Made by a program: the position numbers and the translations under genes. A stretch of 35,017 nucleotides of DNA from Rhodospirillaceae bacterium (lineage in GTDB: Bacteria > Pseudomonadota > Alphaproteobacteria > Rhodospirillales > Rhodospirillaceae): positions 1 to 35,017 of the forward strand of contig JAPKDQ010000014.1 in assembly GCA_028822445.1 (NCBI GenBank), given 5' to 3'. Positions 1-35,017 of this stretch are shown piece by piece. Below the pieces are notes generated by a model, which saw nothing but the letters and a program-made list of their open reading frames with translations, was not told where the DNA came from and did not search any database. Within the stretch, counting starts at the first letter, position 1. Each line of letters begins with the position of its first letter.

Positions 1-191
1 GGTCTCCGCGCGATAACGTCTACCGCAATTTGGCTAGTCACGATCAGCGCATCAATGTTGTCTAGAGCTGTCTTGGGCCAAGGCAAAGGACGAGACGCCA
101 TCACGGGACATGCGAGCACCTGGTGCCCGCAGCGATCGAAAGCTCGAAACATCTCAAAATCATATTCGACGGGACGCGTATTGATGATCAT
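1..191 (-). CDS. hemD: Uroporphyrinogen-III synthase, N-terminal part (runs off window)
   Basis: This is the first 63 codons of a minus-strand gene whose ATG at 191-189 overlaps the hemC stop codon (ATGA), so it is the next gene of the operon. The translation begins [15 protein letters not shown] and continues with GHQVLACPVMASRPLPWP and a segment ending DALIVTSQIAVDVI. This is the usual HemD N-terminal pattern: the TRP motif in the first strand, then GHxVLxxP, then DxLIxTSxxAV. HemD closes and isomerises hydroxymethylbilane to uroporphyrinogen III. Its place directly after hemC, in an operon headed by cobA, fits supply of the siroheme precursor. The C-terminal three quarters lie outside the window. 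Identification rests on the N-terminal pattern plus context. Confidence 0.8.
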   Translation of the reverse strand, partial: MIINTRPVEYDFEMFRAFDRCGHQVLACPVMASRPLPWPKTALDNIDALIVTSQIAVDVIARR

Positions 192-1108
192 GCCGATAAA
201 AGTCGTTTAGCTGGACCACGCAAATCACGTCCAAGGCGTACACCAATCAAATCGGCATCGTCGACTAGTCCGTTCACCTGTCCGGACCACTCTTGAACAC
301 CATCTTCAGAGACAAGCAACGCAGATATCTCTAGTCGATTTTCATGAACCCGGGCTATTGCCCCTAAAGCAAGAGCATCTGGCTTCGGCAGAGACCTTAA
401 CAAAGCACGCTCCGCCGTCACCTCAGCATAGGTTGGACGGTGATTTATCAACTGCAAAGCCCGCCGCGCGACGAAATTATCTGAATGACAAATAATACCA
501 ATAGCGCCTTGCGCCGGGTCGGGCGGCAGGACGCTTAGTGAAAATACCTCCGCAGCATGAGCCAATAGCCCGAGCCGGGCTAACCCAGCATAAGCGAGGA
601 CCGTCCCATCAAATTTTTTGTTCTCCAGCTGCGCGACCCTCTCTTCGACATTCCCTCGTAACAGGGCAAACTGGAAATCTGGCCGAAGCCGTCGCAACAG
701 GGCCCGCCTCCGGATCGACGACGAACCAAAAACAGCCCCGGTAGGCATGGCATCAACGTTCCTAAAACCGGGCGCGATCAGCACTTCTCTCGGGTCTTCC
801 CGCTTAAGGGTGGCCCCGACAACCAAGCCTGCTTGCATCGTGGGCGTCATGTCTTTCATGGCATGCACAACGCAGTCGACCTCGCCCGTTGCCACCCGGG
901 CATCCAAATCATCAGTGAAAACCCCACGACCACCCAGATCTTCTAGACTGGATGATCGGTTCCGATCGCCAGGCGTATCGAAAACGACGACCTCAATGTT
1001 GTCCTGTAGGTCAGGGGCTTGGCGACACAGATCCGTGCACACCATCTCGACTTGCACGCGGGCCAGACGACTGGGCCGGGTTCCAATACGCAACTTAGGC
1101 CATTGCAC
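188..1108 (-). CDS. hemC: Hydroxymethylbilane synthase (porphobilinogen deaminase) homologue lacking the cofactor cysteine
   Basis: The family joins four porphobilinogen units into hydroxymethylbilane, working on a dipyrromethane primer held by a thioether to a conserved cysteine. Seen here in 306 aa: IGTRPSRLA (residues 8-16), VVHAMKD with the catalytic aspartate at 86, GSSSIRRR (128-135), RGNVEERV (151-158) and DPAQGAIGI (197-205). Length and order are normal. The expected LEGGCQxPxGA segment after VTAERA reads [11 protein letters not shown] (240-250), so the cysteine is Asp244 (codon 379-377). The usual GGKG loop is GGRG (59-62). The GTG start overlaps the hemA stop by 14 nt, and the stop overlaps hemD as ATGA. 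The family is clear, but activity as a normal deaminase is doubtful because of the missing cysteine. It could be a specialised paralogue. Confidence 0.88.
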
Positions 1109-2390
1109 AAGACATCTCCCTTAATCGCCACGCCCGAGACAGAACGTCGGACAAACCACTGGCTAAGTCATCAATCATGGCATCAGTATGAAGTGGTGTG
1201 GGTGTTAGGCGCAGGCGCTCTGTTCCAGGATCAACCGTCGGAGAAAAAATTGGTTGGATGTAGAGGCCGTATTCGTCAAGTAGCAATCGAGCCGACTCTC
1301 GTGTCACGAATAGATCACCGATAATCATTGGAACAATATGAGAGGGTTCATCGCGAAACGGGATGCCGCGTGCCCGCAGAGCCTCTTTTAAACGCAAAAC
1401 TTGCCGCTGGTGCTTCGACCGCAAGACAGCAGACTGACGGACATAACGGATAGACTCTAGAGCCGCACTGGCTAGAACAGGAGACAAAGCCGTCGTAAAT
1501 ATAAATCCAGGCGCAAAACTACGAATATAGTCGATGCCACGACGGGAACCTGCGACGTAGCCACCCATGACGCCGAAGGCTTTAGCCAACGTACCTTGGA
1601 TGTAGTCTACATCCTTCGCAACGCCTTCTGCCGCAGCGACTCCCGCCCCCTCTTCTCCATAAAGACCAACAGCATGGACTTCGTCGACATAGGTCAGAGC
1701 ATTGTATTGCTTTGCTAATGCTACAATCGCCGCGAGAGGAGCGACTGTGCCATCCATCGAATAGACAGACTCACACACAATGATTTTAGGTCTAGCGGGA
1801 TCCAAGCTAGCCAAGAGTTGCTCAAGATGCTGGACATCATTGTGACGGAAGATTCTCTTTTCAGCCTTACTGTGCCGGATTCCGGCAATCATAGATGCGT
1901 GGTTCATTTCGTCAGACAATAGCGCCACGTTCGGCAACCGCGACGCTAGCGTGCTTATGGACGCCTCGTTGGCAACATAGCCGGACGTGAACAGAAGCGC
2001 GGACTCTTTGCAGTGCAGTGACGCGATTTCTTCTTCGAGTTGGGCATGAACATTATGAGTTCCAGCGATATTGCGGGTCCCACCGGCACCCGCACCGAAA
2101 CGCGTAACCGCGTCATGCAATGCAGACTCTACAACCGGGTGCTGCCCCATTCCCAGATAGTCGTTCGAACACCAAACGGTTACTTCTTTCTCGCGACCCT
2201 GCCCGTGAAGTAGAGCCTTAGGAAATGCGCCCGGCAATCTCTCCAGCCGTGCGAAATCACGGTAAAAGCCCGCATCTTTCAGCGCAGTCAATTCCTGATC
2301 GAAAGTCTCATCATAGTTAAACGTGGTCGCTGATGGAGCAGGGCCCAACTTCTGAAGCACCAACGGTGATGATTTAGATTGACCAGTCAC
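1095..2390 (-). CDS. hemA: 5-aminolevulinate synthase
   Basis: This PLP enzyme condenses glycine and succinyl-CoA to 5-aminolevulinate, the first step of tetrapyrrole synthesis by the C4 route of alphaproteobacteria. Visible in 431 aa: [11 protein letters not shown] near residue 24, the substrate segment [13 protein letters not shown], the glycine loop [32 protein letters not shown] (the PLP-ring aspartate is in DEVHA), and the lysine loop [16 protein letters not shown] with the PLP lysine. It starts at GTG (2390) with GAGG seven bases upstream, nine bases after the cysH stop, and overlaps hemC at its end. The first 23 residues are an extension compared with typical family members of about 405 aa. 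Placement inside a sulfite-reduction operon is unusual; it may be a second, siroheme-dedicated copy. Confidence 0.95.
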
Positions 2391-2399
2391 ACAACACCT

Positions 2400-3098
2400 C
2401 TACGCCGCGGGATTCAATACAGGGCGATGGATGCCGCATTCAGTTTTAGCTTGCCCTTGCCAACGGCCTGCGCGTTGATCCTCTCCGGCCCCTACCGGCA
2501 ACGTGCACGTAAAGCAACCTATGGAGAGGTACCCCTCCCTCACCAAAGGGTGCGGGGGTAGACCGTGTGTTTCGAAATACGCGTCAAGGTCGGGCTTTGG
2601 CCAGTTCAACAACGGGCTAAGAATAAGACGGTCATCTTGGGTTTGAACGCCTGACGCCTGTTTTCGATCAGTATTCTGAAATTTCTTTCGACCGGTAACC
2701 CAGGCGTCAAACCCTTTCAGGGCACGGTTCAACGGCCAAGTTTTTCGGATCGTGCAGCATCGGTCCGGGTCCTCGCGCCACAACGCGCCTAACCGGTCCT
2801 CAGTCTTGATGTCTTCTGTCTCAGGGTGAATCGTACGAAGATTGTTGAGGCCAAGACGTGCCGCAAGATCAGCCTGATAATCATGGGTCACGGCAAAAAG
2901 TTTGCCAGTATCAAGAAAGATCACCGGAATGTCTTTGCTCACTTGCGCTGCCATATGCAGCAACACCGCTGACTCAGCGCCAAACGATGAGACCAGCGCC
3001 ATACGGTCGCGATAGGTGTCTAAAGCATGAGAGATCATGTCTATGCCTGACAATCCGCCGAGGCGAAAACGGGCGCTATGACGAGAGACCTCGGTCAT
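2400..3098 (-). CDS. cysH: Thioredoxin-dependent adenylylsulfate (APS) reductase, Fe-S type
   Basis: Reduces adenylylsulfate to sulfite in sulfate assimilation. The 232-aa protein has the PP-loop-like start SSFGAESAVLLH (37-48), the cysteine pair DRCC (C114, C115), the pair CFTC (C195, C198), and the C-terminal KTECGIH with redox-active C221. The four cysteines CC plus CxxC are the [4Fe-4S] signature of APS-type reductases, so APS rather than PAPS is the likely substrate. The ATG overlaps the stop of the DUF934 gene as ATGA, showing translational coupling. Its product, sulfite, is the substrate of CysI upstream in the same operon. hemA follows after nine bases. Confidence 0.94.
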   Translation of the reverse strand: MTEVSRHSARFRLGGLSGIDMISHALDTYRDRMALVSSFGAESAVLLHMAAQVSKDIPVIFLDTGKLFAVTHDYQADLAARLGLNNLRTIHPETEDIKTEDRLGALWREDPDRCCTIRKTWPLNRALKGFDAWVTGRKKFQNTDRKQASGVQTQDDRLILSPLLNWPKPDLDAYFETHGLPPHPLVREGYLSIGCFTCTLPVGAGEDQRAGRWQGQAKTECGIHRPVLNPAA

Positions 3099-3613
3099 TC
3101 CGCCACAACCTCTACTGCGGAGCGGCGTAAATCTCTGACCTGACTGACATTGCTATCTACGGCGGCCTGATAAGCAATCGTATACGCCCCTAAGGAAGTC
3201 TTGAATTGTTTGACAGGAAACTGAACTGGCACAACAATCGTTGAGAACCCACAGCGAGCGAGAAACAACGCTTGGTCGGGTAGAATATCCCCGGATGCCC
3301 GCAAGTCGCCAGAGAACCCATAGTCACGCCGAACGGTCACTGCTGTGGAAAAAGGTCGGCCGTCCTTGAAATTTGGGAAGACAAGGTCGATCAGGCCGAT
3401 GTGCCTTGCATGATCAGCAATCTCTCCTATCTCGTCATTGACAGTCAGACGGACACCGATACGAGATAGCGATTTCTGATCCAGAGTTTCAATATGCTCT
3501 TTCAAACTGGCAAATGAGAGGATTACTGAATCTAGGGAACGGGTTTCTTCAGCGACCTCAACGTCGCGCCAAGTTTGATCCACATTCTCGCCTCGGATGT
3601 TAATTACTGTCAT
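3095..3613 (-). CDS. DUF934 family protein of the sulfite-reductase operon
   Basis: A 172-aa soluble protein with the DUF934 pattern: FPNFKDGRPFSTAVTVRR, GFSGDLRASGDILPDQALFLARCGF and a C-terminal YQAAVD. Members of this family are found next to cysI and cysH in many proteobacteria and are presumed to help sulfite reduction, but their biochemical role is not established. The start at 3613 overlaps the end of cysI by 14 nt, and the stop overlaps cysH by 4 nt, so it is made together with both. No catalytic residues can be pointed to. Confidence 0.88.
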   Translation of the reverse strand: MTVINIRGENVDQTWRDVEVAEETRSLDSVILSFASLKEHIETLDQKSLSRIGVRLTVNDEIGEIADHARHIGLIDLVFPNFKDGRPFSTAVTVRRDYGFSGDLRASGDILPDQALFLARCGFSTIVVPVQFPVKQFKTSLGAYTIAYQAAVDSNVSQVRDLRRSAVEVVAE

Positions 3614-5255
3614 AGAGTCGCTCCTTAAACGGAGCGTGCCCGGTGCGTTCTAGGGTCTGAGAAAACAGTTCCCCGGTACTTCTTACGCTCAAGTATGTCG
3701 AAATAACGGTCTCAACTGCATCAACAATTCCGTCTTCATCAAAACCAGGCCCAACAATCTTTCCAACCGCGGACTCACCATTGCCTTGGCCGCCAAGGGT
3801 CAACTGGTATCGCTCCTCACCCCTCTTATCGACACCGAGGATGCCAATGTGACCAGCATGGTGATGTCCACAGGCGTTGATGCAACCGGAAATCCGAATG
3901 TCGAGAGGCCCGATATCGTGCTGGCTTTCGAGATCAGAAAAACGTTCGCTGATACGCTGTGAGATAGGAATAGACCGGGCATTAGCAAGAGAACAATAGT
4001 CCAGCCCGGGGCAAGCAATAATATCCGTGGCGAGCCCAATATTCGGTGTGGCGAGATCTAAACGTTTTAGCTCACTCCACAATACAAAGAGATCAGCTTG
4101 ATGCACATGGGGTAAAACCAAGTTTTGTGTATAAGTTACCCGCACTTCACCCAAGCTAAACCGGTCCGCTAGATCCGCAATCGCATACATCTGTTCTGCG
4201 GTGGCATCACCGGGTATGCCACCGATTGGCTTTAGAGAAATAGTGACGATCGCATAGCCAGGGGTTTTATGAGCATGCGTATTAGAGTCCGACCACCGCC
4301 GCATCTGGGGAGATTCTTCAATGCGTTCTTCAAGCCGAGCCTTAACATCTTCATCCGCCTGCAAATAAGGCACAGAAAACATATCCCGAATGCGATTAAT
4401 CTCATCGGCTTCGACTACAAAAAGCGCAGGGTCTAGTCGTTCAAACTCCGCATCAACCTGAGACGTAAACGAATCCACGCCCAAGCTCTTCACTAATATT
4501 TTTATACGCGCCTTATAGATATTATCCCGGCGCCCATGGAGGTTATAGATGCGCAAGACGGCATCAAGATATCGCAGAAGGTCTTTAGCCGGCAAAAACG
4601 AGTTTATAAGCGGTGCAACGATAGGCGTTCGGCCTTGCCCGCCACCAACGTAAACTTCAAAGCCAAGCTCCCCAGTATCACTGCGTATAATCTTAAGGCC
4701 AATATCGTGAAATTTAATCGCGGCTCTATCCGCGTCGGCCCCAGTCACTGCAAACTTGAATTTACGCGGCAGATAAGAGAACTCAGGATGAAACGTGGAC
4801 CACTGACGGATTATTTCCGACCACACCCGCGCATCATCCACTTCATCTGCTGCTGCACCGGCGTAGGGGTCAGCCGTAACATTCCGAATGCAGTTTCCGC
4901 TGGTTTGGATAGCGTGAAGGTCAATCTCAGACAAATCGAACAAAAGATCAGGCGCAGTGCTCAGCTCTATCCAATTGTATTGAATATTTTGTCGCGTAGT
5001 GAAATGGCCGTACCCACGGTCATATGTTTCCGCGATATAGGCAAGCTTCCGCATCTGATCCGATGACAACGCACCGTAGGGTATGGCCACCCTCAACATA
5101 TAGGCGTGCAGTTGAAGGTACAGACCATTCATCAGTCTCAATGGCTTGAACTGATCTTCCGTTAACTCGCCATCAAGTCTGCGCCGAACTTGATCACGAA
5201 ATTCTGCAACGCGCTGATTAAGGAGCGACTTATCGATAGTATCATAAACATACAT
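3600..5255 (-). CDS. cysI: Siroheme-dependent sulfite reductase hemoprotein (nitrite/sulfite reductase family)
   Basis: This 551-aa enzyme carries out the six-electron reduction of sulfite to sulfide with a coupled siroheme and [4Fe-4S] centre. Visible: an N-terminal ferredoxin-like half-domain with GYGHFTTRQNIQYNWI (81-96), the anion-site segment TSGNCIRNV (118-126), and the four cluster cysteines in CPGLDYC (C415, C421) and CINAC (C458, C462). There is no fused flavoprotein, so electrons probably come from ferredoxin or a separate reductase. Nitrite reduction is possible in this family, but the neighbours cysH and DUF934 argue for sulfite. It starts at ATG 5255, six bases after the DUF2849 gene. 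Confidence 0.93.
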   Translation of the reverse strand: MYVYDTIDKSLLNQRVAEFRDQVRRRLDGELTEDQFKPLRLMNGLYLQLHAYMLRVAIPYGALSSDQMRKLAYIAETYDRGYGHFTTRQNIQYNWIELSTAPDLLFDLSEIDLHAIQTSGNCIRNVTADPYAGAAADEVDDARVWSEIIRQWSTFHPEFSYLPRKFKFAVTGADADRAAIKFHDIGLKIIRSDTGELGFEVYVGGGQGRTPIVAPLINSFLPAKDLLRYLDAVLRIYNLHGRRDNIYKARIKILVKSLGVDSFTSQVDAEFERLDPALFVVEADEINRIRDMFSVPYLQADEDVKARLEERIEESPQMRRWSDSNTHAHKTPGYAIVTISLKPIGGIPGDATAEQMYAIADLADRFSLGEVRVTYTQNLVLPHVHQADLFVLWSELKRLDLATPNIGLATDIIACPGLDYCSLANARSIPISQRISERFSDLESQHDIGPLDIRISGCINACGHHHAGHIGILGVDKRGEERYQLTLGGQGNGESAVGKIVGPGFDEDGIVDAVETVISTYLSVRSTGELFSQTLERTGHAPFKERLYDSN

Positions 5256-5261
5256 GGAAAA

Positions 5262-5558
5262 TTAACCTTCTGGACCGCCGACGGGGCGTGACTGTTGGTC
5301 ACCGACCGTTGGGCCGTGGCTGCGGATGCGCTCCCTCAATCGGACCGGTCGTTTGCCTCCGATTGAACTAACTTCGACCTCATAGCACCCGACAACGATG
5401 TTCCGTTCCTCAGCACGCCGGCTAACACGAAGGGCTTCATCAAGTTCATCACTAGAGACAATTTTAGCGTCATCGACTTGGCTGGACCATTGCTCGTCAT
5501 CGGTAAAGTAGACGACAGATCCATCATCGAGGCGGTTTGCGGAAAGTACAAAAGACAT
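5262..5558 (-). CDS. DUF2849 family small protein
   Basis: A 98-aa protein beginning MSFVLSANRLDDGSVVYFTD, which matches the DUF2849 pattern (ANRLxDGxVVYL). These proteins occur in alphaproteobacteria between the siroheme methyltransferase gene and the sulfite reductase gene. The function is unknown; a role in siroheme handling or insertion is only inferred from position. It lies three bases after cobA and six before cysI. The last 25 residues are rich in Arg, Gly and Pro and look disordered. Confidence 0.87.
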   Translation of the reverse strand: MSFVLSANRLDDGSVVYFTDDEQWSSQVDDAKIVSSDELDEALRVSRRAEERNIVVGCYEVEVSSIGGKRPVRLRERIRSHGPTVGDQQSRPVGGPEG

Positions 5559-5561
5559 AGC

Positions 5562-6410
5562 TTACCCCATTGGGTGATGAACCCACGCGAAAGGCTCGCT
5601 GGGTTTAGAGGTCATATGAACAGGAAGAACGGGTTCGGTATCAAGGCCACCTAAAGCCGCCACATCACCAATGACCAATAAAGCTGGCGTGACGATATCA
5701 TAACGAACCAAATCTATCGTAAGGGCCTTGAGCGTCGTCTTAACAAGCCTTTGGCCTGGCAGTGTCGCCCGCTCAATCACCGCGACTGGTATCGATCCAG
5801 GAACACCGACGCCAAGTAATTGGCTAACAATAGTTCCGGCGTTAGAAACGCCCATGTAAACAACTAGTGTGCGCTTCGACGAGACGAGACCATCAAGGTC
5901 GGGAATTGAACCATCCAATGTATGCCCGGTGACAAACGTAACGGACGTTGCAATATCGCGATGGGTCAACGGTATTCCGGTCTCAGCGGCGGCGGCGATC
6001 GCCGACGTTACGCCTGGAACGACCTTTACCGAGATGCCAGAGGTGCGCAGGTCTGCAAGCTCTTCACCGCCACGACCGAATATGAAGGGGTCGCCTCCTT
6101 TGAGGCGGACAACCTGATACCCCGCCAACGCATCGTCCCGCATTCTGTTTTGAATTTCTTGTTGCGGCATAGCGCTAAACCCTTTGCGCTTGCCAACAAA
6201 GACCCGTCGAGCCTTCGGATTTATGTGCGTCAACACGGATGAATCAACCAAACTGTCGTAGTAAACGACGTCAGCGCTGTCCAATGTCTTAGCCGCCCGG
6301 ATGGTCAGTAAGTCATAAGCTCCGGGGCCAGCTCCCACCAATGAGACAGAGCCTTTACTCGCTGTGATTGAGCCCGACCTTGGCGTATTTACAACATTCA
6401 TGACGCGCAC
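5562..6410 (-). CDS. cobA: Uroporphyrinogen-III C-methyltransferase (SUMT)
   Basis: Adds two methyl groups from S-adenosylmethionine to uroporphyrinogen III to give precorrin-2, the branch point to siroheme and cobalamin. Motifs seen: VSLVGAGPGAYDLLTIRA near residue 22, VRLKGGDPFIFGRGGEE, GVTSAIAAAAETGIPLTHRD and VTFVTGH, and a C-terminal ALLVIGDV. All are typical of the stand-alone 280-aa SUMT; there is no fused CysG dehydrogenase/ferrochelatase domain. It is the first gene of the eight-gene operon, consistent with making siroheme for CysI. The later enzymes that turn precorrin-2 into siroheme are not in the window. Start is uncertain between GTG 6410 and ATG 6401. Confidence 0.94.
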   Translation of the reverse strand: MRVMNVVNTPRSGSITASKGSVSLVGAGPGAYDLLTIRAAKTLDSADVVYYDSLVDSSVLTHINPKARRVFVGKRKGFSAMPQQEIQNRMRDDALAGYQVVRLKGGDPFIFGRGGEELADLRTSGISVKVVPGVTSAIAAAAETGIPLTHRDIATSVTFVTGHTLDGSIPDLDGLVSSKRTLVVYMGVSNAGTIVSQLLGVGVPGSIPVAVIERATLPGQRLVKTTLKALTIDLVRYDIVTPALLVIGDVAALGGLDTEPVLPVHMTSKPSEPFAWVHHPMG

Positions 6411-6683
6411 TCGTTTCTATTTCTATAAGAGTGCTCTATTGCCTAGGGTCAGAAAAGGGGACATTTTTTCCTCTTTATGAAGATTTAAATACATTTTTAA
6501 GGATATTTTTCTTATTATATTAATTTTTTAAGAATATATATTTGTAGTATTCATTTTCCGGTCCAGTGGATTTATAAAACCGCACTTTCTCTTCCTTTGT
6601 ACCAACAGGCGTGTTCGTGCCAGTAAGAACATGAGATAAAAACGGGCGCTTTATGGGCATGAATGTTAGCTCGATTTACTGGA
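6411..6683. other. AT-rich upstream region of the cobA-cysI-hem operon
   Basis: This gene-free stretch lies between cobA and the SnoaL-like gene, both on the minus strand. Bases 6470-6560 are markedly AT-rich compared with the surroundings, as expected for a promoter or upstream activating region. The operon promoter must lie here or within the upstream gene. No clear -35/-10 pair, operator palindrome or riboswitch could be assigned by eye. Confidence 0.4.
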
Positions 6684-7172
6684 TCATTCTTGCAGCGGTT
6701 CATAATCGATGGCTCGGCGAGGCATGCTCGCAAGTATTTTCCAACCGTCACCATCTCGCAACCAAACGTGCATGACCTCGTACCACTCATCGACAACTTC
6801 ACCAGCCGGCCGCACAGTTCGATGATTTAAGTAATAAATTACAGCCGTATCTCCATCCAGCGTAAACGCCTTCAAATTCATATCCAGTTTTTCTTGGCCA
6901 TTGCCTTTTAAACTCGCACCGGTTCGTCTCAACCCATCTTTACCAGGGCTCCAGCCAGCCGTCGGAAATGGCGCTATATAGTATTCTGATGCGCCGTTGA
7001 TATAGGGTTCGAAATCACCCTGGCCACGGCTTGCATAAATTGATTGCTCAAGAGCCCAAACTTCGCCCCGCGCCTTGTTAATCTCATCATGCGTGCCTAA
7101 CTGAGCACTCGCACCCTGACTTACTAAAAGAACCATTGCCGCAATAATGGCTAATACTTGCAGAAACCGCAT
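6684..7172 (-). CDS. Secreted SnoaL/NTF2-like (DUF4440-type) protein
   Basis: A 162-aa protein with a clear signal peptide (residues 1-24, hydrophobic core LAIIAAMVLLV, cleavage after GASA). The rest has the alpha+beta cone pattern of the NTF2-like superfamily: a helix with ARGEVWALEQSIYASRGQGD, then a strand pair ending DTAVIYYLNHRT, and a final YEVMHVWLRDGDGWKILAS, where the WxxxDGxWKI turn is characteristic. Such folds serve as enzymes or binding proteins, and the ligand here is unknown. It is probably periplasmic. It lies upstream of the cobA operon on the same strand but is separated by 273 bases, so a shared transcript is doubtful. Confidence 0.75.
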   Translation of the reverse strand: MRFLQVLAIIAAMVLLVSQGASAQLGTHDEINKARGEVWALEQSIYASRGQGDFEPYINGASEYYIAPFPTAGWSPGKDGLRRTGASLKGNGQEKLDMNLKAFTLDGDTAVIYYLNHRTVRPAGEVVDEWYEVMHVWLRDGDGWKILASMPRRAIDYEPLQE

Positions 7173-7361
7173 GCTTTTAAACCCTAACCTAATCTGAAAA
7201 ACATTGTCATTTTACGATACTCAAAGTCGCTCAACAATGAACGTTTTATTCCAAGCGACGCTTCGGCTAAACTGCTACCTGTCGTTAGAGGGTCTAGCAT
7301 ACAAGGCCTCCTCCAATCTGTTGTTGAGAACGCCCGTGCAACAAACCGCTAAGAAGAATTA

Positions 7362-8342
7362 ATGGCCGTGGTCCTTGTCACCGGCGGTGCTGGCTACGTC
7401 GGCAGCCATGCTTGCAAGGCGCTGGCAGCAAAAGGCCACACGCCCGTGACCTATGACAATCTTTCCCGCGGACACCATACGGCCGTCAAATGGGGGCCGC
7501 TTGAAGTTGGCGACCTTCTGGAAAAAGACAGGCTAGCGGACGTCATCGCCCGGCATAGCCCCGTTGCCGTTATGCACTTTGCAGCACTCGCCATTGTTTC
7601 AGAGTCTGTCAATCACCCTGAGCGATATTTCCTAAACAACGTAGAGGGCACGAGAAATCTTCTCGATGAAATGAAGGCCGCGAACATTCGTCGGCTCGTA
7701 TTCTCCTCTACGTGTGCAATTTATGGCATTCCCAATACCGTCCCCATCTCTGAATCTGAGACCACCAAACCGATTAGTCCTTACGGGGAATCTAAGCTGC
7801 GCGTTGAGCAGATGCTTTCGCTACGCAGGGAATTAGACGGCTTATCTTCAATTGCATTAAGATATTTTAACGCCGCTGGGGCAGATATAGATGGTGATAT
7901 TGGTGAAGATCACGATCCAGAACCGCACTTGATACCCAACGTCCTGAATGCGGCAACGGGAGCGAAAAACCTGACTGTCCATGGAGATACATATCAGACG
8001 AGAGATGGGACCTGCATTCGTGACTACATTCACGTATCTGACCTTGCCGATGCACACATCTTAGCATTGAACCTGTTAGAGAATCAGTTTGAGCGTGCAG
8101 CAACGACAACCTTCGCGAACTTGGGGACAGGGACTGGTTACTCAGTCCTTGAGGTAATAAGAGAAGCGGAACGTGTGACTGGCAAAGCGATCCCCTTTGA
8201 GGTCGGGCCAGCTAGGGCTGGCGACCCCCCCTCATTAATAGCAAACGGAACGTATGCCCGTGACTTGTTAGGTTGGGCACCTAAGCGCTCGGATCTCTCT
8301 ACACTAATTACAAATGCATGGCGTTGGCACAGCCGGTCTTAA
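7362..8342 (+). CDS. galE: UDP-glucose 4-epimerase
   Basis: Interconverts UDP-glucose and UDP-galactose for polysaccharide or glycan synthesis, using bound NAD. The 326-aa sequence shows the extended short-chain dehydrogenase layout: the Rossmann loop TGGAGYVGSH (7-16), FAALAIVSESVNHPERYF as in GalE, the catalytic serine in FSSTCAIYG (near 116), and the YxxxK pair in SPYGESK (Y141, K145). NAAGAD and VSDLADAH are also family segments. It starts at ATG 7362 after an A-rich leader and faces nrdB convergently with only 35 bases between stops. No sugar genes adjoin it directly. A related epimerase specificity (for example UDP-GlcNAc) cannot be excluded. Confidence 0.92.
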   Translation: MAVVLVTGGAGYVGSHACKALAAKGHTPVTYDNLSRGHHTAVKWGPLEVGDLLEKDRLADVIARHSPVAVMHFAALAIVSESVNHPERYFLNNVEGTRNLLDEMKAANIRRLVFSSTCAIYGIPNTVPISESETTKPISPYGESKLRVEQMLSLRRELDGLSSIALRYFNAAGADIDGDIGEDHDPEPHLIPNVLNAATGAKNLTVHGDTYQTRDGTCIRDYIHVSDLADAHILALNLLENQFERAATTTFANLGTGTGYSVLEVIREAERVTGKAIPFEVGPARAGDPPSLIANGTYARDLLGWAPKRSDLSTLITNAWRWHSRS

Positions 8343-8377
8343 TTGCGGCATCACGTCCATGGCGAGGCAGCTTGAAA

Positions 8378-9415
8378 CTAGGAAACGAGGGGGTCTGGCT
8401 TAATGGCAATAGTCTTATCGAAATGAGACCAAACGCCGCTATCACCGTGCCACTCACCAGTTGTCGCGTTTTTAGAATATTCCGTTGAACGCGCTTCGAA
8501 GAAGTTAGCATGCTCAACCCCGTTTAGAATTTCTTCCAGCCATGGAATCGGATGCTCTTTAATATTGTAGACGGGATCCAGACCAAGCTGCCCTAACCGC
8601 CAATCCGCGATATAGCGTATATAGGACTGAATATCCGTTGGAGTCATGCCGTTGATCGGGCCCATTTCAAACGCCAGGTCAATGAACTTATCTTCCATAT
8701 CAACGACTGTTTTAGCGCAATCAACAATATCGTCTTTGACAGACTGCGTTAAACACTGTGTCTCCTCACAGAATGTGTGGAAGAGCTTGATCATACCTTC
8801 GCAATGCAGGCTTTCGTCGCGAACCGACCACGACACGATTTGCCCCATGCCCTTCATCTTGTTTTGGCGTGGGAAATTAAGCAGCATCGCAAAGCTCGCA
8901 AACAACTGGAGGCCTTCTGTAAACCCTCCAAACATCGCTATCGTTCGAGCTATTTCAGCCGGGTTATCAACTGTAAATTTTTGCATATAGTCGTGTTTCG
9001 CAGCCATCTCGTCATATTCAAGGAACGCTGTGAACTCACTGTCTGGCATGCCGATCGTTTCCAATAGCAGAGCATACGCCGCAATGTGGATGGTCTCTAT
9101 ATTGGAGAACGCGGCCAACATCATCTTGATCTCTGTCGGCTTAAAGACGCGGCTATAGCGCTCCATGTAATTATCGTTCACTTCCACATCCGACTGGGTG
9201 AAGAAGCGAAAAATTTGGGTCAGAAGATTACGCTCAGAATCCGTGAGATTATTTGCCCAATCTTTGCAGTCCTCGCCAAGGGGCACCTCTTCCGGCATCC
9301 AGTGAATTTGCTGCTGCCGTTTCCAGAAATCATGCGCCCAGGGGTAGCGAAAAGGCTTGTAGCTGTGACTTGGCGTCATCAGGCCAGGAAGGACTTGGGG
9401 CGTGATTTTGTTCAT
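8378..9415 (-). CDS. nrdB: Ribonucleoside-diphosphate reductase, beta (radical) subunit
   Basis: Small subunit of class I ribonucleotide reductase; it houses a dimetal centre and a stable tyrosyl radical that starts catalysis in NrdA. In 345 aa the metal ligands are visible as E107 and H110 in NIETIHIAAY, E167 in GFTEGLQL, and E201 and H204 in RDESLHCEG, with a further acidic ligand in QSDVEVND. The radical tyrosine is Y114, four residues after H110, so this is a normal tyrosine-radical enzyme. It starts 55 bases after the nrdA stop and is read from the same transcript. It ends convergently with galE. Confidence 0.95.
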   Translation of the reverse strand: MNKITPQVLPGLMTPSHSYKPFRYPWAHDFWKRQQQIHWMPEEVPLGEDCKDWANNLTDSERNLLTQIFRFFTQSDVEVNDNYMERYSRVFKPTEIKMMLAAFSNIETIHIAAYALLLETIGMPDSEFTAFLEYDEMAAKHDYMQKFTVDNPAEIARTIAMFGGFTEGLQLFASFAMLLNFPRQNKMKGMGQIVSWSVRDESLHCEGMIKLFHTFCEETQCLTQSVKDDIVDCAKTVVDMEDKFIDLAFEMGPINGMTPTDIQSYIRYIADWRLGQLGLDPVYNIKEHPIPWLEEILNGVEHANFFEARSTEYSKNATTGEWHGDSGVWSHFDKTIAIKPDPLVS

Positions 9416-9470
9416 CGGATTTCCGGTTCAGCACTCTGGCTGATGCATAAAATTAACAGTCAAAGTCAGG

Positions 9471-11360
9471 CTACTGACAGGCTAGACACTCTTCGTAATC
9501 AGTTCGTTCATTAAGCGCTAATTCCGCTTCCGGCCAGGCCCTCGTGTTATCCGCCTCAACTCCGCCAGCAAAGCCTGCTCGTTGCACGGATTTGGAACGA
9601 CAATAATACAAACTCTTGAGGCCCGATTCCCATGCTTTCCAGTGCAGCATCATGAGATCCCACTTATCAATATCCGAGGGTATGAATACGTTAATGGACT
9701 GACCCTGACAGATAAACGGTGTGCGATCTGCTGCCATTTCGATAACCCAGCGCTGGTCGATTTCAAAAGCCGTGCGGTACACTGCTTTTTCGTCCTCTGT
9801 TAGGCTATTCAGATGCTGAATAGATCCTTCATTTTCGAGAATCGAATGCCAAGTTCCCGTTGTGTTTAGGCCCTTGCTCTCCAGCAATTCGGTCAGGTGC
9901 TTATTCTTGACCGTGAAGGAACCAGACAGCGTTTTGTGAGTGTAGATATTGGCCGGAATCGGCTCGATGCAGGGACTCACACCGCCACAGATAATGCTAA
10001 TCGACGCGGTTGGTGCAACCGCCATTTTATGGCTAAAGCGCGCCATGAGGCCAGTCTCAGCTGCATCAGGGCACGGGCCGCGCTCTTCTGCTAACGCAAC
10101 AGACGCAGCATCCGCACCCTTGCGAATATGTTTAAACATGCGGGTATTCCAAGACTTAGCCATCGCGCCTTCAAATGGAACACCGCGTTGTTGCAAGAAG
10201 GAATGAAAACCCATAAGGCCTAGGCCAACGGAACGCTCTCTCATTGCAGAGTACTTCGCCTGCTTCATGCTATCAGGCGCACGATCAATAAAGTCCTGCA
10301 AAACATTGTCGAGGAAGCGCATCACATCTTCGATAAAGCCTTCTTCTTTCGACCACTCATTCCACTTCTCTGCGTTCACAGACGACAAGCAGCATACCGC
10401 CGTACGATCCTCATCGAGATGGTCGGGGCCCGTGTGCAGCATAATCTCACTACACAGGTTAGACGTTGTAACTTTAAGCCCCAGGTCACGCTGATGCTTC
10501 GGCATGTGGCGATTCACGGTATCGGAGAAAATGAGATACGGCTCACCCGTTTGAAGGCGTAGCTCCAAAACCTTCTGCCACAGCTCGCGGGCATTAACTG
10601 TTTTACGAACAGAATCGTCTTTCGGGCTCAAAAGGTCGAATGATGCGTCATCGCGAACGGCTTCCATAAAGGCGTCCGTGATATTAAGTCCGTGATGGAG
10701 GTTCAAGCTCTTCCTGTTGAAGTCACCGGAAGGTTTTCGAATTTCCAAAAACTCTTCAATTTCTGGGTGATGAATATCTAGATAGACCGCTGCCGAGCCA
10801 CGGCGCAAAGACCCCTGCGATATCGCGAGAGTAAGAGAGTCCATAACGCGCACAAACGGAATAATACCCGATGTATGCCCACAGTTTTTAACTTTCTCTC
10901 CGATGGATCGAACCTTACCCCAATAAGTGCCGATGCCGCCGCCATTGGAGGCGAGCCAAACATTTTCCATCCAGGTGTCAACAATGCCATCCAGGTCATC
11001 GTTAACTGAATTCAAGAAGCAAGAAATGGGAAGGCCACGATCTGAGCCACCATTCGACAATATTGGTGTCGCAGGCATGAACCAGAGCCTGGACATATAA
11101 TCATAAATGCGCTGGGCATGATCGAGGTCGTCTGAATAAGCTAACGAAACACGCGCAAACATGTCCTGATAAGATTCACCAGGCAGCAAATATCTATCTT
11201 CCAAAGTCGCCCTGCCGAAATCGGTCAAAAGCGCGTCACGAGACCGGTCAACCGTGATCGACGGCACAACCTCAAATACTTTGTCTTCAGAACGTTGTTG
11301 CTCAGCTGGTTGGGGTGAGTGGGTGACAGTTTTCTTATCAGCTTCCAGCGCGTAGGCCAT
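9471..11360 (-). CDS. nrdA: Ribonucleoside-diphosphate reductase, alpha (catalytic) subunit
   Basis: Large subunit of class Ia ribonucleotide reductase, reducing ribonucleoside diphosphates to deoxy forms. ATG 11360 is preferred because GAGGGA lies just upstream; an in-frame ATG 18 codons earlier has no such site. This gives 629 aa. Seen: substrate cysteine in PISCFLNS (C114), NLCSEI holding the thiyl cysteine C303 with N301 and E305, the partner cysteine in VCCLSS, the radical-path tyrosine pair in SLYYCRS, and the redox tail CLAC at the C-terminus. The protein is short compared with the 760-aa enterobacterial form, and no full N-terminal ATP-cone is apparent, so classical dATP inhibition may be absent. 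Two NrdR-type boxes lie upstream. Confidence 0.95.
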   Translation of the reverse strand: MAYALEADKKTVTHSPQPAEQQRSEDKVFEVVPSITVDRSRDALLTDFGRATLEDRYLLPGESYQDMFARVSLAYSDDLDHAQRIYDYMSRLWFMPATPILSNGGSDRGLPISCFLNSVNDDLDGIVDTWMENVWLASNGGGIGTYWGKVRSIGEKVKNCGHTSGIIPFVRVMDSLTLAISQGSLRRGSAAVYLDIHHPEIEEFLEIRKPSGDFNRKSLNLHHGLNITDAFMEAVRDDASFDLLSPKDDSVRKTVNARELWQKVLELRLQTGEPYLIFSDTVNRHMPKHQRDLGLKVTTSNLCSEIMLHTGPDHLDEDRTAVCCLSSVNAEKWNEWSKEEGFIEDVMRFLDNVLQDFIDRAPDSMKQAKYSAMRERSVGLGLMGFHSFLQQRGVPFEGAMAKSWNTRMFKHIRKGADAASVALAEERGPCPDAAETGLMARFSHKMAVAPTASISIICGGVSPCIEPIPANIYTHKTLSGSFTVKNKHLTELLESKGLNTTGTWHSILENEGSIQHLNSLTEDEKAVYRTAFEIDQRWVIEMAADRTPFICQGQSINVFIPSDIDKWDLMMLHWKAWESGLKSLYYCRSKSVQRAGFAGGVEADNTRAWPEAELALNERTDYEECLACQ

Positions 11361-11614
11361 ATATTTCCCTCGGTGTTCAAGCGCCCAGACATGTGTCGGT
11401 CGCGTACATTTCAACCCAGCGCTGATTGAGGAATTCCAGAGACTCGAACCCTATTCGCCACCAGACAATCCTTGAAAAACAAGGAATTAGAAGCGCCGCT
11501 CAGGCAACGATCGTTACAAGTCAATGGTTTGGCTGTTTGAACCTACAAACCAGTCCCTAAAACAGCCCCCTCAGCCCCCTTATGCCCATGATCTAGTTAC
11601 CTAGGACACAAGCG

Positions 11615-11630
11615 CCACGATATATGGTGC
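11615..11630 (-). promoter_or_regulatory. NrdR box (proximal to nrdA)
   Basis: The 16-mer CCACGATATATGGTGC resembles the NrdR consensus (ACACwATATnTwGTGT type) with CAC...GTG arms around an AT core. It overlaps the likely -10 region of a minus-strand promoter whose -35 would be TTGACG at 11652-11647. NrdR represses ribonucleotide reductase operons through paired boxes. The match is weaker than that of the second box. Confidence 0.55.
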
Positions 11631-11681
11631 TCAAGCGGCGCGTTTTCGTCAACTACATTTTGACTGTTCGGCACAAATTTA

Positions 11682-11697
11682 ACACAAGATATGGTGT
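11682..11697 (-). promoter_or_regulatory. NrdR box (distal)
   Basis: ACACAAGATATGGTGT is a near-perfect NrdR box: ACAC and GTGT arms flank an A/T-rich centre. It lies 67 bases from the proximal box, measured start to start. That is about twice the usual spacing of roughly three helical turns, so DNA looping or one dominant site is possible. Position upstream of nrdA strongly supports the assignment. Confidence 0.7.
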
Positions 11698-11847
11698 GCA
11701 AAGCCCTTGACACATTGGACGAAGACTCAAGGACCGCAGAAACCCAGGCATCTTCGGAATCCCCCTCCCGCGGCCAAACATAAGGGCGCACATGAAAACA
11801 ACCCCCTGTCTTGATCGAGAGGAGCCCAGGCCGACGCATCGAAACAA

Positions 11848-11877
11848 GAATCGTTAATTGAATCGTTAATTGAATCG
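11848..11877. repeat. 12-bp tandem repeat carrying three GANTC sites
   Basis: GAATCGTTAATT occurs twice in tandem, followed by a third partial copy GAATCG. This places GAATC sites at 11848, 11860 and 11872, exactly 12 bases apart. GANTC is the target of the cell-cycle methyltransferase CcrM in alphaproteobacteria. The repeat lies between the NrdR boxes and the small plus-strand gene. Confidence 0.75.
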
Positions 11878-11999
11878 GCAATCTCACTACATTTCACATC
11901 TATGCACGCCACGCATTGCTGCAATGCACAATTTATGGTGGTGCCTATGTGTTCGCTGCCGCATCATGTCCTTGTCGACTTTAGATAAGGAGCGAGACG

Positions 12000-12218
12000 A
12001 TGGCTGATAGCGACGTAAACGATTTGATCCGGTTTTTGGGTGAAGCCGCTCAAGACCTCACGATCAGGGGGGTTATGGCGGCGCCGAGAATCGCTCACGA
12101 CCTGTCCCAGGAAGCCGAAGAACTCATGACTCTTCGAACGCGCCTTTTACAGCGTATTTGGACGAAAGAATTGAACGCGCAAATGCACCTCCCCCTCAGC
12201 ATTAAAAAGGCCGCTTAA
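12000..12218 (+). CDS. Small helical protein of unknown function
   Basis: A 72-aa protein not recognised as a member of a named family. It has a very good ribosome binding site (AAGGAG seven bases before ATG 12000) and is followed closely by a strong intrinsic terminator, so it is a real single-gene unit. The sequence is predicted to be mostly helical, with a central acidic segment HDLSQEAEELMTLRTRLLQ that could form an amphipathic helix or short coiled coil. There is no signal peptide, membrane segment or cysteine. It is transcribed divergently from nrdA and may share its regulatory region. Confidence 0.65.
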   Translation: MADSDVNDLIRFLGEAAQDLTIRGVMAAPRIAHDLSQEAEELMTLRTRLLQRIWTKELNAQMHLPLSIKKAA

Positions 12219-12245
12219 CGGCCCTGCTGCGCAGTTCAGTGAAAG

Positions 12246-12270
12246 CCCGGCCTCGCGCCGGGTTTTCTTT
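12246..12270 (+). terminator. Intrinsic terminator after the small gene
   Basis: CCCGGC (12246-12251) pairs with GCCGGG (12257-12262) across a five-base loop and is followed by TTTTCTTT. It lies 28 bases after the TAA of the 72-aa gene. Confidence 0.85.
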
Positions 12271-12763
12271 TGCTAAAATTTTAGTGTTTAGGTTCAGCAG
12301 CGCCCGAGACGACCGGCGTTGCCCAAGAAGCCTCCTCGCAACGCAATTGCATATTGCTCGTGCCAAGCATACGCACTTTGCCACACTACTGATCCGTATA
12401 CGAAATCAACCGCCCGACGCACTTCTCAATCTTGGTGGCCCGCGACTTTTTTCTCTAGCGTAAACTGTTATTCAGCTACCTCCTCGAACGCTGCAGGCTT
12501 TACTGACACAGTTGGCGTGCAGCATTGGGTTTTGTTTTCGCTTTGACCCAAGCATCGCGCACTTTAGGTGCCACTGAACGGGCATGTACAGGACAAATAT
12601 TTAACGTTGGCACAGTGCATTCCCCTGTTTGGTCAAAGCTAAAAATAATGAGATCAAAATACATCCACTAGGGAAAATGGCGATTCTTGACCACGTTCGC
12701 CGACTGAGCACACACACTTGTCCCGTGACCTATACTCACCGGCCAAGACTATTAAGGGAATAA
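12271..12763. other. Gene-free stretch
   Basis: About 490 bases between the terminator and the dehydrogenase gene. Several short open frames occur, but none has a good ribosome site or resembles a protein. The promoter of the 12764 gene is expected near its end; AAGGGA at 12754-12759 is its ribosome site. No repeat or RNA gene was seen. Confidence 0.4.
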
Positions 12764-13690
12764 ATGATGACCAAACGAATCGCGCTTATCGGATCGGGCC
12801 TCATTGGGTGCGGCTGGGCTGTCGTTTTTTCGCGAGCGGGTTGGGATGTCGCATTTCATGACATCAAGCCAGGTCGTGCAGAACAAGCGGCGGAAGATAC
12901 GAAGGCCTCCCTCGCCAACTTGGAGGCTTGCGGTTTTCTGGAGTCCGCCAAGGACTGTGCCAAACACCTCATTCCCGTCGAATCTTTAGACACAGCCATA
13001 GACGGCGCAACATTCGTCCAAGAAAATGTTCTGGAAACACCGGAAGAAAAACTAGCGGTTTTTCAAGAACTAGACAGCAAAGTCCGCGGCAACGTCATTC
13101 TTGGAAGTTCTGCATCGACGATTCCGGCTTCAGAATTCACACAAGACCTAGAGGGTAGAGAACGCTGCATCATCGTGCACCCATGCAACCCGCCCTATTT
13201 GGTGCCCTTAGTTGAAATTGTGCCGGCGCCGTGGACGGCTGGGTCAACAACACAGTACTGCATGGACCTCATGACTGAGGTGAAGCTGGTTCCTATTTTA
13301 CTTCAAAAAGAAATGTACGGATTCGTGCTCAACCGGCTTCAAGTCGCCTTAGTCAACGAAGCCATGCATCTGGTCGGAGAGGGTGTCGCATCACCAGAAG
13401 ATGTTGAAAAGACATTAAAAAACGGGCTTGGTTTGCGGTGGTCATTTATGGGGCCGTTTCAAACAATGGATCTTGCCGCTCCCACAGGGTTCAAAGAATA
13501 TGCGACCAAGTTCGGACACTCCTACCGAAATATGGGCAAAGAGTTGGGTGTCGCGAAAGAATGGTCGATGGACGCGATCAACCAAGTTGATCAGTTTCTT
13601 CGCGCCGATGTGCCGCTAGATAAGTTGGCCGAGCGGGGGCAATGGCGAGATCGCAAGCTTATGAAGCTAGTGTCTGACTCAGACAGCTAA
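12764..13690 (+). CDS. 3-hydroxyacyl-CoA dehydrogenase family protein, lambda-crystallin/L-gulonate dehydrogenase type
   Basis: An NAD-dependent dehydrogenase of 308 aa. Seen: the Rossmann start IALIGSGLIGCGWAVVFSRA (residues 6-25), QENVLETPEEK, the catalytic-region serine in SSASTIPASEF, the signature HPCNPPYLVPLVEIVPAP and the helix NRLQVALVNEAMHLV with the conserved asparagine. HPxNPPYLVPLVEIV is typical of lambda-crystallin (CRYL1-like) proteins, which oxidise L-gulonate or short 3-hydroxy acids, so a small beta-hydroxy acid is more likely than a long acyl-CoA. AAGGGA precedes the ATG. Its stop overlaps the convergent stop of the flavin monooxygenase gene by four bases. The substrate is unknown. 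Confidence 0.85.
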   Translation: MMTKRIALIGSGLIGCGWAVVFSRAGWDVAFHDIKPGRAEQAAEDTKASLANLEACGFLESAKDCAKHLIPVESLDTAIDGATFVQENVLETPEEKLAVFQELDSKVRGNVILGSSASTIPASEFTQDLEGRERCIIVHPCNPPYLVPLVEIVPAPWTAGSTTQYCMDLMTEVKLVPILLQKEMYGFVLNRLQVALVNEAMHLVGEGVASPEDVEKTLKNGLGLRWSFMGPFQTMDLAAPTGFKEYATKFGHSYRNMGKELGVAKEWSMDAINQVDQFLRADVPLDKLAERGQWRDRKLMKLVSDSDS

Positions 13691-14925
13691 ATCTTAAAGA
13701 CGTCGTCGGACCCATCAATCGCAGGATCGCCAGTCCGGAGACCCAAAATCCATTTGCCTGCCGGTATGGCGGCACGATCCCAGATTAATGACGTATGCGC
13801 GGCAATTGCCTTAATATCCCGATAATGCCGTTGCACCGGATTATGTCCAGTTTGTCCGGTAGCTCCCATCATCGAAACGAGTCTGTCCACGGCATTGACA
13901 CACAGGCGTGTCGCATAGGTCAGCGTCATGCGTTGCATAGCCCACCGCTCTCCAGTGATTGGGCGACCGACCAAACCATCTTCGTGCAGCCCCTGAAGTA
14001 CATGCTTGATTAGACGGTCAGCAACTTTTACATCCATGACAGATTCGGCAACCCGAACCTGGACGCCCTCTTGCTCAACAACCTTTTCGCCGAACTCTCT
14101 GCCAACTCGCGCTTTGGTGGTCGACAGGTAATCGTCGACAGCGCCCTTGGCAGCACCGATCAGCGGCCCAACAAAACTGGATTCAAGATAGGGCACGAAC
14201 TCAACACCGTAGATGTAGGAGTCATGGAGCGCGGCGCCTGCAGGAGCGGCGCCAGTCATCTCATCGCTCAGGACCGTTAGGTCATCAGGTACGAATTGGT
14301 TGTCAACCTTAAGGCTGTTGCTGCCTGTCCCCTTGAGACCGGCAGCATGCCAATCATCGATAATATCGTACTGGCCTGCTTTTAAGAGCGCCATGCGATA
14401 GGGCGGCCTTAAGCCCGGAGGAAGCGCTTCACCACCGACGACCGGAGCACCGACGACAGTCCACGACGCGTGATGAATGCCGCTGGCAAACGCCCAGGTG
14501 CCGGTCAACTGATATCCGCCGTCGACTCGTTTCATTTCGCTTTTACCGGTAAACGCTGAAGCAATTACAGCATCAGGGTCAGCCTTAAGGACGGTACGTT
14601 GAGCTGCTTCACAAAACCGCGCGACCATCCACGAATGCGACAGGACGACAGCAACGAACCACGCCGATGACCCGCAACCGCGGGCCACCTCTTCAGCAAT
14701 TTTGCAATGAGCTCCCCAATCCAATTCAAACCCACCGAACGTCTTAGGAGTGTAGAGGCGACAGAAACCCGCATCCCGCAGATCAGCCATATTGGCATCA
14801 GGAATACGTCTTAAATTTTCGGTTTCGACCGCCCGGCCCTTGAAGATAGGCACTAAGTCACGGGCCCGGACAAGCAACTCGTCCAGGAATGGGGCTGTAT
14901 GTTTAATCGTTTGAGAATTAACCAT
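13687..14925 (-). CDS. Group D flavin-dependent monooxygenase (acyl-CoA dehydrogenase fold, HsaA-like)
   Basis: About 412 aa from ATG 14925 (a TTG 12 codons earlier is less likely). The N-terminal RRIPDANMADLRDAGFCRLY, FGGFELDWG, the mid-strand LTGTWAFASGIHHASW, LKGTGSNSL and the C-terminal NPVQRHYRDIKAIAAH place it in the two-component flavin monooxygenase group (HsaA, HpaH/C2, IacA relatives), not among true acyl-CoA dehydrogenases, which carry a catalytic glutamate. Such enzymes hydroxylate aromatic or heteroaromatic rings with FMNH2 or FADH2 delivered by a separate reductase. No flavin reductase gene is visible in the window. A related copy lies at 29441-30688. Overlapping stops with the dehydrogenase may limit read-through. 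Confidence 0.82.
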   Translation of the reverse strand: MVNSQTIKHTAPFLDELLVRARDLVPIFKGRAVETENLRRIPDANMADLRDAGFCRLYTPKTFGGFELDWGAHCKIAEEVARGCGSSAWFVAVVLSHSWMVARFCEAAQRTVLKADPDAVIASAFTGKSEMKRVDGGYQLTGTWAFASGIHHASWTVVGAPVVGGEALPPGLRPPYRMALLKAGQYDIIDDWHAAGLKGTGSNSLKVDNQFVPDDLTVLSDEMTGAAPAGAALHDSYIYGVEFVPYLESSFVGPLIGAAKGAVDDYLSTTKARVGREFGEKVVEQEGVQVRVAESVMDVKVADRLIKHVLQGLHEDGLVGRPITGERWAMQRMTLTYATRLCVNAVDRLVSMMGATGQTGHNPVQRHYRDIKAIAAHTSLIWDRAAIPAGKWILGLRTGDPAIDGSDDVFKI

Positions 14926-15416
14926 AGGGGTCAGTATGAGAACCACCGTAAGCGCCGTCAAATATTCAAAAAACTGTCAGAAATGTAGGGCTCAGGACGC
15001 CTTGGAAATTAAGTCTGAGAGTGAACCGCCAGACCCACCTGAATACTCAGGGCCCATATTTTTCTCTTTGTAAGGGGCTCCATAAACATTCTAAACAAAA
15101 CTAAAACGATTCAGGTTTCATTAATCAATCCCGGAAATCAGTAGAGTCTCAAGACGTTGCCGAGGCTCTCTCTAGTCCATCCCCACCCCGAGATCACTAG
15201 CACTCCCTGCGGAGAACTCACCCCGCGATTTTAGCGCTTTTTTATTTAAACTGACCTTCGTTACTTAAAGACTCCGCGCTTATATAGGGTAAACTATCGA
15301 TCTCATCCGAAGAAGAAGAAGCTCACCATGGCAACACAGATATTGCTCTATAACCCCAACGGCATTGCCTTAGAGCTATTCGAAGTCCATTACATGCCAC
15401 TTTCCTAGGGCCACGC
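14926..15416. other. Intergenic region with a short remnant
   Basis: About 490 bases between the flavin monooxygenase (minus) and the TRAP binding protein (plus), where both promoters must lie. Apart from the 27-codon frame at 15328-15408, no gene-like sequence was found. The AT-rich part around 15230-15300 could contain a promoter for the plus strand. Confidence 0.4.
15328..15408 (+). pseudogene. Possible remnant of a VOC/glyoxalase-type protein
   Basis: A 26-residue frame reads MATQILLYNPNGIALELFEV and then a short tail before TAG, nine bases ahead of the dctP start. The segment YNPNGIALELFE is the typical last strand of vicinal-oxygen-chelate proteins (DPxGxxxELxE, with the metal-binding glutamate). 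The rest of such a gene is absent upstream. It could be a decayed gene end, or a translated leader coupled to dctP. The resemblance is short, so confidence is low. Confidence 0.3.
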
Positions 15417-16433
15417 ATGCGTTTCCTCACTCTCCTTGTTATCGGCTCGCTTAGCCTCTCAACCGCAAGCGCAGACGAACCCATACCGTTGACGGTTGTC
15501 TCGTTCTCAGCACCGGACTCCGCCCATGGGCGACGCTGGGTTCGGTTCAAGGAAAAGGTAGAGAGCACCCTCGGCGACCAGGTAGCGTTAAACATGCTGA
15601 CCGGCGGCCAAGTCGGCACCGAAGATAATATGCTGTCGAGCATCCGGCGAGGCCGCGCTCAGATGGGTATTCTTTCCATTGGCGCGCTCGCCGCTCTGGT
15701 GCCAGAACTGTCACTTCTGATAGCACCGTTTCTGTTTGAGTCAGAGAGGGAAGCCGACTTCGTCATGGACCGTTATCTCTTTAAGCCCTACGCCAAACTA
15801 CTCGCCACACGGGGCATAACCCTGATGAAATGGGAGGACGGGGGCTGGCATCAAATGTACGGGCGTAAACCACTCCGCCTTCCAACGGATTTGACCAACT
15901 ATCGACTGCGTTCGTCTGCTACGGAAGCAACGCGGCTCTTCCTTGCAGATGCCGGAGCAGATGTAATTGTGCTCGACTTTGGGGACATCGTCGCAGCACT
16001 GGATACGGGCTTGGTGGATGGCGGCGTGACAACGTCGGTGATGTATCGCGTTGCCGGCCTCTACGAAGAAGCACCGCACTTCACACTCTCCCGCCATGCC
16101 TTCGCGCCTGGCGCGTTGCTGGCGAACAAAGCCTGGGCCGACGGCGTGCCGCCAGATATGCTCGCGGCCGTAAGCGCTGCGCAAGGTACGATGGCGGACA
16201 ACCGCCAACTGGTGCGGGCCGAAGCAGAAGACTCCATTGCCTCTCTACGCGCTGCGGGGGTAACCATGCACGAACTCACGCCCGAAGAACGACGCGCCTG
16301 GACCGATGTAGCAACGCCTGTACACCGCAAACTGATTGAAAGCATAGGCGGAGAGGCTGAGCGCATTTACGATATTATACTTGAGGGCAAACGAGCGTTC
16401 GCAGCAGCCGAATACCCGGCTACCTTTAGATAG
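15417..16433 (+). CDS. TRAP transporter solute-binding protein (DctP family), orphan
   Basis: A 338-aa periplasmic binding protein. A signal peptide covers residues 1-19 (LLVIGSLSLSTASA then DE). The mature part has the DctP pattern: the GGQVGTEDNMLSSIRRGRAQMG region, LLIAPFLFESEREADFVMD, the arginine-bearing NYRLRSSATEATRLFLADAGAD that usually binds a carboxylate ligand, and a C-terminal helix EAERIYDIILEG. The conserved arginine suggests an organic acid ligand. No permease genes adjoin it; the nearest TRAP set, at 22-25 kb, has its own binding protein. The ATG at 15417 is followed at once by a good signal peptide. Confidence 0.85.
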   Translation: MRFLTLLVIGSLSLSTASADEPIPLTVVSFSAPDSAHGRRWVRFKEKVESTLGDQVALNMLTGGQVGTEDNMLSSIRRGRAQMGILSIGALAALVPELSLLIAPFLFESEREADFVMDRYLFKPYAKLLATRGITLMKWEDGGWHQMYGRKPLRLPTDLTNYRLRSSATEATRLFLADAGADVIVLDFGDIVAALDTGLVDGGVTTSVMYRVAGLYEEAPHFTLSRHAFAPGALLANKAWADGVPPDMLAAVSAAQGTMADNRQLVRAEAEDSIASLRAAGVTMHELTPEERRAWTDVATPVHRKLIESIGGEAERIYDIILEGKRAFAAAEYPATFR

Positions 16434-16784
16434 GGTGAAGCCGGGCCAAAGCCATTAAATTATATAATATTTATAGGGTTTTCTTAATACCAACGCCCAC
16501 ATAATCGCGCACGACTATGCCGATACACACACCTGAACTTTTGTAGACCTATAGCTATGGGCAATGCCTTCCGCAACATCCAGGAAGCATCTCCGGACAC
16601 CAATGAAGTTTCTGGTTCAATGGCTAAAGTCAATCAAATGGCCAATGAACCCGCGAAGCTTCTGACTAGGTCCGAACGGCGGCACGGAAACTAAGCCATG
16701 CAGCAAATACACTTTCTAATGAAGTGGGTGGCTAGCTGAAGTTTCTGCGTGCAGCCCAATCAACACCATGAACTTGCGTAAATC
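16434..16784. other. Gene-free stretch with a chemoreceptor-like remnant
   Basis: About 350 bases between dctP (plus) and the flippase (minus). The only protein-like content is the 45-codon frame at 16557-16694. No clear terminator hairpin was seen for either flanking gene. Confidence 0.4.
16557..16694 (+). pseudogene. Possible remnant of a methyl-accepting chemotaxis protein C-terminus
   Basis: A 45-residue frame starts MGNAFRNIQEASPDTNEVSG and continues with a segment containing KVNQMANEPAKLL. This resembles the end of the alphaproteobacterial chemoreceptor signalling domain, typically NVQQAAxGTxEVSxNIxGVxQxA followed by ELxxQAExL. There is no HAMP or sensor domain upstream and no good ribosome site. 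It is therefore read as the decayed end of a lost receptor gene. The match is by eye only. Confidence 0.35.
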
Positions 16785-18098
16785 CTAAATCCGCTTACGC
16801 AGTTCCTTGCGCGTCCACAGGCCCATGGTGCCGACAATCAGGCTAGCGGACACGAGCATTGCCACACCCGCACCCAATGGGCCCATTCCCTCGGTGAGTA
16901 GCACCAGCAGGGGCACATAGACGCACAGCACGACAATCACATTGACCTTAAGCGGCACACTGGGGCGCCCCATGGCATACAGTGCAGGATCAAAACTAAA
17001 CCCTGAAATCGTAATAACAGCCGCCGCGACCAGCAGCACTAACGCACCGTAGGCGGCAGAGAAGTCTGGCCCGAACACCAGTGCGAGGAATGGCTTACCC
17101 AGGAAAATCATGATGATCAGCACGGTCAGACCCGCGCTGCCTGCTAGCGTCGCGGCACGGCGGATCAGGCCGCCGAAGGCCGACCACACGCCGGTTGAGC
17201 CGAGACGGGCAAATTCAGGGTAGATCGACTGGGTCAGAAGCTCAGCAGGCTTGGTCAGCGCCGTAGCGACTTCCCGAGCGACCTTAAACAAGCCAGCAGC
17301 GGCAGGCGTCGCAACAGCCCCAACAAGCAAGGTGCTCATATGACCAGTGACCATCTGCAACGATGAATGAAAGTTGGAGGCGAGGCAAAAGCTCCAGATT
17401 TTAGTGTGGGTTGTGGTCACCCCGGTGAGGCTCCAGCGCATGCCGTTGAGACGCCCTTGCTTGACGCCCTCGCGCCAGCCAAGGGCGACGAGTGTCAGGC
17501 CACCGACAACACCGGCAACGAACCAAGCGAGCAGATATCCCCACAAGGGCGCATCCAGAAGCACCGCCGCCGTCACGCCGATCAACCGTGTCGCAGGGGT
17601 GATGACGACTTGCCAAGCCAGAATATCGAAGCGGTCATAAAGGCGCAGCAAACCGGTCGGCGTGGCGATAACAGTAAACAGAATGAGCAAGCTATAGGGC
17701 TGCGCGTAGGCGATGACCTCGTCGCTCCACCCCAGCACCGGCCCGACCAGAGGCGCGGCAAACCAGGCGACGATTGCACCGAGGATGACCCCGCCGATAT
17801 CAAGCGCCGTGGTGAAGGAGATCAACTTCTGAAAGCCAGGTGTGTCATCGTTCTCGACACTTATCGCGCCATAGCGAATAACCGCCTGCCATGAATGAAA
17901 GGTGGTCAATCCCGTGATGACCTGAACGTAGGTTTGCACCAGAACGAGGAGGCCGAATTGCTCGATCCCCAGACCCCTCGCCGCCAGACTGAGATAAGCA
18001 AGACCGAACACCCCGGTGGCGACTTTACCACTGAGCAGGAACCCGGCGTTCTTAAATACGCGGCGGAAAATGAGGTCTGAAAACCAACCAGCCTTCAT
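16785..18098 (-). CDS. Oligosaccharide flippase / polysaccharide export membrane protein (Wzx-like)
   Basis: A 437-aa integral membrane protein with about 12 hydrophobic spans, beginning FKNAGFLLSGKVATGVFGLAYL. This is the usual first span of PST-type flippases in the MOP superfamily, which move lipid-linked oligosaccharides across the inner membrane. Further features are LAARGLGIEQFGLLVLVQTY in the first cytoplasmic loop and ALVFGPDFSAAY before a late span, both common in this family. It is divergent from a nucleotidyltransferase gene with 112 bases between, which suggests one shared surface-glycan function. No glycosyltransferase or polymerase is in the window, so the glycan cannot be named. 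Confidence 0.85.
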   Translation of the reverse strand: MKAGWFSDLIFRRVFKNAGFLLSGKVATGVFGLAYLSLAARGLGIEQFGLLVLVQTYVQVITGLTTFHSWQAVIRYGAISVENDDTPGFQKLISFTTALDIGGVILGAIVAWFAAPLVGPVLGWSDEVIAYAQPYSLLILFTVIATPTGLLRLYDRFDILAWQVVITPATRLIGVTAAVLLDAPLWGYLLAWFVAGVVGGLTLVALGWREGVKQGRLNGMRWSLTGVTTTHTKIWSFCLASNFHSSLQMVTGHMSTLLVGAVATPAAAGLFKVAREVATALTKPAELLTQSIYPEFARLGSTGVWSAFGGLIRRAATLAGSAGLTVLIIMIFLGKPFLALVFGPDFSAAYGALVLLVAAAVITISGFSFDPALYAMGRPSVPLKVNVIVVLCVYVPLLVLLTEGMGPLGAGVAMLVSASLIVGTMGLWTRKELRKRI

Positions 18099-18210
18099 AT
18101 TATGTGTCTCCGCTCATCACGAATTATTGTTTCCCCTTTTGAATGCAGAGCCTTAATCGCGTAAGACTGCACTTTCCGCAACCCTAAGCTATTCGTGATA
18201 TAACTTCTCT

Positions 18211-19110
18211 ATGACTAAACACACAAAATTTACGCCCGAGCCCGGCGCTTCAAAAACCTCCGGTTTCACCGCTCTCGTCCTGGCTGCCAGCCGCAAAGGC
18301 TCAGACGATGCCGTCGCTCAAATCCAGGGTAAGAGCCACAAATGCCTAGTCAGCCTCAACGGCACCCCGATGATTGAGCGGGTGCTGCAGACCGTGGTCG
18401 ACACCCCCGCCGTGACCCGCATCTTTGTTTCGGTAGAAAATGCCACCGTGCTGCGCGAGGTGCCGAAGGCCGCGGCTTGGATAGATTCAGGCATGATCGT
18501 GCCCATCACCAGTAAGGGCAACCTGGCCGAGAGCCTGTTCTCTGCTGTACAGGACATTTCAGATCCCTACCCCTTAATAATCACAGCAGGCGACAACGCT
18601 CTGCACACACCGGAAATGCTCAGCCACTTCTGTACCGAAGTTAGCAAGAGCGACGCAGATGCCTTCATCGCTATGGCTCGGGCACAATTGATCCTGGATA
18701 AGTATCCCGAAGGCGCACGGGCGTTCCACCGCCTGAAAGACGATGCGTACTCAAGCTGCAACCTCTACGCCGTCAACAACGAAAAAGGCGTGAACGGCGC
18801 CAAGCCGTTTGCGACCGGCGGACAGTTTGGCAAGAAGCCCATGCGCATCGCCAAAGGCTTCGGTTTACTCTCTCTTATTCTCTACAAGCTACGATGGCTG
18901 ACGCTAGAGGGTGTGACCAACCGCATCTCCAATGCGATCAAAGCAAAGACCGATGCCGTGCTAATGCCCTGGGCGGAGGGACCGATCGATGTAGACAACC
19001 CCAAGGACTATGCCCTGGTGACCAAAATCCTAAAAGGGATTGAGGGTGACAAAGAGGGTAAAGGTTCTAGCTCTACAATCTTGGGTAGCAAAGAAGTCGG
19101 CAACGGTTAA
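18211..19110 (+). CDS. NTP-transferase domain protein (MobA-like/sugar nucleotidyltransferase family)
   Basis: A 299-aa protein with the nucleotidyltransferase fold: ALVLAASRKGSDD (residues 21-33) in place of the LAGGxGxR loop, a lysine in KSHKCLVSLNGTPMIERVL, IITAGDNAL with a metal-binding aspartate, and GPIDVDNPKDYALV near the end with the second aspartate and the typical DxDxPxD turn. It would couple a phosphorylated sugar, polyol or cofactor to a nucleotide. The first 16 residues are an extra tail. The last 25 residues, rich in Gly, Lys and Ser, look disordered. It is divergent from the flippase gene, hinting at use in cell-surface carbohydrate synthesis. The substrate is unknown. Confidence 0.75.
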   Translation: MTKHTKFTPEPGASKTSGFTALVLAASRKGSDDAVAQIQGKSHKCLVSLNGTPMIERVLQTVVDTPAVTRIFVSVENATVLREVPKAAAWIDSGMIVPITSKGNLAESLFSAVQDISDPYPLIITAGDNALHTPEMLSHFCTEVSKSDADAFIAMARAQLILDKYPEGARAFHRLKDDAYSSCNLYAVNNEKGVNGAKPFATGGQFGKKPMRIAKGFGLLSLILYKLRWLTLEGVTNRISNAIKAKTDAVLMPWAEGPIDVDNPKDYALVTKILKGIEGDKEGKGSSSTILGSKEVGNG

Positions 19111-19408
19111 CAGCAACCGCACACGATGACGAAGCGTTAGAGTAGCACCGAACCTAATCTGTCACTCGCCATCCCCTTCGTCAGTGGACTAGCTTTCGCC
19201 TTGTTGAGCAATTAAATGGCCCGACGACGAAATGTTTCGCGCAAGCACGCTGAAGGAGCATAAAATTTTGGACAATACGGTTCAGGACTTAGTGGCCAAG
19301 CAAGAATCGTACTAGTGTCACTGTCCCACAACTAACCCTTTGCAGTCGACGGTCGCGGCCTTAAGCTTTCATCCTCATCATCGCACCCCGCACCAAAGAG
19401 GAACCGTC

Positions 19409-20083
19409 ATGCATGTAGAACCAGGATATGTTGCGCCGGCGAAAGTTGCCTTAGCCAACGTAGGCGCCCTAGGCGTTGTCATGTGGACCTGCGCGAAACA
19501 TATAAAAAACTTCTCTGTTGACCCGTTTCTTATCGTGAAGAGCCTGATGGCTGCATCCGTCTTCTCACTTTTCATGCAAAGTTTTCATGTGCCTGTTGGC
19601 CCGTCGGAATTGCACTTTGTCGGCGCAATGGCGATATACTTAACCCTCGGTTTTACACCGACGTTGCTGGGGTTTGGCATTGGCTTAACCCTGCAGGGCG
19701 CTGTATTTGAGCCCGCCGATTTACTCCACCTTGGCGTCAATAGTTTGTCGTTGATGCTGCCGCTGATCAGCGTGCACGCCATTTCTGGGCGCCGCGTTTT
19801 CAATCGCGATAGCGGCGAAAAAATATCATGGGCACAGATCGTCAAGCTAGATGCCATGTACTATGCTGGCGTGACTAGCATGGTTGGCTTTTGGTTGATG
19901 ATTAGCGACGTAGCGACACCAGTCAGCGCATGGGCGACCTTTGCATTATCCTACTTGGTCGTCGTGCTCTGCGAGCCAATCATAACCTACGCGGCAGTAA
20001 GGGGACTCAAAGCGTTTGAGGGTCACGCACTGGTTAGTCGACTGACGGCTGTTCACAGCCTGTCTCTGCGAGAACCGGTTTAG
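19409..20083 (+). CDS. cbiM: Solitary CbiM/NikM-type cobalt (nickel) permease
   Basis: A membrane protein of 224 aa starting MHVEPGYVAPAKVALANVGA. ATG 19409 is chosen because AGAGGA lies upstream and because the family begins MHIxxG, where the N-terminal Met-His helps bind Co2+ or Ni2+. The segment HVPVGPSELHFVGAM and the run LTLGFTPTLLGFGIGLTLQG match the core of the energy-coupling-factor substrate protein CbiM. Six or so spans are visible. The partner genes cbiN, cbiQ and cbiO are not in the window. It lies 166 bases before the cobalt-type nitrile hydratase genes on the same strand, so it probably supplies cobalt to that enzyme. No cobalamin riboswitch was recognised upstream. Confidence 0.82.
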   Translation: MHVEPGYVAPAKVALANVGALGVVMWTCAKHIKNFSVDPFLIVKSLMAASVFSLFMQSFHVPVGPSELHFVGAMAIYLTLGFTPTLLGFGIGLTLQGAVFEPADLLHLGVNSLSLMLPLISVHAISGRRVFNRDSGEKISWAQIVKLDAMYYAGVTSMVGFWLMISDVATPVSAWATFALSYLVVVLCEPIITYAAVRGLKAFEGHALVSRLTAVHSLSLREPV

Positions 20084-20249
20084 GCTAGTCCGCTTAATCT
20101 AGGCAGGTACGCCCTCGCCGATATCGAGCCATATCGATTTTGGATATGTCGCAATGGAGTCAACGCGATAGTCAATAGACGCTGCCGCCAGTAGCTAAGC
20201 CACAGAAAACTGGGCTACACTCCTGGCACAGATATAATGGAGTAAGACA

Positions 20250-20852
20250 GTGCCTCATGATTCCCACGACCATACGGACCCGCCTTCAGACCTCGCCCTT
20301 CGCGTCAAAGCCTTGGAGACTGCGCTAACCAGGAAAGGTTACGTGGACCCAGACGCAATCGATGCCGTGGTGGATACATTCGAGACTAAGGTAGGGCCGC
20401 GCAATGGCGCAGCGGTTATTGCGAAGGCCTGGACAGACCCAGCATTTAAACGACGGCTACTCGATGATGCCTCTGCAGCTTGCGCAGAACTGGGCTTTAG
20501 CGGCCAACAGGGCGAACAGCTTAAAGTAGTCGAGAATACAGACGCCGTGCATAACATGGTCGTTTGCACCTTGTGCTCTTGCTACCCGTGGCCTGTCTTG
20601 GGATTACCACCCAGCTGGTACAAGAGCCACGCCTATCGCTCACGCGCCGTGATTGAGCCGCGGGCGGTCCTTCAGGAATTCGGGGTCGACATTCCAAACA
20701 ATAAAGAAGTCCGTGTCTGGGATTCGACAGCCGAACTGCGTTACTTGGTTCTTCCAGAGCTCCCCGCCGGAACCGACGGCTTCACCGAAGATGCGCTTGC
20801 AGAACTCGTGTCGCGGGACTCCATGATTGGCACGGGTGTGGCACAAGCATGA
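20250..20852 (+). CDS. nthA: Nitrile hydratase alpha subunit, cobalt type
   Basis: Hydrates nitriles to amides with a non-corrinoid metal ion held by three cysteines. The metal loop is [10 protein letters not shown] (C106, C109, S110, C111); threonine after the first cysteine marks the cobalt form, while serine there marks the iron form. Two of these cysteines are normally oxidised to sulfinate and sulfenate. The N-terminal [19 protein letters not shown] and the later [19 protein letters not shown] are standard family segments, and 200 aa is the usual length. It starts at GTG 20250 with GGAG eight bases upstream. The stop overlaps the beta-subunit ATG (ATGA). Thiocyanate hydrolase, a relative, is less likely given the gene set. 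Confidence 0.95.
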
Positions 20853-21526
20853 CCAACTCAGTTCATGACATGGGCGGCATGCACGGCTTCGGAGAGATTA
20901 GCCGTGAGGAAAACGAGCCCGTCTTTCATGCTGAGTGGGAGCGAAAAATATTTGGCATGATGATGACCAGCCTCGGGCCATTCCAGGTCAACCTAGACAA
21001 CGTGCGGTCCCGCATGGAAAGCGTGCCACCAACCACATACTTAAAGCTCGGGTATTACGACAAGTGGCTAATCACGTTGGAAGAGTTGGCGATTGAAAAA
21101 GACGTCGTCTCGCGCGATGCCTTGGCGGCGCTCATGGCAGGCCAAGATGTTCAGTTGACCCGTGACGTTGACCCGTTTCCAGCGGATGGGATGCTAGCTT
21201 TTCTGGCGACCGGCGCAACAGCCGCTCGTCAAATCGAAACGGCCGCCGTTTTTAAGGTTGGCGATCAGGTCCGAGCCAGAAACCTAAACCCAGGGAGCCA
21301 CACGCGACTGCCTCGGTATGTACGTGGACACCTGGGCATCGTGATCGCAGATGCAGGCGGGCAGATCTATCCGGACACCAACGCAACCTTCTCTGGAGAA
21401 GGACCGGAGCGGCTTTATACAGTTCAGTTCCAAGCTACAGAATTGTGGGGGAACGAAGCCAATCCAAAGGACACAGTATGCGTAGACCTTTGGGAACCAT
21501 ACCTTGAGGCAGCAAGGACACCATGA
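20849..21526 (+). CDS. nthB: Nitrile hydratase beta subunit
   Basis: The structural partner of the alpha subunit; it forms part of the active site and supplies arginines that contact the oxidised cysteines. In 225 aa the beginning [20 protein letters not shown] and the following [12 protein letters not shown] are diagnostic. The helix [21 protein letters not shown] contains the arginine region and the YYxxW pattern. The C-terminal barrel has [15 protein letters not shown] and ELWGNEA. The ATG overlaps the alpha stop and the TGA overlaps the activator ATG, so the three are made in fixed ratio. Confidence 0.95.
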
Positions 21527-21870
21527 CCGAACCACAATCTTTTTCGGAACTTCTCCCCAACACTGTTGGCGAACCGACGTTTAACGAACCTTGGCAGGCA
21601 CAAGCGTTTGCCTTGACCGTAACGGCCCATAAACAGGATCTGTTTACGTGGGACGAATGGGCGACGTGTCTTAGCGAGGAAATAACCGCAGATAAAGCAG
21701 CGGGCGGCCCTGAGGACGGGTCAAACTATTACGCCCTGTGGCTATCGGCATTAGAACGCCTCATTACCGTGAAAGGCGCTGCGACAGAAGAAGAGCTTTC
21801 GGGACTAAAGCAAGCCTGGACTGAGAGCTATCTCGCCACCCCGCATGGGCAACCCGTCCAAGAGCCATAA
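21523..21870 (+). CDS. Nitrile hydratase activator / cobalt-insertion accessory protein (beta-like)
   Basis: A 115-aa protein resembling the N-terminal half of the beta subunit: FNEPWQAQAFALTVTAHKQ, FTWDEWATCLSEEI, DGSNYYALWLSALERL. This is the P14K/NhlE-type activator, which for cobalt nitrile hydratases carries the alpha subunit and helps load cobalt by subunit exchange. It is coupled to nthB by an ATGA overlap. The order alpha-beta-activator is the usual one for one branch of the family. No separate amidase gene follows directly; the gene on the other side is a convergent TRAP permease. Confidence 0.88.
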   Translation: MTEPQSFSELLPNTVGEPTFNEPWQAQAFALTVTAHKQDLFTWDEWATCLSEEITADKAAGGPEDGSNYYALWLSALERLITVKGAATEEELSGLKQAWTESYLATPHGQPVQEP

Positions 21871-22071
21871 AGGGTAATTACCGATCTAATACGATTTACT
21901 TCATCTACATAGCTCATAGCACCCTCAATTAGGTGGGTTGGTCGCATACGCGACAGACATATTCATTTAGGCGTTTAGCGGAAGATTGTTCATGCCTTGA
22001 GCAGGTTGCGCACTCGTTACGCACCGGATTCAAAGAAGCACAACGTCTCTAGCGCCCATCTACTAGCAGCC

Positions 22072-23400
22072 TCACCCGATGGCCCGTGGCAGCCATAGAG
22101 CGAGACCAGGAAACACTATCAATCCAACCAGAAGAATTAGGTCGCAGGCCAAAAATGGCAGGGCCGCCGATACAACCTGTTGGAACGTGACACGCGTCCC
22201 GTCAGGGTTCGGTGGCGTTACACCGGTCATCAGAAATAGAAGCAAGCCAAACGGCGGCGTCGTTAAACTCATTTCCATGGCCAGCAAAACAACAATCCCA
22301 AACCAAATGGGGTCAAGTCCAAGAGCGCGAGCCAGCGGAAAGAAGAACGGTATTGTGAGCAGGAGGATAGAAATCTGATCCATAAACATGCCGAGCACCA
22401 CCAGCACCAAAAACATGAGCATCAGTTTTGCGTAGGCTGGCGCTTCCCAAGCGGTTGCCGCCGCAACGACATCTTGGCTGGCTCCAGAAAAAGCAAGGAG
22501 TTGGCTAAAGGCTGCCGATCCAAAGATGAGCAGAAAGACCATACCCGTTACCGAGACGGCCGTTTCTAAGCTTTTGGTCAGAGAATCCTTGTTAAGGCCC
22601 CCGAAAATCCACGCGAGAATCAGGCTCGCAAGCACACCAAATGCTGCTGCTTCCGACGGGGTAGCGATGCCCAAAACGATAAAGCCCACAACACAAAAGA
22701 CGACCAGCCCAAGGGGCAAGACGTTGACCGCAAAAACTTTCAGCCGCTCCAGGAGCGGCGGGAGAACTACGTCATAGGCTGGAGCTGCAGAAGGGTCGCG
22801 CGCCACTTGAATAGCGATCGTCGCGCAATACAACACAGCTAAAAAAAGGCCTGGAATAAGGCCAGCAAGAAGCAGCGCACCAATATCGACGCGTGCCAGA
22901 GAGCCGGTTAGAACAGCAAGGTTGGACGGCGGAATAATCATGGCAAGACCACCCGTGCCGATGATTGGGCCAATCGCCAAAGCCGTTTTGTAACCTCGCT
23001 TTTGCATCTCAGGCACCATGAGCCCGCCTAGCATTGCCGTGTTCGCCATAGTCGAGCCGGTCAGCGCGGAGAACGCAGTGCCACCGACGACAGTGACGTA
23101 GGACAAACGTCCAGGAATGCGGCCAAACAAAAGGTCGAGAGCATCAAAAACGCGGCCAGCCAAGCCTGCATGGAAGAGCAGAGCCCCCATCCAAACGAAC
23201 ATGGGGATCGCAACAAGGGTGAATGTCGTGATGAGATTCGTTGAATTGTCGATCAGTTGGATGACGCCACCCAGCCCCCCCATCAAAAACCACGCCCCAA
23301 TCATGTTCGCGGTTAAAAATGCAAGAGCGACAGGTACGCCGCTCAGCATCATCGTCAACACGACGAGGAAGATCACTAGACCAACGAATACTGGATCCAT
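22072..23400 (-). CDS. dctM: TRAP transporter large permease (DctM family)
   Basis: The 442-aa large membrane subunit of a tripartite ATP-independent periplasmic transporter, driving solute uptake by an ion gradient. About 12-13 hydrophobic segments are present. Motifs seen are IPMFVWMGALLFHAGLAGR, GTAFSALTGSTMANTAMLGG, IPPSNLAVLTGSLARVDIGA and MEMSLTTPPFGLLLFLM, all standard for DctM. ATG 23400 is chosen because the protein then begins MDPVFVGLVIFLVV; the frame stays open further upstream only across the dctQ gene. It follows dctQ by ten bases and ends convergently with the nitrile hydratase operon. Confidence 0.93.
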   Translation of the reverse strand: MDPVFVGLVIFLVVLTMMLSGVPVALAFLTANMIGAWFLMGGLGGVIQLIDNSTNLITTFTLVAIPMFVWMGALLFHAGLAGRVFDALDLLFGRIPGRLSYVTVVGGTAFSALTGSTMANTAMLGGLMVPEMQKRGYKTALAIGPIIGTGGLAMIIPPSNLAVLTGSLARVDIGALLLAGLIPGLFLAVLYCATIAIQVARDPSAAPAYDVVLPPLLERLKVFAVNVLPLGLVVFCVVGFIVLGIATPSEAAAFGVLASLILAWIFGGLNKDSLTKSLETAVSVTGMVFLLIFGSAAFSQLLAFSGASQDVVAAATAWEAPAYAKLMLMFLVLVVLGMFMDQISILLLTIPFFFPLARALGLDPIWFGIVVLLAMEMSLTTPPFGLLLFLMTGVTPPNPDGTRVTFQQVVSAALPFLACDLILLVGLIVFPGLALWLPRAIG

Positions 23401-23410
23401 AACTGGCCCT

Positions 23411-23926
23411 CTACACTTTCTCTGGGCCGGCCAGCTCATCACTCTCGTAGAAAGAGAAGCCGGTGAGAGGGAAGCGAAGCATCTCGGTTCCGACACCGAA
23501 AAAACCAACGAGTAATGGAAGGAACAAAAGCCATCTCGGCACATCAATTGACCGCTGCTCAACATCACCAAGGGTCACGCTATCAACCAAAAGAACACCC
23601 GCGATTATCGCTATTGAAAAGGCGACCAAAGCACAGAGGAAATAGATGCCGTATTCCCATCGCTTTTGAGACGTTGGCGGCAGACGGTCAAACACAATGC
23701 GCACTACCACATGACCACGCTGACGAACCAGCCAGGGCGCCGCGGCCATCGTAAAATACAACAATGCGTATTCAGTTAGCGCCACAGTCGCGGCGGGTGG
23801 CTCAAATCCAAAGAACCGAAGCGAGACGTCGATCACGATGAGAAGCGCGAGCGCCGCAATTGTGGCACCTGAAAAGGCCGCGAGCGCTTGAACGCAGAAA
23901 TTATAGAATTTCACGAGTGTTTTCAT
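23411..23926 (-). CDS. dctQ: TRAP transporter small permease (DctQ family)
   Basis: A 171-aa membrane protein with four hydrophobic spans (about residues 14-32, 46-62, 88-110, 130-148), the normal topology of DctQ. Typical segments are VSLRFFGFEPPA after the first span, ALLYFTMAAAPWLVRQRGHVVV with the conserved RxxxHVxV turn, and SIDVPRWLLFLPL before the last span. It pairs with DctM to form the membrane unit. It lies between dctP and dctM, spaced 20 and ten bases from them. Confidence 0.9.
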   Translation of the reverse strand: MKTLVKFYNFCVQALAAFSGATIAALALLIVIDVSLRFFGFEPPAATVALTEYALLYFTMAAAPWLVRQRGHVVVRIVFDRLPPTSQKRWEYGIYFLCALVAFSIAIIAGVLLVDSVTLGDVEQRSIDVPRWLLFLPLLVGFFGVGTEMLRFPLTGFSFYESDELAGPEKV

Positions 23927-23946
23927 TCGATTAGGCCGGTCATGCG

Positions 23947-24960
23947 CTAACTCCCGGGTTCATGAGCCGGGTCCGTCATCGATCGTGGATCAAAGAGTGG
24001 CTTCAGTATACCAGGTGCCGCGGGCACTTGCCGAGCCATGCGCGCCCAAACTGCATCGGAGGCCCGTTGCTTATAAATCGGCGCAGCATTTGGTGGCAAT
24101 TGGAAGAAAGTCATGCCCTCAGACCCTAATCGAATTCTTTCATCCTCTTGAATTTTAAGGAATCGGGTTCGACTTTCTTCTTCGTATCGCAACGCCTCTT
24201 CAAGAATAAGTAACTGAACCTCAGCAGAGAGAGACGTCCAACGATCAAGGTTCATTTGCAGTGTCATCACCAACCCTAAGACACCTGGATCGATGCGATA
24301 TTTCACGAATTTCTGGAACCCTTGGTCAGACATGGACGTCGACGTCCAGGCAATGGCATCAACAGTACCGCGCTCCAGCGCTGTGTAGACTTCACTGGAT
24401 GGAATATCGATCGGGATCGTACCAACAGAGTCTAAGAATGCGCGATAGGTTGGGGTGGTCCGAATGCGCTGGTTCAGAAGATCTGGAAGCCCGAACGCAT
24501 TGAGGGGTGGCTCTGTCTTTGTGAAGATATGGAGCTTGGGTCCGGTTTGATGCCATCCCAAAAAGTAAGCGTTCAGCTTCTCAGCCCAGATGTCCTGGAT
24601 AGCATCATAACCACCGTTCGCGCGCGCTTCGCTTGGCGTTACCGACGCTGCAAGGAAAGCATCAGCTTCTGGAGCCAATCCCAGCATGTAGGTCGCGGCT
24701 CCAAAATACATGTCCACGATACCACGCCGCAGCGCGTAGACCATCTGGCGCTGTGGAATGACCTCTGGGCCACCCAAATACCGAATGCGCGCCACACCCT
24801 TTGCGCGCTTATTGAAGGGCTCAACAAAATGCATGTTGACGTCTTGAGCAAACTGGATGGATCGATTCCATGCTGTCATGAACGTGAGTTCAATTTCATC
24901 TGCAGCGGCAGGCTTAGTCAGCAACGCGCCTAAAATGATGAGAAAAAATGCTTTTTTCAT
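23947..24960 (-). CDS. dctP: TRAP transporter solute-binding protein (DctP family)
   Basis: A periplasmic binding protein of 337 aa. ATG 24960 gives a perfect signal peptide (MKKAFFLIILGALLTKPAAA then DE); the frame is open further upstream but without a signal. Family traits are QRQMVYALRRGIVDMYFG, the ligand-binding arginine in LNQRIRTTPTYRAFLDSVGT, and the aromatic-lined stretch ALERGTVDAIAW. It heads a compact dctP-dctQ-dctM operon. The ligand is unknown. The position between nitrile hydratase and an oxidase gene suggests uptake of the nitrile, amide or acid handled by these enzymes, which is an inference from context. Confidence 0.92.
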   Translation of the reverse strand: MKKAFFLIILGALLTKPAAADEIELTFMTAWNRSIQFAQDVNMHFVEPFNKRAKGVARIRYLGGPEVIPQRQMVYALRRGIVDMYFGAATYMLGLAPEADAFLAASVTPSEARANGGYDAIQDIWAEKLNAYFLGWHQTGPKLHIFTKTEPPLNAFGLPDLLNQRIRTTPTYRAFLDSVGTIPIDIPSSEVYTALERGTVDAIAWTSTSMSDQGFQKFVKYRIDPGVLGLVMTLQMNLDRWTSLSAEVQLLILEEALRYEEESRTRFLKIQEDERIRLGSEGMTFFQLPPNAAPIYKQRASDAVWARMARQVPAAPGILKPLFDPRSMTDPAHEPGS

Positions 24961-25287
24961 GGGACTAAGTGTTCCACTACACGACCGGCTCGTCAAACAA
25001 GGGCGGCCTAACGCAACCGTTCGGGCATGACCGGTCGCTCTAGCCGCGACGGTGGCTAAACACGGACTGGCCCGAGCTGGTATTTCGGTCACTCAAACGT
25101 CAAAGGCAAAGCGGGATGCTACGGAGGAGAGGCTAAGCTTGCCCAGGCTGTTCCGATTAAAGCTCGCCTATCGCGGAGAGAGTAGGTGCGGATATCGAGG
25201 GGCTGGCTATTACCATTACCCTAGTCACAGGGCTCCTCCCCTGGGTATATTAAGAGTAATAGAAAATTCCAGGGTAGAGAAACAACC
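24961..25287. other. Divergent promoter region dctP / flavin oxidase
   Basis: About 330 bases between the minus-strand TRAP operon and the plus-strand oxidase gene; both promoters must lie here. Near the oxidase end there is CAGGG, a six-base gap, then CCCTG (about 25228-25243). This is a short dyad that could be an operator, but it is weak. No open frame of interest was found. Confidence 0.4.
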
Positions 25288-26766
25288 ATGCATCGCAGAA
25301 ACCTTCTTAAAACCGCTGCAGCGGCAGCTGCTGCATCTGTTATTCCAATGAGACAGGTTTGGGCAGAAGACGTGCCCACTATCAATTTAGACGGGGATAG
25401 TATTTCTCTGGATAAGAAAGACGTTCACGATTTTGCCAACAGCCTGAACGGCATTGTTCTGAAACCCGACAGCGCTGGCTACGATATAGCGCGGCAAATT
25501 TGGAACCGCTATTGGGACCGGAAGCCCGCCCTAATCGCCAGATGCACAAACGTCGCCGATGTTGTGTCGGCAGTCAAATTCGCCCGCGGCCACAACTTAC
25601 TAACAGCGGTGCGGTGTGGCGGACACAGCATGTCTGGTAAGGGTATGTGTGACGGCGGCCTGGTCATTGATCTTTCCTATATGAATGACGTCCAGATAGA
25701 TGTGAAAAACAAAACGGCGTCTGTTCAAGGCGGCGCGCAGCTCGGGGATTTGGATCGCAAGGCTCTGCCGTTTGGATTGGGCACGACAGCCGGCGTAGTT
25801 TCACACACGGGTGTTGGCGGCCTAACGCTTGGTGGTGGCATGGGCCGGTTGCAGCGCCGGTTTGGGTTAGCGATCGATAACGTACTTGGCGTCGAGCTTG
25901 TCACCGCAGAAGGCAAGGTTGTGACGGCCAACGCAAAAGAAAACCCTGACCTCTATTGGGGTGTGCGTGGCGGTGGCGGTAACTTTGGCATCGTCACGAA
26001 GTTCTTATTCCGACTTCACACGATGGATCCCATGGTGATCAACTTTGGGTTTAGCTTCCCCATGGACGTGGCGAAGGATGCATTAAAACTCTACTTCGAC
26101 TTCTCGACAGGGGCGGACAAGGATCTATTCTTGCTCGGTGGCATCTCCATGCGAGAGGATGGCACGGGTGGCGTCAGCATTGGCGGAAACTATTTTGGGC
26201 CCCAAAGAAACGTGGACCGCGCACTTCAGCCTTTGCGAGATTTTGGCAAAGCAATAAGGGACAGCGTCTTTCCAATTGAATACGTAAAAATTCAACAGGT
26301 AGCTGACGATGGCTTTAACGCGCCTGGAAATCGCCACTACGCGAAAGGCGGATTCCTGCGTGAGGTCAATGACGACCTTATAACCACGCTTATTGAACGC
26401 ATTGAGCCGCTTGCTAGTCGGCGGTTCAGCGTAGGCCTTCTGCCTATGGATGGGGCACCCAGCAAAGTAGGTGCCAAAGATACGGTATGGGCTCACCGCG
26501 ACGCGGCGTACAATATTGATTCAAGCAGCAAGTGGGCTGTTAACAACTCCGATGTCGATGAAGAAAACGTCGCTTGGAATCGAGCCTATTGGAAAGACAT
26601 TGAACCGTTTACACGGGGGTTTTATGTCAATCAGTTGATCGACGAAAATCAGGACCAAGTGAATACGAACTACGGGCCTAATCACGCCCGCTTAGTTGAC
26701 GTCAAAAATAAATACGACCCAACCAACTTCTTCCGCCTGAATGCAAATGTGCGGCCCACAGTCTAG
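25288..26766 (+). CDS. Tat-exported FAD-linked oxidase (berberine-bridge/6-hydroxynicotine oxidase family)
   Basis: A flavoprotein of 492 aa. The N-terminus MHRRNLLKTAAAAAAASVIP is a twin-arginine signal, with cleavage likely after VWA, so the enzyme is exported folded with its flavin. The PCMH FAD domain shows ALIARCTNVADVVSAVKFAR, CGGHSMSG with H113 as the usual covalent FAD attachment residue, LTLGGGMGRLQRRFGLAIDN and GVRGGGGNFGIVT. The C-terminal BBE segment reads YGPNHARLVDVKNKYDPTNF. The second attachment cysteine of bi-covalent members appears replaced (SHTGVGG at 172-178), so a single covalent link is expected. Relatives oxidise amines, alcohols or sugars. The substrate is not evident. 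Confidence 0.88.
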   Translation: MHRRNLLKTAAAAAAASVIPMRQVWAEDVPTINLDGDSISLDKKDVHDFANSLNGIVLKPDSAGYDIARQIWNRYWDRKPALIARCTNVADVVSAVKFARGHNLLTAVRCGGHSMSGKGMCDGGLVIDLSYMNDVQIDVKNKTASVQGGAQLGDLDRKALPFGLGTTAGVVSHTGVGGLTLGGGMGRLQRRFGLAIDNVLGVELVTAEGKVVTANAKENPDLYWGVRGGGGNFGIVTKFLFRLHTMDPMVINFGFSFPMDVAKDALKLYFDFSTGADKDLFLLGGISMREDGTGGVSIGGNYFGPQRNVDRALQPLRDFGKAIRDSVFPIEYVKIQQVADDGFNAPGNRHYAKGGFLREVNDDLITTLIERIEPLASRRFSVGLLPMDGAPSKVGAKDTVWAHRDAAYNIDSSSKWAVNNSDVDEENVAWNRAYWKDIEPFTRGFYVNQLIDENQDQVNTNYGPNHARLVDVKNKYDPTNFFRLNANVRPTV

Positions 26767-26981
26767 GCCTGAAAAATGTTCACGCGAAATAAAGGCTAAC
26801 TAACGAGGGCATGGACCGTAAACTCGAAGTCGCGTGGGACATAATACCGGCACTCAATTCAGAGACCCGCGGTAAAGCGCCCCTGGAATACTCTTCTTGC
26901 CGCCCTTAGCATAAACCTTGGCTGTCGTTCTTGAACAGAGGCCCGCAGCATGGTTAATCTGCACATACAGGAGGACCCCGC

Positions 26982-27623
26982 ATGACAGATAGCAAATACG
27001 CCAACGCGAGCTACGGCGAACTCGGTATCGGATTCGGCGAGAGACCCGCCGTTGTCGTCGTCGACTTTCAGCTAGGCTTTACAGACCCACAATACCCCTT
27101 AGGGGGCTCATCCCACATTCATGCCGCAGTAGAGCAGACATCGAAGCTGCTTGGGGTCGCGCGTGAGAACGACATACCCGTCGCGAGTTGCCGCGTCGGC
27201 TGGGGCTCGAAACGCGATATGGGATACTGGAAAATTGGCTGCTTGTACGAAGATTGGTTCTATGATGACCCACAAACGGCCATGGACCCGCGCGTGCATA
27301 ATCCAAACTATGATTTCAATTTCTGGAAGCACGCACCTTCGATCTTTTTCGGGACACCCCTTATTAACTTCCTAAACAAGAACAACGTCGACACAGTCAT
27401 CGTTACGGGGTGCACGACGTCGGGCTGCGTACGGGCCTCCATAAACGACGCGTTTTCGTATGGGTACCGCGTGATCGTACCCCATGACTGCTGCGGCGAC
27501 ATGGACGAAGGGCCGCACGATGATAACTTGCGTGATGTTGGCCGCCGTTACGCTGATGTGATAGACGCATCGGCTGTCATGGAGCACCTCTCTTCAACAC
27601 AAGGCCGCGTCCCAGCCGAGTAA
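26982..27623 (+). CDS. Isochorismatase-like cysteine hydrolase (N-carbamoylsarcosine/maleamate amidohydrolase type)
   Basis: A 213-aa amidohydrolase. The catalytic triad is visible as D28 in VVVVDFQLGF, K116 in FNFWKHAPS and C149 in VTGCTTSGCVRAS. The form TTSGCVRAS and the N-terminal YGELGIGFGERPAVVV match N-carbamoylsarcosine amidase and related amidases better than isochorismatase itself. It would release ammonia from an amide or carbamoyl group, and is a candidate to act after nitrile hydratase. A strong ribosome site (GGAGGA) precedes ATG 26982. A membrane protein gene follows after 19 bases, so they form an operon. Confidence 0.9.
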   Translation: MTDSKYANASYGELGIGFGERPAVVVVDFQLGFTDPQYPLGGSSHIHAAVEQTSKLLGVARENDIPVASCRVGWGSKRDMGYWKIGCLYEDWFYDDPQTAMDPRVHNPNYDFNFWKHAPSIFFGTPLINFLNKNNVDTVIVTGCTTSGCVRASINDAFSYGYRVIVPHDCCGDMDEGPHDDNLRDVGRRYADVIDASAVMEHLSSTQGRVPAE

Positions 27624-27642
27624 AAAACCAGAGTAAGTCACT

Positions 27643-28359
27643 ATGGATATTATGTTCGACCCCTACATCATCCTTAAATTCTTCCACATCATCATGGCGG
27701 GGCTTTGGCTCGGTATGGATATGGGAGTGTACAACTGTGGGATGAAAGTGCGCGACCCAAGCCTCTCGATTGAAACCCGCGCAGCGATGGCGAAGGTCTC
27801 CGGTTTTCTCGATATGGGGCCACGGTCCGCCGTTATCATCCTGCTTATGCTTGGCATCACGATGACATCGCTTGGCGGTTGGGGCTTCCAAGGCGGTTAC
27901 GGGCCTGATCTCGCGATTGCGGCTGCCCTTATCGGCATTGTTTGGCTCTCTGGCCTCTGGCATCAGTACTGGGTTGATCATCCCAACCTTGGCGAAGCGC
28001 GGCCAGAAGCACACGTGAAATTTCAAACGGTGTTCCGTAAGTGGGATATACGCATGCGCGTTGTTGTGACCGGCATTCTTTTGTTCACCGCCATCTGGTC
28101 TTTGACCGGCGACGGCCCCATCGTCGCCACATGGCTGGCGGTTAAGCTTGTCCTTTTCTCAGTCATTGTTTCCTGTGGGATAGGCATCCGCATTTACATC
28201 CCCCAGGCACGCGCGGCAATTGCCGATATCTTCGCCAATGGGTCTACGCCGGAACGCGAGGCTGCGGCAAAAGTGAACCGTGGAAAGGCCCTATTCTTCG
28301 TGAAATCGATCTGGACGTTGGTCGCAATTGTCATCTGGGTTTCAGTAGCAAAATTTTAG
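27643..28359 (+). CDS. Six-span membrane protein of unknown function
   Basis: A 238-aa protein with six likely membrane helices (about 8-30, 62-79, 89-107, 138-153, 162-185, 215-235). Histidines sit in or beside helices: H15 in LKFFHIIMAGLWLG, and H107 and H113 in GLWHQYWVDHPNLGE. The start KFFHIIMAGLWLG resembles the histidine-bearing first helix of CopD-like and other heme- or metal-binding membrane proteins, so haem or metal binding is possible but unproven. No transport family is recognised. It follows the amidohydrolase by 19 bases and precedes the hydrolase-fold gene by 78, so it likely works in the same pathway, for example as a membrane redox partner or ligand channel. Confidence 0.7.
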   Translation: MDIMFDPYIILKFFHIIMAGLWLGMDMGVYNCGMKVRDPSLSIETRAAMAKVSGFLDMGPRSAVIILLMLGITMTSLGGWGFQGGYGPDLAIAAALIGIVWLSGLWHQYWVDHPNLGEARPEAHVKFQTVFRKWDIRMRVVVTGILLFTAIWSLTGDGPIVATWLAVKLVLFSVIVSCGIGIRIYIPQARAAIADIFANGSTPEREAAAKVNRGKALFFVKSIWTLVAIVIWVSVAKF

Positions 28360-28437
28360 GCCGGTCTGAGGTTGCGTCTAATAGATTGAAAGTCTAATGA
28401 AGGCTGATATTTGTCCAGCCAAATTAGGAGTCTAGCT

Positions 28438-29247
28438 GTGCCAACCGCAGAAATTAACGGCCACTCTATGTATTACGAGACCCACGGTGAAGGGGTTCCC
28501 GTTCTGGTTCAAGGCGGCTGGGGCTCGTTTTGCCACGGTTCTCATGGCCATTTACCGCGCGGATTGAGCGACAGCTACCAAGCCATCATTATCGATTATC
28601 GCGGGCTCTATGATTCAAGCGACGACCTGTCCGTCGACTCGAGCATCGATATGTACGCTGACGATGCGATCCAGCTTCTGGAACACCTGGGACACGCCGG
28701 AGGCGCCCACCTTATCGGCCTGGTCGGCATGGGCGCCTGCATCTCTCAAGTTATGGCGATTAGGCGCCCCGACCTCGTACGCTCGATGATGAATATGGGC
28801 GCCTGGTCTGACGCGACCGACCCCCTCTTCAGAGAACAGATTAATCTATTCCTGGATGTCCACCGGGATATGGGGTGGGAAGCGTTTCAACGCTTCGTCT
28901 GCATGATGTCCTTTCGGCCCGATTACTATAACGAGAACCAAGAACGTCTGCTCGGGCCCGATGGCCCTTGGCGCGAACTGAATGGTCGATTGGAAGCACA
29001 TACGCGTTTTATCAACGCATGCCTAAATCACAACGTCACCGATCAATTGGTCAAAGTAAAATGCCCAAGCCTTGTGGTTCATAGCCACATGGATACAGTT
29101 ACCGGCCCCCGGATGACGCGTCCAATTCAAGACGGCATTCCAAATGCAGAGGGATTAGAGCTTGTTGAAGTCGCCCACGTCGTAGCAGGAAAAGAACAAA
29201 AGATTCAGTTCTGCGAGGTTGTTCTTGATTGGTTAGGGCGAGCCTAA
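28438..29247 (+). CDS. Alpha/beta-hydrolase-fold protein lacking the nucleophile serine
   Basis: 269 aa from GTG 28438, chosen because AGGAG lies seven bases before it; a TTG nine codons earlier has no such site. The fold is clear: INGHSMYYETHGEGVPVLVQ, IIIDYRGLYDSS, the conserved strand before the elbow, CPSLVVHSHMDTVTG with the acid, and VEVAHVVAG with the histidine. The nucleophile elbow, normally GxSxG, reads IGLVGMGACI (residues 93-102), with no Ser, Cys or Asp at the turn. It may therefore be a non-hydrolytic member such as a lyase or cofactor-free oxygenase-like protein, or a binding protein. It is the last gene of the amidohydrolase operon. Confidence 0.8.
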   Translation: MPTAEINGHSMYYETHGEGVPVLVQGGWGSFCHGSHGHLPRGLSDSYQAIIIDYRGLYDSSDDLSVDSSIDMYADDAIQLLEHLGHAGGAHLIGLVGMGACISQVMAIRRPDLVRSMMNMGAWSDATDPLFREQINLFLDVHRDMGWEAFQRFVCMMSFRPDYYNENQERLLGPDGPWRELNGRLEAHTRFINACLNHNVTDQLVKVKCPSLVVHSHMDTVTGPRMTRPIQDGIPNAEGLELVEVAHVVAGKEQKIQFCEVVLDWLGRA

Positions 29248-29440
29248 AACACTTTCGCAACTAGTGCGCTGCCTGATAGCAGAAGCAAGGCTAGGACAAT
29301 ACGCTTAAACGTTTACTCGCTCACTTTAAGTTACACGTCCACCCCGAGACATGAGCACAGCACTTGGCGTTGCGAGTACGGACAGAATGAGGGTTCACGT
29401 TTCCACTAACCCAGCTCCGGCGCGGAAGCAGCGAGCTACC

Positions 29441-30688
29441 TTAAACCCGCGTTCCAAGACGGGGGTTTCCATCTTCGATAGCCATCTCAGCACCATCAAT
29501 CAACGGGTCATCTGTTGGCACACCAAGTAGGTGCTTGCCGGTTGGGGCCATGGCGTGATCCCACTGCAACTCAATATGTGTCGTTACGGTCCGGCAATCG
29601 CGGAAATGACGTTGCACAGGGTTGCGGCCAGTTTGCGCTGACACACCCATCATTCCAGATAACCGTTCCGCTGCCTTCAGACACAAACGAGATGCAAATG
29701 TCATATCCCGTTTTGCCGAGAGCAAATCTTCGCCAACGATGTCTTGTCCGGCGGCGCCGCGCTCATGCAGCATGGTGCAGAAATTCTCAACAATGAGGTT
29801 GGCTGCATGAACCTCGGCTACGGCCTCGCCAACGCGAACTTGAACAGGCACCTGATCAACAATGGATTCGCCAAAGAGCGCACCCTTTCGGGTCTTGGTC
29901 AGTGCTGCGTAATCCTGCAAAGCACCCATAGCCGTGCCCACCAAAATTCCTGCAAACCAACTCTTTTGGTACGCAGCAGGGCGAACTTTATAGATGTAGC
30001 TGTCGTGCAATTTCGACCCAGGCGGATTGGGCGACAGCATGTCTTGCAATGTGATCACGCGATAGGCTGGGATTTTCGCCCCCGTGACCTTGATATGATG
30101 GCTGCCAGTGCCGCGCAGACCTTCAGCCGTCCAATTGCCTTCATTGTCCCAATCACTTGGCTGCAGCAAAACGAAGTGCGTGAATACCGGTCCATCCCCG
30201 AGCTTAGCCGTAACCATTGCGCCGTTGGCATGGTCGATCCCGCTAGTGAATCCCCACCGACCACTCAATTCATAACCATCATCTGTTTTAACCAGGCCAC
30301 CGCCGCCAGCAGAGCCAGTGGCAACGATCGGGTCAGGGTTCGCGGAGAAGAATTCTTCTTGAGCCTCCGCATGAAAACGAGCAACCCACATGACATGGGA
30401 GAAGACCAGGCCAGTTATCCAACCAGACGATGCGCAAGCCTGTGAAATTTCTCGGGACACATTCATGTGTGTGCCCCAGTCCATTTCCCAGCCGCCAAAA
30501 CGGTGCGGCATGTAAATTTTATGTAGACCGGCAGCTTTCAATTCAGCGATTGAGGCGTCGGGGATCCGGCGTAGGTCTTCGGCCTGCTCCGCACGCCCCC
30601 TCAAAGAAGGGATGAGGGCTTTCGCTGCTGCAACCAAATCCTCTTTGGTTGGGTTATTAGAAGCATTTGCAGCAACGACGGTGGACAT
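29441..30688 (-). CDS. Group D flavin-dependent monooxygenase (second copy)
   Basis: 415 aa from ATG 30688, which has GGAG nine bases upstream; an earlier in-frame start is less likely. Shares with the 13687-14925 protein the segments RRIPDASIAELKAAGLHKIY, FGGWEMDWGTHM, LRGTGSHHIKV, LHDSYIYKV and QTGRNPVQRHFRDCRTV. The family hydroxylates aromatic or N-heteroaromatic compounds with reduced flavin from a separate reductase, which is missing here. It is divergent from a LysR regulator across a 105-base region with a perfect palindrome, so its expression is probably under that regulator in response to the substrate. It ends convergently with the alpha/beta-hydrolase operon. Confidence 0.83.
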   Translation of the reverse strand: MSTVVAANASNNPTKEDLVAAAKALIPSLRGRAEQAEDLRRIPDASIAELKAAGLHKIYMPHRFGGWEMDWGTHMNVSREISQACASSGWITGLVFSHVMWVARFHAEAQEEFFSANPDPIVATGSAGGGGLVKTDDGYELSGRWGFTSGIDHANGAMVTAKLGDGPVFTHFVLLQPSDWDNEGNWTAEGLRGTGSHHIKVTGAKIPAYRVITLQDMLSPNPPGSKLHDSYIYKVRPAAYQKSWFAGILVGTAMGALQDYAALTKTRKGALFGESIVDQVPVQVRVGEAVAEVHAANLIVENFCTMLHERGAAGQDIVGEDLLSAKRDMTFASRLCLKAAERLSGMMGVSAQTGRNPVQRHFRDCRTVTTHIELQWDHAMAPTGKHLLGVPTDDPLIDGAEMAIEDGNPRLGTRV

Positions 30689-30739
30689 GAAACGACTCCA
30701 GGGTGATGACGTTAATCTCATCATCCATCAGCACACAGC

Positions 30740-30753
30740 GTTTATATATAAAC
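30740..30753. promoter_or_regulatory. Perfect palindrome, likely LysR operator
   Basis: GTTTATATATAAAC is a perfect 14-base inverted repeat in the centre of the 105-base divergent region between the monooxygenase and the LysR gene. It contains T-N11-A spacing and lies where LysR-type regulators normally bind. A related half site GTTTATATT occurs at 30779. Assignment is by position and symmetry. Confidence 0.55.
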
Positions 30754-30793
30754 TTATTGTATTTATATTCATCTTTAGGTTTATATTAATTCT

Positions 30794-31681
30794 ATGGAAT
30801 TACGCCAAATCAGCCATTTTCTGTGCGTTGCCGAATATTTAAGCTTTAGCGCAGCGGCAGAAGACTGCGGACTTACCACCCAAGCAGTGAGCAAAAGCGT
30901 GCGCCAACTCGAGCAAACACTCGGGGTGAAGCTATTTGATCGGGATACACGAACGGTGTCTCTGACAACCTTTGGCAACCTTCTGCTGCCACATGCACAA
31001 GCCATTCAAGCGGAGACTAAACAATTTGGGCTGAATCTAGAAACAGCACTTGGCGCACATACTGGTACGGTCCGACTAGGAGCAACCCCGACAGCACTCA
31101 CCCAATTAGTGCCTCGGGCTTTAAAGCGACTATTTGATTTAAGGCCGACCCTAAGGGTCGAAGTCGAGCGCAGCGATTTCGAGCATTTGACGCCACTGCT
31201 CTTGCGAGGAGACCTGGATCTCATCGTATCAACGGCCCCAACGAAGACAGTGGATTCCTTAATCACCATTGAACCACTGATGACGGACTATAACATCATT
31301 GTGTGTTCTGCAGACAACGCACTCGCCAAAAAGCCTCTGAAACCCAAAGCACTGCTGAACAGACAGTGGGTGACAGTAAATTTCCCGAGAGGGGAAAACG
31401 ACCTAAAAGCGTTATTCTCATCTATGGGAGAAAAACTACCTTCACCAAGTTTACAAACAACCGCAACAGATTTCGCGATCGACTGGGTCTCAGCGTCGAA
31501 TTTTCTCTCCATATTACCCGCACAGATCGCTGCAGGTGCCGTTGCTGATGGACGTCTCTCAGCCATTGAGATCACAGACCTCGGAGACCCATGGCCTATC
31601 GTTATGGCGTATAGACGTAATGCAACACGCTCACCCGCGGCTCTTGCCCTAATTGACGCGCTTAAGATTGAGGCGGCTTAA
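30794..31681 (+). CDS. LysR-family transcriptional regulator
   Basis: A 295-aa regulator. The N-terminal winged helix-turn-helix spans residues 1-60: MELRQISHFLCVAEYLSFSA, LTTQAVSKSVRQLEQTLGVK and LFDRDTRTVSLT are textbook. A linker helix and a periplasmic-binding-protein-like effector domain follow (GTVRLGATPTALTQLVPRAL, RGDLDLIVST). It is divergent from the flavin monooxygenase gene with a palindromic site between, so it most likely controls that gene and itself. The effector is probably the substrate or an intermediate, and its identity cannot be read from the sequence. Confidence 0.93.
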   Translation: MELRQISHFLCVAEYLSFSAAAEDCGLTTQAVSKSVRQLEQTLGVKLFDRDTRTVSLTTFGNLLLPHAQAIQAETKQFGLNLETALGAHTGTVRLGATPTALTQLVPRALKRLFDLRPTLRVEVERSDFEHLTPLLLRGDLDLIVSTAPTKTVDSLITIEPLMTDYNIIVCSADNALAKKPLKPKALLNRQWVTVNFPRGENDLKALFSSMGEKLPSPSLQTTATDFAIDWVSASNFLSILPAQIAAGAVADGRLSAIEITDLGDPWPIVMAYRRNATRSPAALALIDALKIEAA

Positions 31682-31690
31682 TTAAAAGCA

Positions 31691-31741
31691 TTCATGCACA
31701 AAGCACGTCTCCATAATGAACTGAGCTTTTGTGCGCATGAA
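31691..31741 (+). terminator. Imperfect inverted repeat after the LysR gene
   Basis: TTCATGCACAAAGC pairs, with small bulges, with GCTTTTGTGCGCATGAA across a loop of about 20 bases, starting ten bases after the LysR stop. It lacks a clean T-tract, so it may be a transcript-end stabilising hairpin rather than a true intrinsic terminator. Confidence 0.4.
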
Positions 31742-31752
31742 GTGACGTATTC

Positions 31753-31926
31753 CTAAACTCTTTCCATTGAGCCACGAATAGCGACAACGGCACCGGCACC
31801 GGCACCGGCACTAGCGACGCATTCCATTTTATTGTGAACGTGTTCACCGCGCATCCGCGTACTGACTTGTTCTATGACACCCTGGCCCAGAATGGGAACT
31901 AGGGCGGGCAGATGAGAGACAGTGTC
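31753..31926 (-). pseudogene. Possible remnant of an unrecognised protein
   Basis: On the minus strand 57 codons are open between a TAA (31929-31927) and a TAG (31755-31753). Parts read LPALVPILGQGVIEQVSTRM and, near the end, SAGAGAGAVVAIRGSMERV. The composition looks protein-like, and the alternating Gly-Ala run comes from a hexamer repeat. There is no clear start codon with a ribosome site, and the family is not recognised. It may be the leftover C-terminus of a deleted gene or chance. Confidence 0.25.
31788..31811. repeat. Hexamer tandem repeat (CGGCAC)4
   Basis: Four exact copies of CGGCAC in a row, GC-rich compared with the flanks. They lie within the 57-codon minus-strand open stretch, where they encode alternating Gly and Ala. 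Confidence 0.8.
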
Positions 31927-31963
31927 TTAGGACCGAACGGATACTCAGCGTGAAAACAAGCAT

Positions 31964-31995
31964 AGCCCCATAGCTCAGAGGGGCTTTATATTTTT
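31964..31995 (+). terminator. Weak intrinsic terminator candidate
   Basis: AGCCCC (31964-31969) pairs with GGGGCT (31980-31985), followed by TTATATTTTT. The stem is only six pairs with a ten-base loop, and it lies about 280 bases after the LysR stop. It could end that transcript. Confidence 0.4.
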
Positions 31996-32057
31996 GCACA
32001 AAAAAGACTGCTAGACAGCTATGCGTTAGGTTAGTCCACAGCTAAGGGTCAACACGC

Positions 32058-32687
32058 TTAGCCTTTGCGATAGACACGCAAGAAATTATTGGCGGGCATT
32101 TCATTGCTATTTTCAAAAACTAGCCCCGCACCCTGCGCCAGGGCATTCACATCAACCGTGTCGCGCACACCCCACTCTGGGTTTTGATCACGCAACCCTT
32201 GTTCAAATAATTTATTAGATTTAGTTGTATGTTGGCCATCTATTTTGAATGGCCCGTAGAGAAAGAGCGCGCCGCCATCCAATAAGGTTCTACCCACGCC
32301 AGAGAACAATCCCTCAGCCACAGACCACGGCGCAATGTGAATCATATTGCAGCACAATATTGCGGCCGCTTCGTCGACAGGCCAATCCGATGACATCGCA
32401 TCTAAGACGAGCGGTGGCCTGAGGTTCGACAATTCCGCATCCTCGACCATGCGGGTCATTTTTACCTGAGCTTCTGTGTCTTGGTCCGTTGGTTGCCAAA
32501 TCAAATTCGTGTGCGTTGCTGCCAAGACCGCTGAGTGATAACCGCTGCCAGCCGCTATTTCGAGAACCAGGCCTGTGTCTGGTAAGAGAGGCGAAAGCGT
32601 CTCATGAATGGGTCCGATGTTCCGTTGAGCAGACGGGTGGGCGTGAACAGCTAATTTTGATGCTATAGTGTTAAACATCTTTTCCAT
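32058..32687 (-). CDS. DUF938 family class I SAM-dependent methyltransferase-like protein
   Basis: 209 aa. The family pattern is complete: HPSAQRNIGPIHETL, the SAM-binding glycine loop VLEIAAGSGYHSAVLA (41-56), WQPTDQD, NLRPPLVLDAMSSDWP, CCNMIHIAPW, LFLYGPFKIDG and the C-terminal MPANNFLRVYRKG. DUF938 proteins are widespread in proteobacteria, and their substrate is not established. The start is ATG 32687; an ATG three codons later has a better GGAAAAG lead and may be used. It is separated from the hyuB operon by a terminator, so it is its own unit. Confidence 0.88.
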   Translation of the reverse strand: MEKMFNTIASKLAVHAHPSAQRNIGPIHETLSPLLPDTGLVLEIAAGSGYHSAVLAATHTNLIWQPTDQDTEAQVKMTRMVEDAELSNLRPPLVLDAMSSDWPVDEAAAILCCNMIHIAPWSVAEGLFSGVGRTLLDGGALFLYGPFKIDGQHTTKSNKLFEQGLRDQNPEWGVRDTVDVNALAQGAGLVFENSNEMPANNFLRVYRKG

Positions 32688-32731
32688 CGCACACCATCAA
32701 ACTTCATCTCTTAATAAGACCTAAGCCCATT

Positions 32732-32765
32732 AAAAAAAACGGGGCGGCCCAAAAAGGCCACCCCG
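32732..32765 (-). terminator. Strong intrinsic terminator of the hyuB operon
   Basis: On the minus strand CGGGGTGGCC pairs with GGCCGCCCCG (one mismatch) across a TTTTTG loop and is followed by eight T residues. On the plus strand this appears as an A-run at 32732-32739 and the stem at 32740-32765. It lies just after the hyuB stop at 32794. Confidence 0.9.
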
Positions 32766-32793
32766 CTCAAAACATTTTTGAAGTAATGCGGCT

Positions 32794-34707
32794 TTATTCA
32801 GCAGCTTGCTTCAATGCTGCATCCGGCTGAAACACGGGCCGGCGAGGCGCGGTAAGATGCGTCTCTTCCTCACAAGTCGCGAGAAGTTCCTTAAGTTCCC
32901 GTCCCTTATTGAAGACCGGGGTCTTCTTAGGCCGCTTGGCCTGCATTTCCTTACGCAGGTTTTTGGTCGCTTCCTCGTTGACCTTGCCTTTAGCATTGCA
33001 AACAACACCGTAGCGCAGAGCACCATCAGTCGTCACCAATCCACGAATTACTTCAAGGGCAACCGTTTCGGCAGGTCGCTCAAGCGGGTTTCCGACGCCG
33101 CCGCCGCCCCACGTAATGAAGGCGAGGATATCGCCAGCCTTAACCTTGACGTTGTCACACTTAGACAAGTGATATTCGACAACACCGGTTTCGTAACCAC
33201 CTCGATACATAACCTTAATCGACCGTTCACCAGGCTCACCGCCCGTGACACCCCAAGGATATGTCAACCAACGGTCATCATGGATTGAGATTTCTCCATC
33301 TTCGAGGAACCCATAGTCCACACGTAGGGCGTTCCCACCGCGATAGAATCCAGGACCGCCAGTGTCGGCCACTGTTTCATGCTTCTCGATACGCAACGGG
33401 AAGTAAGCTTCCAGGTATTCCTGAGGAACGTTAGTGAAGCTCGGCCACATGGAGTGGCCATCGGGTCCGTCGCCGTGTGGGCGAGCGGGGATGCCACCGA
33501 AACCAATTTGGTAAAGTTGGTACCATTCGCCACGGCTATTTGTCCCTGAGTACATGAAGTGAGGGGAAGACGAGAAGCCAGCAGCAGCCAAGAAGTCTGG
33601 GTTTTTCTGACCGAGTAGAGCAGCAAAAACATCGAAGATACGGCCCAGAGCGTGAGTCCGGCAGGACAGTGCCGCCGGGAAATTCGGCTTGAGCAACGTG
33701 CCCTGTGGAATACGCACATCGACCAAATCATAGAACCCGTCGTTAAACAGAATTTCGGGATCGAAGACCATGATCATGTACACGCCCCAGAACATCTTGA
33801 GCATATTTTCGTTCAAGTAGAAGTTGATAGAACCCACTGCTTGGGGGTCGGTTCCCTCCCAGTCGAGGACCACCTTCTTGCCTTCGCGCCACATGGTGCA
33901 CTTAATCTTGTACGGGCCGAAACCACGGCCATCGTCATCGATGTAATCTTCAAACGTCACTGGCTCAACACCAATGGCATTTTGAATCAACCCGCTAACG
34001 GCGCGCAAGTTCCGGTCAAGAGCAGCTTGGGTGGCGGACACATACGTGTCGACACCAAAGCGGTCACACATTTCCTTCACACGCTTCTCGGCCACACGAC
34101 AAGCGGCAAGAATGGCGTTTAGATCGGACCGGTTCCAGGTCGGCAGGCGAACCTGATTGAGCATGAGCTCAAGCAATGTTTCCTGTAAAATACCCTTCTT
34201 GTAGAGTTTGGTCGGCGGGGTTACGAGACCTTCTTCGAAGATGGTCGTGGCATCCGTCGGCATGGAGCCAGGAACCTTGCCGCCGTTATCAGTCATGTGA
34301 CCGAAGTGACAAGACCACCCGACCAGACGTCCGGTGTAGAAGATCGGAAGCACGATAAGCCAATCATTGGCATGACTGACAGCACCCTGAACCTTGTACG
34401 GGTCGTTAGTGAAGAAGACATCGCCCTCTTCAATGGTGCCGTCATAGCCTTCAAGGAAGCCTGAGATAAAGGATCCAAACTGACCAACAACCATCTTACC
34501 GTTACGGTCAGCAATCAGCGGGAAGGCGTCATGCTGTTCGCGAATGCCAGGGGACATAGCAGTACGGAACACGGTGGCATCCATCTCGTAGCGTGCGTTG
34601 CGAAGCGCGCTCTCGACAATATCGAGTGTGATGGCGTCAACTTTGACCTTTTTAAAGGGCTTGTTGCTGGTTTGGATGATCTGCGCTGATGTTTTCTTAT
34701 TAGCCAT
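32794..34707 (-). CDS. hyuB: Hydantoinase B/oxoprolinase family protein (HyuB; acetone/acetophenone carboxylase-like subunit)
   Basis: A 637-aa protein of the HyuB family, which works with HyuA in ATP-dependent opening of hydantoins or 5-oxoproline or in carboxylation of ketones. Seen: MDATVFRTAMSPGIREQHDA near residue 41, EEGDVFFTNDPYK, VSHANDWLIVLPIF, CHFGHMTDNGGKVPGS with conserved metal-type histidines, LNQVRLP and, late, DTGGPGFYRGGNALRVDYGF, all family landmarks. The ATG has AGGAGA upstream and lies 23 bases after the stop of a gene running in from the right. The C-terminal 60 residues are Lys-rich and divergent. The substrate cannot be assigned. A role in N-ring or amide breakdown would fit the neighbourhood. 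Confidence 0.9.
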   Translation of the reverse strand: MANKKTSAQIIQTSNKPFKKVKVDAITLDIVESALRNARYEMDATVFRTAMSPGIREQHDAFPLIADRNGKMVVGQFGSFISGFLEGYDGTIEEGDVFFTNDPYKVQGAVSHANDWLIVLPIFYTGRLVGWSCHFGHMTDNGGKVPGSMPTDATTIFEEGLVTPPTKLYKKGILQETLLELMLNQVRLPTWNRSDLNAILAACRVAEKRVKEMCDRFGVDTYVSATQAALDRNLRAVSGLIQNAIGVEPVTFEDYIDDDGRGFGPYKIKCTMWREGKKVVLDWEGTDPQAVGSINFYLNENMLKMFWGVYMIMVFDPEILFNDGFYDLVDVRIPQGTLLKPNFPAALSCRTHALGRIFDVFAALLGQKNPDFLAAAGFSSSPHFMYSGTNSRGEWYQLYQIGFGGIPARPHGDGPDGHSMWPSFTNVPQEYLEAYFPLRIEKHETVADTGGPGFYRGGNALRVDYGFLEDGEISIHDDRWLTYPWGVTGGEPGERSIKVMYRGGYETGVVEYHLSKCDNVKVKAGDILAFITWGGGGVGNPLERPAETVALEVIRGLVTTDGALRYGVVCNAKGKVNEEATKNLRKEMQAKRPKKTPVFNKGRELKELLATCEEETHLTAPRRPVFQPDAALKQAAE

Positions 34708-34730
34708 AATTCTTTCTCCTAGCCTCTACC

Positions 34731-35017
34731 CTACTTCTTCGCCTTGGATTTCGGTGCAACCTTACGCTTCGGGGCTGCTTTTGCCTTAGCCTTGGGCTTA
34801 GCCTTGGGCTTAGCCTTGGGCTTAGCCTTGGGCTTAGCCTTGGGCTTAGCCTTGGGCTTAACCTTGGGCTTAACCTTGGGCTTAACCTTGGGCTTAACCT
34901 TGGACTTAGCCTTGGGCTTAACCTTGGACTTAGCCTTGGGCTTAACCTTGGCTTTAGCCTTGGGCTTAGCCTTAGCTTTCGCTTTAGTCTTAGGCTTAGG
35001 CTTAGGCTTAGGCTTAG
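34731..35017 (-). CDS. C-terminal part of a gene ending in a lysine-alternating tail
   Basis: The minus strand from the window edge to the TAG at 34733-34731 is open for 95 codons. Every second residue is lysine for about 70 residues: first KPKPKPKP, then units such as KAKPKAK, KVKPKVK and KAKSKVK, and finally KAKAAPKRKVAPKSKAKK. The tail is like that of histone-H1-type or nucleic-acid-binding basic tails and would be disordered and strongly positive. The gene stops 23 bases before hyuB and is in its operon, so the body could be HyuA or another partner, but only the tail is in the window. The identity of the protein is unknown. Confidence 0.7.
   Translation of the reverse strand, partial: KPKPKPKPKTKAKAKAKPKAKAKVKPKAKSKVKPKAKSKVKPKVKPKVKPKVKPKAKPKAKPKAKPKAKPKAKPKAKAKAAPKRKVAPKSKAKK
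34789..35017. repeat. 12-bp tandem repeat array (coding for the Lys tail)
   Basis: The unit GCCTTGGGCTTA occurs six times without change at 34789-34860. Variants starting ACC or with GGA, GCT or AGC changes follow to about 34980, then a shorter six-base form (CTTAGG) runs to the window end. Unit length is a multiple of three, so copy-number change lengthens or shortens the tail without shifting the frame. Confidence 0.9.

Follow-up and report, generated by a model that had tools for sequence, protein, structure and literature searches.

In this study, we found that 13 genomes of a single bacterial family encode a HemC, the homologue of hydroxymethylbilane synthase (HMBS), that lacks the cysteine holding the dipyrromethane cofactor, and that this protein is encoded within a siroheme operon. 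We lean toward the reading that the Cys-less HemC is a working, though divergent, hydroxymethylbilane synthase, which would be dedicated to siroheme and would act without a thioether-bound dipyrromethane primer. Judging from its operon and its sole-copy status, it probably produces hydroxymethylbilane, which suggests that uncultured bacteria might be able to build the four-ring product without the usual covalent primer. Because the cofactor cysteine, one defining feature of the family, is absent, we did not file the protein as an ordinary member. According to the literature, hydroxymethylbilane synthase assembles its product on a dipyrromethane that is anchored to a single cysteine (PMC7242693, PMC8561815): four porphobilinogen units are added to the dipyrromethane on Cys242, and the tetrapyrrole is then hydrolyzed off (PMC7242693). 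In a saturation map of human HMBS the cofactor cysteine is described as intolerant to mutation (PMC10577081), and another paper credits it with drawing the cofactor past the catalytic Asp (PMC8561815); thus, a working Cys-less enzyme would need an unproven mechanism. Among the matches listed in our literature search (titles and abstract openings, with subscription journals thinly covered), there was no report of a natural Cys-less HMBS. If our reading is true, a natural, conserved and apparently sole-copy Cys-less enzyme would mean that the chemistry does not require a covalent primer, would provide a natural test case for chain-length counting, and may link the loss of heme synthesis to a loosening of constraints on the early tetrapyrrole pathway.

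The window, that is, the whole stretch of 35,017 nucleotides from a Rhodospirillaceae bacterium that was analyzed, represents one entire contig (C28). Its hemC gene (188..1108, minus strand) has a GTG start and encodes 306 amino acids. By profile the protein is a clear member of the hydroxymethylbilane synthase family, matching TIGR00212 with 253.5 bits over residues 6-293 (cut-off 164), PF01379 with 210 bits (cut-off 22.1) and the C-terminal domain model PF03900 with 30 bits (cut-off 26). It is homologous to known HemC proteins, such as those of E. coli (1ah5) and human (3ecr), over nearly the full length, is of similar length and has the same neighbors in the pathway. The phmmer alignment to E. 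coli HMBS (PDB 1ah5) had no gap at LEGGCQVPIGS and placed Cys242 opposite Asp244 of the window protein (codon 377..379, minus strand; window positions 377-418 represent residues 231-244), so that an earlier note, made from the sequence alone, had both located and read this site correctly. The catalytic Asp86 (E. coli Asp84; codon 851..853, minus strand) was kept here as well as in all 13 Cys-less and all 52 canonical proteins of the family, and Lys85 and Arg11, 133, 134, 151, 157 and 178 were also intact. The only cysteines were those at positions 24, 28, 79 and 207, as the note had listed.

We then read the cofactor site in all 66 HemC matches detected in 64 of the 73 genomes of the same family. 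The scores were separated by a gap, with 14 matches at 356 bits or more and 52 at 254 bits or less; the cysteine was present in every one of the 52 low scorers, whereas none of the 14 high scorers had it. One high scorer, a second HemC of genome G004 that also has Asp244, was excluded. Over 8.6 kb, its contig (C28 of G004) matched G005 at 99.6% identity (L036 vs L037), and we therefore judged it to be probably contamination in a bin mixing two species. This left 13 distinct Cys-less sequences from 13 genomes. Eight of them formed subclade A (seven genomes of the window organism's own genus plus G009), in which the site reads LPxPDA. The other five (G029, G030, G063, G064 and G096) formed subclade B, whose loop is two residues shorter and contains neither Cys nor Asp. 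Thus, the Asp whose conservation among relatives the note had raised was present in subclade A (8/13) but not in the remaining five members, and Asp244 was rejected as a clade-wide replacement.

No second, canonical HemC was found in the window organism's own genome, which is 98.93% complete. In a PF01379 search of 10 clade genomes, nine had the Cys-less HemC only, and G029 also possessed a canonical copy beside HemE; G063, G064 and G096 each had a single HemC match in the family census. Apart from G029, the clade genomes (12 of the 13) therefore yielded no HemC other than the Cys-less protein; four of the 13 are less than 90% complete. The canonical HemC proteins of the same family (52 genes, including the second copy of G029) share the family assignment and the catalytic Asp with the clade, but all 52 have the cysteine as well as Ala at position 197, and the clade has neither.

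A comparison of the 13 Cys-less sequences with 34 canonical rows (four of 38 were dropped as copies) showed which residues were kept, lost and exchanged. First, Asp86, Lys85, Arg11, Ser13, Gln19, Ser131, Arg133, 134, 151, 157, 178 and Gln200 were kept in all 13, and the clade thus resembles known HemC in its catalytic Asp and in those active-site arginines that were checked. Second, no cysteine column was common to the 13 sequences. Cys28 was the only cysteine of the Cys-less copy in G029, and a single cysteine, aligned at position 53, was present in the copy of G096. Cysteines close to the site in L002 (two before), L009 (two after) and L075 (one after) were not shared, and the two matches (of 13) to a loose cysteine-site motif must represent Cys166 of L003 and L007 rather than the site itself. 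A moved cysteine anchor was therefore rejected, and the shifted cysteine that would have undercut the note's claim was looked for without success: the anchor has not been relocated to another conserved cysteine. Third, 16 positions were clade specific and nine canonically conserved positions were lost. Asp197 replaced Ala, Glu108 replaced Asp, and Asp66 occurred, in all 13 members and in none of the 52 controls (with one gap at position 66); Gly168 in place of Ala was present in all 13 and in one control, and Arg61 in place of Lys (E. coli Lys59, near the active site) in all 13 and in four controls (one gap). In these changes, and in a cofactor turn that is either rewritten or shortened, the clade differs from known HemC. 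In addition, the equivalent of E. coli Thr127 was Ser in 12 of the 13, that of Ser81 was Ala83 in all eight members of subclade A (Ser in all 34 canonical rows compared), and that of Gly199 was Ala in one member. Cys79, seven residues N-terminal of the catalytic Asp86, was present in 8/8 sequences of subclade A and 0/5 of subclade B. The C-terminal domain model had no match in the Cys-less copy of G029 and scored below the cut-off in that of G030.

Among the clade-specific positions we singled out Asp197 (codon 518..520, minus strand; Asp in 13/13, Ala in 52/52 canonical), since it places a new carboxylate in the hinge between domains 1 and 2, where it aligns with E. coli Ala195 (phmmer, 1ah5); this choice is a judgement, as it is one of 16 such positions. 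In E. coli, residues 194-199 are described as the domain hinge and 240-243 as the cofactor turn (PMC3945110). Human V215 is probably the residue next to the Asp197 position, and it is reported to lie in the hinge near the active site without contacting the cofactor directly (PMC3738108).

If a cell makes siroheme with only the Cys-less HemC, the chain must start without the thioether, or the primer must be held in another way. In the mechanism that we propose, the retained Asp86 would deaminate porphobilinogen and the arginine-lined cleft would hold the chain during its growth, as in E. coli. Synthesis would start either from porphobilinogen itself or from a primer bound by some means other than a thioether, and the new carboxylates (Asp197, in the hinge of every member, and Asp244, in subclade A) would take over the cysteine's role in positioning the chain start through contact with the aminomethyl group of the starting end, either as a salt bridge or as a labile ester. 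We favor a porphobilinogen start with a carboxylate hold, since the aminomethyl group could then be kept in place by a salt bridge, with no need for a stable bond. In its full form, in which the enzyme is a primer-free polymerase that uses the first porphobilinogen as starter, holds its aminomethyl end by Asp197 (plus Asp244 in subclade A) and releases the chain after four rings, the proposal is tentative, and we would give it rather less than an even chance. If it is true, there would be no hexapyrrole on a permanent dipyrromethane and no covalent cofactor on the protein, and the first product would be either an aminomethylbilane or hydroxymethylbilane. An aminomethylbilane-type intermediate does not seem far-fetched, since older work, judged by its title, dealt with the chemical and enzymic conversion of aminomethylbilanes to uroporphyrinogens (cited in PMC8698207).

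The same residues allow for another explanation, namely that dipyrromethane is still bound covalently through a different side chain, as an ester on Asp197 or Asp244, or through Cys79 in subclade A. The clade-wide presence of Asp197 and its absence from the controls would agree with such an anchor, as would the position of Cys79 just ahead of the catalytic Asp in every member of subclade A. On the other hand, Cys79 is missing from the whole of subclade B and the clade as a whole shares no cysteine column, so the two subclades would need different cysteine anchors. An alkyl ester of the dipyrromethane-carboxylate kind should be labile and would thus be better suited to transient anchoring than to holding a cofactor permanently. 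We thus consider this explanation improbable, though it is the strongest of the alternatives to a working enzyme without the covalent primer.

The working enzyme is favored by its gene context. The window contains, in operon order and all on the minus strand, cobA as the first gene (uroporphyrinogen III C-methyltransferase; 5562..6410; TIGR01469, 273.8 bits), a DUF2849 protein of cys operons (5262..5558; PF11011), a cysI-like sulfite/nitrite reductase hemoprotein (3600..5255; PF01077 and PF03460 above cut-off), a DUF934 protein of cys operons (3095..3613; PF06073), cysH (phosphoadenylyl-sulfate reductase; 2400..3098; profile matches), hemA (5-aminolevulinate synthase; 1095..2390; TIGR01821, 583.2 bits, with a GTLAKAFG motif containing the presumed PLP lysine) and the Cys-less hemC, with intergenic gaps of -14 to 9 bases. 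Next, also on the minus strand, comes hemD (uroporphyrinogen III synthase; 1..191), whose start codon overlaps the hemC stop and of which the contig start leaves only the 5' part; it was identified by translation and by overlap with contig C12. The window and contig C12, which belongs to the same assembly, overlap by 55 bases within hemD (window positions 1-55, at the end of C12). The rest of hemD lies on C12, and hemB and a SirC-like gene come after it. In the cysI-like protein, the two cysteine pairs that make up the siroheme/4Fe-4S motifs (Cx5C and Cx3C at residues 415 and 458) are intact. All of its NCBIfam matches were under their cut-offs, and sulfite is its likely substrate in view of the neighboring cysH.

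The relatives showed the order cobA-DUF2849-cysI-DUF934-cysH-hemA-hemC-hemD-hemB-sirC as far as their stretches reach (those of G001, G002, G030 and G096 end short of cobA). In G064 the operon was split across two contigs, in G001 cysD- and cysNC-like genes were inserted between cysH and hemA, and DUF2849 was undetected in the operon stretch of G005. HemD, HemB and the SirC-like protein of G004 were identified by the PF02602, PF00490 and CysG-N models. The SirC-like protein scored 61.7 bits, just below the NCBIfam cut-off of 62.3, and HemD appeared divergent, with 65.5 bits to PF02602 and only 62.2 of 223 bits to the best NCBIfam model. The co-occurrence of CobA, SirC-like, CysI-like, CysH, DUF934 and DUF2849 proteins is similar to the CysG-type siroheme branch and the cys operon, from which the arrangement differs in that 5-aminolevulinate synthase, HemB, the Cys-less HemC and HemD lie within one operon. 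Genes from 5-aminolevulinate (ALA) synthesis to siroheme are thus located together with a siroheme enzyme, and from this content, including the siroheme-type reductase, the operon could plausibly run from glycine and succinyl-CoA through ALA to siroheme and then to the reductase that uses it. This agrees with the role in a siroheme operon that the note had proposed for HemC. Scans of the window yielded no Rfam matches, and no promoter or terminator signal better than in shuffled sequences.

In a tree of 48 rows, all 13 Cys-less sequences fell on one branch with support of 100/100, and the canonical HemC proteins included were placed outside it. Provided that the clade does not contain the root, the cysteine was lost long ago, since both subclades lack it. 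Within subclade A, the gene is under purifying selection: the median pN/pS of the Cys-less hemC was 0.227 (8 genomes), compared with lower values for CysI (0.156, 7 genomes), HemB (0.205) and HemA (0.209) and higher values for SirC (0.269), CysH (0.312, 7 genomes), CobA (0.315, 6 genomes), DUF934 (0.399, 7 genomes) and HemD (0.414), all ratios being uncorrected with synonymous sites near saturation.

Several of these observations count against our best explanation. The stem of the Cys-less branch is long (1.03; treekit warned of long branches), and it is accompanied by the 16 clade-specific positions and by the nine lost canonical ones, including Lys61; Ala83 in subclade A and the C-terminal domain results for G029 and G030 weigh on the same side. 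The long stem, the clade-specific changes and the loss of a residue regarded as indispensable could instead point to a protein that no longer makes hydroxymethylbilane and has another step or a regulatory job, the precursor being obtained otherwise; clade cells may import siroheme or a precursor instead of synthesizing it. The divergence of the operon HemD of G004, together with the highest pN/pS among the nine operon genes measured, would also fit. However, the clade retains both the catalytic Asp and the arginines, and in the 12 genomes where the Cys-less protein is the sole HemC found, HemB is also present and would seem purposeless without a HemC. The protein is moreover adjoined in the operon by HemD, CobA and the siroheme-type reductase. 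A changed function therefore appears unlikely to us, and slightly more so than a different covalent anchor. Of the options that the note had offered, a different reaction is probably the least likely, since the operon supplies HemB before this step of the pathway and HemD, CobA and the SirC-like protein after it.

Evidence on pathway use comes from the tetrapyrrole genes elsewhere in the clade genomes. Searches for HemE were negative in 12 of the 13 (again with four of the 13 less than 90% complete), the exception being G029, and none of the 13 gave a match to the siroheme decarboxylase family PF17805. Thus, neither tested heme route appeared complete in the 12 genomes, and the production of heme from siroheme was rejected. 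In G029, the canonical HemC lies beside hemE and the Cys-less copy in the siroheme operon. The distribution of HemE, canonical HemC and PF17805 therefore suggests that the Cys-less enzyme goes with siroheme and not with heme. Against a role confined to siroheme, CobA also starts cobalamin synthesis. There was one HemB per clade genome, besides a fragment on the suspect contig of G004. Ferrochelatase was above cut-off in 11 of the 13 genomes (all but G009 and G063; for example L113, G000:C8:441868-442806), which fits poorly with a simple loss of heme synthesis; imported porphyrins may be used. Ferrochelatase without HemE was also present in the control genomes of Bacteroides ihuae and Lactococcus lactis. 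In the relative G015, four adjacent PF17805 stretches were observed (G015:C2:110253-112043; L145-L148), which may represent a cluster for heme d1 or for siroheme decarboxylase.

The missing HemE could also be taken to mean that the gene is decaying as its lineage gives up tetrapyrrole synthesis, and no match to HemB, HemC or HemE was found in G011 and G062 of genus g6 (99% and 98% complete), which perhaps lack tetrapyrrole synthesis altogether. Decay is nevertheless very improbable: there was no internal stop within any of the 66 HemC matches, the pN/pS of the Cys-less hemC is near those of HemA and HemB in subclade A, and a loss common to both subclades would be old if the root is outside the clade. 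The note's interpretation was partly supported: the undecayed gene, the lack of a substitute conserved cysteine, the sole-copy status and the siroheme operon spoke for it, and Asp244 did not hold as the replacement throughout the clade. Finally, a sequencing or alignment artefact, for which nothing speaks except that the assemblies are drafts, can be dismissed, because the Cys-less site is seen in 13 different sequences, each from a separate genome, and aligns to solved structures without gaps.

We also searched beyond the family, using strict thresholds that would miss unrelated losses of the cysteine. In 317 genomes of the order (E 1e-84 or better) there was no additional Cys-less member, and all 11 matches outside the clade had the cysteine; samples of 385 genomes of the class and 398 of the phylum at 1e-88, with the first few candidates per genome scored, also yielded no additional member. 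A scan of a contig collection gave no match with a single HemC protein as query and nine loci with the subclade A alignment. Seven of the nine were apparently subclade A contigs already in the set (one of them the suspect contig of G004), and two were canonical with the cysteine. A plasmid search returned 78 records, all with less than 60% identity. One contig of a viral collection (L110, IMGVR_UViG_3300031456_000215) encodes a HemC-like protein of 312 amino acids as read, in which the cysteine is present and the hinge motif is altered to PAVGAAV.

Two other features of the window were observed. At positions 19340-21526, a gene for a CbiM-type cobalt uptake protein directly precedes the genes for nitrile hydratase alpha and beta chains (PF01891, PF02979 and PF02211), and the alpha chain contains the metal motif CTLCSC, which we take to be of the cobalt type. 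Genes for the large and small subunits of ribonucleotide reductase are located at 8378-11414 on the minus strand.
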